Assembly (NCBI RefSeq): GCF_037975245.1
Contig: NC_092575.1
Location: forward strand, 12,263,001-12,327,000
Origin: Apostichopus japonicus
Taxonomy: Eukaryota > Echinodermata > Holothuroidea > Aspidochirotida > Stichopodidae
Direction: 5' to 3'
DNA length: 64,000 bases
Part shown: piece by piece, positions 1 to 64,000 of the stretch
Position numbering within the stretch: position 1 is the first letter of the stretch
Layout of the letters: every line of letters begins with the position of its first letter
Notes under the pieces: model-generated
What the model saw: only the letters and a program-made list of their open reading frames with translations
Database searches by the model: none
Told to the model about the DNA's origin: nothing
Program-made: the position numbers and the translations under genes

Positions 1-93
1 TTTCCGGTTCAGTTTCTTCTTCTTCCTCTGCCTTATCCTCGGCTTCATCCTCGTCACCAATTGCAATTCTTTGCTCTTCTGGTTTTCCGGCAC
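1..93 (-). CDS. RBM19: RBM19 coding exon 19 (partial), acidic linker before RRM5
   Basis: Completes a Gly codon and runs AGKPEEQRIAIGDEDEAED then a poly-Glu tract, as in the RRM4-RRM5 linker. Acceptor GAGTAG at 94-99. The exon continues past base 1. Confidence 0.88.
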   Translation of the reverse strand, partial: MPENQKSKELQLVTRMKPRIRQRKKKKLNRK

Positions 94-524
94 CTACTCA
101 GAAAGAAATATAAATTATCTGTTAAAAGAACAAAAGTCCTGTGTTCTTTTGTTTTAATGGGGCATCAGTGTGCGAGGGTGGTGTGATGAGAGATCGATTC
201 TGTTTGAAATTTGGGAGCAGGGTACTTTCTCAAAGACATGTTGCTTGCCTAACTTTTGACCCACAAGACCCAACCAAGACTTTGCAAATTGAAGCATATG
301 GTACCTTTATTCTCCTCATTTATGCCAATGGCCTGGTCCTCATCTCCACCGATGTCATCAGCACCTTCTGTCTCTCCTTTGTCTCTCCTTGTATCTGTAT
401 CAACAACTCCATCTCCAGCAAACACATCCATTGGTGCCCACTCCAAGTACAGAGGTACATGATGAAACTACAAAAATATAATTTTACAATAAAAACATAT
501 ATATAATATATATATGTATATACA

Positions 525-561
<37 letters not shown>

Positions 562-1883
562 TATATATGCTTTGAATATGCTTTGAATCTGACATTGTTA
601 TACAGAATAACCACTCTTTATAGGCAAGCCAAGCCGTAATCAAGAAATGAATGTGTAGCAAGTGGTATGACAGCTATATATATAAATATATAAATATATA
701 TATATATTAGTGTTTGCACGGGTTATCCGGGTACCCGGGTACCCGCCCGACGCGATACTACCCGGTTCCTAATTTATTACCCGAATCCTAAGCAAAGTGT
801 TATTTAAAAAAAAAAAAAAAAAAATTGGCAAACCGACGGTTAGGCAGATTTCCCATTGACTTAGTGTGGTGTTAGGCTGCAATGTGGTCGAAGATAACAG
901 CAATAACGAAGGGGTCCGCTCGACGCGAAACTACCCGGTTCCTTATTTATTACCCGAATCATACGCAAAGTGTGATCGTTTAAAAAAAAAATGCAAACCG
1001 ATGGTTAGGCTGATTTCCCATTGACTTAGTGTGTTGTTAGGCTACCCTGTGTTCGAATATAACAGCAATAACGAAAGCTTTCCATAAATATCTTATAACT
1101 GCGTCACAATTTCAGCTAATAAACAGATGGCTAGGCTAGACTACCCCCATTGACTTAGTGTGGTGTTAGGCAACCATGTGGTCGAACGTAACAGCAATAA
1201 CGAAAGTATTCCATGGATGTCTTATAACTGCGTCACAACTCCAGCAAATAAACAGATGGTTAGGCTTAGCTAGATTTCTCATTGACTTAGTGTGGTGTTA
1301 GGCTACCATGTGGAAGAAATTATTATTTATTCATTCGTTTATTTCAAAGAAGGAAAGGCTGACAAGGAATTTTAGGCGATGTTTATAGATTATTCACGGG
1401 ATAACTAAAAAATAGTAATCGCAAGTGGCTTTTTACTAATCGTTTATTCCAAGGGCGATCAAATTGCGAGAATCGCGCAATCTCGCGGCTAATGCGAACC
1501 CTGGGCCTGCATAATAGATAGTAGTAGATATTTATATGGTTTGATCCAATAGACGTGCACGAGCTAGCATAAGCAGCGGCGGCAGTGCGATGTTAGTAGT
1601 AATGCTAATTATAATTACATAATTAATTTATAAACAATTTTAATGAAGAAACAGAAGCAAAAATTATTGAGGGAGGTTTTATACCTTTTCTTACACCTGC
1701 GTATTTGAACATGAAAACATTGTCAGTAAAGAATGTAAAGCATTTATTACAGCATCCAATATGTAATTTCTTGAAAATCGTGATACACGAGGGTAAACAA
1801 ATTTTTCCGGGTACCCGGATACCCGACGGGTAACGGCCCTCGGGTACCCTGTTCCAGATTTTTGGACCCGGGTAAACACTAAT

Positions 1884-1914
<31 letters not shown>

Positions 1915-4900
1915 AAGCAAATAAGTAAAGAATAACACACCAGAAAAATTGCACTACACGACCGGTTTCGTCCATTTGGGACTCATCAGGCGAAGGTAGG
2001 AATCGAACCCGGGATCTTGTGTTACGAACCGAAGTCCGTACCACTCGACCACGGTGATTCTACTGGTGTGTTAATGCGTATAAATTGGCTTTGAATAACT
2101 GTCATTGAGGCCGTATTACCCAAGTGTTATGATTGTACAGAGTGCACCCCTGGTGCTTTGAATCTGACATTGTTATACAGAATAACCACTCTTTATAGGC
2201 AAGCCAAGCCGTAATCAAGAAATGAATGTGTAGCAAGTGGTATGACAGCTATATATATATATATATATATTCAAATGGTTTTGAGGTTATTGTTCATCCT
2301 TAATAATAAGGCTTGCATTCATATTGTCTCATTACTTCACATTATATTTGGCAACTGGTACAGGTAAGTTATCTTTAACATTTTGTGTGACAGGATAGGA
2401 GCATTTTTTTTTATAGGATAGGAGCATTTTGTGTGATAGGATAAGAACACTGTGTGTGATAGGATAGGTTAATTAAACTTAGAGCACCGTCCCAAAGCAG
2501 CTTACCTTTGTATAAGCCAAGTTATAGAACGCCACCCTAGCTTCTGACGGTTCCAGCATTTCAATGATGGCTGTCACACCGGCAGGAGGTAATAAAACCT
2601 TCCCCAGTTGTCCATGGGGCGTGAACAGTTCTCCGAGTTCATCTGGCTTGGTGCCAGCCGGTAGATTTTTGGCTATCATCACAGTCTTACTTCTTGGAGC
2701 AGAGGCCTGACCATGGACATAAACAGAGTCGGTATTTATTTATTACTTACGTGTACCATTAGTCTAGCAAGTTAGTGTATCAGAAGTGCTCATGACAATT
2801 ACATAAGCTTGCAAGTAAATCAAGACTTGTAGAGCTTGTTGCATCTAAATATGAAAAATATGCCATTATGAGATATTTACTGGTTCGTGAACTTTCTTAA
2901 AGCTATTGGATACCGTGGTAACGTAGAACGGTAAAGTATTCAGTATTGCAAACATTGTACATTTGGAAGCCCTTTTTTTGGCTACTTTGTTGAATAAGTA
3001 ATTACAGAAGACACAATATCTCAAAAATGTGTTAAAAAAAAGTGGATATTTATCAAATTCAGCATCGACAGATAACAAAGACAAGGGGTTGTCAATAGTG
3101 GGTCCAACAGGCCAAATCTGCCCGGGGCAAAATATTTCAGTTTGGCAGGCAAAAACATGCACAACACACTTTCATAACAAGATGTTACTTAGATCAGCCC
3201 TAATTGTTCCAAAGGGCATTCAAATGGGCAGTCAAAAACTGATCGGGCTAGTTACCATTTGCCTGCACCACTTAAGATGAGGACAAATAGGCTGTTCCCA
3301 CTAACGCGGGCTTGCTTCAAGCATGCATAGGTAGAGCTAAAATTAAAACGGCAGATAAGCCCTGCAATTTGAACCCGCGTTTCAACGAGTTAACTCCAGG
3401 CATAGCGGCATGATTGGAAAACCTTGGGAACCATCCAAACCAGGTTGGAAGGAATATATATCGCTATTTTGTACTGAACATATTCTCAGTATCACTTTAT
3501 AGACACTGTCCTTCTCTTCATAATAAAGGCATAGTTTTAAGGGGATTTTCAATTTGATCAGCATAGCATCCGACTAACTGTTGAAAAAAAAACTTATTTC
3601 AAATACCAGTTTAATAATTGCAAGTGTGGGCAAAGGATTAGGCATTTACTGTATTTGTATGACTATGTGTTCGGCAAAAATGTTCAACAAACGTTTCATA
3701 GTACAGACCGTGACAAAATCACGGAAAATCCACGCTCTTGCAGAGAATATAGTTGCACAATTGTAATAGATTATTCCATCAGAGAATACGAGTAGCGATC
3801 GACAGCTAGGCAGTGAGTGTTTTCGGGTTAGCCCCGTTCCCATGCAGAAAAAGAGTGGAGCAATGTGCCCTCCCCTCGATAGGTCGATCAAGGGTGAAGC
3901 AAGCACGTGTCGTGGGAACGGCCTTAAAGGCTTCAAAGCCAAACGGACTGCTTCGTTAAAAAAACCAAAACCGAATGAACTGGAATGTACATAATTATAT
4001 CCTATGATCCCTACTTACTTGACTGAATGAATCCAGGGCAACTCCATTGTCAACTAAAAACTGTCTGGTCTCTGCCACAATCTGGGTTTCTCCAAGGGCC
4101 ATCCTCACCCCTAGGCTTCCCTTGGCATCCTACAATCAAAATATACCACATAAACAAATAAAAAATATACAGAAACAAAAGCATACCAGAACAGTCGCTT
4201 CAACTGTTATAGACGTAACAAAGAACTATACTTGGCTACAACATGACTGGGGGAAAATGAGCTCAGTGAGATTGTACCTGTAACATATTACTTAGTAATG
4301 ATTTGACCTCATGTTGGAAAACTCACGTTTCATGCAAATATGTATCATTTTACTCTCCCTGATTCCTAATATTTCTATGTGAACATTCGCTGAAAAGTTG
4401 CTTCTTTGCAACATAAAGTGAAGTACTTTAAAAAATTTTCATCAAACCTGAAACTTCTTTTCATCAGCATTTGCCAGGGAGGGAATGCCTTGACCAGAAT
4501 GTCAAAATATGCATTGACCACAATTATATTGAAACTGCTTGTCATTTACAAGGCCAAGCTTCACACAGACTTACCATCATTTGAAAATATATCAACCATA
4601 TCAAAAGTTGCCAAAATATTGTAAGCTTGAAATGCCTCATATGAACCTTTTGATTTCACTGCATTTAGATATTTTTCAAAAAGAAGGAGCTAAACCACTG
4701 CTTTAATTTTTTTTTAGACATATGTAAGTATAAAACATTATCTACACAAGATGTATATTATTACAAGTTCTACATACCGGGTCCAATACAGCTTGTTTGG
4801 TCGTGTTGTACTTTGAGGCGAGTGCTTCTGCTACAGCATTGGAACCAATAAACAGTGTGTTCCAGTTATGAGAGCTGAAAAGAGGAAGTTAATCGAGAAA

Positions 4901-7900
4901 TGCTTCGTTGAGAAAATTCACTGTTAATACCACTTCCAGGCAAATAGAGATTTATTTATTGCACAGCTAAGAAAGGTCTTGATTGTCACAATGTTGTGGA
5001 TCAGTCAAAATAACATTAAACTAGACCTTATGCTAGACAACATTCTCCTGTTCGATACCTTCCCAAACAGCAAAGAAATTTTCAAAATCTTAGCCAAACA
5101 CTTACCACTTTGGTTGCAAATTTCCAAATAATTTGTTTACTAAAACTAGCTGAGGATTACTCAAAATAATTTTACAGTGTGGTTCTCTAGCATCTACGGA
5201 GAGGGCGCCGTCATGTTATTCCTAATATGCGTGATCTATGCTGCTTACAGAATGAAAATAAGAGGATCGCACGAAACCGCTCACAAGCATGCAAATATGC
5301 AGGACGAACTTGCAGACAGGCTGGGCGATCGACTAAATCAGAGGTTCCACTTGTCAGATATATAGGTTAAACAGAAGTCTCTACAGATGTCAACTGGACA
5401 AGTACATCACCTGGGTCAATTGATCTTAGGAAACTGTTTTTTTTCCTCTTCAAAAATTTGACTTAAATTTCCCACTCAATTTTTTTGTTCAGGGTAAGCA
5501 TTATTCTTTGGTACATGTATTCCTATATCCTGGGAAGAGTCATTCTGAGGTTGGGTTGGGATGGTTTTTGGGGTGGTGGGGGGGATGGTAATCTGTGCAC
5601 ATAAACCATAATTATATTCCACTAGGTGGTCAGTGCAGTAAAACAGTGGTATTGGATGGTAGAAATACTGATGAAATGAAAGTGACAATTGCAAAAACCC
5701 TGAAAGGTTTTTCTTGTGATTATGTAGTCTGGTGTCTTTAATAAAAACAAGCCAAACCTTTGAGACAAAGAAATTGTGAACTTTTTAACGCTTTATTTAT
5801 GCACCTACCAGGACAGCATTGGGAAGCTCAGTTTATTGTCTGTTAGGTCAGACTACAAATTGCAGATTACTAATGTCTCACACTGTGAATGAATTCATCC
5901 TTTTCAAAATTGCAGTAAAAAAATTTGCAATACCGAACACGTAACCCATGGTGTCCTATTTTGGAACATGTGTTACGTAGGTAAGATGGCCAGTTTAAAC
6001 ATCACACATGTATTACAAATATATATTTAACGTTTATTAACAGGGATGAGTTTAGCACTTAATACCTTTGTGATAGTTATGTATCATATCTTTACAGTTG
6101 ACGATGCGGTGTCTTATGTTGCGTAGGTTCACATGGTACTAAGGTCTAGCAGTTATATGATGTAATAGAAATCTATATGGGATATATCAATTTCACTGTT
6201 ATCACAAGCTGGAAGGCAGAAGTAGCATGTGTGGAGTTAGGTGTTACTCATAGGTGCCCTATGACCTCCACTGGAAAATGGAAACATTGTGTCCACATGT
6301 TACACTCTTTTTAAACATTTAAATAAGTTTTAGCTGGAACTAGTTAAATGGGGTGAGAAAGTTTCATTAATGCACAAAAGCCACATTAAAAATGGATTTT
6401 GAGACTGGTGATAAAAATATTATGCATATTTAGTAATGTAACAAAAGGAAGGTGTCCTGTTACGTGGGTAAACTTCCTGATTTATGTTATACTTTGGTGC
6501 CCACAGGTTATATCAGTAAATTGCTTTGCATTTAGGATAAGTTTTGGGTGAAATTTTAGTAGCACTGGGCTGGGATACTTACTTAAATGACACTAGTCAT
6601 TTCAACAATTGGTTCTGAGACTGGTTTACAATGATACATATATGTATTTACCTATGTAGGTACAATTCTTACTATTTATCAAAATATTACATACTATATG
6701 GCACAGTTTTACTGGGATATATAGGGAAACAATCACGACTATTACATAGAACAACACAGGAATTATGAGATTCTAGGAATTTGAAAGCAACATATATTAA
6801 ACCTGTTTTAATGCTATTTATGGAAACAATTTTCAAGGGAATTGGCTGTCCTATAATATACATGAACATTGTGTCATCTTTAACAACTTCATGGTGATAC
6901 ATGATATTTTTGCTAGATAAACAATGTAATTAATGTTCTTTTAAAGAAAACCTACATGAGATAGCTATTTTTATCAGAAGTTGAAATTAAAATGGTGTCC
7001 ATGTTACATGGGTATTTTGTACTTGAATGTTTCATTTTATGTGTATTTTTAGAACATATGCAGTGTAGATACAGCTATGAAACATATTGCATGTTTTCAT
7101 CTAAATTGTTGGCTTATAGAATAAACACTCTTACATGAGAAAAAAAATCTATTTTGAATATATGACATTCATGTCACAATTTTGCACCTCAACCTCAAGG
7201 ACTGACCCAGAAATACATTAAAATGTTGTTGATATGTCCAAAAAAGTTGATATACCAAATTAGCCTTTTTCACTTATACGGAGTTACTTTATTTCACAAT
7301 TCTTTCCTAATACAATGTAACTGAATAGTATCCTGACACCTAATTTAGGTCTTGAAGCGATTCCGTACTTATAGCCATTTCATGCTTGTAGCGATTTCAT
7401 ATTTGCAGCGATTCCATACTTGCAGAAATTCCATACTAGTAGCGATTCAATACTTGCAGCAATTCCATACTTGCAGCGATTCCATACTTGCAGCAATTCC
7501 ATACTTGCAGCAACTCCATACTTGCACCAATTTCATACTTGCAGCAATTCGATACTTGCAGCGATTCTATACTTGCAGCGATTCAATACTTGCAGTGATT
7601 CTATACTTTTAGCGATCCCATACTTATAGCCATTCCATACTTGTTAGCGATTCCATACTTGCAGTGATTCCATACTTGCAGCGATTCCATACTTATAGCC
7701 ATTCCATACTTGTAGCAAATCCGTACTTGTAGCGATTCCATACTTGCATCAATTCCATACTTGTAGCAATTCCATACTTATAGCCATTCCATATATGCAG
7801 CGATTTCCTACTTGCAGCAATTCCATACTTGTAGCAAATCCGTACTTGTGGCGATACCATACTTGCAACGATTACATAGTTGCAGCGATTCAATACTTAT

Positions 7901-10900
7901 AGCCATTCCACACTTGTAAGCGATTCCATACTTCTAGTTATTCCATACTTGTACTTCTACTCTAGCAAAGTTACTCCTAGTTTATTTTTTTATATTCCAT
8001 GGATATAAACTATCCGTCAAATAACTAAAAAAAAAATGGTAGCAACTACCCTTAACAAATAGTAGCTTATAAACTGTCAGATGGGGGTAAAGGAATCAGA
8101 AATAAGTACATTTCTGATCTGGTCCCTTAATTTCATACCAAAAAAATATATATATATATATATATATATAGACATACATACCATACCGTACATATCTTCC
8201 TTCTCCTCACCTCACCTCCCCTCCACTCCTACTCATGCTAAGGGGGAGGGGGGGTTCTACTTGTTTTTGTACTCAAGCTGTTGTACTCATACTACAAGTC
8301 TGTCTGGTTCAATACATTCTTGCTCACCTCCCCACTCCTACTCATGCTAAGGGGGAGGGGGGGGGAGAGGGGATTCTACTTGTTATAGTACTCAAGCTGT
8401 TTTACTCATATTACAAGTCTGTCTGATTCAATACATTCTTTCTCACCTGCCACTCTGGGCTTTCTGCTTGGCTGCCTTTTGGTTCTTGAACGAGCTGCCT
8501 TCGTTTTCTTCCGTTTCTTTGGTGATTTTCTCCTTTCCGGGTAAAAGATGCATCAGTCTCCCCTACAGTGGAAGAGAAAAACATTTTTTTGCTTTTCTTG
8601 TTTCTATCTGCAATTTTGTTGTTGGTATTAATTCAGTCTTGCTGCAGGGGGTTTGGTAGATACTGCAGATTTTTCTCCTTGACATGGTGCCTAACCTATT
8701 AACATAAATTAGCTCATCTCGTAGACTGTTAAGCACTTGTCAAAATATTTCATCCATCATAGGAGGTTAAAACAAAATCCAAAGGAAAAAACTGCCATAA
8801 TAGCTCACCATAAAGTCCTTCCCATCGAGTTCTGTGTAAGCCTTTACAGCATGTTCTGGCATCATGAAAGTGACAAAAGCAAAACCTTTGGATTTTTTGG
8901 TAAATTTGTCGATCGGTAAATTCACCTCTGTCAGTGGACCTGCAGGGGTAAAAAAACAAAACAAAAGTCATTTGAGAAGGTTGTTTCAAAGATTTCAGAA
9001 TCATAAAGAAGAAAACAAGTGCAAAGATGAGAAACAGTTACTAAATGAAAGAGAATCTTGGATGTTCATTGATAACATAAACCATAATTTTTATTTGAGC
9101 TAAAGTTTAGAATAAATCATATTAACCTTGACTCTACTCCATGTTTATGGAAGTAATTTATTATCCAACCCATACTAAACATGGCTGCACAACGGATCGT
9201 TCAAAGCAATCAAAGGTACCGTACCAAAAGCAAGGCATTGCTTTTATTAATTATTAATATATTTTTCGATGCAATTGATAATTTAACAGCATATATGTTA
9301 TCTTCTGTAATCTGACAAGATTGACATGCCTAAACCTGAAATCAAAAATAGGGTGTACAGCGTGGGACTCGCTGTCAGATCCAAGAAGAGGAGGGTGGGG
9401 GGGAGGGGGGCAGTTCAAGGGGGAGAGGATATACCCATCATTTCTACCATGACTTGCATTCATTGAGAGTACAACAGACGAATCTACATTAAGTCTTATT
9501 ATTTTACTTTCCCTCGAGGTGTATCAGTTTTTCTTGCACCTTCTTAACAAGTTTCATCAGCAGACTGCATCACTGGCTAAATGCAAGTATTCACATACAT
9601 TTTTTTGGACATGCCCAAATCTGCTTTGGGTCACATTATCTTCTTGAGATGGAGATACAGAAATCTCTTAATCAATGCTTTCCCTTCCTACTTAACATTT
9701 ACTCTGCCATATTTCATCTTGCTTCATTCCATCCATCCATCCCTCCCCTTCCCCCCCCCCCCCATCCTCTCATCCTAACCCTAACCCTATTTCAAACTTA
9801 CCATAAGTACTGAACAACTGTTCCAAGTCTGTTTCCTTGCACACATAGGCCAGATTGCGAACAAATAGTCGACCAGTCTAAAGGTAAACAAAACAATCAT
9901 ATCACTTTAGCCAAAATTGTTGCTACGAAGCAAATACAGTTTCTGGTACTGAATAGCAAGATGCAATGCAAAAATGAGCAAAGTGCTACTGTATATAAAT
10001 GCAAAAATATATTACATTTGTTTTGTACACAGAAACTGCAGTGTTTTATAAGAGCCTTCATAACTGCCGACTCAAAATTTGAACACTAAATCCTTCCTTG
10101 GGCTACCTGAGGTATCTGCTGGGGGAAGGGGTGGGGAGGTGGGGGGAAGGGCTGACACATCTGTATCAAACCTATATAGCTCAAGCAGTAGTGTGCTTAA
10201 GATTATTATGAAGGGCGACAGTCTTATCCGACAAACTGGGTATTGCTCAATATATGTGTTTCCCAACCTGATTCAAGATTAAGACACACCCTCAAGGTTT
10301 TTTCTTTTTTACTGAAAAAATGCAACTTTTAGGCTATCAAACGATCTCTATTCAGTTATGACAAATGCATTACACAGACACATTGGCTACAATGCTACAT
10401 CAGTATTTACTTGCACGAAGGCTCAAAGGAACACTACTTTACAATTGCACTATTATGCAACAAATTGTCTTTGTTAGACTGAAATGAAATATTGATATGA
10501 AAGCTAATAATGTTTATTCAACAAGCTACATTATTGTGAGATTACAGCATAGATAGATAGTATTCAATACAGAATGATACCTTGACATTAAGTCTAGAGA
10601 GACCTCTACCCATGCCTTGATGGCATGTAGAGTGAACACAGTTTTGTTTTTGCATCATATTACATCATATCCTACATAGTGTGACATGGCTTTAAAGGAT
10701 AATAAATTTGCAGGACACAATATTCTCTGTATTAGATTTAACGGTGACTAACGTTCTCACCAACAAGGAACAACCAAAATGCTTGTAAAACCACACAGAC
10801 TTCTTAGGCAGAATGACGGGTGGCCGACATTGTGGTTAATATCACATGGCTTGGAGGGAGACGCGAGAGCAATACAAAATGCAGCTCTGAAAGCTAAATC

Positions 10901-13900
10901 ACTAAATCACAGTGATTAATTAATTAACTTAAAAGCAACTTACTTCAGCTACTAGCTCATCATTGTTCAGTAAGCCCTCTGCCTAAGACAAAAAGAAAAG
11001 GGAGACCAAAAAAGAGAGTAATTAACAGGAAATGGACAGGAAATTGAACTGATAGAGCAAAGACATGAAGTGAAGATTTCTGTAAACTTTAAACGTCTGT
11101 CTATTTCCAGTACATATGAGCATGCAGCTTGATTAATTTTTTCTTAGAAAAAAAAAACACGAAACCCAAAACATTTGTCTTTGCCATTTTTGTCTTGCAA
11201 ACTCACTGCTGGATGAGTAAAACTGTAGAAATGAATGTTGATGTAGCAGGCTATGGAAGATGTGGGTCATTGTGGTAACGAACAAACAAGAGAGACGTAC
11301 AGGGGGAACGTGATAGAGTCACCATCACCTAATAATGGTTTTCAACCGCACCCCCTCCTCCACCAAAGAAGCATGTGTGAATCAATATGGTGTGAGACTG
11401 TGTCGGAAAAGGAGGAACCATTTCCCCCTCCTTCTTCTTCAAGTGCATGTGGGAAAGTACCAAATGTAATGCAAGGGCATGCGAGGGGATTCAAGGGGAA
11501 GCAGAAATCATCTCCATCGCCTATCACTCTCCCCTCCGCTGCAAAAGAGAGAAAACAAGGTAAAAGTTGTACAAGAAGTAGGGGTTAACCACCATTTATT
11601 TTTCCTCTCTGTTGCTCCAACAAGTGAAATGTTAGAGAGTACTGCAAGGGTGTTGAGAAGGAAAGAGGAATCCAACTCCATCACCTCTTGGTCTCCACCT
11701 CCCCCTTTCAAAGTGTCAGTGAGTCAATAAAGCAAGAGTTTTTCAAGGAGAGGGGTTGGGACATACTAAAAATCACTCCCCCTCCCCCACCTCACCAATG
11801 TTTCTTCTGCTTTGTCACAATTTTTAATGCTTTCAAACATTAAATCTTAGCCTAGGTTGTTTATCCTATCAGTATCTTGCTTACCTGTCCTTTCTCTGCT
11901 AAATTGTCTGCTTGATTACTCTTTTCAGAAGTACTACTGGCTTCCTTTCTTGGTTGACTCGGAACGTCGCGGATGACTTGTAGATATCTCTTTCCTGGAG
12001 AAAGATAACAGAACACAATTCCTCAGAGGTGACATCTTCAGGGAAGGAGAGAGTCTGAAACTCCCGACACTTCAGCAATACAAGTTGAATGGAATGGTGA
12101 CCATAAAAAAAGTTATGAGATGCCTTCAGCCATGTAGGCAGCAACATGTCTAATGAAATATTACTCTGGCTTCATTGACTCCCTAGAACATCTTGGCAAT
12201 AGCCAGCCTTCTCTCTTTGACGAGGTTTCCAAAGAGAATCGCAAGACAGGGTTGACCTTTGACCTGATTTTGAGTGCACCCCCCCCCATCCCATCTGACA
12301 GAACAGAAGTATCTGACAAATTGTCCATTACATGAGAGAGGTTAAGTTGACCCTCTGCTACAGCACAGCTGTGACAAATGGAATAACAGAAATGAAAGAA
12401 CCGAAAAAAAAAAGTTACAAAGGACCAAATCCTAAGTTTAATCTTTGCCTTGTTGAAAAAACAACTTTCCTCACTAAGGAACTTCCAAAAAATAAGTTCA
12501 TGTTTAAATTGACATAAAATAAATATTCAGATAACAATATTACCCATATACTGTTTGTGCTTTGTCAGGGCTTGACTGACATCTTCCTCTGAGAAGAATT
12601 CCGCGTAGAGTTTGCCTTTCCTGCGGCCATTAGTATTCAAGATGCTACGAATGATTTTCATCTTCAGAGGGGCGAAGAAGGTGACGATGTCTTCCTGAGG
12701 GAGCAAACAGCAGAGGAAACAGAGTGGAACGTGAGAGTAACAGCAGGAGAAAAAAGTGAAAGAATGACCAATAAAAGGTGAGAAAGAATAAAAAAAAAGA
12801 GACTTTCAGAGGCTCACAAATTGGGACAAAACTCATTCAAAAATCTTGGCATTGTACCCAAGTAGATCCATTTACTGTTGAATCGACGCTGGAAGACAAG
12901 AAAGCACATTGTAGCAACTGGTTTGATTTAGAATGGATTTAATAATAAATAATATTTATTTATTTTTAATTTTATTTATTTAAATCTCCCGATTAAATGA
13001 AAGAATTACATTCTGATGAAACACTACTCAGGATGTAATGTAAGATGTTGATGCAAGGAAGTATCACCTAAAGGCATCCGTAGACGTTCTCCTTGATGGG
13101 CAGAGAATAAACAACTGCCCATAGTAACAGTCCAGTGACCTCTGACCTGGGTGTACACTGTACTTGTTTTCTTGATGCATGGTGCATCACATAGTCACAA
13201 AAGACACCATTGTATCAAATTTAACTAAGACTTGTTTGGGGAGGAGAGGTTGGGAAGAACAAGGGAGAGAGCTGTTTTGATAACTGGAGAGGAAGGTCGA
13301 TGGTAGCTAGTGCTAGAGAGATGGAGTAATTGTCTTATTTGTTCGAATTTTCCTTCTGTATTTCGTTAAGTCAGAAGAAGAGATGGTTAACGGCATTGAA
13401 GACTCGCCCCAAACCGTGTGCCGCCGTCTGAAAAAAAGTTAACTTTCCGTTGCTTGCAAGTGAAGTTTCTTCTTGTCGCTACAAAATGCAGACAGTAATG
13501 AAACGTGATACCTTGTTATCTTTTATCTAGACCTGAGATGTCCATCTCTGCTATGTACACTGTGTTGTGATTTTGACCGTAGCTGTATATATCTATTGTA
13601 CACTGGTGTCTAGTTACCGACGGTAGCAAGCTGTGTGTGTATTTCTGGGATCGATGGTGATGTCTAACACTTCTGTTACACCTCATTCGAAACTGGGTCA
13701 GATTACCAGCATCAGACGTTTCTTTGTGCGCGAGTCTTCACTCCCTTTAATAAACTATAGAGATGTAGAATTACTCTAAATCTGATGTCTCTCAATTTGT
13801 TTTGCGGAGAAAGGTGGGTCTTCAAGCACCATGTTCCAGAAGGGAACATTGTGACAGTTGAAATAAACATGAAAGCAACAGGTGGTGGTTTCAGACTTCA

Positions 13901-14163
13901 TTTCCTTTGTTCACACAAATTTTTTAACAATTCCTCCATTCTGGGAAACTCATCACATATTTTGTAAGATATATTTCTGAATACTATACAATATAATAAT
14001 ATTGGCTGAAACATAACTACTGATTAGGAATAATCAGTTTATCTACTGCCTACCTCCGTAAAGTTCTTTGGCATACCGGTGACTCTGACAGTGTGTTCTC
14101 CTTTCTGGTATTTTTCTGAAGTTTTCACTTCTCTTAGAAGACTTTCCTAAATATGTTAAAGTA

Positions 14164-14198
<35 letters not shown>

Positions 14199-17100
14199 TA
14201 TCATATAGATGATCATACAATAAATGTGGGTAAGTGGTGGTGGGATAAAAGATTAACACATAAAGAACGTGAATGCTTATTACTTAACTACAATTTGAAA
14301 CAGAGGTACCTAGTTATTAATTTAATCTAAGAACATAATCAATAATCAATCTACCCTTTTTCCCCCCATAAATCTTATCCATTTTACTTTTTTGATATTA
14401 AAATCACATTTCTAATATGAAACACTTGTGCATAGTAAACTCACACTATCACATGTAAGAATTCACAAGGGTTGTAAAAATATTGAATATAGTAGCAAAT
14501 ATTTTATTGAAACCGCAACAACTTATGATGTTTTGGGGAAAAATACAACAACAATCATTTGAAAATGGAGTTACTTTGGAGTTGCACCATGTAACAAAAC
14601 AGTTAAAGATACTGTATATTCTCAAATGTTCAATTGCTTCATTTTTGCTTTTATACTCACAGAGGCGAGAGGAACTTCTTTCGTCTCACCATCCTCATCA
14701 TCGGAGGAGGGTAACATTGGATCATTCTCTTCTTTGACTGGCTCTTTCTTTGTAATCATCTTTGACCTCAGGTACTATGAAATAAACAGAAAGACAGAAT
14801 GGCCATGAGGAAATATACAGGAAATAGCCATTAAATCCATGGTGGGTATGGGCACCGGGGGGAGTCTTGAAAACTGTTATTAACATTAATATCCACTCAA
14901 ACTAAATGTATGACAGTCTTTGAAATTTAGGCGATTGACCGGCTAAATGAAGATGTCAGTAGATTTCGCGGTTTTCCAGTGGAAAAAAAGAAAACACAGG
15001 AATTTGTACGTTTTTGCCAGTAGACATTGCCAATATATTCACACATGATTAGTAGGAAGACAGTAAAAAGAAAATTAAAAAAAAAAATTGTATGGGTTTG
15101 GTACCTAATATAAGCCCTGAATCACTGCTTATCATCAGCATATATTATTAGGCTGCTCCCATAATCCTATAGAGTAAACTGAAGTGTGCATTAGCTTGTA
15201 ACTCAGGAAAATGCAATTTTGATTTTAGCTGGTATAATTTTACACACTTGCATTTTTTACTAGCAAGTGGCTAACTTTGAAAAATTCTATGGCCTAAAAA
15301 TGAGAAAGAACATAGACAAGTTATTAAACAATTTCAGAATGCAGTGAAAAAGCAGTTCGTTATCAGCAGGTAACTCTATAGATTTACAACACTTTTCGAT
15401 GTACCTAGGGGTAACCTACAGTACATTGACTACAAAAAGTCATTTACTGAAAATTGTTTTTTGATTGAATGATGTAACTATAGTAACTGGCTAAATTATG
15501 AGACTGAGCAACCCTTGATAACTTTCATATGTATATATGTGGAAGAGTGTACTGGTAACTTGAATGCAACATGAATGGAATTGCTGGAGAGAAGTGGACT
15601 ATTTGTAAGATTCTGAAGGATTGGAATCCCAATAGCTTCGGGTAGAGGGGTACAGTTAGTGATTCTTGGCCTGGGGGATTGATGGAAGGAATAGTACGGT
15701 AGGCTAGTATAGCCTGGACATTACACAGACAGTCAATTCAATGTATTAAAAAAGATGAAAAAAGTGCAAGTTGATTTATTCTCTCTCTAATTCTCTCAAA
15801 TTAATGTTGGAATCATGATGTAAAGAAAACTTAGAAAGTTCAGATAATTTGAAACTATATTTTCTGGCATTAAAATAAAAATAAATAAATCTCTAAACTC
15901 CTTTTCATCTGACTATCAATCCAGGTCTTCCAGGCATGCACGATGAACGAAGAACTAGCCTTCAGACTGGGCAGAGAGGGATGTTAGTTACTAACTAGTG
16001 ATTGGTCAAGCCAAATACACCTCCAAAAAATATTAGTACTATTTATTAGCAGCTTGCTACAAAGACCCAATAACAAGTGCATCCATTTCCACACAAGTGC
16101 CAAACAAGCAATGGCCCTAAAATCTCACTTTTCTAGAAGAATTAAATGTAAGTGAAGCTTTATAAAAAAAACTTTCTCGTTATATTTGAGCATAAAAGCA
16201 TCTTCCAGAGTAACTGCTAGAGACTTAAAGGAGCTTACAGCATTAATTAAATATAGTTCATAATATCATATGACATATGGTAGCTTAAGTTACATGATAA
16301 ACGAAGAAAGAAAACGAATAAAGAGAAAAGCAGAAGGTATCTCACCTCCATGTCTGAAACAGGAGTTGACTCTTCTATTCCTTCATCTTCTTTTTCCATC
16401 TCCTCATCTTGGCTTTTATTTTTCTTCTTTTTCTTTTTCTTCTTCTTCTTCTTAGACTTGTCAGTATCCTCCTCTTTTTCATCTTTTAACAAATAAATAA
16501 AATATAAAAAAAACAAGTTAGTCTTACAACAGTTTTAAACCATAAAAAAAGGCTTCTCCTGATTTCTGAGTCGGTTCAATGCCTAGACAATACTGTAGTT
16601 AACTGTCCCCATAAAGTTTAAACTTAAATTATCATATCTAAATATTAAATTATAATATCGTGGAGTGTTAGCTCAGTGGTTAACGCCGGTGCCTTCCAAT
16701 CATAAGGTCCCTGGTTCGAGTCACTCCAAGATTAATGTATGTCGTCCAGTTACAGAGTTTTTGACAATTGACAATTCATAATCATGGACGTTAAATATGA
16801 ATGTAAGAGACTGACTTCGGTCAGCTTGCGGCTTTGATAAGCCAATGAGGCTTCTTTGCAAGTTCCTGCTTGCAGGAGGATCTAAAAAATACATACAAAT
16901 ACATCTGAAATCTTTGCAGCACCAACAACGTACATACTGTTATCACCTAACTAACGGTGATTTCCAAAATAAAAACAGCTATTTCTTACTGTGATTGTTG
17001 TAAGGAACATGATTAAGAATACATCGAGGCTTTCAGAGAATTTATATTACAAGTTTTGATCCTACTTTACCTATCACCACATTTTCTCTCATACTACTTC

Positions 17101-20100
17101 TGTATTCTGTCCAGCCTCGCTTAACGGCAGGATAATTTAGTGAATGACTATTAATTTCTGAATAATTTGGACCACTCGATAAACATTTCTTAGTGGAATA
17201 CCAAAATGATTTGCGAGTCGCTTTGTTTCCACAGCATCGTTAGCATCATTTATATGTACATATCTCTGGCACTTTTAAAACATCACAATTTGTGTGTAGC
17301 ATAAATACTTAAAGTGCATCTTGTGTTTTTAACTCAAATTCAAAAACATAGAATGCAAAATATGTGCTCCAGCCTTGTTTAAATGTAACTTCCAGCTATC
17401 TGCTCTGTTCCATTTCACAAAACATGAAATCTATGTGTGATTTTGCGTGAAGTAAACTTTCCAATTCACTTTAACTGACCTGGGGAATTCACTTAAACTG
17501 ACCTGGGGAATTCACTTTAACTGACCTGGGGAATTCCCTTTAACTGACCTGGGGAATTCCCTTAACTGACCTGGGGAATTCACTTTAACTGACCTGGGGA
17601 ATTCACTTTAACTGACCTGGGGAGTTAACTTCCATAGGTTCTGCAGTCTCACCATCGTCGTCGACGTTGCTCTCCGCTTGTCTCAGGTTCTGTCCGACCA
17701 CCGCATCGTTGGCCCACGTTTTCTTCTGATCCCCGATCTTATGGACCTCTAAAAACTCTTGGAATTCAGGATCATCCTGGAGCTAAACATTAAAATAAAC
17801 ATCAACATCAGAGGCCAATAAAATAAAATTGTGACTAAAAAATAAATGCATGAATATTTGATAACTGATCAGTTAAAATTATTTTGAAAAGAGTAACATT
17901 TTTTATGGTTATGAACACAAACTAACTGATCCCTGACTAAACAAACTTTTTCTTTTTTTCTATTTAGAAGGGCATAATCACACAGTCACGACAATGAACC
18001 TCTTTTGCCAAATTTTTGGCCCATATGCTGAGATCGAGGGGATGATTTTTTTTTACCATAACAACTGTGTCCTGTTTTTACAAACACTACGGTGAGTTCA
18101 AACATTAATCCGAGGGATGGGCGGGTGGATGAAATAGGCCTGCAGTGTAGCCTAAAGTTCTGTACACAGTGAACAACATACAGCCTGGTACAGCCATGGA
18201 TTAAACCAAACAGCAGAAACGAATGAATCTAGGGTAGTTACAAATGTGTCCTTCGGACAGCTCGTTCTGTTCGACAGACATTACCTAATGGTGCTAGGCA
18301 AAGTGACTGCATTTAATATGAACCCCAACATGTGGCGGTAGCATACAACCTAACTCTGCCTGCACCTACATCATCCGTGATCAGCGTAATGCTTTGATTG
18401 GTTTTCTTCATAGAACACCAGTGTTTTGTTTGAATTATAAAATACCTGCATCTGCCTGCACATGTATGGAAGTAATGCTTTGATCGGATCATTTTCATGG
18501 AACACCAGTGTTTTGTTTGAGTTTTGGGTTTGAATTTTTGTCTAAGGGGCAAGCATATTAGCCTAATGTGCAGTGGTGAACGGTAACATACCTGCATCTG
18601 CCTGCACATGCATGCAAGTAATACTCGATCGTTTTCATGGAACACCAGTGTTATGTTTGAATTGTAAAATACCTATGCTGCCTGCACATGCACCCGAGTA
18701 ATGCTTAGATGGGATCTTTTTCATGGAACACCAGTGTTTTATTTGAGTTTTGAGTTTGAAATGTTTATTAAATATGTACCCCAGCATATTAGTCTAATGT
18801 GCAGTTGTGATCGGTATAAACATACCTACATCTGCCTGCACATGCATGCGACTAATACTTTGATGGGATCGTTTTCATGGAACACCCGTGTTTTGTTTGG
18901 ACTTTTCATTCTCTCAATCTCTGCTAATTGGCCGAGATTTTGGCCCCCCAAAAAAGAGTACATTGTCATGACTGTGTGATTATTTACTATGCAATAGTTC
19001 CAAAATAGTTCAAAGATAGTTGGCTTCCTTTCAAATTTAGAACTACTAGTCTTTAAAAAATTATTCAGTACAGAAATGGATGCTATCCCTGCATTAAATC
19101 ATGGATACCGTATATATAGCTGGTTGTTTTACGATACATCAAAACCAAGAAGATGCAGACTATATTTGGTATGAACGAACATGCTGTAAATAATTGCATC
19201 TCTATTTAGTTTCATTTTCGGTTCCACCTGGGATCCAATTTATCTGACTTACCTCTCCGAGATCAAGCCCAGTCTGTTGCTTCGCATCTTTCTCTGGTTT
19301 CTGATGGCAAAAGAAAAGATTTAAATTTTTATCAAGTTTAACAAATATTGCAGATCGAGTCTTTACATAGAAACAGACCATCTGATAAACATTGAAATAC
19401 ACAGATTGGATGTCAGTCAACACCATTTATTATCATTCGACAGGAACGAGCCTGAGATGTTGACGTAACAAGACCTCCAGTTGCTGGGCTTAAAATGATT
19501 CATGAAAAAAGATACGGAACGGACCTGCGGTTATCATACAAAGTGTTTCGGTAAGATTTGATATTGTTCTAAACTACTCCCTGCTCGAAGACCCAAAGGA
19601 AGTCTTGGAAAGAAAAAACTACAGGAGGATACATCCCAACCTAGCCTAAGCTCCAGCCTAACTCCATCAAGACACGACGACACCGATTCAGAGGGGCACA
19701 CCCTATCTAGAGCCTGTGTAACTGTTAGCATTGATCGTTAATGTAGATGACTTTAATAAGGCTATATTAGATCTCAGAAAATGCCATGTTAAAGAGACAG
19801 TGCAGTTCATTTGAAGAAAGAGTAGTGCATGTAGAGGAAGACAAAATCACTCATGCCACCCTGTTGAACAAGCAGGAACATTTCTCAAGAAGAAACAACA
19901 TTAGAATAATCGGTGTACAACCAACCCGGAAAGAACATTGTCTTGATGTTATCAATAATTTGACCAACTACGTAGTACTCTCCTACAAGAAATAACATCC
20001 TTGCGAGAAGGCTTCAACAAAGTTTAGACCTCAGAGAGGAAAATGCCGCATTAGAGACACAATGCAGCTCGCTTGAAAAAGAGTAACACACCTAGAAGAA

Positions 20101-23100
20101 ACCCAAACCACCCATGCCACCCTGTTAAACAAGCAGGAACGTTTCTCTAGCAGGAACAACATCAGAATCGTTGGCCTTAAAAACATCACCTAAAGAAGAC
20201 TGCATTAATATAGCTACCAAGGTTTTCGAGGAAGTAGGAGTCAAGTCTTGCAAGATCGAGCGTGCACACCAAGACAGTAAAGCTATACCAGGGAAGGACA
20301 GACATCTTCTTGTTAAAATATCTTTTCACCAGGACAAAATCGCCATTCTGAGATCTACTAAGCAGGCTCTGGCTAATCGTAACTATTACATCATAGACGA
20401 TCTTACTCAAGCTGACCTGCGAGAAAAGCGGAAATGGGGGCCAAAAGTGCAAGGCCTTTATCGCAATGGAGTGAAACTCAGGTTTTCTGGAGGCCTCTGG
20501 AGAGGAAGCGTTGGAAAACCATACCAATTTGAATGATGTCTTTCCTGACGGCCACCGAATTTGCTGCACTATTTCTCCTACAATATGGCTCCAATCTGTT
20601 CTAAAAGTTTTTTCTTTAAAAGAAGCCATAAACGGGACATGATGCTTCTCTTCTGACTGTTCTTATGGATTTTCTTTGTGTTTTAATGTGTTTGAGTATT
20701 TGTGGAACTTACTGTATATCCATCTCAACTTTGTTTTTCGTCGTAAGTACAATTGGATGCCGAGAATGATTTTCATTTATCATTGCCATAGCTGATATTA
20801 AGATTTGCTCCTGTAATGTCAGGGGCTTAAGGCAAATTAATCAACGTAGACCACAACTTGCATATTTTCATCGCCATCTCTTTAATATAATTCTTGTCCA
20901 GGAAACGCACAGTACCCGAGGTGGGGTGCTTCTGGACTAATGAGTGGGGCGATGAAATTAGTTTTTTCTCGCAGTACTGCTCTATGTAAAGGCGTTGTTA
21001 TTCTTTTTAAATCCAATCTTTCTATTGACATTAATTGTTAACATGCATACTGACCAGCATGGTAGTTGTATTGTTGTTGACTTTAGCTAGAATCATCTGC
21101 TCTTTACCATTCTCTGTACCTATGGCACTAACCAAGCTACTTTCTACAATGATGTTTCTCATCACTTAAATTCTTTCAATACTAATACCATCATTGGGGT
21201 GGGGATTTCAGCTTTGTATTTAATTTAGCGATTGATAAACTCGGTGGTGACCTTAGAACAAACTTTAAAGCCTGTGATGCATGCCTAGCTACTGTATCAT
21301 GGATATTCACAATCTTGTCAATGTCTGGAGAGAGAGAAACCTCTCTTAAAAGACTTCAGCTGGCATTCTAACATTGCCGATATTCATTGCAGATTTGAGT
21401 TATTTTTCTTCCCTCTCATAATTTTGTTTTTAATGCTGTAGATATTGAATTCCAGCCTCCTCTTCAATGTGACCACTCTGTGGTGGTTTTGTCGATTGGC
21501 AATCATGATGATAAGAGAGGTCTGTGGTATTGGAAGTTTAACAACTCTCTTTTAGCTGATTCCGCCTACAACGACTTAATCCAAAATCTTGTTACTCCTG
21601 TCACTGACAATACTCGTTCTTTAGACCCTTTCGCAAGAAATCTCAAATAATTCATTCACTCTTAAACTATTTAATTTACCAGACAAAAAAGCTAAAAACA
21701 CCTGTTAGAGCGAAAATGAAATTTTACGTAGTATTTCCAATCTTGAAAGAGAGTTGTATGAAAATAATTCCGATGTCTTTCGTCAAAGTTTAGACAATGC
21801 CTGTAATCATTTAAAAGGTGTATACCATCACAAGTTTTGTGGCATTATTGTTCGGTCAAGAGCTTGTTTGGTTGAGGCTGGTGAAAAGAGCACTTAATAT
21901 TTTCTGAATTTAGAAAGGCGTAACAAGGCAAACAACAGCATTTTTAGTTTAAATGTGAATGGGGTCAGTTCACCACTAACAGTAAAGATATTCTTTGTGA
22001 AATATACAGTATCTATTTTATAGTACTTTATACTCTCATTCACCATGTTATCTTTTGTATTTTATTTGAGAGATTTGCCTGACTTTCACTCTGAGAAATC
22101 GGACCCCAGTTCTTGCGACGGGCCTTTAGAGCCTTATGCTCAATGTCCAACAGTAAATCTACCGGTATTGATGGTTTCTCTACTGAGTTTTATAGACACT
22201 TTTGGTCTCTTCTTGGTCAGCTTGCTGTTGATTCCTTAAAGTTTGGTTTTGATCGTCATTCATTATCCTGTGAGCAAAGTAGAGGGGTTATATCTCAATC
22301 TGTAAACTGGGTAAGGACCCCTTAGTTTATAGCTGACTATACACCAATTAGTCTCCTTAACAATGACTACAAAATAGCAGCAAAAGTATTGGCTAACAGG
22401 TTGAAATGAGTTGTCGACAATACTGTTGGGGATAATCAAACTGGTTTTATCAAAAACAAGTTTATTGGGGAAAATATTCCTTTTGTGCTGGACTTGATTG
22501 ATCACACTACCACAAACAACATTCCAGGTCTTCTGTTCTTTATTGATTTTGAAAAAAAAACTTTGATTGTATTTGATTGGGATTTTACTGACCACACTCT
22601 TATTTATTTTAACTTTTGGAACAGTTTTCAACAGTGGGTTGAAACACTTAACACTAGTAGTTCTTCTTGTGTTCTCAAAAATGGACATTCCACAGGTTTC
22701 TTCCCAATTTAGAGAGGAGTAAGTCAAGGTTGTCCCCTTAGCCCTTACCTCTCATTCTCTGTGCAGATATCTTAGCCAGAAAAATCATTGGTGACAACAA
22801 CATCAAGGGGATAAACATATTGTCATGAAATTAAAGTACTGCAGAATGCCGACCACACTACTTTCTTCTTGGCCGGTACCCACAACAGTGCTGTAAAGAT
22901 GCTGAATATTTTAGAGAATTTTCGAATAGCATCTGGTCTTAAAATAAATTTCAAGAAATCCCAGTTTTTTCCTCCGGGTCCTTTTATTTGAAAGAATCCA
23001 GCTTATTTCAGTGAATCCAAATCTATTGATTAGCAACGGTCCTATCACCTATCTCGGTATCAACTTCACTCACAATTGTGATGATCTCTTTCCCTTAAAT

Positions 23101-26100
23101 TATGAGCAGAAATTATTCAGGCTGAAGCTCCAGCTTAGATTTTGGAATGGGCGTGATCTCACACCTATTTGTAGAAACACAATTGTGAAGTCTTTTGAAA
23201 TCAGCCAACTCGTTTTCCTTTTCCAAGTTCTGCCATGCCCTCCAAAAGATTTTATGAATAAGATCCAAGTAGCCTACTATTTTGGATTTTATTTGGAACC
23301 AGAATCCTCAAAAAATTAGGACAGTTACTATGTATAAACCAATTGAAAAGGGGTGTTAAACATAATACATGTTCACAGCTTTGTTGATGCTCTTAAAACC
23401 TCTTGGTTCAAGTGTTATTGTAATAATGCCAACACAGGTTATTGGAAGCTCTTTTTTCATTCCTCTCTGTCGCTGATCTGTAAATAGTTGCTTTTTAATT
23501 GTAATTTTCATGACAAGGTTATTTCCTGTCTTAAAATATCTTCATTAGGCAAATTTGCATAGCTTGGAGTAAGGTAACCTTTAAGAAACCTTCAAACACT
23601 TTGGTGAGCAAATCCTTTGGAACAATAATTTTATTAGAATTGATAATACCATTGTTTATGACAAATAAACTTCCCAACACCTTTTTACTGTTTGTTAGGG
23701 ATATGTTTTGCCAGATGGGAAGCAGTTGTCCTTTAATGCCTTTTCTGACCAAATTTAAGCTTTTCAGGTATCCCTTTACTCTTTATTATGTGATCCTCTC
23801 TGCGATCCCTAGAAATTGGAAGGATTCCCTAAGTTTTGTAAACGATGGCGAGGACCAGCAAATACACCTTTTCAATCTTTTGTCTCGCAATTCTAAATTT
23901 GTCGCAGTTGGTCTATCCTCACCTTATTGACTGTATTTCACATCCGCCAAAAGCCTGCGCTATGTGGAGCGTTACTTTTAACTTCTCAGGGGACGATTGG
24001 TTAACTATATTTCAGATTCCTTCCCGTATGCTTTTTGAAGCAAAAAATCCAATATCAGGTTCAGGTTTCTCCACCATATCTTAGTAACCAACCAGCTTTT
24101 AAATTTAATGAACAAGGCGGCTTCCCCGCTCTGTACCTTTTGCAATATTGAGGATGGAACAATTGAACATTTATACTGGTCCTGCCATGTCACGTCTAGT
24201 TTCCTTTTAGATTGCGAACAGAAATTTTTTGGTAGATAGTTTATCTGCTCAAAAGAAGATTTCTTCTTCAAAGAGCTGGTTGCTGGTTAATTTAGTAATA
24301 AATTACAAACTTGTTCAACTCAGATAGCAGAAGGATAAATTACAAACAGAACTTCATCAAAGCTGTTCTTATTATTGATAGAAAACCGCTACAAGAAACA
24401 ACGCACCTTTGTCTGTTTCTCTTCTTTCTTCTCCTGTTTTATCGGTTTTTCATTTTTCTTGGAGAACGCTGAGCTTCCTTCAGAGTATTTGCTCCAAGGG
24501 CGTGGCTTCTCTTTCGCAGTGAAATCTTTGGCTTCTGTGACCTACGGCAAACAAATTAAAAATGATCAAATGTTATGGGCCAATAAGTAAATAACAAGAA
24601 ACTCAATATTGGTTGTTTTATTGTAGATATAAAATACAAATATATATAGGCTGTTGAAGTCGGAAATCAAGTAAAATGAGTGTCTAGACAAAATGCCTGC
24701 ATAAAAATACTGCACTTTTCAACTTTTTTTATTGAGCCCATTAAATGCTGTGTGCCATTTCCCAGAATTGTTTGAAATCAAGAAAAACAAGTGTCTAGAC
24801 AAAATGCAGTCATAAAAATAAGTAATGCACTTTTCAACTTATTTAATTGAGCCCCTTAAATGCTGTATGCATATGCCGTGAACACCCGAAATCAAGTGAA
24901 ACGAGTGTCTAGACAAACTGCCATAATAATACCGCACTTTTCAATTAACTTAGATGAGCCCCTTAAACGCTGCGTGCATATATGCTGTGAATGTTAAGAA
25001 TCAAGTAAAACGAGTGTCATTCCAGGGTTAAATTAAGTTCTCAAGATTATAAAACTCTACAGTTTTTGGTGGAAATTAAACTTGTAGTGAAAAAATCAAG
25101 AAAAGTATATATTTATTACATTCGTTCATGAAATTTATACTTACCTGAATTCTTGATGCGTCAATATATGTATTGTGGAAGTAGTTGATTGCGTCCGAAG
25201 CATCGGCTTGATTTCTGAATCCGATGAAAGCAAACCGTCTGAAGACACCTTCTTTGGTGTATTTCAGTTGAAGATCTGTGATGTCTCCCTTCTCGGAAAA
25301 AATCTCTCTGACTTTGTCACTTGTGATCTGGTAGAAAATTGAAAGAGATGTTAACGTTAGTATTCTTTACAAAATGTCAGAACAGCCATGACTGAAATGC
25401 ACCTTAATTTCTTCGGATTGTAAGATAGAAAATACAAATAAGCATACACTTTACCCTAGGCTTTCATAGAACCAAGTCATAACAGTTCCCCAAATGTCCC
25501 CAAATATTTGATTCCTTATTTTCATGCGACCAATCTATTGAAGTTATCATTACGGACATTTGCACATGTATATAAACATAGTCAGGTCTAAAAATTTTTA
25601 AATATTCTTTTTCAAAAAAAAAAGTAAAGAAATATGGGAAGTGGTATCATAAAAATCTTGTCATTTTTCTAAAAAAAAAAAACTGATCAAAGATAGAATC
25701 CATTGCAACTTGTAGTATATTGAACTTGTAGAATGACTTTAAAGGGTGTGAAGACTCGCGCACAAAGAAACGTCTCATGCCGGTAATCTGACGTAGTTTT
25801 GAATGAGGTGTAATAGAAGTGTTAGACACTACCATCTATCCCAGAAAATACACACAGAGCTTGCTACCATCAGTAATTAGACACTAGTGTACAGTTAATA
25901 CATACAGTACAGTTACGGTCATTACACACAACACAGTGTACATAGCAGCGATGGATATCTCAGGTCTAGATAAAAGATAACAAGGTATCACGTTTCATTA
26001 CTGTCTGCTTTTTGTAGCAAAAAGAAGAAAACCTCACTTGCAAGCAACGGAAAGTTTACTTTTTCAGATGGCCGCATGCGGTTTGGGGCGAGTCTTCAAT

Positions 26101-28913
26101 GCCTTTTGATGCCATGTCTGTGGTTCTGTTTTTACAGTTTCTAGAAAATGATTCTTCTCAGTCATTACATGAAATTGTTTCTGTGCTCTCTTTAAGTTAT
26201 TTTCTATATCAGTTGTTCACTTGCTCCTGTACTACAATGTTGAATAAAATACCTGCTTAAGTAATTTAAGTTCTTGAGTTCTCTCATATTTTGAATCTTT
26301 ACCATTTATCTTTTAAACATCACATTTACATTCAAATTTGTAAGCTCAACAAGCTCAGAACTCTATAAACATGCAAAGGAGATTGCTCGTCAAGGCAACG
26401 ATGCTGGGGTTAAAGAGATGTACATTCCAGTGGGTTGAAACTGATTTTTTTTTTAAATTCAACACCACAACTTGATTTTCTCTTAAAATTGGTGACATTT
26501 TTATGAATGCATCTACTGTACTGTAGCAAAGTCAGCAAAATGATATCATCACAGCAATTCAACTGTTCAAAAATGTTTTGTTTTGCTTTGAACTGACTTA
26601 TTAACAAAGGTGAATCATTTTAATAAAAAAATAAATTACAAAAACTGTTATGATATTGGTAAAAGATTGTGTCAAACTGTATTGAACCAATTGCAAAAGT
26701 TAGGTTAAACCATGCATGTCAACATTTAAACAAATACACAAGATTCATGCATTGTTGGAGAGAAGTCTGGATTACTGAAGGCTTCTACCCAAACAGTGTT
26801 GACCTGACTTCTCCCTCTAATGTAAAAAGAACACCCAAGAAACTGAAGTTGAGCTAAACTTATATCTCTCTTCCCTAAGAAGCAGGCCTCTACAAATATT
26901 TTTAAATGTACAGTACTAGCCGTTTGGCCAACGTGACTAAAAATCCAGTCGCCAAGTTGCAAAATTCACTCGCCAGGAGATTAATTCACAACCAGGAGAT
27001 TAATTTACAAAATGAAAACAATATAATACTACAACAAACAGAGACTACTTGTAAGTAGACAACAATGTACTGTGACAAACTGCCAAAAATGATGTACACA
27101 CTTATAGGCCTACATCTACAGTATCATCCATTGTAACTTAAATATTCTTAAATAAAAGCACGCCTATTGTAAAAAATCACAACAGCTCGTCAATCATTGT
27201 TATGCCACAAAACATTGTTGAGGTGACTCACAATGTGCATATTTTAAGTTGTCATGAAATACAATTTATCACTTTAGGCAAGTTTCGCTATAGACCATCT
27301 GTGTCACTTCGGTTACATCACTACGAGTTGTATATTTGTTCAACTTCACTTAGAAGCCGCATTTCAATGTCTTGGAACCTTGAAAACTTCATTAAACGTC
27401 CAGTATGTTTCCGTAGATAGGCACTGTTACATCCCAGCAGTACAGATCGAGGAGTAACATACTGTTCTTGGAACCAAGATATTTTTTAACAGAAACATGA
27501 TAAAGATTCCATTTCGTTTTCCATTCCGAACACGTAAATCCTTTAGAAGTGGCTCACAATTCTGCATATTTTGATCTTCAGTTTGCTGCAAGTGACAAGC
27601 CAGAAGTGGATGCCATATGTATAAACTGGAGTGCTTTGGAGTGTTAGCTCAGTGGTTAACGCCGGTGCCTTTCAATCATAAGGTCCCCGGTTAGAGTCAC
27701 TCCCAGATTAATATATGTCGTCCAGTTACAGAGTTGTTGACAATTAACAATTCATAATCATGGACGTTAAATATGAATGTAAGAGACTGACTTTGGTCAG
27801 CTTGCGGCTTTGATAAGCCAATGAGGCTTCTTTGCGCGTTCCTGCTTGCAGGAGGATCTAATATACTGTTACTGTACTGTAAACTCTCTGTGACAGCAAA
27901 CCATTTTAAACAGATAATTCCTATTGAGATTGGTCATAGACAAAAATCAGTTGACAACTTAAACTTGCTTTATCATTCTGTGGAATGTTTATAATGATAG
28001 CCTTGCTAATATTGGGGTTGACTAGCCCACAAAGTCACTCGCCAAATTGTCGAGCGTAGTGCATTTTCTATTCCCCAAAGCTAACGTTCAGTTAGCCAAT
28101 GGCGAGTTGGCAACTGTTTTTGTCAAGGACTGCTAAGAATGACTATCTCTCAATCTTTTTCTGCCACCTATAAATGGACATCACTGAAGCACAGATTCCT
28201 TCACCTTCAACATTAAAAGCCTATTTCAATGTAAGCTATCCAAACGTTATCGTTATAGTGGCTTCACAGACAAGCTGTTTGCATATTCAGAATTTCATAC
28301 ACTAGATGTACTGTACACACTAAATGACATGGAAAGTCCCCACCTGAAGCACATGGCGAGAACAAGTAATTGTAGCGGATTAAGTAAATAGTAACGTTTG
28401 GAATTGGCAACTGATTTAGCAATAGGACTAGCATTAAGAATTGGTTATGCAGTAAAAATCTTGACCTAGGATTACATATTATTTATTTTTACATGTTACC
28501 TGCTACGCCTTGGAGTACGTATTATGCAGAATATGGTAGTTCTAGCCTACCACATAACAAGGACTGTTGTTCAGTAAGATTAGGAGGCTATGATGTAAGT
28601 GTGCTTTGTTTTGCTATAGTAGCACTAGCAGGCCTATGGATGTGAACTCTGAAGTTGTCGCGTAACCCGGCCATTCGTATACGTCTTACGTTACTACCAT
28701 TGTACCAATACCTAGCCTATGCCTAGCTAGCCTATTTGTTGTAACGTTGAGTTACAACTACGGTAATAACTAAAATATGAGTAGAATTAATAAGTTTGGT
28801 TTCATTCAAGAAATACTGCAAGCTAATGATGCACTTAACAAATGAAGTATTAATTTAATTGTGTTGTTCATACATACTTTTTTAGGCAAATTTTTTACCA
28901 AAATTCGACCCAT
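1..28913 (-). CDS. RBM19: RBM19 (RNA-binding protein 19, Mrd1 orthologue), 3'-truncated by window; gene-level entry
   Basis: Nucleolar protein with multiple RNA recognition motifs. In the family (yeast Mrd1, human RBM19 with six RRMs, about 960 aa) it acts in the small-subunit processome during 18S pre-rRNA processing. I join 19 coding exons: 28878-28913, 25145-25327, 24407-24541, 19253-19300, 17653-17782, 16346-16482, 14661-14774, 14054-14146, 12544-12694, 11885-11994, 10944-10982, 9802-9877, 8809-8939, 8447-8562, 4778-4874, 4019-4129, 2506-2706, 305-467 and 1-93. All junctions are AG/GT and phases agree throughout, giving about 721 codons. RRM1 is near residues 2-75, RRM2 277-352, RRM3 393-470 and RRM4 575-650, separated by acidic/lysine-rich linkers. 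RRM5 and RRM6 lie beyond base 1. Diagnostic pieces are NLPAGT at the start of RRM4 and FHHVPLYLEWAP at its end, both near-identical to vertebrate RBM19. Introns are full of repeats. Confidence 0.95.
305..467 (-). CDS. RBM19: RBM19 coding exon 18, end of RRM4
   Basis: Opens FHHVPLYLEWAPMDVF, the RBM19-typical end of RRM4, then an acidic linker. Donor AAAG/GTACCA gives a phase compatible with the next exon. Acceptor TTTGTAG. Confidence 0.94.
480..572. repeat. AT microsatellite
   Basis: Nearly pure alternating TA/AT with a few substitutions, immediately upstream of the RBM19 exon 18 acceptor. Confidence 0.9.
583..690. repeat. Direct repeat, left copy (about 105 bp)
   Basis: The segment from GCTTTGAATCTGACATTG to GGTATGACAGCTATATA is repeated almost exactly at 2,155-2,255. 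The two copies bracket the hAT-like element and the tRNA-hammerhead unit, so this is either a local duplication or two ends of a larger composite. Confidence 0.85.
703..1882. mobile_element. Non-autonomous hAT-like DNA element with internal tandem units
   Basis: Ends are inverted: left TTAGTGTTTGCACGGGTT, right end reversed TTAGTGTTTACCCGGGT, each followed inward by GGGTACCCG-rich subterminal repeats. Both ends sit in AT repeats, so an 8-bp ATATATAT-type target duplication is possible but cannot be distinguished. Inside are four diverged units of about 125-165 bp, each containing a GACTTAGTGTGGTGTTAGGC-like motif (near 860, 1,025, 1,150 and 1,280). No transposase is readable. Confidence 0.7.
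1882..1914. repeat. AT microsatellite
   Basis: TA-rich tract between the hAT-like element and the tRNA-hammerhead unit. Confidence 0.85.
1933..2073 (-). mobile_element. tRNA-headed SINE-like unit ending in hammerhead and oligo-T
   Basis: On the minus strand: a tRNA-like head with an A box (TGGTCGAGTGG, 2,041-2,051) and a consensus B box (GGTTCGATTCC, 1,999-2,009), then directly the hammerhead (1,954-1,995), then TTTTT (1,944-1,948), a Pol III terminator. The unit is bracketed by an 11-bp perfect inverted repeat, TAACACACCAG (1,933-1,943) with its complement at 2,063-2,073. The tRNA fold is degenerate (weak T stem), so this is a tRNA-derived element rather than a tRNA gene. Confidence 0.75.
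1954..1995 (-). ncRNA. Type I hammerhead ribozyme motif
   Basis: Read on the minus strand, the complete conserved core is present: CUGAUGA, then stem II GUCC-CAAAU-GGAC (4 bp, 5-nt loop), GAAA, a minimal self-complementary stem III ACCGGU, and the cleavage-site triplet GUC. The strands around it form stem I (CUUCGC with GUGUAG, one U-U mismatch and one G-U). Cleavage is predicted after C at 1,960. The tiny palindromic stem III is typical of the hammerheads in metazoan retrozymes and Penelope-like elements, which work best as dimers. Activity is inferred from the motif. Confidence 0.85.
2155..2255. repeat. Direct repeat, right copy
   Basis: Second copy of the segment at 583-690, again running into an AT microsatellite (about 2,250-2,270). 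Confidence 0.85.
2506..2706 (-). CDS. RBM19: RBM19 coding exon 17, RRM4
   Basis: 67 codons: SKTVMIAKNLPAGTKPDELG, then LFTPHGQLGKVLLPPAGVTA, ending AFYNLAYTK. Almost all of RRM4. Acceptor GGTCAG, donor AAG/GTAAGC. Short tandem repeats of a GGATAGGAGCATTTT motif lie 30-110 bases downstream of the donor. Confidence 0.96.
3290..3923. mobile_element. MITE-like element with degenerate terminal inverted repeats
   Basis: Left end GGCTGTTCCCACTAACGCGG followed by GCTTGCTTC; right end reversed GGCCGTTCCCACGACACGTG followed by GCTTGCTTC. About 24 of 30 terminal positions agree. It lies in the intron between RBM19 exons 16 and 17. No coding capacity and no clear target duplication. Confidence 0.5.
4019..4129 (-). 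CDS. RBM19: RBM19 coding exon 16, VRMALGET segment
   Basis: 37 codons, DAKGSLGVRMALGETQIVAE then TRQFLVDNGVALDSFSQ, the conserved helical segment before RRM4. Acceptor TTGTAG, donor CAA/GTAAGT. Confidence 0.95.
4778..4874 (-). CDS. RBM19: RBM19 coding exon 15, SSHNWNTLF motif
   Basis: SSHNWNTLFIGSNAVAEALA then SKYNTTKQAVLDP, near-identical to the inter-RRM segment of vertebrate RBM19 (HNWNTLFMGPNAVADAIA). Acceptor TTTCAG, donor CCG/GTATGT. Confidence 0.95.
5178..5365 (+). pseudogene. Orphan terminal exon of an unidentified single-pass membrane protein
   Basis: After a good acceptor (TTTTACAG at 5,170-5,177) an open frame reads WFSSIYGEGAVMLFLICVIY, then a basic stop-transfer segment (RMKIRG) and an amphipathic polar tail rich in Glu, Asp and Arg, ending HLSDI and TAG at 5,363-5,365. 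Hydrophobic span, basic flank and balanced codon use look like a real C-terminal exon. It is antisense inside an RBM19 intron, and I found no partner exons. It may be a translocated exon fragment, or an exon of a nested gene whose other exons I missed. Function unknown. Confidence 0.4.
5366..7350. other. Intronic AT-rich stretch with a diffuse GGTGTCC...GTTACGTGGGTA motif
   Basis: No gene seen. A motif resembling GGTGTCC-TGTTACGTGGGTA recurs in degenerate form near 5,950, 6,110, 6,290, 6,450 and 6,995, suggesting an old, strongly diverged tandem array. Confidence 0.35.
7351..7960. repeat. 17-bp minisatellite, about 35 copies
   Basis: Imperfect tandem copies of GCGATTCCATACTTGCA with variants (GCAATTCC, TAGCCATTCC). 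The array length of about 610 bp gives about 35 units. It lies in the large intron between RBM19 exons 14 and 15. Confidence 0.93.
8205..8447. repeat. Tandem duplication (about 120 bp x 2) abutting a splice donor
   Basis: Two consecutive copies, each with CTACTCATGCTAAGGGGGAG, a tract with ACTCAAGCTGTT, and ACAAGTCTGTCTG...CAATACATTCTT, ending CTCACCT. The second copy ends exactly at the RBM19 exon 14 donor (CAG/GTGAGA). The first copy keeps a donor-like GGAG/GTGAGC. A TA microsatellite (8,146-8,172) precedes it. Confidence 0.85.
8447..8562 (-). CDS. RBM19: RBM19 coding exon 14, end of RRM3 and basic linker
   Basis: GRLMHLLPGKEK is the last strand of RRM3 (vertebrate GRMLHVLP), followed by a charged linker ending KQKAQSG. 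Acceptor CTGTAG, donor CAG/GTGAGA. The donor lies at the edge of a tandem duplication (8,205-8,447). Confidence 0.93.
8809..8939 (-). CDS. RBM19: RBM19 coding exon 13, RRM3 body
   Basis: PLTEVNLPIDKFTKKSKGFA then FVTFMMPEHAVKAYTELDGK; SKGFAFVTF is RNP1 of RRM3 with conserved aromatics. Acceptor CCTGCAG, donor ATG/GTGAGC, phase 0 out. Confidence 0.96.
9802..9877 (-). CDS. RBM19: RBM19 coding exon 12, start of RRM3
   Basis: TGRLFVRNLAYVCKETDLEQ then LFSTYG; GRLFVRNL is the RNP2 strand of RRM3. Acceptor CTTTAG, donor ATG/GTAAGT, ending one base into a Gly codon. Confidence 0.95.
9878..10943. other. RBM19 intron (exons 11-12), no further feature seen
   Basis: AT-rich with G-rich patches near 10,120-10,150; no ORF, tRNA or clear repeat structure recognised. 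Confidence 0.5.
10944..10982 (-). CDS. RBM19: RBM19 coding exon 11, 39-nt microexon
   Basis: 13 codons, AEGLLNNDELVAE, immediately before TGRLFVRNL of RRM3; equivalent to EEDLAESGRLFVRNL in vertebrates. Acceptor GTCTTAG, donor GAA/GTAAGT. Phase 0 on both sides. Confidence 0.88.
11885..11994 (-). CDS. RBM19: RBM19 coding exon 10, end of RRM2 and linker
   Basis: Continues the split Gly codon as GKRYLQVIRDVPSQPRK, the last strand of RRM2, then a polar Ser/Asn-rich linker ending AEKGQ. Acceptor TCTCCAG, donor CAG/GTAAGC. Confidence 0.92.
12544..12694 (-). CDS. RBM19: RBM19 coding exon 9, RRM2 body
   Basis: Reads EDIVTFFAPLKMKIIRSI, then GRRKGKLYAEFFSEEDVSQA and KHKQYMG; it covers FLAPLKP, RNP1 and EYMGGRY of the vertebrate RRM2. 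Acceptor CCCTCAG, donor ATGG/GTAATA. Confidence 0.93.
12695..13386. other. Intronic stretch without recognised gene
   Basis: Intron between RBM19 exons 8 and 9. It contains a short ATTTATTT-rich tract (12,945-12,980) and nothing else I can support before the MITE at 13,387. Confidence 0.5.
13387..13750 (+). mobile_element. TTAA-flanked MITE, copy 1
   Basis: About 360-bp element with terminal inverted repeats including AAGACTCGC at the left and GCGAGTCTTC at the right, flanked by TTAA (13,387-13,390 and 13,747-13,750). Two further copies lie at 25,739-26,107 (opposite orientation) and 34,518-34,890. Shared internal text includes AACTTTCCGTTGCTTGCAAG and TGATACCTTGTTATCTTT. The TTAA flank suggests piggyBac-type mobilisation. 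Confidence 0.8.
14054..14146 (-). CDS. RBM19: RBM19 coding exon 8, start of RRM2
   Basis: 31 codons ending HTVRVTGMPKNFTE, the first strand of RRM2 (vertebrate HTVKLRGAPFNVTE). Acceptor ATTTAG, donor GAG/GTAGGC. An AT microsatellite lies about 20 bases upstream of the acceptor. Confidence 0.92.
14162..14200. repeat. TA microsatellite
   Basis: Alternating TA, about 20 bases upstream of the RBM19 exon 8 acceptor. Confidence 0.85.
14661..14774 (-). CDS. RBM19: RBM19 coding exon 7, YLRSK segment and acidic linker
   Basis: 38 codons from YLRSKMITKKEPVKEEN to KEVPLAS. Acceptor TTTCATAG, donor TCT/GTGAGT. An alternative donor 26 bases earlier (GATG/GTGAGA) would break phase with exon 8, so the later one was chosen. 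Confidence 0.88.
14775..16345. other. RBM19 intron (exons 6-7), no further feature seen
   Basis: AT-rich sequence with short homopolymers; no ORF with similarity, tRNA or structured repeat recognised. Confidence 0.5.
16346..16482 (-). CDS. RBM19: RBM19 coding exon 6, lysine-rich tract
   Basis: Completes the split Asp codon, then runs EKEEDTDKSK, a run of ten lysines, and an acidic stretch ending TPVSDME. SDME followed by YLRSK in the next exon matches SDMDYLKSK of vertebrate RBM19. Acceptor TTAAAAG, donor GAG/GTGAG. Confidence 0.9.
16662..16905 (+). mobile_element. tRNA-derived SINE, copy 1
   Basis: Begins GGAGTGTTAGCTCAGTGG, with A box TTAGCTCAGTGG and B box GGTTCGAGTC, then an unrelated body (GTCAGCTTGCGGCTTTGATA, GCCAATGAGGCTTCTTTGC) and an A-rich ATACATACAAATAC tail. 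A second copy with the same head and body is at 27,638-27,862. Confidence 0.88.
17461..17634. repeat. 23-bp minisatellite, 7 copies, beside RBM19 exon 5 donor
   Basis: Tandem copies of CACTTTAACTGACCTGGGGAATT with few substitutions. On the transcribed strand it starts 18 bases after the GTGAGA donor of exon 5. Confidence 0.93.
17653..17782 (-). CDS. RBM19: RBM19 coding exon 5, DPEFQEFLEVH linker motif
   Basis: 43 codons plus one base, starting LQDDPEFQEFLEVHK and containing TWANDAVV. DPEFQEFL and TWAND are conserved in RBM19 orthologues. Acceptor GTTTAG, donor GATG/GTGAGA. A 23-bp minisatellite begins 18 bases downstream of the donor. Confidence 0.92.
17974..18983. mobile_element. 1.0-kb TIR element with internal tandem repeats
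   Basis: Ends are 23-bp inverted repeats with one mismatch: left starts ATAATCACACAGTCACGACA, right ends TGTCATGACTGTGTGATTAT. Further inside, TTTTGCCAAATTTTTGGCC-like sequence also recurs inverted. The interior has about five diverged copies of a unit with CCTGCATCTGCCTGCACATG and TTTTCATGGAACACCAGTGT. No transposase. Intron between RBM19 exons 4 and 5. Confidence 0.75.
19253..19300 (-). CDS. RBM19: RBM19 coding exon 4, microexon in linker
   Basis: 48-nt exon, 16 codons (KPEKDAKQQTGLDLGE), acceptor CATCAG, donor GAG/GTAAG, phase 0 at both ends. It has little similarity content of its own; it is supported by splice sites and frame continuity with both neighbours. Confidence 0.8.
19750..24350 (+). 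mobile_element. Degenerate Tx1/L1-like non-LTR retrotransposon
   Basis: Decayed LINE lying antisense to RBM19 in the intron between exons 3 and 4. ORF1-like pieces at 19,786-19,995 and 20,171-20,536 include NKQEHFSRRNNIRIIGV and a C-terminal basic RNA-binding segment. AP-endonuclease remnants near 20,795-21,400 show CNVRGL, VQETH and VWRERN. Reverse-transcriptase blocks near 22,110-22,980 show STGIDGFSTEFY, YTPISLLNNDYKI, QTGFIK and GCPLSPY; the catalytic YADD site has decayed to NADH near 22,846-22,857. C-terminal LINE text (YLGINFTHN) continues to about 24,300. Many frameshifts and stops; non-functional. A 5' ORF1 segment is tandemly duplicated (19,770-19,930 and 20,035-20,180). Confidence 0.88.
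24407..24541 (-). CDS. RBM19: RBM19 coding exon 3, linker
   Basis: 45 codons beginning VTEAKDFTAKEKPRPWSKY; KPRPWSK corresponds to the KPRAWSK segment after RRM1 in human RBM19. The rest is lysine/glutamate-rich. Acceptor CCGTAG, donor AAG/GTGCG. The LINE remnant ends just upstream in plus coordinates. Confidence 0.9.
24655..25020. repeat. About 115-bp tandem satellite, about 4 units, RBM19 intron 2
   Basis: Units share ATCAAGTAAAACGAGTGTCT, TAGACAAAATGCC, AAATACTGCACTTTTCAA and TTGAGCCCCTTAAATGCTG. The array fills most of the intron between exons 2 and 3. The same family recurs at 52,680-52,925. Confidence 0.85.
25145..25327 (-). CDS. RBM19: RBM19 coding exon 2, RRM1 body
   Basis: 61 codons from ITSDKVREIFSEKG to DASRIQ; the RNP1 octamer-like segment RRFAFIGF is evident. 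Acceptor CTACCAG, donor CAG/GTAAG. The order of helix 1, acidic turn, RNP1 and the final DASRI strand matches RRM1 of vertebrate RBM19. Confidence 0.95.
25739..26107 (-). mobile_element. TTAA-flanked MITE, copy 2 (inverted)
   Basis: Same family as 13,387-13,750, in reverse orientation. The left end is TTAAAGGGTGTGAAGACTCG and the right end GCGAGTCTTCAATGCCTTTT. A clean TTAA is visible only on the left. It lies in RBM19 intron 1. Confidence 0.8.
26108..27637. other. RBM19 intron 1, part; possible remnant of a TIR element
   Basis: No gene seen. Text near 26,920-26,985 (CCAGTCGCCAAGTTGC, TCACTCGCCAGGAG) resembles 28,030-28,120 (CACTCGCCAAATTG, GGCGAGTTGGCAAC), hinting at an old element about 1.2 kb long with decayed ends. 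Weak. Confidence 0.3.
27638..27862 (+). mobile_element. tRNA-derived SINE, copy 2
   Basis: Same head and body as 16,662-16,905 (GGAGTGTTAGCTCAGTGG; GGTTAGAGTC in the B box, one change from consensus), lacking the long A-rich tail. RBM19 intron 1. Confidence 0.88.
28878..28913 (-). CDS. RBM19: RBM19 coding exon 1 (start codon)
   Basis: Short first coding exon: ATG at 28,911-28,913, reading MGRILVKNLPKK, the RNP2 strand of RRM1. A consensus donor GTATGT follows at 28,877. The ATG is preceded by AAA and followed by G, a good initiation context. Phase 0 joins perfectly to the next exon 3.5 kb away. Any 5' UTR exon further up was not identified. Confidence 0.9.
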
Positions 28914-29914
28914 TTTGTCAGATCCACGAGCAAGTGCCGATGTTTAAAGCAATGCTCGATTGGACGGCATGAGAAGATTGCACAATAACATCAACCATCA
29001 ACAAACCAAAGTTATGGAAAGCCGAATGGTAAAACGGGTATTAAATTTGGCTGTTCCTCACATCACAGCTGTTGATCATACACCGCTCCCCCGGTCGCTC
29101 CTTTACTGGAGCCTGGACAGAGGAATATGACATTATAAATGATATATTGTGTTTCAGCATTACTATTGTTCATATTTTCTCCCAGGCTGCTAATGGTAGA
29201 AGGCCTACACACTGGGATAAAGATGGATGGTGCCAGAATGCCAGCTGCACTGGAGCCGTAATAGTATAGTATATATGGGCATGCATATGTGTGTCCACAA
29301 AAGTAAAACACCAATGGTCCACCTATGAAACAAACACAAATACATTACATTTAACTGTATTATCCTTTTCTTGATTTGACGTATTTACTTATGCGATACG
29401 GTATTTGTAGCAGTATGATGTGGGGGCCATATAACAATTATCTGTTTAGGTTTATTGAATTTCTTCAATACCAATAACGACAAGCCGACAAAATATATTA
29501 ATAAGGAGAAAGTCAATCCGCAAAAAAAAAAACACTTTTCTTTTACTTTATATGACAATGGGCATTCAACAAATCACTTATACATATATAAAAGTTTCAA
29601 ATAAACAATATTAAAACAAATTGAAAATAACTAGAAATTAAAGCGAACTTATATGTTACATAATATGCAACACATTCGCACAATTATTATTTTGGTATTT
29701 TCCTTCTGTTATTTTTTTCTCTTACAAGATTTCGGTGTTTAATTAAGACATTTATTTAATTTTATTTCATTGATAAACATTCGCATGAAATATTTTTTCA
29801 ACATGTATAAACATTAAAATATTTACAAACATTGACAATTAAAAAAACAAATAACGTGTTTACTAGTTGAGAAAAAAGACCTAATGAAAAAAAGTGGATA
29901 GGGACGTAAAAGGT
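28914..29914. other. Intergenic region upstream of RBM19
   Basis: Presumed to hold the RBM19 promoter and 5' UTR; no TATA or initiator can be assigned. Short open frames near 29,063-29,314 on both strands have no recognisable content. The remainder is very AT-rich. Confidence 0.4.
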
Positions 29915-30030
29915 TCCCCAGGGGAGGATCGAACTCCCGACCTTCGCATGGCTCAAACAGTGCGAGTCTTTATAACTCGTCGTGATACTGTTTATAAGTA
30001 CGACGCGCTAACCGACTGTGCTACTGGGGA
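29915..30030 (-). tRNA. tRNA-Ile (anticodon UAU) with 43-nt intron, copy 1
   Basis: Minus-strand cloverleaf: 7-bp acceptor TCCCCAG/CTGGGGA, D arm GCAC-AGTCGGTTA-GCGC (one mismatch), anticodon stem TCGTA/TGCGA, loop CTTATAA with anticodon UAU reading AUA, variable AGGTC, T arm GGGAG-TTCGATC-CTCCC. The mature tRNA would be 73 nt. The intron (29,950-29,992) lies after position 37, as in animal tRNA-Ile(UAU). It is long for this isoacceptor (about 20 nt in human) and contains TTATAA, which can pair with the anticodon. A TTTT terminator follows on the minus strand. Confidence 0.93.
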
Positions 30031-30841
30031 CGGACATTTAACAAATGGTCCACATAGCTTTAATTCACAATAGACTTGTCTCTGTGACACGAAAACATTG
30101 TAAGCTACTTAAATTTAAGTACCGGTATAAATACCGGTAATTGTTTACATCGAGGTTTCTTACTTTCTTCTTTATTTACCGCGCAAATGTTCGATGCTAT
30201 TATTGATAGTTAACAATGCAGGTATGCACGACTTAAGGTTCTGCAAAGTAAGGAAAACAACGTCAAACTATTTGTGAGAAAAATATGTGTGTCTGGTTCA
30301 CGAAATGTGTATGTAATAATTAATGTATAGCCATACTTCGCGTTTATTTGACGACTTAAAAAATCTATAGAGATATAGATATGAATTCGATCAGTTATAA
30401 AGGCTTGATGTGAGGAATACCGGTGGCGTGCACACGGGACTTCATTGGGGGGGGGGGTTGGGGTGGGGGTGAGAGAATTAATTGTAATTTTCCCAGACTG
30501 AATTTGCTAGGAAGCTGAACTTTTATAGAAGGGCCAAAGGCAAATGAAGGGTGTATTCCATTGTGTACGCATTGAACCCGATCGATAAGAAGATGGGGGG
30601 GGGGGGGGGAGGTTGCGGTCCGCCACCAGAAATAATTAAGATTGTTGACTACGACAGTTCGTTATGAGGAATAGATGTAGAATTGTTAGAAATATTAAGA
30701 TTTAGAAGTTAGGTCTTTATAAGTACTTTTTGCGTAACTTATTCGGAGGAATACTCTATATGGGTTGGTAAAAATGTCTTTCCAAAGAGCAAAAAGAAAA
30801 TGTCATTCCAAAGAGCAAAAAAGAAAAAGAAAAAAAAAGGT
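30031..30841. other. Spacer between the two tRNA-Ile genes
   Basis: No gene seen. Contains G-homopolymer runs (about 30,448-30,472 and 30,595-30,612). Only a short A-rich stretch resembles the flank of the other copy, so the duplicated unit is little longer than the tRNA itself. Confidence 0.5.
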
Positions 30842-30957
30842 TCCCCAGGGGAGGATCGAACTCCCGACCTTCGCATGACTCAAACAGTGCGAGTCTTTAT
30901 AACTCGTCGAGGTACTGTTTATAAGTACGACGCGCTAACCGACTGTGCTACTGGGGA
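30842..30957 (-). tRNA. tRNA-Ile (anticodon UAU) with 43-nt intron, copy 2
   Basis: Identical mature sequence to copy 1; the few differences all fall within the intron (30,877-30,919). T8 terminator directly downstream on the minus strand. Identical exons with a diverged intron argue that both copies are functional or recently duplicated. Confidence 0.93.
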
Positions 30958-31170
30958 ACTTCGAATGAGTAAATCATCCCACAATTTACTGTCCTAACCC
31001 ACAAATACATTAAGTCGCGTATAGCCGGTTTTAGGATTACGGAACAGATGTTTAACAAAAAGGAAATGATGTATGAATGCAACTGATCTTTCGAATAGAT
31101 ATAAAATAAAATTTTTAATAGAGCATCTATACTTTGAAGAGAAAAGACAGAGGGGCAGGAGAAGGGGGGG

Positions 31171-31400
31171 GGGCAGGCGCTTAGCCAGGAATTTGCCAAG
31201 GGAGGGGCGAAACTGTAGATTCGACATTGCAAACTATCTAAGCGTAGCGCCACCATGGTTGGCGCGAAACGTACAAGAAAATTTTGGCTGTAAATGCCTC
31301 CCAGATCGCCGGAAATGGCACTTCCCATGCCTTGTTAGTTGCATCTTAGGGGGAGTCATACAATGTTGCCTTGAAAACGTTCTCATCACATTGGAAAATT
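31171..31400 (+). repeat. Dispersed repeat 'AAGCGTAGCGCCACC', copy 1
   Basis: Contains CTATCTAAGCGTAGCGCCAC, GGCGCGAAACGTACAAG, AATGCCTCCCAGATCGC and GGAAATGGCACTTCCC. Related copies lie at 32,226-32,400 (+) and, more diverged and inverted, at about 55,372-55,470 and 55,925-56,040. Confidence 0.8.
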
Positions 31401-32225
31401 TGCATGAAACCGGGATGGTATCATGGATTGTTCTCAATTCAGTACATTATCGTTGTGCACTCAGCCAATTGATTCGTTTATGACTAAATTGCATATGCTA
31501 CTGATAACATGCATGATGATGGTATATGCTAACGTACGTCATCTTTGGCACAGAGCTCGGTATTCTTAAGGTGCGGATACATAAAATGGGAAGGAAGCTC
31601 TTCTCTCCTACTTAGACACATTGGAACCAGATTTTCAAGTTCAGAATCAAATTATTCATTGTTTGTATCTCTACACGATGATATGCCAGTTTGCCTAATT
31701 GGCTTCGCTTGATTTGATGCTGTACTGATATTTTGTGCTGATAATAAACAAACCATAGCATACCTTTAAAGGGAATTGCAGCTATGTGCCATTGAACGGT
31801 TTGCCTCTTCACATTTATACATGCACATGTGATATAATTCACAGTATCATAATGGTACTGTTAAGTTGAGTAATGTATCGATGCTATCGTGACAATTTCT
31901 GTTGCGTATCTTCGATGATATAGGAAAGTTTATATTCTACCATTTTCTTGCGGTGTATACTTCCGTATGACCAAGTGTAAAGCCAAAGGATGAAATTTGC
32001 ATACATTGTCTCCGGCGTAAATAACTGTATTATCTTCCACTTTTCCTTATATATCGAGTCATTATAGTTTGCTACTTAGCCTAGATCAGCCGGCCACTTT
32101 GATCTCCACGTCGTGACATGGGTCAAATTTTGGGGCCTGGGGAAATATAGCAGGGACCTTTGAAATATGAGATATATGCAAGGTGCACAAAGGGGGCCCT
32201 GGTAACACTATTGACCCCGGGTCCC

Positions 32226-32520
32226 GACAGGGACGTAGCAAGGAATTTTCCAAGGGAGGGCGAAGTCTGTAGGAAAACTATCTAAGCGTAGCGCCACCAA
32301 GAGATGGCGCGAAGCGTACAAGGAAATTTTGGCCGAAAATGCCTCCCAGATCGCTGGAAATGGCACTTCCCAGGCCTTGTTAGTTGCATCTAAGCATTTT
32401 TTATTTTGAAATTACTAGCGATATCATAAAAAAACACAAAAATAAGCTCAAAGGGGTGGGGGCAGTCGCCCCCTTTCGCCCCCCCCCCCTTGGCAACACG
32501 CCTGGGTCCCGAGCTGGCTT
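32226..32520 (+). repeat. Dispersed repeat 'AAGCGTAGCGCCACC', copy 2
   Basis: Begins near GACGTAGCAAGGAATTTTCC and carries the same core as copy 1. It ends in a G/C-homopolymer-rich tail (near 32,455-32,495) with CAACACGCCTGGGTCCCG. Confidence 0.75.
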
Positions 32521-32582
32521 CCGCCGACGCTCCCTGTCCATAGCATTTTCTTTTTTCCGGTGTATTCGTATGTCCCCATTTT

Positions 32583-33213
32583 GGTCACATCTGTACGGAA
32601 GCGTAGAAGGGACATTGCATTGACGAGTTACCAACTTGACAAAACGACAATTTTCTGCAAATTGACAAGTTGTCGAGATGATAACGTGACAAAATTCAAA
32701 AATTGACGTTTTGACGAGATAACGGATCTCGTCAATGCAGCAATTTCCTGCAAATTGACGAGTTGCACACTTACTACCATCTCGACAAGTTGACAAAATT
32801 CAGAAAATTGACGTTTTGACGAGTTAACGGATCTCGTCAATGCAGCAATTTTCTGCAAATTGACGAGTTGCACACTTACTACTATCTCGACAAGATGACA
32901 AAATTCAGAAAATTGACGTTTTGACGAGATAACGGATCTCGTCAATGCAGCAATTTTCTGCAAATTGACGAGTTGCACAGTTACTACCATCTCGACAAGA
33001 TGACAAAATTCAGAAAATTGTCGTTTTGACGAGATAACGGATCTCGTCAATGCATAAATTTTCTGAATCCGTTATCTCGTCAAAACGTCAATTTTCTGAG
33101 TTTTGTCACGTTACCATCTCGTCAACTCGTCAATTTGCAGATAATTGTCGTTTTGTCAAGTTGGTAACTCGTCAATGCAATGTGTCTTCTACGCTTCCGT
33201 ACATATGTCACAA
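32583..33213. mobile_element. Snap-back TIR element with 120-bp internal tandem repeats
   Basis: Terminal inverted repeats of more than 80 bp: left contains TACGGAAGCGTAGAAG and ATTGACGAGTTACCAACTTG, the right end the complements. Between them are about four direct units with TTGACGTTTTGACGAGATAA, CGGATCTCGTCAATGCAGCA and TTGCACACTTACTACCATCT. The apparent minus-strand protein here is a repeat artefact. It lies 180 bp upstream of the RNF215 start codon. Confidence 0.85.
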
Positions 33214-33395
33214 ATATCGAGGGTTTCAACAACAACATAAACAGTGTTGTTGTGTATGCATGTTATACGAGTACAGTAGTATAGTACAGTATAGTACTGC
33301 TAGCCTATACTGTCATAGACATTTAATTGTGTCCCTATTTGAAAGGAATGAATAAATTGTCTTGCATGTAGGCACTGGTGTCTGCCTTTCCTTTC

Positions 33396-33614
33396 ATGAT
33401 GACCCCTGCCTTCCGATTGAGCAAGATTTCATGGTTTCGAATTGATATTGATCGTTCGGTGTTTGCATGGATGGTGCTTCTCTCAATTGGAATCCACGTA
33501 GTTACCGGTGATCGGGATGCTATGGTGCAAGTACTGGCATCTGGTGAAGGTGTGTTAGGCCAATATTCTACCCTGGGTGCTGGAGATACAGTCGTGACTG
33601 GAATTCTTCATGAG
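33396..33614 (+). CDS. RNF215: RNF215 exon 1, signal peptide and luminal start
   Basis: 73 codons. [20 protein letters not shown] precedes the hydrophobic core [14 protein letters not shown]. Donor GAG/GTATAT. An AG at 33,370-33,371 could be the acceptor of a 5' UTR intron. Confidence 0.85.
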
Positions 33615-36600
33615 GTATATTTATGTAAACATCGTTCTGTTTATTTATTTTTGCCCTTAAGGTTTAGACTGGGCTTGTGCGAGACCTTCAAGGTCACCAA
33701 ATAGCCCAATATATTAATATTAGGCCCTATGCCTAACTTGGTTACTGTATCATGAATGCAGAACAGGGTCTATACCTACTGTATGTAGGGCCTAGAGCTA
33801 GGCTACAATGTGAGGCAAGCCATCAGCCTAAGGCCAAGGACCATACCATAAGCCTAGGATTTTTGGAATGGCAAACATATGATATATGGCGTAGGCAAGT
33901 TAACTTTTATACACTTGTTTGTGAGTATGAGTTGGTAAGTGCCAAATCTAATTGTACTGGTAGGCCTAGGCCTATTAGTATTAAATTGAACATTACTCAT
34001 AGTTCAGAAGCCATATGATTGGCCTATCTTTCATATATTTCTTGGGAGCAATAAAAGGACCTGTACAGAATGTGATGGATGGATGTACAAAATATAATTG
34101 ACTGAGAATCACTTTCCATTTTGAAAATCTCTGAATGGAGTAAACTAATTTGGTTTAAGACAATTAAGTCTACTTCTGGAAGGGTATTGTATTAAAACTG
34201 TCCAGAACAAGGAAATTTATACCCAGTGAACTTCTTAGTATGAATGCTTTTGAACTTGCACTTGACTTGAGGAGAGTCAGTCATTTGGTTTCAAATTATA
34301 TCTTGTTTTGTTTTACAGGTTACAGGAAACTGTACCAAGAAGTTTGTTCATTCAATTCTCCCAGATGAAGAACCCATAGGTATTCTCTTCTTGCCTGAAG
34401 TGGATGAGTCCAAGAACCACAAAGAACCCTCCCAGTCAACCACATGTACCATATTAGATCAGGTTAGGTTGACATTTTTGGTGGGGCCTTTGGAAATAAA
34501 GAAAGACCAAAGGGAAGTTAAAGGCATTAAAGACTCGCCCCAGACTGCGTGCGGCCATCTGAAAAAGTTAACTTTCCGTTGCTTGCAAGTGACGTTTTGT
34601 TCATGTAGCTACAAAATGCAGACAGCACATTAATGAAACGTGATACCTTGTTATCTTTAGCTGGACCTGAGATGTCCATCGCTGTATTGTTTGTACACTG
34701 TGCTGTGGGTATTGACTGCAGCTGTATGTACTGACTGTACAGTAGTGTCTAATTACCGATGGTAGCAAGCTGTGTGTGTGTATTTTCTCGGATCGATGGT
34801 GGTGTCTAACACTTCTGTTACACCTCCTTTGAAACTAGGTCAGATTACCGGCATTAGACGTTTGTTTTGCGCGAGTCTTCACACCCTTTCAGGTAGATGG
34901 CATAGGGATCAATTAAGAAAAAAAGAAACTCTTTGTTTTATTGAATGACCTGAATAAAATGAGATTGTTTGTTTGTCCACCAGGATTCATCTTCTTATTA
35001 CTAAAGTGTATTTTTACTTTCTGTTGTTCCAGGTGAAGCAAGTAATGCTGCTAGGTTGTTCAGCTCTGGTGGTACTTGCGTTGAATCCCTCTATCCTTAA
35101 AGAGGTACGTCAAGGGCAGCAGAACCTTCTACGGCAGTATGTAGGGAATTTAATTTGAACTTCCAAATGCTACATAATTAGTAACAGTGGAATTGTATTT
35201 ACATGTGTACAATGGTATACATATGGTACTGACTCTGTCGTTATCAGAACATTTGACGCAACATTTGTTCTTCATTTGTAGTTGTTAATATACAAGCACA
35301 ACATTTTTCATGCACGTTAAATATTTCCTGGCAAAGACAAAATGGTGAACATACCAAATATTTAATGAGCTAATTAATGTTGCTGGTAGTTACAAGATTT
35401 CTGCAATAAAGTCCTCATAGGTTTATGTTTTTTATTTAATGAATCCAATTTGTATTTATTTTATTTATTTATTGCCTAATATTTATTTATTGTGGTAGTT
35501 TACTGGTTGTTGTGGTCAAGTGGGAGGGAGGGGGAACTTGTGTTTCTTAAGTGTTTCTTGTTCTACTATGCGAATCCCTCAACAATTGATAAAAAAAAGG
35601 TTGTACATACTTTTCTAACTTTGGATGAACTTACAGTATTCTTTCAGGAAAGTTTTTTTGTGCCTATATCTTTGCACCCCCTGTTATCCTGCCTCACACC
35701 TCCATAGGGGTACACCCCAGGTTAAGAAACGCTGCAGTAAGTTCTTTTGACTTTTGCTTTCAATTGAAACTTTTTATGTGCTAGGTTTGTCCTTATTGTT
35801 TGTTTTGAAACATTTGTCAAAGATGTGAAATGTTACAAATTTCTATAAAAGTAACAGAGAGAATCTTTCAATCCTTTTCCTACAGCTGGATGGTTCCCAA
35901 ACCTTTTCTAAGCCCATCGTTAAGGTTTCCTCCAAGCAAAATGTTGAACTAGTAAAGAAGGAAATCAAGAGGTTGGTTCTCTTGTCTTTTTCAACTCTTT
36001 ATGTCATATTTTAACCACTTTCCCGAAAAATATAACCAAAAGAGCGCGCGTTCAGCTAGTTAATATGCATATCATATAGGCATGCATCGGTTACTACATC
36101 ACATGCCAATAACATACAATCATTTTCCGTGTCATTACCCCTCCATATTGGTTATAATTATTGGCAAAGTCGTTACAATAATAATGATAATAATTATATC
36201 AGTCTAACCATTGAAAAACACATTGCAAATTAATTTTCTTTCAGTAGGGCCCGAAAACTTTTCAGCATATTGCCTGAATTTTCACAAACATTTTTGGTTG
36301 GGGGGCTGCATTTTGGGGGGATAGTTGTGAACAAAAGTTATAGTATTTGCAATTGATGAATATGTAGAGCCTCTCACCTTCAATTCCATGGCCCCTCAAG
36401 CTGTCAAGTATGCTACCCTTGATTTCTGCCCTATTCCCTCCATCAAGTCCGGCTGTTGTTTGTAAATGGGTTCCAACAAGTAAATATGCTCGTAGCATTT
36501 GTAAACACTAAGTCATGTAGTGGGTGATTTCTGATACGTTGTCTTCAGTAATGAATGCAACTGTCAGCCATATCACACATTGTGGTATTCTTAAAGATCA

Positions 36601-39600
36601 CTGCCAACCTCATAAAAAAATTAGCAACTTGTCGGGCAGTCCAGCCATGCCCCAAATCAACAAAGGGCCACGATATATCTATATGTATGTCGGTCCTATC
36701 TATTTTCCGCAAAAGTTGAAAAGTTTCGGTCTTTTATTGCAGATCAAAACGGCACTGTGAGTTGATAACTAGTAGCATCGATTTCATCTGTAATTATCGA
36801 AACGGTGATCTTCTGAAACGTGTTTTGGAAGTTTTCAAGTCAGACTAATCGTTTTAAGCACTATGTTTGAAGCTCTTTTTTAAGCGTTTTTAGCGTCTTA
36901 AGCACTTTTGTTATCGTAAGCACCTTTTTTTTCGTCCGGCCAAACTGCACCGGTGTAAACCTTGACTAGTTTATAAAGTAGTTTATAAATCACCCAGCAC
37001 GTCTGTATGCGGGTTCACCCGGCATGTTCGCACGATTGTGAGAGCTTTCATGTGGTCTTGAAATACTTTGATTCAGATATCTGTAACAATATAGATCGCC
37101 TGCATTAGGACCGTTATGCCAGTACCCTTTGTAGAGACACGAGAGCCCCATTGGCAAGATGTACATAATGGTGGGTCATCCCACCAAGGCTTGAAAATGG
37201 TCTGGTATTAGGCCTAACCGTCCACACAGTTTTGTTCGAGCAATCCAGTATTCCGGGATTCTTAAGATTGTTCATAAGAAACATTATTTGGGAAACTTTA
37301 TAATGCTTATCTAGGCTTTATTAAACCTGCAACTAAAAGTATAGTCTGTTAAAGTCACAAAACTTTGACACATCCAAAAGAATATTTATATATCAAAAGA
37401 ACGGTCACCGTATACTTACGATACTTTTAAATATCGTTGTATTTAATGAGGCTATACTTGTGATTCCCAAGACAGTGAGTAGCCATTTGGGACTCGACAA
37501 AATTTTATTAGTGTCGCCCTTTAGCCTAGACTTAAATCTGTTTTTTTTCTTCAAATTTTCAATATTTTCCGATCTAGCATCCAGGTATTATATTACATTT
37601 TACTACCAGGACTGAACATTAAGTATAATCAATGGAAATGGTGATTTTTATTAATGCTGGTGACAATTTGGCAGTTAGAAATAGTGCCAAACCAGCATGA
37701 AATTTCTCCACAGATAATCAAAAAATTTGAGGTCCCTGGAAACTGATATTGGCCCCATCAGGTGAAACATCAATGTTCGTGCCCTGCTTTCCATTTACTC
37801 TGCCACTGTCATTTCTTGAACCCTATATTTCAAAGTTGATTTCTTAGTAAACAAAAGGCAATGTCCTTTGAACATACAATCCCCTCATGTGCCTTTTTTG
37901 TCTGATATTCATGTTTTTTTTATTGCTTTGACAAACAGTACTCATTCCAAGAAGGCCATCATCAAACCAATCCGTCGGAAGAAAGACGAGAGTCCTGCAG
38001 TTGTGGTAAGTTGAAATGTTTCCTAAAGAGTCAAATGTTCCTTTGTCAAGTCATTCACATGTTTTAGGAAAATAGTTTACAGAGTTCCTGTATTTCTTTG
38101 TAAACTTAAAAGACAAGTCAACATTGACTACAAGGTTTCCTTTGGGAATAGTGTCAAACACTACAGTAAAGGAAGAGTGTATTGTGAAATGACCAAAAAG
38201 ACTGATAACTTAATCATTTCTCGTTTCACAGTCTGTTTATTAAACTATGCAAGAATGTACAGTTACATACAATCTGTAAGTGCTTTAGTTTCTGATGATG
38301 ACTAGCACGTGGATACTGCTGGAAAATCTCTCCTCGAATAACCTCTCGCAGTGCAATCCATTTGTATTTCATTCTTTCAAAGAGTAACAGAATTTCATTC
38401 ATCTTTCAACTTTCCTGTTCGTTTCATCAGTTGTTCGTAAAATACAGTATTTTCTCCTTGTCACAGAGCGTACCAAAACTCACGTTGTGGTCGACTTGTG
38501 GAAAGTCTATCGGTGGGACTCATCGAGAATGGGAAGGAACAGTCTGTCTCGGAGTAAATCCATTTACATCGCCGGTAAGTTTATGATATTTGAATTTATC
38601 TTGTCTGCAGATGGTAACAAAGTTGCAGTTGATAAAGACGGGATTTTTTTTAAAATGAGCTTTTCATTTGTGTAGGCATAATAAGGATGCTTTAAGATAT
38701 TTACTGTACATAGCTAATGATGTGCAACTATGGATTTGAAGGGTAGCCGATAAATGCATATTCATGTCATCTGAAGGAGGAAAGAAATAGTTCCCTTCCA
38801 CCCCCTGTCCCTTTAACCATTAAAACATCAAGTAGGATATAAATAGTTTCCCCAATATAATTCTCTCCAATAACCTTTTTTTGTATAATAGTATAATAAT
38901 ATAATAACTCTTGCACAACTTCTCAGCACACAAAGAAAATTAGCAAAGGACATTTATTTGAATTACTTTGACCGTTAGTCCACTGTTATTGAATCTTCGC
39001 CATAGAAAAGAATGGATGAGCTTGTAAGTGCACCCAGGACTTGTTCGCCTGGTGATCAAAATACCCCTCTACGAAGACAAGAGACGTCAAACGGGGTACA
39101 CGACTCTAAAAAAACAGACCATTCACGACTGAAGTACACTACGGAGCAGTCCAGAGGTGCACAGCCTGAATTTATTGGGGACAGCTTACATTTAGAACAA
39201 GATGCTCCCCTAATGGGATCTGCAAGATCGTGTGTTTTGAAAGGTGGCGTTGAAAACGACGTTCCATGGCGTAGCGTTGTCTGTTACGGAGGGGGAGGTG
39301 ATCGCGTACGTGTAAGCTCATTCAGACACTACCCCTATTGGACACTCATCCATCCCATTCATAGAAAACTTAACAAGATTACTAACAACCTCTCATTGTT
39401 ATTGAGATTAATATCAAAATTCATCAAACAAGCAAGATATGTTAAAGTCTGACAAACATGTGTTTTTTTGGTTTGTGAGAGATAAAACGACTATGTGTTA
39501 CAAACCTCTGCAACAAGTAAGTACTCTCAATACACTGACAGCAATGTTAAAGAATCATTTTACATGAATATATCTCCTAACATGAATAATCATCATTGGA

Positions 39601-42600
39601 GTCCCCTTCTCCTTCCCCCGTCCTCCTTCCCCATAATATCTGACCCTGTCTGCAGCCTGGAAATCACATATATTATTCTCATGCAACATTTGTATCACAT
39701 TTAGTTATTATTTTAGTATTTAGTATTAATTTCAGTGTGTATAATTAAAAAGGAATCACTCAAATTACATGGTATGCATTGATCAGGATTTAGTTTGCAT
39801 TGGTTATTATAAGATGACAAGTACAGTATGCCTTCTTAGTTTTGCAGCCAAGTAACTTCATAAGGTGTGATATTGCTTTTTTTTTGACAAACTGCTTTTA
39901 TGTAAATTCTTTATAAAGATGCAATATGATATGATTCTTCTAAATTAACAAAATAAAAACATAATTTATTGGTAATTAGGTGGTTACCTCTGTAAAAGTC
40001 TGTATTTCATTCCCAAGAAGGAGCAACCAATGCAGTCTGAGAAAGTTACAAAAGCAAACAGAAGTACCACTGCAACTATTTTAATAATTGTAATGCATTA
40101 TTCGTTAATAATAATAATAATAATAATAATAAAATATATTGATTGGTAGAGCACTTTTATCCAGTTGGATGTTGCTCAGAATCGCTGTAGAAGCAGGTAC
40201 ACAGTATCAGAAATATGACAGTCATCAAAACATGAGTTTACAACATGGCATAAGCGTTTAGGAATAAGAACGACTTGAGAGTCTCTTCTGAAAAGTTGAC
40301 AAAATCCTGGTTTGGTTTTAAATGTAAGGGGAGACTGTCCCAGAGTTTTGGACCTTGTTTTGCAAAGCAGCAGTCACCATAGACGGAAGTGCATACAGAA
40401 GGTTCAAATAGCATGTGTTGTTTGCCTGATCTAAGTACCCTACTTGGCTTGTGTTCCTGGAGGAGTTTCTTTAATGGCATGTGACTTTTTTCTTCTCCAC
40501 ACTCTGTCTCTACAGATCTCCTTTAGTACTATATGGCAGTATGTGTTTTCTCTCATTGTATCAGTGTATGTCATACTCACTTTCAAAAAGACCAGACGAC
40601 CTCAACGATTAGAAGATGTAGAGGTTAGTATTTTCAAGATGAAAATCTTTCGTCATGCTTTTAGAAATAAAATCCCATTCATTAACAACACCATCGGTGA
40701 GACAATGTTTTTCTCAAAAGTTACGTTATGTTCCCGGAGATGCTTGTCAAGGACTGACTAATTATCTTCTGTGGTTTGTAGGGAAGGAATCACTAGATTA
40801 TTTATCATGAACTGTTCTCAGTAATATGTAAAAAAAACAAACAATCCCTATAGACTAATTTTGTGGGCACATCAGCTTGCCTTGCATATCTACAGTAACC
40901 CACAGACACATAAGCACATGTTGACTCTGTCATTTCTTGTGACTCTCAGCTGCTCTAAAAATATGTAGTTTTAACCTAGATATCTTTATAAATTATTTCA
41001 TTAATCTTAATGTTGTTTCTCAATGGGTGGAATAAAATAGCAGTACTTCAGCTTAGTTGCATTCAGATGTAACTTATTTGCAGTGAACCAATTGGTACCG
41101 TAACAAAGATACATCTCATTATTAATATTAGTATGAATGCGAGCGGTGTATGCATAATATCCCTTTAACATGTGTCATTAATGCTCTCTTTTCTCTGTTC
41201 GATTTGAACATGAGCCCATAATTTTGGTTATCACACCGAAATATGTTTATTTTAGGCGCAGCCAGTTTTGTAAACAACAACTGTTCAGAAAAACATTTCT
41301 TCACTTAGGAAATGTTTTCTTCCTAGCGTTAAGCTGGTATGTTCATGACATACTCTGCGCCACAATAACTTGCGAGTTCCCCTCTTTTGAGACTGAGTAA
41401 AGTTTATACCAAGCTCTCTAAAAAACAAAATAAGCTGCAAATTTGAAAAGGGGAGAGAGTCGGAGAGGGGCATAATGACTGCTACTGTTACTGTATCATA
41501 TTACCACAACACTTTAACCCTTTATATCGAAAGCCCCTGTGGTCGTTTAGTGACCTTAATTTTTATCAACGTTTCTCTCACTTTGTTTAAGGATTCTTTG
41601 CAGAGACTTGCAAAACTATCTGTGTCTAAGATGCCAACAAGGAAGTACAAGAAGAAGAAGGGGAGTTTAACCTCCCAGGAATCTGACAATTGCGCTATTT
41701 GTCTTGATGAGTTCAGCAAAGGACAGGTACATTCGCTCAAAAGACATTTTCTTTGCATTTCGTTACTGTTTATAGCCATTCTGACTGGAAACAAAGCAAA
41801 ATTCACAAAGGAAGATTAAAATAGTCCTCACTGAAAAGTTGAATATCGGATCTCATTATATTGTTCCCTATGGGCTAGATATAACGGATTGGATATACCT
41901 TGAGTATCTTGGCAAGATTATGCCTACATTACTCCAGCAAAGTAGATCACAGTGTGTAGTCTCTGATGTCTTCATGGCATGTACTTGGCCAATAAAACAA
42001 ATAAGATTGTTGTTTACTTGTCTTTGTAACCTGACACATTTTGAAAAGTTTCTTAGCTGGCAATTTAATTAAATCGCTATGTCTGACTTCAGAATTGTTG
42101 ATGGCTTCCAACCATTCAGAGCCAATTGATCTATATTCATCAAATCCGCCATTTTGATTTTGCTTTGTACATGTCTCATTAGGTTATACGAATGTTACCA
42201 TGTGACCATCACTTCCATTGTAAATGTGTTGATGACTGGTTGATCAAGCGAAGGACTTGTCCTTTATGTAAGATGGACATAGTCGGTAAGTTGCCCATAA
42301 TTTGCCAAATTTATAATTAACCCCACCTTATTGTAAAATTCATGTTTGCCTGCCATATTGTATCTTCTGAAATAAATTAATATAATCAGAGATGTACGTC
42401 AAAGCTTAAATACAAGGCATATTGCGGTGACAGAAAATGTAACACTTGTACAATGGCATAGAAAAATATTCTACACTGTTATTTGAAAAAACTGGCAGAT
42501 CGATAACTTCTTCCTAACTCTTAATGGTTGTTTCAGGAAGCAGGACATGGTAGGTGGTGTGTCATTTCATCTTAGCAGATGTCCCTGAAATATGATTCGT

Positions 42601-43123
42601 TCGGAATGTTTGCTGACTTGTCAATGTTTTCTTCGTGTAGAATTTAATCAATATGCAACCAATGCTTGTAAGAATAATACTTTGTTTCTTCAGTGGATTA
42701 ATTATTTGTACATAAACAAAGATTGTTGAGCTCAATTGCCATGACGACATCACTAACTGCTGTTGCCAGATGCATTCATAAAATATCACAAATATTACAA
42801 AATTTGTATCTACATGACTTCATAACCTCTAATCACCATAACGTCTGCAGTTTCTGCTAATTATCATGCTTTTTGTGGGATTTTGGCAGGCTAGAGGAAT
42901 AGATATTGGTTTTTTGGTATCATTCCGTTAAACGGTCAAGTATGGTGCCGACAGATTGCAAAACTTGTGATGATGAACCAATTTTCTCCTGATATCTATT
43001 TCTGTTCTTTTGTGAATTTATCACAATTAGTTTTTTATCCTGTTGTAATAAGTTATTTTGTTTATGTATTTCTTTCTGCTTTTTATTGCAGATCAGCGGT
43101 TCCACTGCTATAGTAATTTATAA
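33396..43123 (+). CDS. RNF215: RNF215, PA-TM-RING-H2 E3 ubiquitin ligase; gene-level entry
   Basis: Ten coding exons (33396-33614, 34319-34462, 35033-35104, 35886-35971, 37939-38005, 38467-38574, 40516-40623, 41604-41726, 42183-42285, 43092-43123) give 353 residues; human RNF215 is 377. Order: signal peptide (about residues 20-42), luminal protease-associated-like domain including [15 protein letters not shown], the RNF215 hallmark KLTLWSTCG and [10 protein letters not shown], one transmembrane helix (residues about 237-255), a basic juxtamembrane segment, then RING-H2 with C298, C301, C316, H318, H321, C324, C335 and C338. The RING recruits E2-ubiquitin; the family sits in endosomal/secretory membranes. 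ATG 33,396 is the first in-frame Met before the signal sequence. All phases agree and every intron is GT-AG. Stop is TAA 43,121-43,123. Confidence 0.93.
33615..34318. other. RNF215 intron 1
   Basis: Rich in AGGCCTAG-type palindromic hexamers (33,660-34,020), otherwise featureless; the open frame there is not supported as coding. Confidence 0.5.
34319..34462 (+). CDS. RNF215: RNF215 exon 2, luminal domain
   Basis: 48 codons, [20 protein letters not shown] then [10 protein letters not shown]. One N-glycosylation sequon (NCT). Acceptor TTTTACAG, donor CAG/GTTAGG. Confidence 0.88.
34518..34890 (+). mobile_element. TTAA-flanked MITE, copy 3
   Basis: Same family and orientation as 13,387-13,750, here inside RNF215 intron 2. 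Left flank TTAA then AGGCATTAAAGACTCGCC; right end GCGAGTCTTCACACCCTTTC. TTAA is not visible on the right. Confidence 0.8.
35033..35104 (+). CDS. RNF215: RNF215 exon 3, PA-domain core
   Basis: 24 codons, [20 protein letters not shown] then ILKE, matching the LFLGASALLLLILN strand of human RNF215. Acceptor TTCCAG, donor GAG/GTACGT. Confidence 0.93.
35105..35885. other. RNF215 intron 3
   Basis: ATTTATTT-rich; contains GGGGTACACCCCAGGTTAAG (35,707-35,726), a phrase that looks like the end of a dispersed transposon copy; nothing else recognised. Confidence 0.4.
35886..35971 (+). CDS. RNF215: RNF215 exon 4
   Basis: [20 protein letters not shown] then ELVKKEIK; corresponds to the RPVIVLHYSSNVTKLL region of human RNF215. 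Acceptor CCTACAG, donor AGAG/GTTGGT, ends two bases into a codon. Confidence 0.88.
35972..37938. other. RNF215 intron 4
   Basis: About 2 kb without a supported gene. Text around 36,240-36,310 and 36,900-36,960 looks repeat-derived (GGGCCCG, G-run; TCCGGCCAAACTGCACCGG) but no boundaries can be set. Confidence 0.35.
37939..38005 (+). CDS. RNF215: RNF215 exon 5
   Basis: Basic 22-residue exon ([22 protein letters not shown]), acceptor AAACAG, donor GTG/GTAAGT. Low similarity; supported by splice sites and phase. Confidence 0.75.
38467..38574 (+). CDS. RNF215: RNF215 exon 6, KLTLWSTCG hallmark
   Basis: 36 codons with [14 protein letters not shown] and [10 protein letters not shown], the RNF215 signature just before the membrane span. 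Acceptor GTCACAG, donor CCG/GTAAGT. Confidence 0.93.
39006..39311 (+). CDS. Possible cassette exon of RNF215 or a nested small gene
   Basis: An open frame with an ATG at 39,012 runs to 39,452. Read as an exon, acceptor CGCCATAG (39,005) and donor CGT/GTAAGC (39,312) enclose exactly 306 nt, phase 0 at both ends. It would therefore fit between RNF215 exons 6 and 7 without a frameshift and add 102 polar residues to the luminal stalk. The segment is visibly more GC-rich than the surrounding intron and has mixed codons like coding DNA, but no domain is recognised. Human RNF215 has no such insert, so a nested ORF or chance remain possible. Confidence 0.35.
40105..40485 (-). mobile_element. 3' end of a CR1/RTE-like non-LTR retrotransposon
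   Basis: A minus-strand open frame encodes the typical reverse-transcriptase C-terminal tail ([38 protein letters not shown]-like end). It is followed by a short 3' UTR and an (ATT)n tail (40,106-40,135 on plus as AAT repeats). 5'-truncated, in RNF215 intron 6. Confidence 0.85.
40516..40623 (+). CDS. RNF215: RNF215 exon 7, transmembrane helix
   Basis: [20 protein letters not shown] then [16 protein letters not shown]: one hydrophobic span followed by basic cytoplasmic residues. Acceptor TCTACAG, donor GAG/GTTAGT. Confidence 0.92.
40624..41603. other. RNF215 intron 7
   Basis: No repeat recognised. The frame reads through the exon 7 donor for about 46 codons to 40,761, but a strong GTTAGT donor and the match resuming in exon 8 favour splicing. 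A small extra exon cannot be excluded, because human RNF215 has about 10 more residues here. Confidence 0.4.
41604..41726 (+). CDS. RNF215: RNF215 exon 8, first half of RING-H2
   Basis: [20 protein letters not shown], then [14 protein letters not shown] with the first two zinc ligands. Acceptor TTTGCAG; an alternative in-frame acceptor 12 bases upstream (TTTAAG, 41,591) would add DSLQ. Donor CAG/GTACAT. Confidence 0.9.
42183..42285 (+). CDS. RNF215: RNF215 exon 9, second half of RING-H2
   Basis: [20 protein letters not shown] then [14 protein letters not shown], carrying the remaining six zinc ligands of the C3H2C3 finger and the E2-contact Trp. Acceptor CATTAG, donor G/GTAAGT. Confidence 0.96.
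42286..43091. other. RNF215 intron 9
   Basis: AT-rich, no feature recognised. Confidence 0.5.
43092..43123 (+). CDS. RNF215: RNF215 exon 10, C terminus
   Basis: Completes the split Asp codon then QRFHCYSNL and TAA. Acceptor TATTGCAG. Ends shortly after the RING, like human RNF215 (which ends NRYSDD). Confidence 0.88.
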
Positions 43124-44580
43124 CAAGTACTGGACAATAGACAAACAAATATTTCCTTTTCATATACTTTAGGAATATATATACTTATTTATGTGTTTAT
43201 TTTGTTTTAGTGTTAAGGGTGTGTCGTTGACTCTTCTTTTGTCCTTTAACAATGTATCTTAGAAACTAAAAGCGTTACATATGCACTACATAATGAAATC
43301 AGACTTGGTCCAAATTTGTCATTTCACTGTTAGTAACTTACCAAAAGGCCATATAAAACACACTTTTATGAAGAGCACAAATAGTAGTCGATGATACCTT
43401 GTTATTGTACCATGGCATACAGCAAAAATGGCTTTGATATAACCAGGAGGTGCATTTGTCCAGCCAACTGACTCCCTATCTTTCCTTCTGTATGTAACCG
43501 AATTTCAGCCAATAAAAAATTCTGTGTCCTGGCTAAGCCAAATCTTATCGGGTAAAATATTGGTTTTGTATGTTTTTATCTATGTGTTTATTATATATGT
43601 GTTTTAATACATTGTAGGTATGTCATTGTTTTAATGTTTTACAAATATACTGTATATATCCATGGGTTTAAATATAAGTAAGAAAATCATGGCCAATTAT
43701 ATTTTAATTTATACTATATATCTTTGGACAAATTATTGTATGAGTGATCATTGCAATGTTTAACAATTATGAAATGTTAAAGCGCATATAAAAGTATTGT
43801 TTAAAACTGAATTTGGCAGTAATGTGGCATTTGATGTGGCAATTGAGCAAATGTGGCAGTAAAATTCAGAGAGATGCAAATCTTACTGGTAACACAAATG
43901 CTATTTCTAGTTGGAAGCAGCAAATTTCACTTCATTGAAGGGAAGAGTTACCAGACCTCATATGTGACTTCAAGCAAACACAAAACTTTATCATAACATT
44001 CTTAAAAGAGCCTCTAAAATATGTTTTTATAACGTTAATTGTTATAAAAACGTCGTTTTAACGTTTTTATGAGATACTAATATTATATTAATGTTTTATC
44101 AAGAAAATGTTTTGAAATGATAGCCTGAGAACGTTTTCGTGACATATTTATTACACCACAAATCACGTTATCAAAACAAAAGACGAAACGTTTTAATAAC
44201 GTTTTAAAAACGTTTTTGTGTTTGCTATGCACAATTGGATGGCAGTGAGACTTGCAATGTTGAAATATGAAGATGTCTCGTAATGTGGGTATCAGTAGCT
44301 CCATCATTAGAATTTGCATGTCTCTATAATTCACAGTGTTTTATCAGTAATAAATCGAAATCGAAAAACTGCAATTATTCCTATTTATGTATCTGGCGAC
44401 AGCAGAGTGAGTGTCATCAGGACAGATGAGTCAAGAAAAGTCAAGAATTTGTAATCGGTATTCTCTTCATAAGCAGCTGAAAATTACATGAAATGTCCCA
44501 CAATAGAGCAGCTGGTTTATTTATAGGAGTTAGCTTCTCTTTAACATCAAGTACTCTTGAAGAGAAACTATAGTAACAAG
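43124..44580 (+). other. RNF215 3' UTR and intergenic spacer
   Basis: Probable 3' UTR of RNF215; candidate poly(A) signal AATAAA at 43,511-43,516, with further A/T-rich candidates downstream. A run of AACGTTTT-type inverted motifs occurs at 44,030-44,215. No gene recognised. Confidence 0.35.
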
Positions 44581-45049
44581 TTGCATTAATGCAGGGGTGT
44601 TGGAAGAGTATTGAAGTTGGGGGAGGTCTCTTGGTGTGGGAGACGACCGTCAAGGGGTTTTCAAAAGGTGGCACCTTGATTTATTCAAAATGACACTTAA
44701 TTTTCACCTGATTTCACTTTGAAGTGCTGAAAATACTAACCCTTTCTCCCCTTCCCACTGATTTAAAAAATGATGGCCAGTTCTGGTTTACCAAAAGAAA
44801 TGTAGCCTACATTCACTTACGAAAAGGGTACTTTTATAGTATTTGAAAACTTCGGGAGAAGGTACAATCCAGTAACAGAAAAGGATCCTTTTTTTTGTAT
44901 ATTTATGGAAAAGTGTACTTTTCAGATTTTCCCCAAAAGTGATGAGGGTGGGGTGGGTGTAGACATGTCTCCCTTTGCCCTCCACCAGTCTCCGCTGCGC
45001 CTGCATGAATGTCAAAATGTATGTTTATAAATTTAAGGATATCCGTTAC

Positions 45050-46120
45050 GGAAGCAGGACACTTCGCCCAACAACCATTTCGCCCAACTGCCATTTCGCC
45101 CAACCTTACCATTTCGCCCAACCAGCCTGGTCATTTCGCCCAACCAGCCCGGTCATTTCGCCCAACCAGCCTGGTCATTTCGCTCAACCAGCCTGGTCAT
45201 TTCACCCAACCAGCCTGGTCATTTCGCCCAACCTTGATGAAATATGATACTTGAAAAGTAAACGTTCGGGAATTGATAACGTTACAGGGTACGAACCGAA
45301 TATTAAGGAAACTTGAGGACCGATCATGTGTGTTGGGGGTTAGGTTTGATAGTAAACGTTCGAATATTAAGGAATATTAAGGAAACTTGAAGTCCTTTTC
45401 TTTGTATAACTTTAGTAAGGAAACGTTACAGAATACGAACTATCCTCCAGAAAGATGAAAACTACAGTTCCTCAAATTTGCGAACGGCTCTTCTAAAGGC
45501 CACTTAATGCTCCAGAAAAAGACAACTATTCAGTTCCTCAAACATGCCGATTCTCCTTTGTTTTTATAATAACATAACTTCCATATAATAATAATAATAA
45601 TAATAATAATATAACTACCAATAATATAACCCAAAATAAATCAAATTGAATTAGTGAAATAGAAATGGTTATATTATTCCACAACGGTTCCCCTTTGTTT
45701 GTATAATAATATAACTTCCATTGTATACGTAAACGCCTAAAGTAGTGTAATCCTCACATTATACCCGAAATAACTGCTCAGACTCCGATCGATATCGAGC
45801 GGACCTCACTTTATTTACCTATTACGAAGTAACCTCAACCAAAATAAATCAAATTGAACTGGTGGAATAGAAAAAGTAATATTATTCTGACTGAATATTA
45901 GTAAAAGTAAGGTTGGGCGAAATGACCAACACGGTTGGGCGAAATGACCAACACGGTTGGGCGAAATGACCAACACGGTTGGGCGAAATGACCATGCTGG
46001 TTGGGCGAACTGACCAGGCTGGTTGGGCGAAATGACCAACATGGTTGGGCGAAATGACCAGGCTGGTTGGGCGAAATGGCAGTTGGGCGAAATGGTTGTT
46101 GGGCGAAGTGACTAGAAAGC
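45050..46120. mobile_element. hAT-like element with inverted GCCCAAC minisatellite arms
   Basis: About 1.07-kb element whose arms are mirror-image arrays of a 22-bp unit (CATTTCGCCCAACCAGCCTG): 45,058-45,235 direct, 45,912-46,110 inverted. It is flanked by ATCCGTTAC (45,041-45,049) and ATCTGTTAC (46,121-46,129), an 8-9 bp target duplication with one change. The paralogous block near 49,288-49,300 has the uninterrupted sequence, confirming insertion. The centre has an AAT microsatellite and no transposase. Confidence 0.85.
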
Positions 46121-46367
46121 ATCTGTTACATCTAGCAATGCTAACGTCAGCATAGCAAACGAGGCTGTAGATTGCCATTTTCTATAACCTGCTAGAAAAT
46201 TTCTGTTGTTGGATGTTCGACGTTTGATGTCGATATCACTTTGGCTATTTATTTCTTCATTTCATGTCCTTAGGACAGTTTCTCCTAGTAGTTTTCCACG
46301 AAAGTGTACCTCTCAAAGAAAGGGCAGTATATATGGATTCCGTAATTTATATTTGCTTGTCCAATGA

Positions 46368-47312
46368 TTACTGCTCATCGGACAGAGATCGTATGATGTG
46401 CATGATAACCATGGTAACTGTGATGATGGTAGCTCCAAAAGTGATGACAATGTCAAAACTGGCACGAAATATCGCCAATCGGATTACATAAGTTAGTACT
46501 GTTGAGATCGTTGAAGAAATCGCTACCGTCTTTACGTCCTCTGAGCCCAAAGCTATAGCATGCACTAATCCTTGTAACAAACAGGTGAACCCAAATATAC
46601 TTAGCAATAACCATGCTTTCATTGATGATGGTGTCGTCCAACTATCGAAAAAGAATCATAATAGCAAGCATATCGGAACGCCTCCGATCCCTTGAAAAAT
46701 CATGAGAAGCATAAGATTCAATGTTCCTTTGTTAGACAGTTTTTTCACAAACAGTGACCGTATGGACACAAAGAACCCAGAGAGCAACGCTATAAAAGAA
46801 CCGTAATTCTGAGTACTCTCTTCGGTAATAACAGACTTATTTCCGAACAAAAACTCTGGTTTGCAAATCAAAATGATACCGATGACATCAGACAACAAGA
46901 TGACGTAATCTAATTTATTAACTCTTTCGGAGAGAAAACAGTGTCCCAACAAAGCCGTAAAGATCACGATAGCTCCTAATTCTAGGGCTGTACTGTCGCC
47001 AACTTGTAGAAAGTACAAAGTAGCTGACGTAGAAACCCACGCGAGACAACCCGTGACAGAACATACTAGATAGAACAAAGTATCATAGCAGGTATACCGC
47101 TGGGTATCGTTCCAGGAACTGTAGCATATAATACAACAAAGGTGAACTAAGCAACGTATAAATGTGACCTGAATTGCACTAAATGAATTTAATAACTCTT
47201 TCGCCATACTAAGTTGTGCGGCTAGTATGAAACCATAAGCTATGGCACAGAACTGTCCTCGCTTTCCCGCCGTTTTAATGCATCCGTTAGTTCCGAAACG
47301 ATCTTCCGACAT
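46368..47312 (-). pseudogene. SLC35G1-like transporter copy 1, one premature stop
   Basis: Intronless, 315 codons, same frame throughout as the intact copies at 50,180 and 58,159. A single TCA-to-TGA change (46,656-46,658) stops it after about 218 residues, inside the second EamA half, at the L-L-L-S-F-F-F segment. Start ATG at 47,310-47,312 (MSEDRFGTNGC). Apart from the stop there are only scattered substitutions (e.g. EESTQN at the inter-domain loop), so inactivation is recent, or this is a polymorphism. Confidence 0.85.
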
Positions 47313-48819
47313 GTTGAAAGTAAAAATTGGAAGATACTTTTTCGAGTATATCTTTAAAAAGAATTCCTTAAAGTCGTCCACAGACTACAACTTTCTGTTA
47401 TCAGTGATCGTTTTCCTGTACCTTTCTTCTCTAGACTTAGAAATAACTCCACTTTGAGTTGTACACTGGTTCCGACTACCTCTCATCTGATGAAATGTGT
47501 TAATCGCATGAATTTTCAACCTATCTTAATGTTTGCATGTTTCATATATATTTATTGGTTGAGTCGTGTTAATTCGAGTTGTTGTTTGCAGCTTTGTGTA
47601 CAAACATTACTACCCGCATAGTAAGACATTTTTACCAGCCGATTCACACATAGATTACAGTAAGGTTTACAGTAAGAACTGAAGATAATTGTTATTCCAA
47701 CAAATCCCAAACAACTGGATTTGTTGGATTTTTACACATATCCTGTTCTTACTGTAATAGTACATGTCACCGAATAGTACATCCTAATAGTACATGTCAC
47801 CGAATGATAGCACGATCCAGTTTTTACTGTGGTACACAAGTTTAAGATTTACAGTTAGTAACTGTGTTCTCTATGTGCAGTTGGTGTTTTCACACATAAC
47901 CGACCTGGCGTGTCTCATTTAAATTGATAAAGTAAAGTGATAATTAATGTGCGGCTGCTGATTGGAGCGTATATAGCCCTATAATTCGATGTATACCTTT
48001 ACCTTTCTATTGTTTAAGTAAGCCATTGTTGATTACCATAGGAAACGCTTACAAAAGTTGTTTTCTTTCCAAAGAGTGATGTAAGTAAAATACTACCTGA
48101 TATTCTGTCACAAATATAAAAATATTAGACAATTGATGGTATTTATTGCATTGATTCATTTAGGTTATTTGAAAAAGATGACTTCACTTGTATGTTTTGC
48201 CATACATGCACCCACACACACACGCAAACACGTCCACTCATCCGCCTGCATTACTACATAGGTTACGATTATCATCGAAACCAAAAGCAAACGTTTCTGG
48301 AAACAGATCCCACTAGACGACCCTGGAAACACCTCAATATGGAAGCTAATGGAACAGTTAATATAAGCTACAGTGTAATTAACGTTTTATAGTAATTATT
48401 GAACCATATAAAGCTGTTAAGAAAAGGATAACTGAAAATCAAATTTAATCAATGAACCTCCTTAAAACAAGCTATTTTTATTACTTCTCGCTGTTTCCCT
48501 CAATTTGAAGGATTTTAGGATCCACCATAGCCGTTTACAAGTCAGAGATAAACATCTCGAAGCCTTTTTTAAAATCTGGAATAATTTCGATAAGCTTCAT
48601 TATCTTACCTCAAATAAACACTTTTGTGGTTTACTCATTTTTGTGGCAAGTTTAAAATTGTTAACCGAACTACAAAAAGTTATGGGATGCCATTTTAAAA
48701 ACAGCATGTACAGACTAAAAATAAATAACTAAAATAAAATATTAAAATCAACAAAGGCTTAAGATATCCAAAAGACAGTTCTTCATCAAAGGGGCACATT
48801 GTACTTGCCATTAGGGCAC

Positions 48820-48857
48820 ATTTGCTACTTTGTGTGTGTGTGTGTGGGGGGGGGGGC
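48820..48857. repeat. GT/G simple repeat
   Basis: (TG)n followed by a G run, at the left edge of duplication block B. Confidence 0.8.
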
Positions 48858-48879
48858 ACGTGCCCCCAGTTCCCCCCGG

Positions 48880-49800
48880 CTACTACTCCCTGTCGAGGAT
48901 TTTTCAAAAGGTGGCACCTTACTTTATTCAAAATGACAGTTAATTTTCGCCTGATTTCAATTAGAAGTGCTGGAAAAACCAACCCTTGCTCCCCTTCCCA
49001 CTACTGATTTAGAAAATCATGGCCATGTCTGGTTTACAAAAAGGAATGTAGCCTACATTCACTTACGAGAATGAGTACTTTTTAGTATTTGAAAACTTTG
49101 GCAGAAGGTACAATCCAGTAACAGTAAAGTATCCTTTTTTTATATTTATATATATATAGAAAAGGTTACTTTTGGGATTTTCCCCAAAAGTGATGGGGGT
49201 GAGGTGGGTGTAGACATGTTTCCCTTTGCCCTCCACCAGTCTCCGCTGCGCCTGTATGAATGTCAAAGTGTATGTTTTTAAATTGAAGGATGTCTGTTAC
49301 ATCTAGCAATGCTAACGTCAGCATAACAAACGAGGCTGCCCGCCGTGTTAATGCATCCGTTAGTTTCGTAACGATCTTCCGACATGTTGAAAGTAAAACT
49401 TGGAAGATACTTTTTCGAGTATATCTTTAAAAAGAATTCCTTAAAGTCGTCCACAGACTACAACTTTCTGTTATCAGTGATCGTTTTCCTGTACCTTTCT
49501 TCTCTAGACTTAGAAATAACTCCACTTTGAGTTGTACACTGGTTCCGACTACTTTTCATCTGATGAAATGAGTTAATCGCATGAATTTGCATCCTATCTT
49601 CATGTTTGTAGTTTTGTATATATGTCATATTGGTTGAGTGTCCGTTAATGTGTTAATTCGAGTTGTTCTTTCCACCTTAGTGTACTAACATTACTACCCG
49701 CATAGGAATACTTTTTATTTTCACACATAACTAACCAGGCTTGTCTCATTTAAATTAATAAAGTAAAGTGATAAATCATATGGGGCTGCTGATTAGAGCG
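48880..49800. pseudogene. SLC35G duplication block B with gene body deleted
   Basis: The 3' flank (48,900-49,330) is fused at GAGGCTG/CCCGCCG (about 49,335) to the first 19 codons of the transporter (49,336-49,386, minus) and its 5' flank to about 49,800. Compared with copy 1, nearly the whole coding region and some flank are missing, so this is an internally deleted remnant. Confidence 0.85.
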
Positions 49801-50179
49801 TAGTACTTTTCGGGGTTTTCCCAAAGTGATGGGGGTGGGTTGGGTGTAGACATATTTCTCTTTGCCCTCCACCAGTCTCCGCTGCGCCTGCATGAATGTC
49901 AAAATAAATGTTTATAAATTTAAGAATGTCTTTTACATCTATATAGCAATGCTAACGTCAGCATAGCAAACGATGCTGTAGATTGTTTGTCATTTTGTAT
50001 TACCTGCTAGAAAATCTCTCTTGTTGGATGTTCGACGTTTGATGTCGATATCACTTTGGCTATTTATTTCTTCATTTTATGTCCTTAGGACAGTTTCTCT
50101 TATTTTCCACGAAAGTGTACTTCTCAAAGAAAGGGCAGTATATATTGATTCCGTAATTTATATTTTGCTTGTCCAATGA
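49801..50179. repeat. SLC35G duplication block C, 3' flank
   Basis: Begins abruptly within the same flank (TTTTCGGGGTTTTCCC) as in blocks A and B and continues collinearly to the stop codon of copy 2. Confidence 0.8.
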
Positions 50180-51127
50180 TTACTGCTCTTCGGGCAGAGA
50201 TCGTATGATGTGCATAATAACCATGGTGACTGTGATGATGGTAGCTCCAAATGTGATGACAATGTCAAAACTGGCACGAAATATCGCCAATTGGATTACA
50301 TAAGTTAGTACTGTTGAGATCGTTGAAGAAATCGCCACCGTCTTTACGTCCTCTGAGCCCAAAGCTATAGCCTGCACTAATCCTTGTAACAAACAGGTGA
50401 ACCCAAATGTACTTAGCAATAACCATGCTTTCATTGATGATGGTGTCGTCCAACTATCGAAAAAGAATGATAATAGCAAGCATATCGGAACGCCTCCGAT
50501 CCCTTGAAAAAACATGAGAAGCATAAGATTCAATGTTCCTTTGTTAGACAATTTTTTCACAAACAGTGACCATATGGACACAAAGAACCCAGCGAGCAAC
50601 GCTATTAAAGAACCGTAAATAGTCTGCGTACTCTCTTCGGTAATAACAGACTTATTTCCGAACAAAAACTCTGGTTTGCAAATCAAAATGATACCGATGA
50701 CATCAGCCAACAAAATGACGTAATCTAATTTATTTACTCTTTCGGAGAGAAAACAGTGTCCCAACAAAGCCGTAAAGATCACGGTGGCTCCTAATTCTAG
50801 GGCTGTACTGTCGCCAACTTGTAGATAGTACAAAGTAGCTGACGTAGAAACCCACGAGAGACAACCTGTGACAGAACTTACAAGATAGAACAAAGTATCA
50901 TAGCCGGTATACCGCTGGGTATCGTTCCAGGAACTGTAGCATATAATACAACAAAGGTGGACTAAGCAACGTATACATGTGATCTGAATTGCACTAAATG
51001 AATTTAATAACTCTTTCGCCATACCAAGTTGTGCGGCTAGTATGAAACCATAAGCTATGGCACAGCACTGTCCTCGCTTTCCCGCCGTTTTAATGCATCC
51101 GTTGGTTCCGAAACGATCTTCCGACAT
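50180..51127 (-). CDS. SLC35G1-like EamA/DMT transporter, copy 2
   Basis: Intronless ORF, 315 residues, predicted ten-helix membrane protein of the drug/metabolite transporter superfamily with two EamA repeats (about residues 18-150 and 175-305). Visible family marks: DSTALELGATVIFTALLGH, the FLSERVNKLDYV turn and ICKPEFLFG at the end of the first repeat, as in SLC35G1/TMEM20. The substrate is unknown. It starts at MSEDRFGTNG (ATG 51,125-51,127) and ends RSLPEEQ. It has one extra codon (STQTIYG) in the inter-repeat loop relative to copies 1 and 3. Lack of introns and tandem copies suggest an intron-poor ancestor or a retrocopy that was then duplicated. Confidence 0.88.
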   Translation of the reverse strand: MSEDRFGTNGCIKTAGKRGQCCAIAYGFILAAQLGMAKELLNSFSAIQITCIRCLVHLCCIICYSSWNDTQRYTGYDTLFYLVSSVTGCLSWVSTSATLYYLQVGDSTALELGATVIFTALLGHCFLSERVNKLDYVILLADVIGIILICKPEFLFGNKSVITEESTQTIYGSLIALLAGFFVSIWSLFVKKLSNKGTLNLMLLMFFQGIGGVPICLLLSFFFDSWTTPSSMKAWLLLSTFGFTCLLQGLVQAIALGSEDVKTVAISSTISTVLTYVIQLAIFRASFDIVITFGATIITVTMVIMHIIRSLPEEQ

Positions 51128-51560
51128 GTTGAAAGTAAAAATTGGAAGATATTTCGCTTATATCTTTAAAAAGAATGCCTTAAAGTCGTCTACAAACTAC
51201 AACTTTCTGTTATCATTGATCGTTTTCCTGTACCGTTCTTCTCTTAGAAATAACTCCACCTGTACAGTGGTTCCGACTACCTTCTATTTGATGAAATGAG
51301 TTAATCGCATGAATTTGCATCCTATCTTCATGTTTGTAGTTTTGTATATGTGTCATATTGGTTGAGTGGGCGTTAATTTGAGTTGTTGTTTCCAGCTTAG
51401 TGTACTAACATTACTACCCGCATAAAAAGATATTTTCATACATAACCGACCAGGCGTGTCTCATTTAAATTTACAAAGTAAAGTGATAATTAATGTGGGA
51501 CTTTGGCGCCTAGTATAGCCGTTTAGTTCGATGTATACCTTTACCTTTCTATTGTTAACG
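51128..51560. repeat. SLC35G duplication block C, 5' flank
   Basis: Collinear with the 5' flank of copies 1 and 3 (CATTACTACCCGCATA, CGTGTCTCATTTAAATT, GATGTATACCTTTACCTTTC) until it runs into the TA array at 51,561. Confidence 0.8.
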
Positions 51561-51624
<64 letters not shown>

Positions 51625-51668
51625 TATATACATATATATATATGATTTTCCAACTCATTACGATTTTC

Positions 51669-51734
<66 letters not shown>
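51561..51734. repeat. TA microsatellite interrupted by one palindrome arm
   Basis: Two long TA tracts (51,561-51,643 and 51,671-51,732) separated by the left arm of the palindrome described next. Confidence 0.92.
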
Positions 51735-51738
<4 letters not shown>

Positions 51739-51759
51739 ATCGTAATGAGTTGGAAAATC
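51644..51759. repeat. 27-bp perfect inverted repeat around a TA spacer
   Basis: Arms at 51,644-51,670 (starts GATTTTCCAACTCATTACG) and 51,733-51,759 are perfect reverse complements, with 62 bp of TA repeat between them. DNA or RNA could form a long hairpin. Confidence 0.95.
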
Positions 51760-51781
51760 AAGAACAGTGAAAAAACTTCCA

Positions 51782-51853
51782 GCATCCACCGGGATTCGAA
51801 CCCGGGCCTCCCGCTTTGTACGCGGACACACTAACCAACTAGGCCATGGACGC
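51782..51853 (-). tRNA. tRNA-like sequence or SINE head, anticodon loop GTACAAA
   Basis: Minus strand: 7-bp acceptor GCGTCCA/TGGATGC (one G-U), anticodon stem TCCGC/GCGGG, T arm CCGGG-TTCGAAT-CCCGG, consensus A box (TGGCCTAGTTGG) and B box (GGTTCGAATCC), then TTTTTT. The D stem is poor, and the loop gives anticodon ACA (Cys-type UGU), which is not used in animals. More likely a tRNA pseudogene or Pol III SINE head than a working tRNA. Confidence 0.5.
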
Positions 51854-52680
51854 TGATTGTATATCCAGAGGTTCTAAACCGGTAAGGAAGGTCGTAATTC
51901 CACTGTAGGCGTTGTGAAGCACTGTTCGGGGCCTGGAGGACGACCTTGTGTGGGACAAGCCAAGCAAAAGACAACAGGAAACCGTCCAAGTTGTTTAGCT
52001 GCAATATATTACACAACCCGACTCTCACGAACCAAGATGAACTGGCAGTATACAAAACAGTAATGGAGCTAATACTAATGCTAATAGTCACAAGTGAAGA
52101 ATACGAGAACATATACCCCGACTTGATCATACACTTTAATATAAATGTCAAGTTATGAAGAATACAATCATGCATACCAAAATTAATTAATAACTGTGCC
52201 TTCATTTAATCATTATTCATCACCAAATTTATATTGAATACAAGTCAGTTATCCATTCACTTCACTTGCACGAGTTCACATGAAATCCTCTATACACAAA
52301 TTTGTATCAGTTTTGCATACTGCTTTAATGTAATGCTTGATTGATAATGAGATCCAATGAGCAGCTCCTTTAATTAAAATTAAAATTAAACGTAACCAGT
52401 TAACAGTTAAATGACATAGAAAATACACATACTACAGAATATGCCCTGACATGATACTCTCAACTCACCGGACCACAAACAGGTAAACTACTTTAATGTA
52501 GGTACATTGTAATGAGACGCTTCTCGTCTACGACCCTCTGAACCATTAGGAACCTACAAAGAAATTATAATAATACCCAACAGCTGTACTAGCTATTAAC
52601 ACCACAATACAACCAGACACCAACCTGCAGCTATATCAAAAGTAACAAGCTGTGTTGAAATCCTGACACAAATATTATTA
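51854..52680. other. Spacer, possibly repeat-derived
   Basis: No gene supported. A minus-strand open frame of 124 codons (51,831-52,205) overlaps the tRNA-like unit and has no recognisable content. Confidence 0.35.
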
Positions 52681-52925
52681 TATATATAAAACGAGTGTAT
52701 TGACAAAGTACCAGCATAAAAATACTGCACTTTTAAACTGATTTCATGGAGCCTCTTCAACAATTTGTGTAGAGATAGGCTGTGAATGTCGGAAATCATA
52801 TAAAACGAGTGTCTAGACAAAGATGCCGGCATAAAAAAAACCTGCACTTTTAATCCTATTTATTTGAGCCCCTTCAACAATGTGTAGAGATACGCTGTGA
52901 ATGTCGGCAATCAAGTAAAACGAGT
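52680..52925. repeat. About 115-bp satellite, second locus
   Basis: Two to three units with AAACGAGTGTCTAGACAAA, CGGCATAAAAA, CTGCACTTTTAA, GAGCCCCTTCAACAATG and GCTGTGAATGTCGG; same family as 24,655-25,020. Confidence 0.85.
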
Positions 52926-53653
52926 GATCGAACACCAATTGCGTTTATTATATGACCTAGCCTATACATTTACTAGTGTAGTTGTAAAGATGCGATCGTA
53001 TCACTACCTGTACATTTTGAATGTTCTACACAATATATATGGCAGATGTCATCCAGTGCCCTAGCTTCGCTGTTTTACAGGGTCGGCCGCCTGACCTTCA
53101 TTTCGCCTACCCTGCCACTCTTTCCTCTTCGCCATCTCCGTATTTAGTACCTCCATGCATGCTTTGACCTTGCAGCGATTTCACCAGCAACCCCAACTCT
53201 TCAAATATCCCCGTACATGCAGTGTGCATATGTCGCTTAATTCCACGCGTTTCTATTAGGCCTGTTCGAACTTCGGAGTTTCAACTGCACATGCGCAAAT
53301 CCTGAAAATGTGTGAAGAAAAGATCATATCACCGTACCTACAACAAATAACCCTCGAAAAAAATTCGAGTGTATCTTGGATGATTTGTTTCTTGCATAAC
53401 ATGTTAGCGGTCTTTTTTGGTCTAAAATTCGTAACAATGCTGTGCGAGGTTTGTGTATATTCCATTTACAACACAATCCCTTTCGCAAATCGAAACTCCG
53501 AACTGGATTGGAGTTACGAATGAAATTGCTTGGCGGGTTTAGTAAACTAGGTCAGTGAGTGTATTGTCTACGTACTTCAATATTGTGCCCGTTCTTGTTA
53601 CTCACGAAGCGCAGACTATACATCCAACCATAGAGCAAGTGATCCGAAATTTA
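52926..53653. other. Intergenic, nothing recognised
   Basis: Mixed-composition sequence with short open frames only; no domain, RNA or repeat boundary identified. Confidence 0.4.
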
Positions 53654-53661
53654 CCCTGGAT

Positions 53662-54535
53662 CAAGGGCGCGGACTGGGTCTTAAAACCGGCCCGGGCATT
53701 TTTCACCTAGACCTGCCCATTATTCATTGATATGTTACTTACATAGTGATCGCTGTCCTGGGGGAGGGGTTTAAGGGGAGGAGGCGTCCCACTCCCCATT
53801 GAGATTTTGTTGAAGTTAAGGAATGCCTAGATGCAAAATGGTGCTATTTTTCTCAATTTTGTAGGTTACAATAATCCATTAAAAAAGACCCAAAAATAAT
53901 TTTCCAGAAGCAACATTTGATTAAACTGAGAATAGTTAAAAACCTAGTTAAAATAGACAAAAATATATGTTTTGGACTGGATTTTATTTAGTTTTTCAAG
54001 CATTTTGTGACAACTCGCTTGAAAGCAATGGAAAAAACCTTTGTAAAATCCACTAAAACATATATGTTCAATAACACGAGCACATGTCATGTCTACGAAA
54101 GTATAGAAGCCTACGCAGTTCGCTGCTTCTGGCAGCCACACCATCAAATGATATTTTTTGTGTCAAGTTTAGCCAAGATCCTTTTTCCACAGACATCATC
54201 ATGAACGCCTCAAGATGTTTTGTGTCATTGTACAAACAACCTGTAGTTCTCTGCCAATGCTATGTAAATGTCAGAATGCTTTGGTCACCGTACTTGTATA
54301 TCTTGTCGGAAAAATATTAGCACGGACGGGTTGCCAATAGCACGTTGTTACGAACAAACAGACTAACTAACATGGTGATTTCATGAGCTGATCCCCACAG
54401 TTAAAAATATATTTTTACACAGCCCGTCTGTATTCTATTAACTACTGTGAAAATGGGCTGTAAATTTTACCAGGCTCACCAGCCCACCGGGCCACCGGGC
54501 ATTGCCCAAATGCCCGTGTGGCCAGTCCGCCACTG
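53662..54535. mobile_element. Non-autonomous hAT element with intact 8-bp target duplication
   Basis: Flanked by CCCTGGAT on both sides (53,654-53,661 and 54,536-54,543). Left end CAAGGGCGCGGACTGG, right end reversed CAGTGGCGGACTGG, with GGCCCGGGCAT and CCGGGCATTGCCC subterminal motifs, as in widespread animal hAT MITEs. Length 874 bp; no transposase. Confidence 0.85.
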
Positions 54536-54765
54536 CCCTGGATGTTTTGCAGTATTTGGAAACAACCAGCTCCACGAAAATTAAAGTATTTGGAAACAAC
54601 CATTTTTACGCAACGTCGATTAAGTGTCTCAAACTTCAATGACTACTTTTGACGATGTATGAATACAGTAGTTTATACACACGAATGTTGTACCAGAATC
54701 ATGACTTGAAGCAAGTTTTATAGTAGCCGTTATAAGAGGTTTTAATATTTGTACACCAATACATT

Positions 54766-55515
54766 GGGGCAGATCCTGGCGGGGACAGCGGGACGCGTCC
54801 CCACCAACTTTTTCAGTGGTGGGGACATGATAAACCGTGTCCCCACCAATTTGTCTTGACCAAACGTTGCATTTCAATTTCCCTGTATTGAACTTTGGCG
54901 CAGATCAATTGATCCAGACCTGTGCAAATGATATGCTATAAAAGACGAGAATTATTACTATTAACACTGTTAGGCGTGACTTCTCCGCTGAAGTATTAAC
55001 ACATTCAATTATGTGAAACATAATCTATACACGAGACTGGTAAATTGTGGCCAGCAAAACGGACTGAGTGCGAACAAAACAATCGTTAACAACTCACACT
55101 GTGTGTTGCCAACTTAAGCTAGCTTCACATCTAGTTCTCATTTTATCATATTTATCTACAGTTGTTAAATATAGGACGGAAATCGCATTTGCGGCAGTCT
55201 ATAATTGTTCTCTGGGAGAGGACCCCAGACCCATCGTATATAAAAGTCTACTTGGATTATTTGTCCCCTGATTTTTTTTGCTGCAGACGCCCATGTATTT
55301 CCCCAAACTAAGTTTCTAAGCCATGGGATCTAAAACTTAACGAGGTTTGGGAGCATCATTGGGTCTGGGAAGTGTTATTTCCGGCGATCTGGGAGGTATA
55401 TTTGCCAAAACATTTTTTCTACGCTACGTGCGAACCCATGGTCGCGCTCCGCTTAGATAGTTTCAGAGAACAGACACGCGTCCCGACCTTTTTACAAGAC
55501 TGATCTGCGCCCTTG
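54766..55515. mobile_element. DNA element with GGGCAGATC...GGGACGCGT ends
   Basis: Left end GGGGCAGATCCTGGCGGGGA then GCGGGACGCGTCC; right end reversed GGGCGCAGATCAGTC then GGGACGCGTG. Inside, GTCCCCACCAA motifs. A copy of the 'AAGCGTAGCGCCACC' repeat (about 55,372-55,470, inverted and diverged) lies inside it. Target duplication unclear. Confidence 0.6.
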
Positions 55516-55924
55516 CACCAATAAATAACTGGGTCTGAATTTTCGAAAATTCCCTGACCAACATTCTTAAACAAACTTCCCTCTATTCGTGCAATTTTGA
55601 CCGGTCTGTTAGGGGTTGAAGGAGGTTTGTCTATATTGGTTGTCCATCAACATTATGGGTATGTTTTTAAATGAATTTATTTCACGAGAAATGTGAATTT
55701 TCAAATTATGGGCTTAAAACCTTGAAAATCGGGGCTGACGGGTATTGTGGGCCGCGACGTAGAATCACCTACAAAAGCAATGATCCACAGGAGATGCGAT
55801 GAGGTCGCACATGATGTGTGACTGGTGACAATCTTCAAAAGGTTATGGATGAAAAAAAACTATTGGGAAATACTTGGTTCTCAGGCAAAAGTGTACATCT
55901 GGTTGGTCATTTTCAAGCACGAGA

Positions 55925-56040
55925 TGTGCCATTTCCGGTGATCTGGGGGTATAAAAACCAGAAATATTCTTGTACACTGCGCGCCAACCGATGGTGGCGC
56001 TCCGCTTAGATAGTAATTCGCGCCCCGGGTTAGAAAATCC
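55925..56040 (-). repeat. Dispersed repeat 'AAGCGTAGCGCCACC', inverted copy
   Basis: On the minus strand: CTATCTAAGCGGAGCGCCAC, TGTACAAGAATATTTCTGG and CCAGATCACCGGAAATGGCA, parallel to 31,171-31,400. Confidence 0.75.
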
Positions 56041-56189
56041 TGGATACGCGCCTATAAATTAGCATGAATATCTCTGTAATAGAAATGTTGTTAGCTCTGC
56101 ACGGAATCAACTTGCGGTTGATTGTTAGAATTTTTTTTAGAAAGAGAGAATGAAGTTCGTTCGAAATGTGTTACAACAACGGAACTTTA

Positions 56190-56350
56190 GATAGCAACGA
56201 AAGTGTAGACATCAACGTGAGTTTAAACATAACGTGAGCTTAGAAATCAAACGTGAGTTTAGACATCAACGTGAGTTTAGACATCAACCGTAAGCTTAGA
56301 AATCAACGTGACTTTAGACATCAACGTAAGTTGAGACATCAACGAACAAC
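56190..56350. repeat. Minisatellite of GACATCAACGTGAGTTTA
   Basis: About eight imperfect copies of an 18-22 bp unit, with spacing and base variation. Confidence 0.88.
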
Positions 56351-56669
56351 AGCAACATGGTAAAATAGTAGCAAAAACTTTAGTTTAGACAGCGACAAAC
56401 TTAGTTTAAACAACAAAACAATGTTGCCCTTTTCGCGTGCCATAAGAAGTAACCAATCAAAGACAAACACTTAACTTTGGATTACTTTGGATGGCTCAAA
56501 GACACCATTCTCAAAGGGGTACAGCTTGGTAGCAGGAGGGAACTTGTCAGGATGAGTCACATCCTGTTTAAAAACTTCTCTGGGAGGAGCCATGTCTCTA
56601 TGCATGGTGCTCTATTGGTAGCCAATAGGGGACTAGGCCAATTGTGAAAATATATAAAACTACACATTA

Positions 56670-56698
56670 CCACACACACGCACGCACACACACACACA

Positions 56699-56745
<47 letters not shown>

Positions 56746-56775
56746 ATTTATATATATATATATTTATATATATAC
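56670..56775. repeat. CA/TA compound microsatellite
   Basis: (CA)n with CG interruptions passing into (TA)n with TTTA interruptions. Confidence 0.9.
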
Positions 56776-57500
56776 ATAATTAATATAATTAATTGGCATT
56801 TTTTCTTCCCCATCTCATTTATTCGCGATTATTAAACATGTATATGGTACATCGATTATATTTAGAGTTCTGATAACAACATAGGTATGTTATCTGAATG
56901 ATAAAAAGGAATAATTAACATAATGCAAACATTGATTCTGAATTGAGTATTTATTCTTCTCCTCTTATACCGAAATATATGTATACATATCCAGAAAAAC
57001 AAACCTTAAGTGAATACAAAACTCACGCTTACACACGCGCAAAAAAGTACATATAGGCCTACATATACATACAAATACCCCACACACACATACAAACGTA
57101 CAAATACAGAGACACACCTGCATACAAACACGTACGTACGAACGTAACACCCCCATACAAGTAAAACAAAGCACAGTGAAGAATAAAACCTCGAAAAACA
57201 ACAGAGATTGTCTATTCTACTACATAAATGTAACAGTAAGGTAGATGATTAGCAGTGGTTAAGTCAAGAGTCGCAAAGTTCATTGATTGAATGAGAAAAA
57301 AAAAGTCCTTAATGCCATGTATTTTCTACGAGCAGAGCTAGTAGAGTTTCGCTTCGAGGCAATGTGCTTCTCAAGAATGAATTTCATTTTTTATAGAAGA
57401 AATTGTAGCACTCAGGCTACAATTGAAGATAAAGTTTTTGATGTGAAGGATAAAAAAATTCGTAATGGGTCGTAACCTGTTACCAGTTTACCGAAGGAGC
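56776..57500. other. Spacer with CA-rich tract
   Basis: A CATACA/CACACA-rich low-complexity stretch (57,015-57,150); no gene seen. Confidence 0.5.
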
Positions 57501-57504
57501 TTAG

Positions 57505-57690
57505 TATAGCCCTTTATTTCGATGTATACTTTTACCTTTCTATTGTTTACGTAAGCCAGTTGTTGATTACCATAGGAACGCTTACATTTTTTTGTTCCAA
57601 AGTTTGACGTATGTAAAATACTACCTGATATTCTGTAACAAATATCAAATATTTGACAGTTGATTGTATTCATTGCATTGATTCATTTAA
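57505..57690. repeat. Detached SLC35G 5' flank fragment
   Basis: Shares GATGTATACTTTTACCTTTC, GTTGATTACCATAGGAACGC and AAAATACTACCTGATATTCT with 47,985-48,160. Confidence 0.85.
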
Positions 57691-57762
57691 CAACATAATC
57701 ACTGCAAAAAAAAAATGGTTATTTGAGTTATATGACTTTAGTTGCCTCACATACAAATACAC

Positions 57763-57767
<5 letters not shown>

Positions 57768-57823
<56 letters not shown>
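57768..57823. repeat. CA/TA compound microsatellite
   Basis: (CA)n then (TA)n; about 335 bases before the stop codon side of transporter copy 3. Confidence 0.9.
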
Positions 57824-57828
<5 letters not shown>

Positions 57829-58158
57829 CTTTCCAGGGTCAAAAGAAAACCTTTCGTTAGTATATATTTTTCTCTGTGATTAAAGAAGAACAATTCCTGT
57901 CTATACTTGCTGAGCGAAGGTGTTGATAATTGGGTACATAGCATAGAAGCGATGTTGTTCATTGGTTGCCATTCTGTATAACCTGCGAGAAATCCAGCTT
58001 GCTGGATGTTCGACGGTTGATGTGGTTATCACTTTGGCTATTTAATTTTTCATATCATTTTCTTAGGACAGTTACTCTTATTTCCCCACGAAAGTGTACT
58101 TCTCAAAGAAAGGGCAGTATATATGGATTCCGTAATTTATATTTTGCTTGTCCAATGA

Positions 58159-59103
58159 TTACTGCTCTTCGGGCAGAGATCGTATGATGTGCATAATAAC
58201 CATGGTGACTGTGATGATGGTAGCTCCAAATGTGATGACAATGTCAAAACTGGCACGAAATATCGCCAATTGGATTACATAAGTTAGCACTGTTGAGATC
58301 GTTGAAGAAATCGCCACCGTCTTTACGTCCTCTGAGCCCAAAGCTATAGCCTGCACTAATCCTTGTAACAAACAGGTGAACCCAAATATACTTAGCAATA
58401 ACCATGCTTTCATTGATGATGGTGTCGTCCAACTATCGAAAAAGAATGATAATAGCAAGCATATCGGAACGCCTCCGATCCCTTGGAAAAACATGAGAAG
58501 CATCAGATTCAATGTTCCTTTGTTAGACAGTTTTTTCACAAACAGTGACCATATGGACACAAAGAACCCAGCGAGCAACGCTATTAAAGTACCGTAAATC
58601 TGAGTACTCTCTTCGGTAATAACAGACTTATTTCCGAACAAAAACTCTGGTTTGCAAATCAAAATGATACCGATGACATCAGCCAACAAAATGACGTAAT
58701 CTAATTTATTTACTCTTTCGGAGAGAAAACAGTGTCCCAACAAAGCCGTAAAGATCACGGTAGCTCCTAATTCTAGGGCTGTACTGTCGCCAACTTGTAG
58801 AAAGTACAAAGTAGCTGACGTAGAAACCCACGCGAGACAACCTGTGACAGAACTTACAAGATAGAACAAAGTATCATAGCCGGTATACCGCTGGGTATCG
58901 TTCCACGAACTGTAGCATATAATACAACAAAGGTGAACTAAGCAACGTATACATGTGATCTGAATTGCACTAAATGAATTTAATAACTCTTTCGCCACAC
59001 CAAGTTGTGCGGCTAGTATGAAACCATAAGCTATGGCACAGCACTGTCCTCGCTTTCCCGCCATTTTAATGCATCCGTTAGTTCCGAAACGATCTTCCGA
59101 CAT
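58159..59103 (-). CDS. SLC35G1-like EamA/DMT transporter, copy 3
   Basis: Intronless, 314 residues, near-identical to copy 2: same start (MSEDRFGTNG, ATG 59,101-59,103), same two EamA halves, same TALELGATVIFTALL and CKPEFLFG marks and RSLPEEQ end. Differences are few (CIKMAGKRG for CIKTAGKRG, QLGVAKE, STQIYGTLIALL). The open frame and mostly conservative changes suggest it is functional. The flank shared with copies 1 and 2 extends about 190 bases downstream and more than 350 bases upstream, so promoters were duplicated with the gene. Confidence 0.88.
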   Translation of the reverse strand: MSEDRFGTNGCIKMAGKRGQCCAIAYGFILAAQLGVAKELLNSFSAIQITCIRCLVHLCCIICYSSWNDTQRYTGYDTLFYLVSSVTGCLAWVSTSATLYFLQVGDSTALELGATVIFTALLGHCFLSERVNKLDYVILLADVIGIILICKPEFLFGNKSVITEESTQIYGTLIALLAGFFVSIWSLFVKKLSNKGTLNLMLLMFFQGIGGVPICLLLSFFFDSWTTPSSMKAWLLLSIFGFTCLLQGLVQAIALGSEDVKTVAISSTISTVLTYVIQLAIFRASFDIVITFGATIITVTMVIMHIIRSLPEEQ

Positions 59104-59607
59104 GTTGAAAGTAAAAATTGGAAGATATTTCGCTTATATCTTTAAAGTCGTCTACAGACTACAACTTTCTGTTATCAGTGTTCGTTTTCTATACCTTTCT
59201 TCTCTAGACTTAGAAATAACTCCACTTTGAGTTGTACAGTGGTTTCGACTACCTTTCATCTGATGAAATGAGTTAATCGCATGAATTTGCATCCTATCTT
59301 AATGTTTGCAGTTTTCTTATATGTGTCATATTGATTGAGTGGGCGTTAATTTGTTATTTCGAGTTGTTGTTTCCAGCTTAGTGTACTAACATTACTACCC
59401 GCATAGGAATACTTTTTATTTTCACACATAACTAACCAGGCTTGTCTCATTTAAATTGACAAAGTATATTGTTTGCAGCTTTCATGTATGTGTATTGGTT
59501 GAGTGGGCGTTAATTTGTTAATTAGAGGTGTTGTTTCCAGCTCAGTGTACTAACATTACTACCCGCCTAGGAAGACATCTTACCAGCCGATTCACACAGA
59601 GATTACA
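59104..59607. repeat. SLC35G 5' flank of copy 3 plus a second partial flank
   Basis: Collinear with other 5' flanks to about 59,465. Then a second overlapping piece (59,470-59,607: GTTTCCAGCTCAGTGTACTA, CATTACTACCCGCCTAGG, CCAGCCGATTCACACA) repeats part of it, showing an extra unequal duplication. Confidence 0.8.
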
Positions 59608-60931
59608 GTAACTACTATAAATCTTAAGGTGGCATACTTCTACACTGAAAAAATAAACTAGTCAATTTTGCCACGGACTAACGTTAAATTAGTCTGTTAC
59701 GTACTTAGTCAATGCACACGGACTAGCAAAAATCTTCGTTTCATCACTGCTTCTTAGTCGGTTTACACTGACTAAGGAAAAATAATACTCGGAGCTTAGT
59801 CGGTGGCGACGGACTAAGGTATTTTAACCCACGGACTAAGAACGATACGGACACCCGATTTTCGACATAATCGTAGCTTAGTCGGTGGCGACGGACTAAG
59901 GTATTTTAACCCACGGACTCCGTTTGCACAGCGCAAGCATTGCTTGGCATAGTTTCATACGATCACTCTCAGCAACTTTCAACCGTAAATCACCCAAGAA
60001 GGTCTTTAGAAGAATGGAAGTATTAACCGCCACCATCGGCCTACCTGTTATTCCTTTAACTTGGAGGTAAAACTAATGTTAATTGTTAGGCCACTGGCAT
60101 TAGTACTGTATTATGGTTAGTGTTACGCTAGGCAGTACGTGTAACCGTTGTTGGGGTTGGGGTTTCGCAATACACAAGTGCCATGACAGTGCATGAGTAA
60201 CCTAGACTTCTACTGGGTACTGCAGTGCATTCTCAACACTAAAGTGTGCATTCTAAACACCAATTAACAATGTGTTATGTGTGTATTGGGCTAGATTGAA
60301 CAGTGGCAGATAATCTTCTAATTTATTCCCAAACAAATGCTGGGACTAAGTCTCAATAGCTTATTTGAAGTCTACACTCATTTGGTAAAAATTTCCTGTA
60401 ATTTCCCATGTGAATCTAAATGGGAAGGCTGTGTTATATTGAATAAGCAAGGCTAGACCTTCAAACTTACAGTCACAGTAGGCTGAACAAATTATGTTGG
60501 CTAGTCACCGGTATTATATACTTCAGTACTACTAGTAAGACTAAATCAAAACGACCGAAAGACAAACTTAGTGTAACAAAGTACTAATTCTTCTCTAGCC
60601 TAGGTCTAAACAGGCTTGTTAAGTGAGCAAGCAAAATAACAACTAAAAACGGTTAGGCCTATACATAAGTTGGCTCAGTGCATTTGTGTTTCTAAAAATT
60701 TTTATTTTTAGATCATAAAAACAAAGATTTAGCCTATGTTTTATTATCTCTGTAGTCTGGGCATTTGATTCTGGTTGCAATAATGATGACACTCTGGTTC
60801 AAATGTTCAGCTTTATATAGTCTGCTTCAAACTTTGGGGTTGTTTTTTGAGACTATAGTGGAAGCAAATCTCACATAACTTTATTTCTTCAAATGATGAA
60901 TACTTCTGCTTTGCTGTTTCTTTTTTTCCAG

Positions 60932-62155
60932 GAAGAATTGAAAAGCCAAATATCCAGGTCAAGGGTGAGGTTTCCTGTGATAGAAGGCAACAACAGAAGA
61001 GGAGAACTGTGTTATATATGGCTTAAAGAAATTATGTTTTAAGATGATATATTTGTACCCTTTGCAGGACAAAAGAGTTTATCCGAGAGTCCAAAAAGCA
61101 AAGGAACAAGTACCATGCATTGAGAAAAAAGATGGAAGAGTGAGTTTAACTATTGTACCCAACTGTTTAATGATATTAAAGATACTTTTTATAACCTGTT
61201 TAATAAAAAAACAGTCTGGTACATCTTTTACGTGCAAGCTTCATAGGTTTTGCCAAATTTTTACTGATTTGGGATCATTATTAACATGATTAACATGATT
61301 ATTAAGCTTTGAAAAATAACTTGGTGTTATGTGCTGTGCAAAGCTAATAATTATTTGGTAAAGCTGCTATTCCTGGCTTATAACTTGAGGGACCTAGATT
61401 TAAATGTTTACCTCCCAATATGTTATAAAATTTTAAGGGAAATGTATGTTTATGATAATGTGAGTTATCATTTGCTATATCTGTATCTAGCCTATGCTTA
61501 CACGTATATCATATTTTCTCTTCACAGGTCAATATTGGTGCAGATTTTTGGCTTCCTGAAGACAAGTAGGAGGCCATTTGTTCGTGAAGACTTTACTGGT
61601 GTCGATTTGGGGTACCAACACTTTAAAACGAAAGTCGTGAGGAATTCTTGCCTAAGATTCAACAGTGACAGAGATGCAAAACCGCTGTTGTCTCCCGTGA
61701 AGGTTAATGCTATGAAAGGTTAGTCATTATGAAAATCTTCCAAACAAGTAACCATTTATATTACAAGCTCATGAATTTTTCCAACCAAATGATTGAGCGA
61801 ATCAACCCAAATTCTAAACCAAACCAAAATTGTCCGTCCAATGTTTAGAAACAAAAGCTAGCTTGCCCTTTTACCAAGGGCAACAGCTCAAATGCATGCA
61901 AAACTGAAGAGACATTCTTTGTTTGGTATATATATATATATATGAATTGGCTTAATCTCTGCTAATGATAGAACCATCTTTGGGTTGTAGAAGCTCTTTA
62001 CCATTAGGTTCTTTAAGCTACCTTGGTATTGCATTACTTTCTGATTATGATGGAATGCATAACCTCACTTGAAAATTCAAGTTTGTACAATCATGTTAAT
62101 TGTTGTTGGTAAGCATACTATCTATATGTTGTTGTTATAGGTTCATGGTCAGTAG
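60932..62155 (+). pseudogene. Unidentified spliced coding segment within the candidate element
   Basis: Four segments join in phase with GT-AG junctions: 60,932-60,957, 61,068-61,139, 61,528-61,702 and 62,141-62,155 (stop TAG). The product reads EELKSQISRTKEFIRESKKQ, a charged helix, then FGFLKTSRRPFVREDFTGVD and ends LLSPVK-VHGQ. No start exon was found; an upstream ATG at 60,016 (MEVLTATIGLPV) does not join in phase. No domain is recognised. It may be an element-encoded protein or a captured host gene; treated as partial. Confidence 0.35.
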
Positions 62156-62640
62156 AGGTCTAACTCTAAAGTGCTTGTCAATGCTTTAACTCCAAAAAAG
62201 AAAGTTGCTTTAAGTCATGGTGTATATTTTGCCCTTGGAGGTTTTCAGAACTTTGTGATTGTCATAATTCAAGAATCCATTGTTGCTTCAACTTCAAAGT
62301 ACATCTTTCAATTAGGTGAGAAGGTTGTCCCTTTGGATTTGAGACAAAAGAATGTACTTGGTTAGACTGTGATTGCTTGTCCAGACAGGTTGGATACCAA
62401 CAGAGATAAATATCGTGAGACATTCTAAACCCCAGGAAAGTTTGAACTTAACATTCCATGAAAGCATTCATCTATCAATGCAAGAGGGTTCTTTAAGTTT
62501 TAGGATCACACTGTTACTGTAAAACATGATGAATCAATTCTTAAGTGTTCATTTACTTTGTTTCTTGCTGAACAACTCATGGAACTTTTGAAAGAAAGCT
62601 ACAATTTACTGAGGAAGCTGCAAGGTTCAGCAAATACATA
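62156..62640 (+). pseudogene. Decaying reading frame following the spliced segment
   Basis: The same frame continues past the TAG with protein-like text (VALSHGVYFALGGFQNFVIV, KYIFQLGEKVVPLDLRQKN) broken by in-frame stops near 62,363, 62,426, 62,459 and 62,504, and running on to about 62,610. One frame with scattered stops looks like a coding region that lost constraint. Family unknown. Confidence 0.35.
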
Positions 62641-62719
62641 TCCGAGAAGCTGACATCAATCGTAAAACAATGAAGGCCTTAAAACATTAGTAACATATTA
62701 TTTGTTTTCAATGGTTATT

Positions 62720-63180
62720 ACTTACCATTAAACAGTCTTTAGTTTTATTCAAACTGACAGCATATTGCTGTCACTTACAAGTTAACTTTTCAGAGGAATT
62801 TTTCCAGACAGTTTTTTTTTCAAAGTGGGATTAAACCCCTATTTATTATATTGTTTTAACAGTTATTGTTTACCATTAAATGGTATTTAGTTTTTTATTC
62901 AAATCCAGGAAATGGAAAGTATGTTGCTGCCACTTACAACTTAACTTTTCAATGGTGATCTTCTGGACAGTTTTTTCTTGAAGTGGTTTAACCAACACTA
63001 TTATAGACTGATGTTGACTTTTACTTGGCAAAGTCATCTATCCACTTTTGCCTTTTTTTTTTTAAAGAACTAACATTTCGAGTAATCAGTATGTACAAAT
63101 GCCATTAAACAGTATTCAGATTTTTATTCAAGCTCCAGAATAGACAGTATATTGTAGTCACATATGTGATCCAGTTTAAA
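62720..63180. repeat. About 145-230 bp tandem repeat, three diverged units
   Basis: Units begin ACCATTAAACAGTCTTTAG (62,727), ACCATTAAATGGTATTTAG (62,871) and GCCATTAAACAGTATTCAG (63,101). The first two share CACTTACAAGTTAACTTTTC-like text; the third shares the unit start and a TATTGTAGTCAC-like segment. Confidence 0.75.
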
Positions 63181-64000
63181 TATGCTGAACAAATACATGC
63201 TTTGTAGGTAAATATTGTTTTTTAAGATCTGATGGGTAGCCAAATTAAGAATGAATTCCCTTCAAAAGGTTACTGTCTGACTAGCTATTTATTATTGTCT
63301 GCCTAGCATGCAGAATTGCAGACTACATAGTTTGGTAATGCTAGCTTTTGAATAACTTTTACCTATGCAGCTGTAACTTTTATTTTGATATAATGATTAC
63401 AAAAAAAAAACCCTTTATATTGTTTTAGCAGATAGAAGTTCCTTCTTACTTGCCACAGCAATACATGGAATCATTGTTTTCATGAACATATTTAGTTGGT
63501 ATTTCATAATATATGTATTTTTTTTAATGCGTAATATGAAAGTGTTTACTTCAGAAGTTTGCTTTCTTGTTAAAACTGCAAATTTATGTTTTCTTTTTCA
63601 TTGCCCTCAACTTTGCATTATTGTGCAGTACCATACTTTTGCGATTCATGTTTGATCAATTAACTTGTCTTAACTCTGTTGGAATAAAATGATATTTTCA
63701 GATTTTTGTTTACAGTGATTTTTACTCCATCTGCTGAAAGTCAGCTTTTGTAAGAATCAGAAGTTTTATCAGAAATAAATATTACCAACGTACACATTAT
63801 TTGTGTTTCTTCTGCTCTCTTTTCTTCAGTGATTGTAGTCAGTGAAACTAGTCGGGTTTAATTCTTTCACTGATTCCAGTCAGTGCAACTAGTCAGTCGA
63901 TACCGACTAAGAAAGGTTAGTCGGGAGAGGCACCATCCTGACTAATGTAAAACCTGCTATAAACTAGTCGGTGGCTCATATAAATTAGTCGGTGAATACC

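Follow-up and report, generated by a model that had tools for sequence, protein, structure and literature searches.

A candidate sea cucumber retrozyme family with a predicted Pol III promoter joined to its hammerhead ribozyme

Animal retrozymes are defined in a paper that, in its available text, also proposes Penelope-like elements (PLEs) as their helpers (PMC7229834). Two questions about these elements are open, one on the source of their transcripts and one on the agent that returns them to DNA. The Schistosoma hammerhead elements Sm-alpha and Sj-alpha were reportedly the subject of Ferbeyre 1998 and Laha 2000. In the accessible part of PMC2770079, 2,342 of 2,368 tRNA-Gln-TTG-like hits are classed as SINEs similar to Sm-alpha, and a passage of PMC12029980 suggests a Pol II promoter for the plant retrozyme NbRZ1.

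Here we compare with these systems a sequence found in a 64-kb stretch of sea cucumber DNA (the window). It is probably a copy of a metazoan-type retrozyme, that is, a non-autonomous non-LTR element of ~340 nt with a type I hammerhead and its own tRNA-like (type 2) Pol III promoter.

The window copy and its ribozyme

The A box, B box, hammerhead core and TTTTT that an initial annotation had placed on the minus strand are present in the sequence; all of them lie in the interval 2073-1933, as do the type I hammerhead match and the 11-bp inverted repeat. The features are listed below, with the boxes, repeat arms, ribozyme parts and T run read directly from the letters.

1916..2248, minus strand: full retrozyme unit, positions 1-335 of the reference unit of locus L008, 92% identical (blastn, L008 unit against L001; coordinates converted from L001 1313-1645)
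2063..2073, minus strand: left arm of the inverted repeat, TAACACACCAG, pairing with 1943-1933 (perfect, 11 bp)
2041..2051, minus strand: A box, TGGTCGAGTGG
1999..2009, minus strand: B box, GGTTCGATTCC
1954..1995, minus strand: type I hammerhead (Rfam, RF00163), stem III being the palindrome ACCGGU
1989-1983, minus strand: hammerhead core CUGAUGA
1982-1970, minus strand: stem II, GUCC/GGAC with a CAAAU loop
1969-1966, minus strand: GAAA
1966-1961, minus strand: ACCGGU
1960/1959, minus strand: predicted cleavage site after GUC (sequence and RF00163 alignment)
1948-1944, minus strand: T5 run TTTTT, possible Pol III terminator
1933..1943, minus strand: right arm of the inverted repeat, CTGGTGTGTTA
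1882..1914, no strand: (TA)n tract adjoining the unit's 3′ end, of the kind that usually flanks family members
580..673, minus strand: 5′ piece of a second unit (unit positions 1-95, 88%), in the same orientation as the full unit

Judged by its sequence, the window copy is a slightly worn member of the family, with one full unit and then, after an interruption of ~1.2 kb, a piece of a second unit (673-580). The interruption (window ~700-1890) has inverted ends of the form (TA)n-TTAGTGTTT...CGGGT, with arms at 675-723 and 1866-1914 (90%), and resembles a further mobile element that entered the TA tract. Inside the window unit alone there is no frame of 100 aa or more, and the RT and GIY-YIG of a Penelope-like element are absent from it; two frames, 105 and 117 aa long, share sequence with its 3′ part but extend 230-290 nt past it. 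Elsewhere in the window are three similar single-frame SLC35G1-like transporter frames of 241, 315 and 314 aa (46656-47381, 50180-51127 and 58159-59103, minus strand).

The proposed hammerhead holds up against the covariance model: Hammerhead_1 (RF00163) matches at 1995-1954 with 34.6 bits, above the Rfam cut-off of 34 (E-value 7.1e-5 over the 64-kb window and 6.7e-7 over 601 bases). The conserved core, the three stems and the strand ends in stem I of a type I hammerhead are all present. At L008 the Hammerhead_HH9 model scores 40.0 bits, under its cut-off of 52, and UACCU is common to the ribozyme of the unit and this model. The UAC internal loop beside outer stem I is one that we take to resemble the tertiary-contact loop of the Schistosoma ribozyme.

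Stem I, described at first as supporting the ribozyme, is borne out by the majority sequence of 30 copies, which folds with stems I and II (the program pairs part of the core otherwise), but not by the window copy. There the majority GUGAAG and GUGG are replaced by GUGUAG and GUGC; CUUCGC/GUGUAG contains a U.U mismatch, an outer pair is missing (C.C), and stem I is absent from the minimum-energy fold. For L008, both as a 120-nt RNA and as a 341-nt circle, predicted pair probabilities are 0.82-0.99 in stem I and 0.98-1.0 in stem II. The inverted repeat forms a stem that closes the promoter-ribozyme domain in the predicted circular fold of the L008 monomer.

UUCC, with which the B box ends, is complementary to the GGAA 3′ of the cleavage site, and the four-base end of the B box can in this way act as the predicted 5′ strand of outer stem I throughout the family. 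The ribozyme does stand in place of a tRNA 3′ half, as had been suggested, though the B box end would also form a stem I strand. The result is an unusual layout, in which a consensus Pol III promoter lies directly before, and partly inside, a hammerhead, with activity that is predicted. If the overlap is real, every circle, whatever its start, would re-insert with promoter and ribozyme fused.

Covariation across 89 closely related copies gives no support for any stem. The inverted repeat has 0 compensatory cells, 108 broken ones and 55 kept by one-sided change, so its stem is no more than a prediction. Compensatory cells are likewise 0 in inner stem I (9 broken), outer stem I (19 broken) and stem II (8 broken), with 1 in stem III (4 broken); the three stems of the head have 1, 0 and 1 compensatory cells and 26, 17 and 20 broken ones. 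At L031 stem III reads ACGCGU in place of ACCGGU, which keeps the palindrome and fits the single compensatory cell of that stem.

The family, its unit and its head

The genome (671.6 Mb, 35 contigs) is a sea cucumber's: under the echinoderm code its COX1 shares 97% identity with an Aspidochirotida record, and for a window protein the sole relative with a name, among 4 hits, comes from Holothuria leucospilota (47%). Searched with the 127-nt stretch, it gave at least 43 matches (40 of 974 candidates scored). A hammerhead-family search with the head not in the query gave at least 59 matches at E ≤ 0.001, at least 50 of them over the cut-off (74 of 66,307 candidates scored). Thirty loci from this search were inspected by eye and all belong to the same retrozyme family, five of them being 5′-truncated within or beyond the head (L032, L034, L036, L037 and L058). 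An exact pattern of B box, stem I and core occurs at 188 places against 0 in the control, in agreement with the earlier expectation of other genomic copies that keep boxes and ribozyme, and a pattern of the core with the 3′ strand of stem I occurs at 318 places, again against 0. Viral contigs scanned with two exact ribozyme patterns gave no match. A loose hammerhead pattern has 389 genome matches against 11 in the reversed control; among the matches listed, judged by eye, seven are of another minimal ribozyme type, four belong to a ~98-bp satellite and nearly all others to the retrozyme family.

The second minimal hammerhead type (G000:C7:4570730-4570760, minus strand, and six other listed places) reads CTGAAGAGGATTCTGCTAGGATCGAAACGTC, with variants, and has a palindromic ACGT; presumably it resembles Penelope-like ribozymes. 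The tandem satellite, at G000:C4:18021195-18021519 (plus strand), has a period of ~98-100 nt, and four of its units fit the hammerhead pattern (e.g. CTGAAGAGCGTAACAGGTCGAAACATGTC). At G000:C1 12105673-12119882, matches to the retrozyme body recur at 12109.0, 12114.3 and 12119.6 kb, ~5.3 kb apart, which suggests a segmental duplication.

Tandem copies had also been predicted and were found. L063 has two identical 341-nt monomers and, joined to its 5′ end, an inverted 5′ piece, with a (TA)n tract on either side of the whole, and at L007/L008 a second copy lies 341 nt downstream. Measured between successive cleavage sites, six tandem monomers in five arrays are 336-345 nt long: 336 and 341 at L006, 341 at L008 (again in L007), 341 at L009, 345 at L013 and 338 nt at L020. 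The L008 unit matches all of the first 30 loci. With a body-only query (unit 1-173; 40 of 711 candidates scored), all 30 loci inspected continue into the head and 28 extend as far as the ribozyme region, one of these (L072) ending within it; head and ribozyme are therefore integral to the unit.

The head occupies unit positions ~186-252 of 336, in the 3′ half, and full-length insertions begin ~185 nt before it. We take TGGTCGAGTGG to be a full match to the A box consensus TRGYNNARNNG and GGTTCGATTCC to fit the B box consensus, both boxes matching the type-2 Pol III consensus, and the A-box region is presumably Ser/Leu-like. The gap between the boxes is 31 nt in the window copy and 31-34 nt in 28 of 30 loci (those with an exact A box), which were themselves picked by similarity to the window copy; this is within the range of 30-40 bp given for tRNA-derived SINEs in the available text of PMC7279448. 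An A+B pair at tRNA-like spacing arose by chance in 1 of 36,000 base-shuffled 165-nt stretches.

ARAGORN found no tRNA gene at the window head and none within the unit in 29 loci. The tRNA-family models gave no match at E ≤ 1 in the window stretch, nor at E ≤ 10 in L008, where the sole match of the tRNA clan search at E ≤ 10 was an 11-nt tmRNA scrap of 7.1 bits. The reading of the head as a tRNA gene is rejected since neither ARAGORN nor these models recognise it, and with a unit of ~340 nt the self-contained 120-nt tRNA-ribozyme gene of the initial annotation had to be abandoned.

Other tRNA-like sequences occur in the window and near family loci elsewhere. Sequences like tRNA-Cys(ACA) or tRNA-Tyr(ATA), probably tRNA-like SINEs, lie at 51781-51853 of the window and at L019 2517-2591, L030 438-512 and 811-885, L018 1221-1294 and L023 1952-2025; exceptionally high Cys and Tyr copies are given for another sea cucumber in the accessible part of PMC8580430. 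On the minus strand of the window, two tRNA-family matches of equal score (29914-30030 and 30841-30957) have the anticodon region UAU and an insert of ~44 nt and are 927 nt apart.

Across 83 copies the A box has 3.3% substitution and the B box 2.9%; the stretch separating them has 6.8% and the leader 7.4%. The contrast is about two-fold and no more than suggestive, since similarity to regions containing the boxes and the ribozyme guided the choice of copies. For stem I, stem II and the core the values are 0.014-0.025, and for the T run 0.044. Among 27 distinct body-selected copies, 23 have an exact A box, 21 an exact B box, 18 both at the right spacing and 18 a strict core. Among 28 distinct ribozyme-selected copies the corresponding counts are 19 for the A box, 14 for the B box and only 8 for the strict pair, so many copies are decayed. 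A run of four or more T is present in 22 of the 27 and 23 of the 28.

These counts bear on the alternative that the family is an ordinary retrozyme made by read-through from neighbouring promoters, with the boxes an inert fossil of a captured SINE head. We regard this as rather unlikely. Metazoan retrozymes seem promoterless and may depend on read-through, according to the open text of PMC7761336; the T run would block Pol III templates, and the boxes are broken in many copies. Against this, the head is present in all 30 body-selected loci, the remainder of the head has changed about twice as much as the boxes (with selection bias in the copies), and the consensus boxes keep their 31-34-nt gap in the 28 of 30 loci, chosen as these were by similarity to the window copy.

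Insertions and a possible life cycle

A TA-rich flank accompanies most of the 74 distinct insertions, being present on the right in 57, on the left in 36, on either side in 64 and on both in 29; any target-site duplication, which in metazoan retrozymes exceeds 4 bp where there is one, is masked by such flanks. The 5′ ends are scattered. Most 3′ ends cluster around positions ~331-336 or ~25-37 of the unit, immediately ahead of TATA, with a few elsewhere (e.g. L047, L058, L060, L066 and L072). The usual 3′ ends are ~30 or ~70 nt beyond the T run, and in L066 and L072 the last unit stops before it. An inverted piece is found in 19 of the 74 insertions and two or more unit 3′ ends in 22; none of the 52 that have only one such end could by itself yield a monomer. 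Every insertion has one or more matched segments that cross the cleavage site. A circle or an uncut multimer would give this result, although it is expected for L001-L060, loci selected with queries that contain the ribozyme.

Identity between tandem units is 98-100% in two arrays but only 90-93% in the other three (L006, L013 and L086), so not all arrays are fresh. The comparison took only pairs with starts 300-380 nt apart and left out arrays with a truncated first unit; its 10 pairs represent five arrays, L009/L065 and L063/L064 being overlapping loci.

This anatomy is what target-primed reverse transcription at (TA)n would leave, with more than one round of the circle and sometimes both strands primed. 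It is not the only way to such a pattern, as tandem and inverted copies could also stem from later rearrangement rather than solely from twin priming or circular templates.

The suggestion of a ribozyme-carrying SINE family came close: there is a dispersed family with boxes and ribozyme, but the promoter is not at the 5′ end of the inserted element as in a SINE. A tRNA-derived SINE is an improbable reading; in it, Pol III would stop at the T run, the ribozyme would trim the transcript, and the 120-nt RNA would be functional, with the rest of the unit as baggage. Promoter, ribozyme and T run do all lie within 120 nt, and T4 or more is kept in 22 of 27 copies, but at least one matched segment passes the T run in each of the 74 insertions, so the 120-nt RNA is not the mobile form.

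Very improbable, too, is that the unit belongs to a Penelope-like element, or arose straight from one, and is no retrozyme in its own right. The inverted arrangement is also known of PLEs, and the genome holds the second, minimal type of ribozyme with the ending GAAACGTC, which by eye accounts for 7 of the places listed. Tandem copies and a weak stem III are features that PLEs share, in the available text of PMC7229834 and PMC7761336. However, the 340-nt unit has no coding sequence, the second ribozyme type differs in sequence, and the 3 kb around its L095 copy have no stop-free frame longer than 101 aa.

A MITE-like DNA element bounded by the inverted repeat can be rejected with near certainty: the 11-bp arms are perfect in the window copy, as first described, but rather than bracketing a ~120-nt unit they are internal to one of ~340 nt, and the flanks show family sequence running past them.

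The boldest reading, less likely than not, is of a self-promoting element that target-primes on (TA)n from circular RNA. In it the B box that recruits Pol III would double as a stem I strand, and the outcome at the T run would matter: a short trimmed RNA in one case, and with read-through a dimer from which a circle is made. For the retrozyme that we favour, the following cycle is proposed. Pol III would start ahead of the A box. With a leaky T run, some transcripts of tandem copies would continue through a unit and terminate at a T run further on. As the anatomy suggests, the two hammerheads of such a dimer transcript could excise exactly one ~341-nt monomer with 5′-OH and cyclic-phosphate ends, perhaps aided by pairing between the palindromic stem III sequences. 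A host RtcB-type ligase may circularise the monomer, by analogy with what the available text of PMC7229834 describes. The UAUAU stretch of the circle might then anneal to genomic (TA)n that has been nicked, where a reverse transcriptase of foreign origin could copy the circle, sometimes for more than one round, leaving 5′-truncated or tandem insertions; priming from both DNA strands would leave inverted pieces. Since the T run precedes the putative priming site by ~30 nt, a transcript ending there cannot be the template, and an efficient T run would rule out Pol III as its source. We prefer a model of read-through from a dimer.

Comparison with known systems

The family shares much with the metazoan non-LTR retrozymes of coral, mussel and axolotl, which in the available text of PMC7229834 have a type I hammerhead and 150-450-bp tandem repeats and lack an LTR; the sea cucumber monomers are 336-345 nt. 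Elements of that class are also expressed as linear and circular RNA, and they have no primer binding site or polypurine tract, features for which, as for an LTR, a ~340-nt unit has hardly any space. Metazoan retrozymes seem promoterless in the accessible part of PMC7761336, whereas the sea cucumber family has A and B boxes before and inside the ribozyme. It differs from the metazoan retrozymes described also in its TA-rich flank (64 of 74 insertions).

Plant LTR retrozymes give hammerhead-driven monomers and circles, as proposed here, but have a type III ribozyme and LTRs (PMC12029980, in its open text). Penelope-like elements with minimal hammerheads likewise have a weak stem III and a tandem arrangement, but are autonomous and coding, unlike the sea cucumber unit (accessible parts of PMC6155905 and PMC7761336).

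The SINE-like Sm-alpha and Sj-alpha elements of Schistosoma, of ~335 bp, likewise carry a hammerhead and a tRNA-like sequence (PMC2770079 and PMC8490949, in their available text). Because Sm-alpha already joins the two, the combination is not new in principle. Sm-alpha belongs to another phylum and is tRNA-Gln-like, whereas the sea cucumber head fails the tRNA model, and the likeness, as far as these texts go, covers co-occurrence and not where the ribozyme stands with respect to the B box. Together with Sm-alpha, the family would be a second, distant case of a tRNA-like sequence with a hammerhead, suggesting repeated capture. A search of open-licence papers, with most subscription journals outside its scope, found no description of the B box-hammerhead layout.

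On transcription, the family offers a testable answer in an internal Pol III promoter fused to the ribozyme. On insertion, it offers a signature: a TA-rich target, clustered 3′ starts, inverted 5′ pieces and identical tandem monomers. The layout looks like a variant of known ribozyme-bearing mobile repeats, one that could explain how they are switched on.
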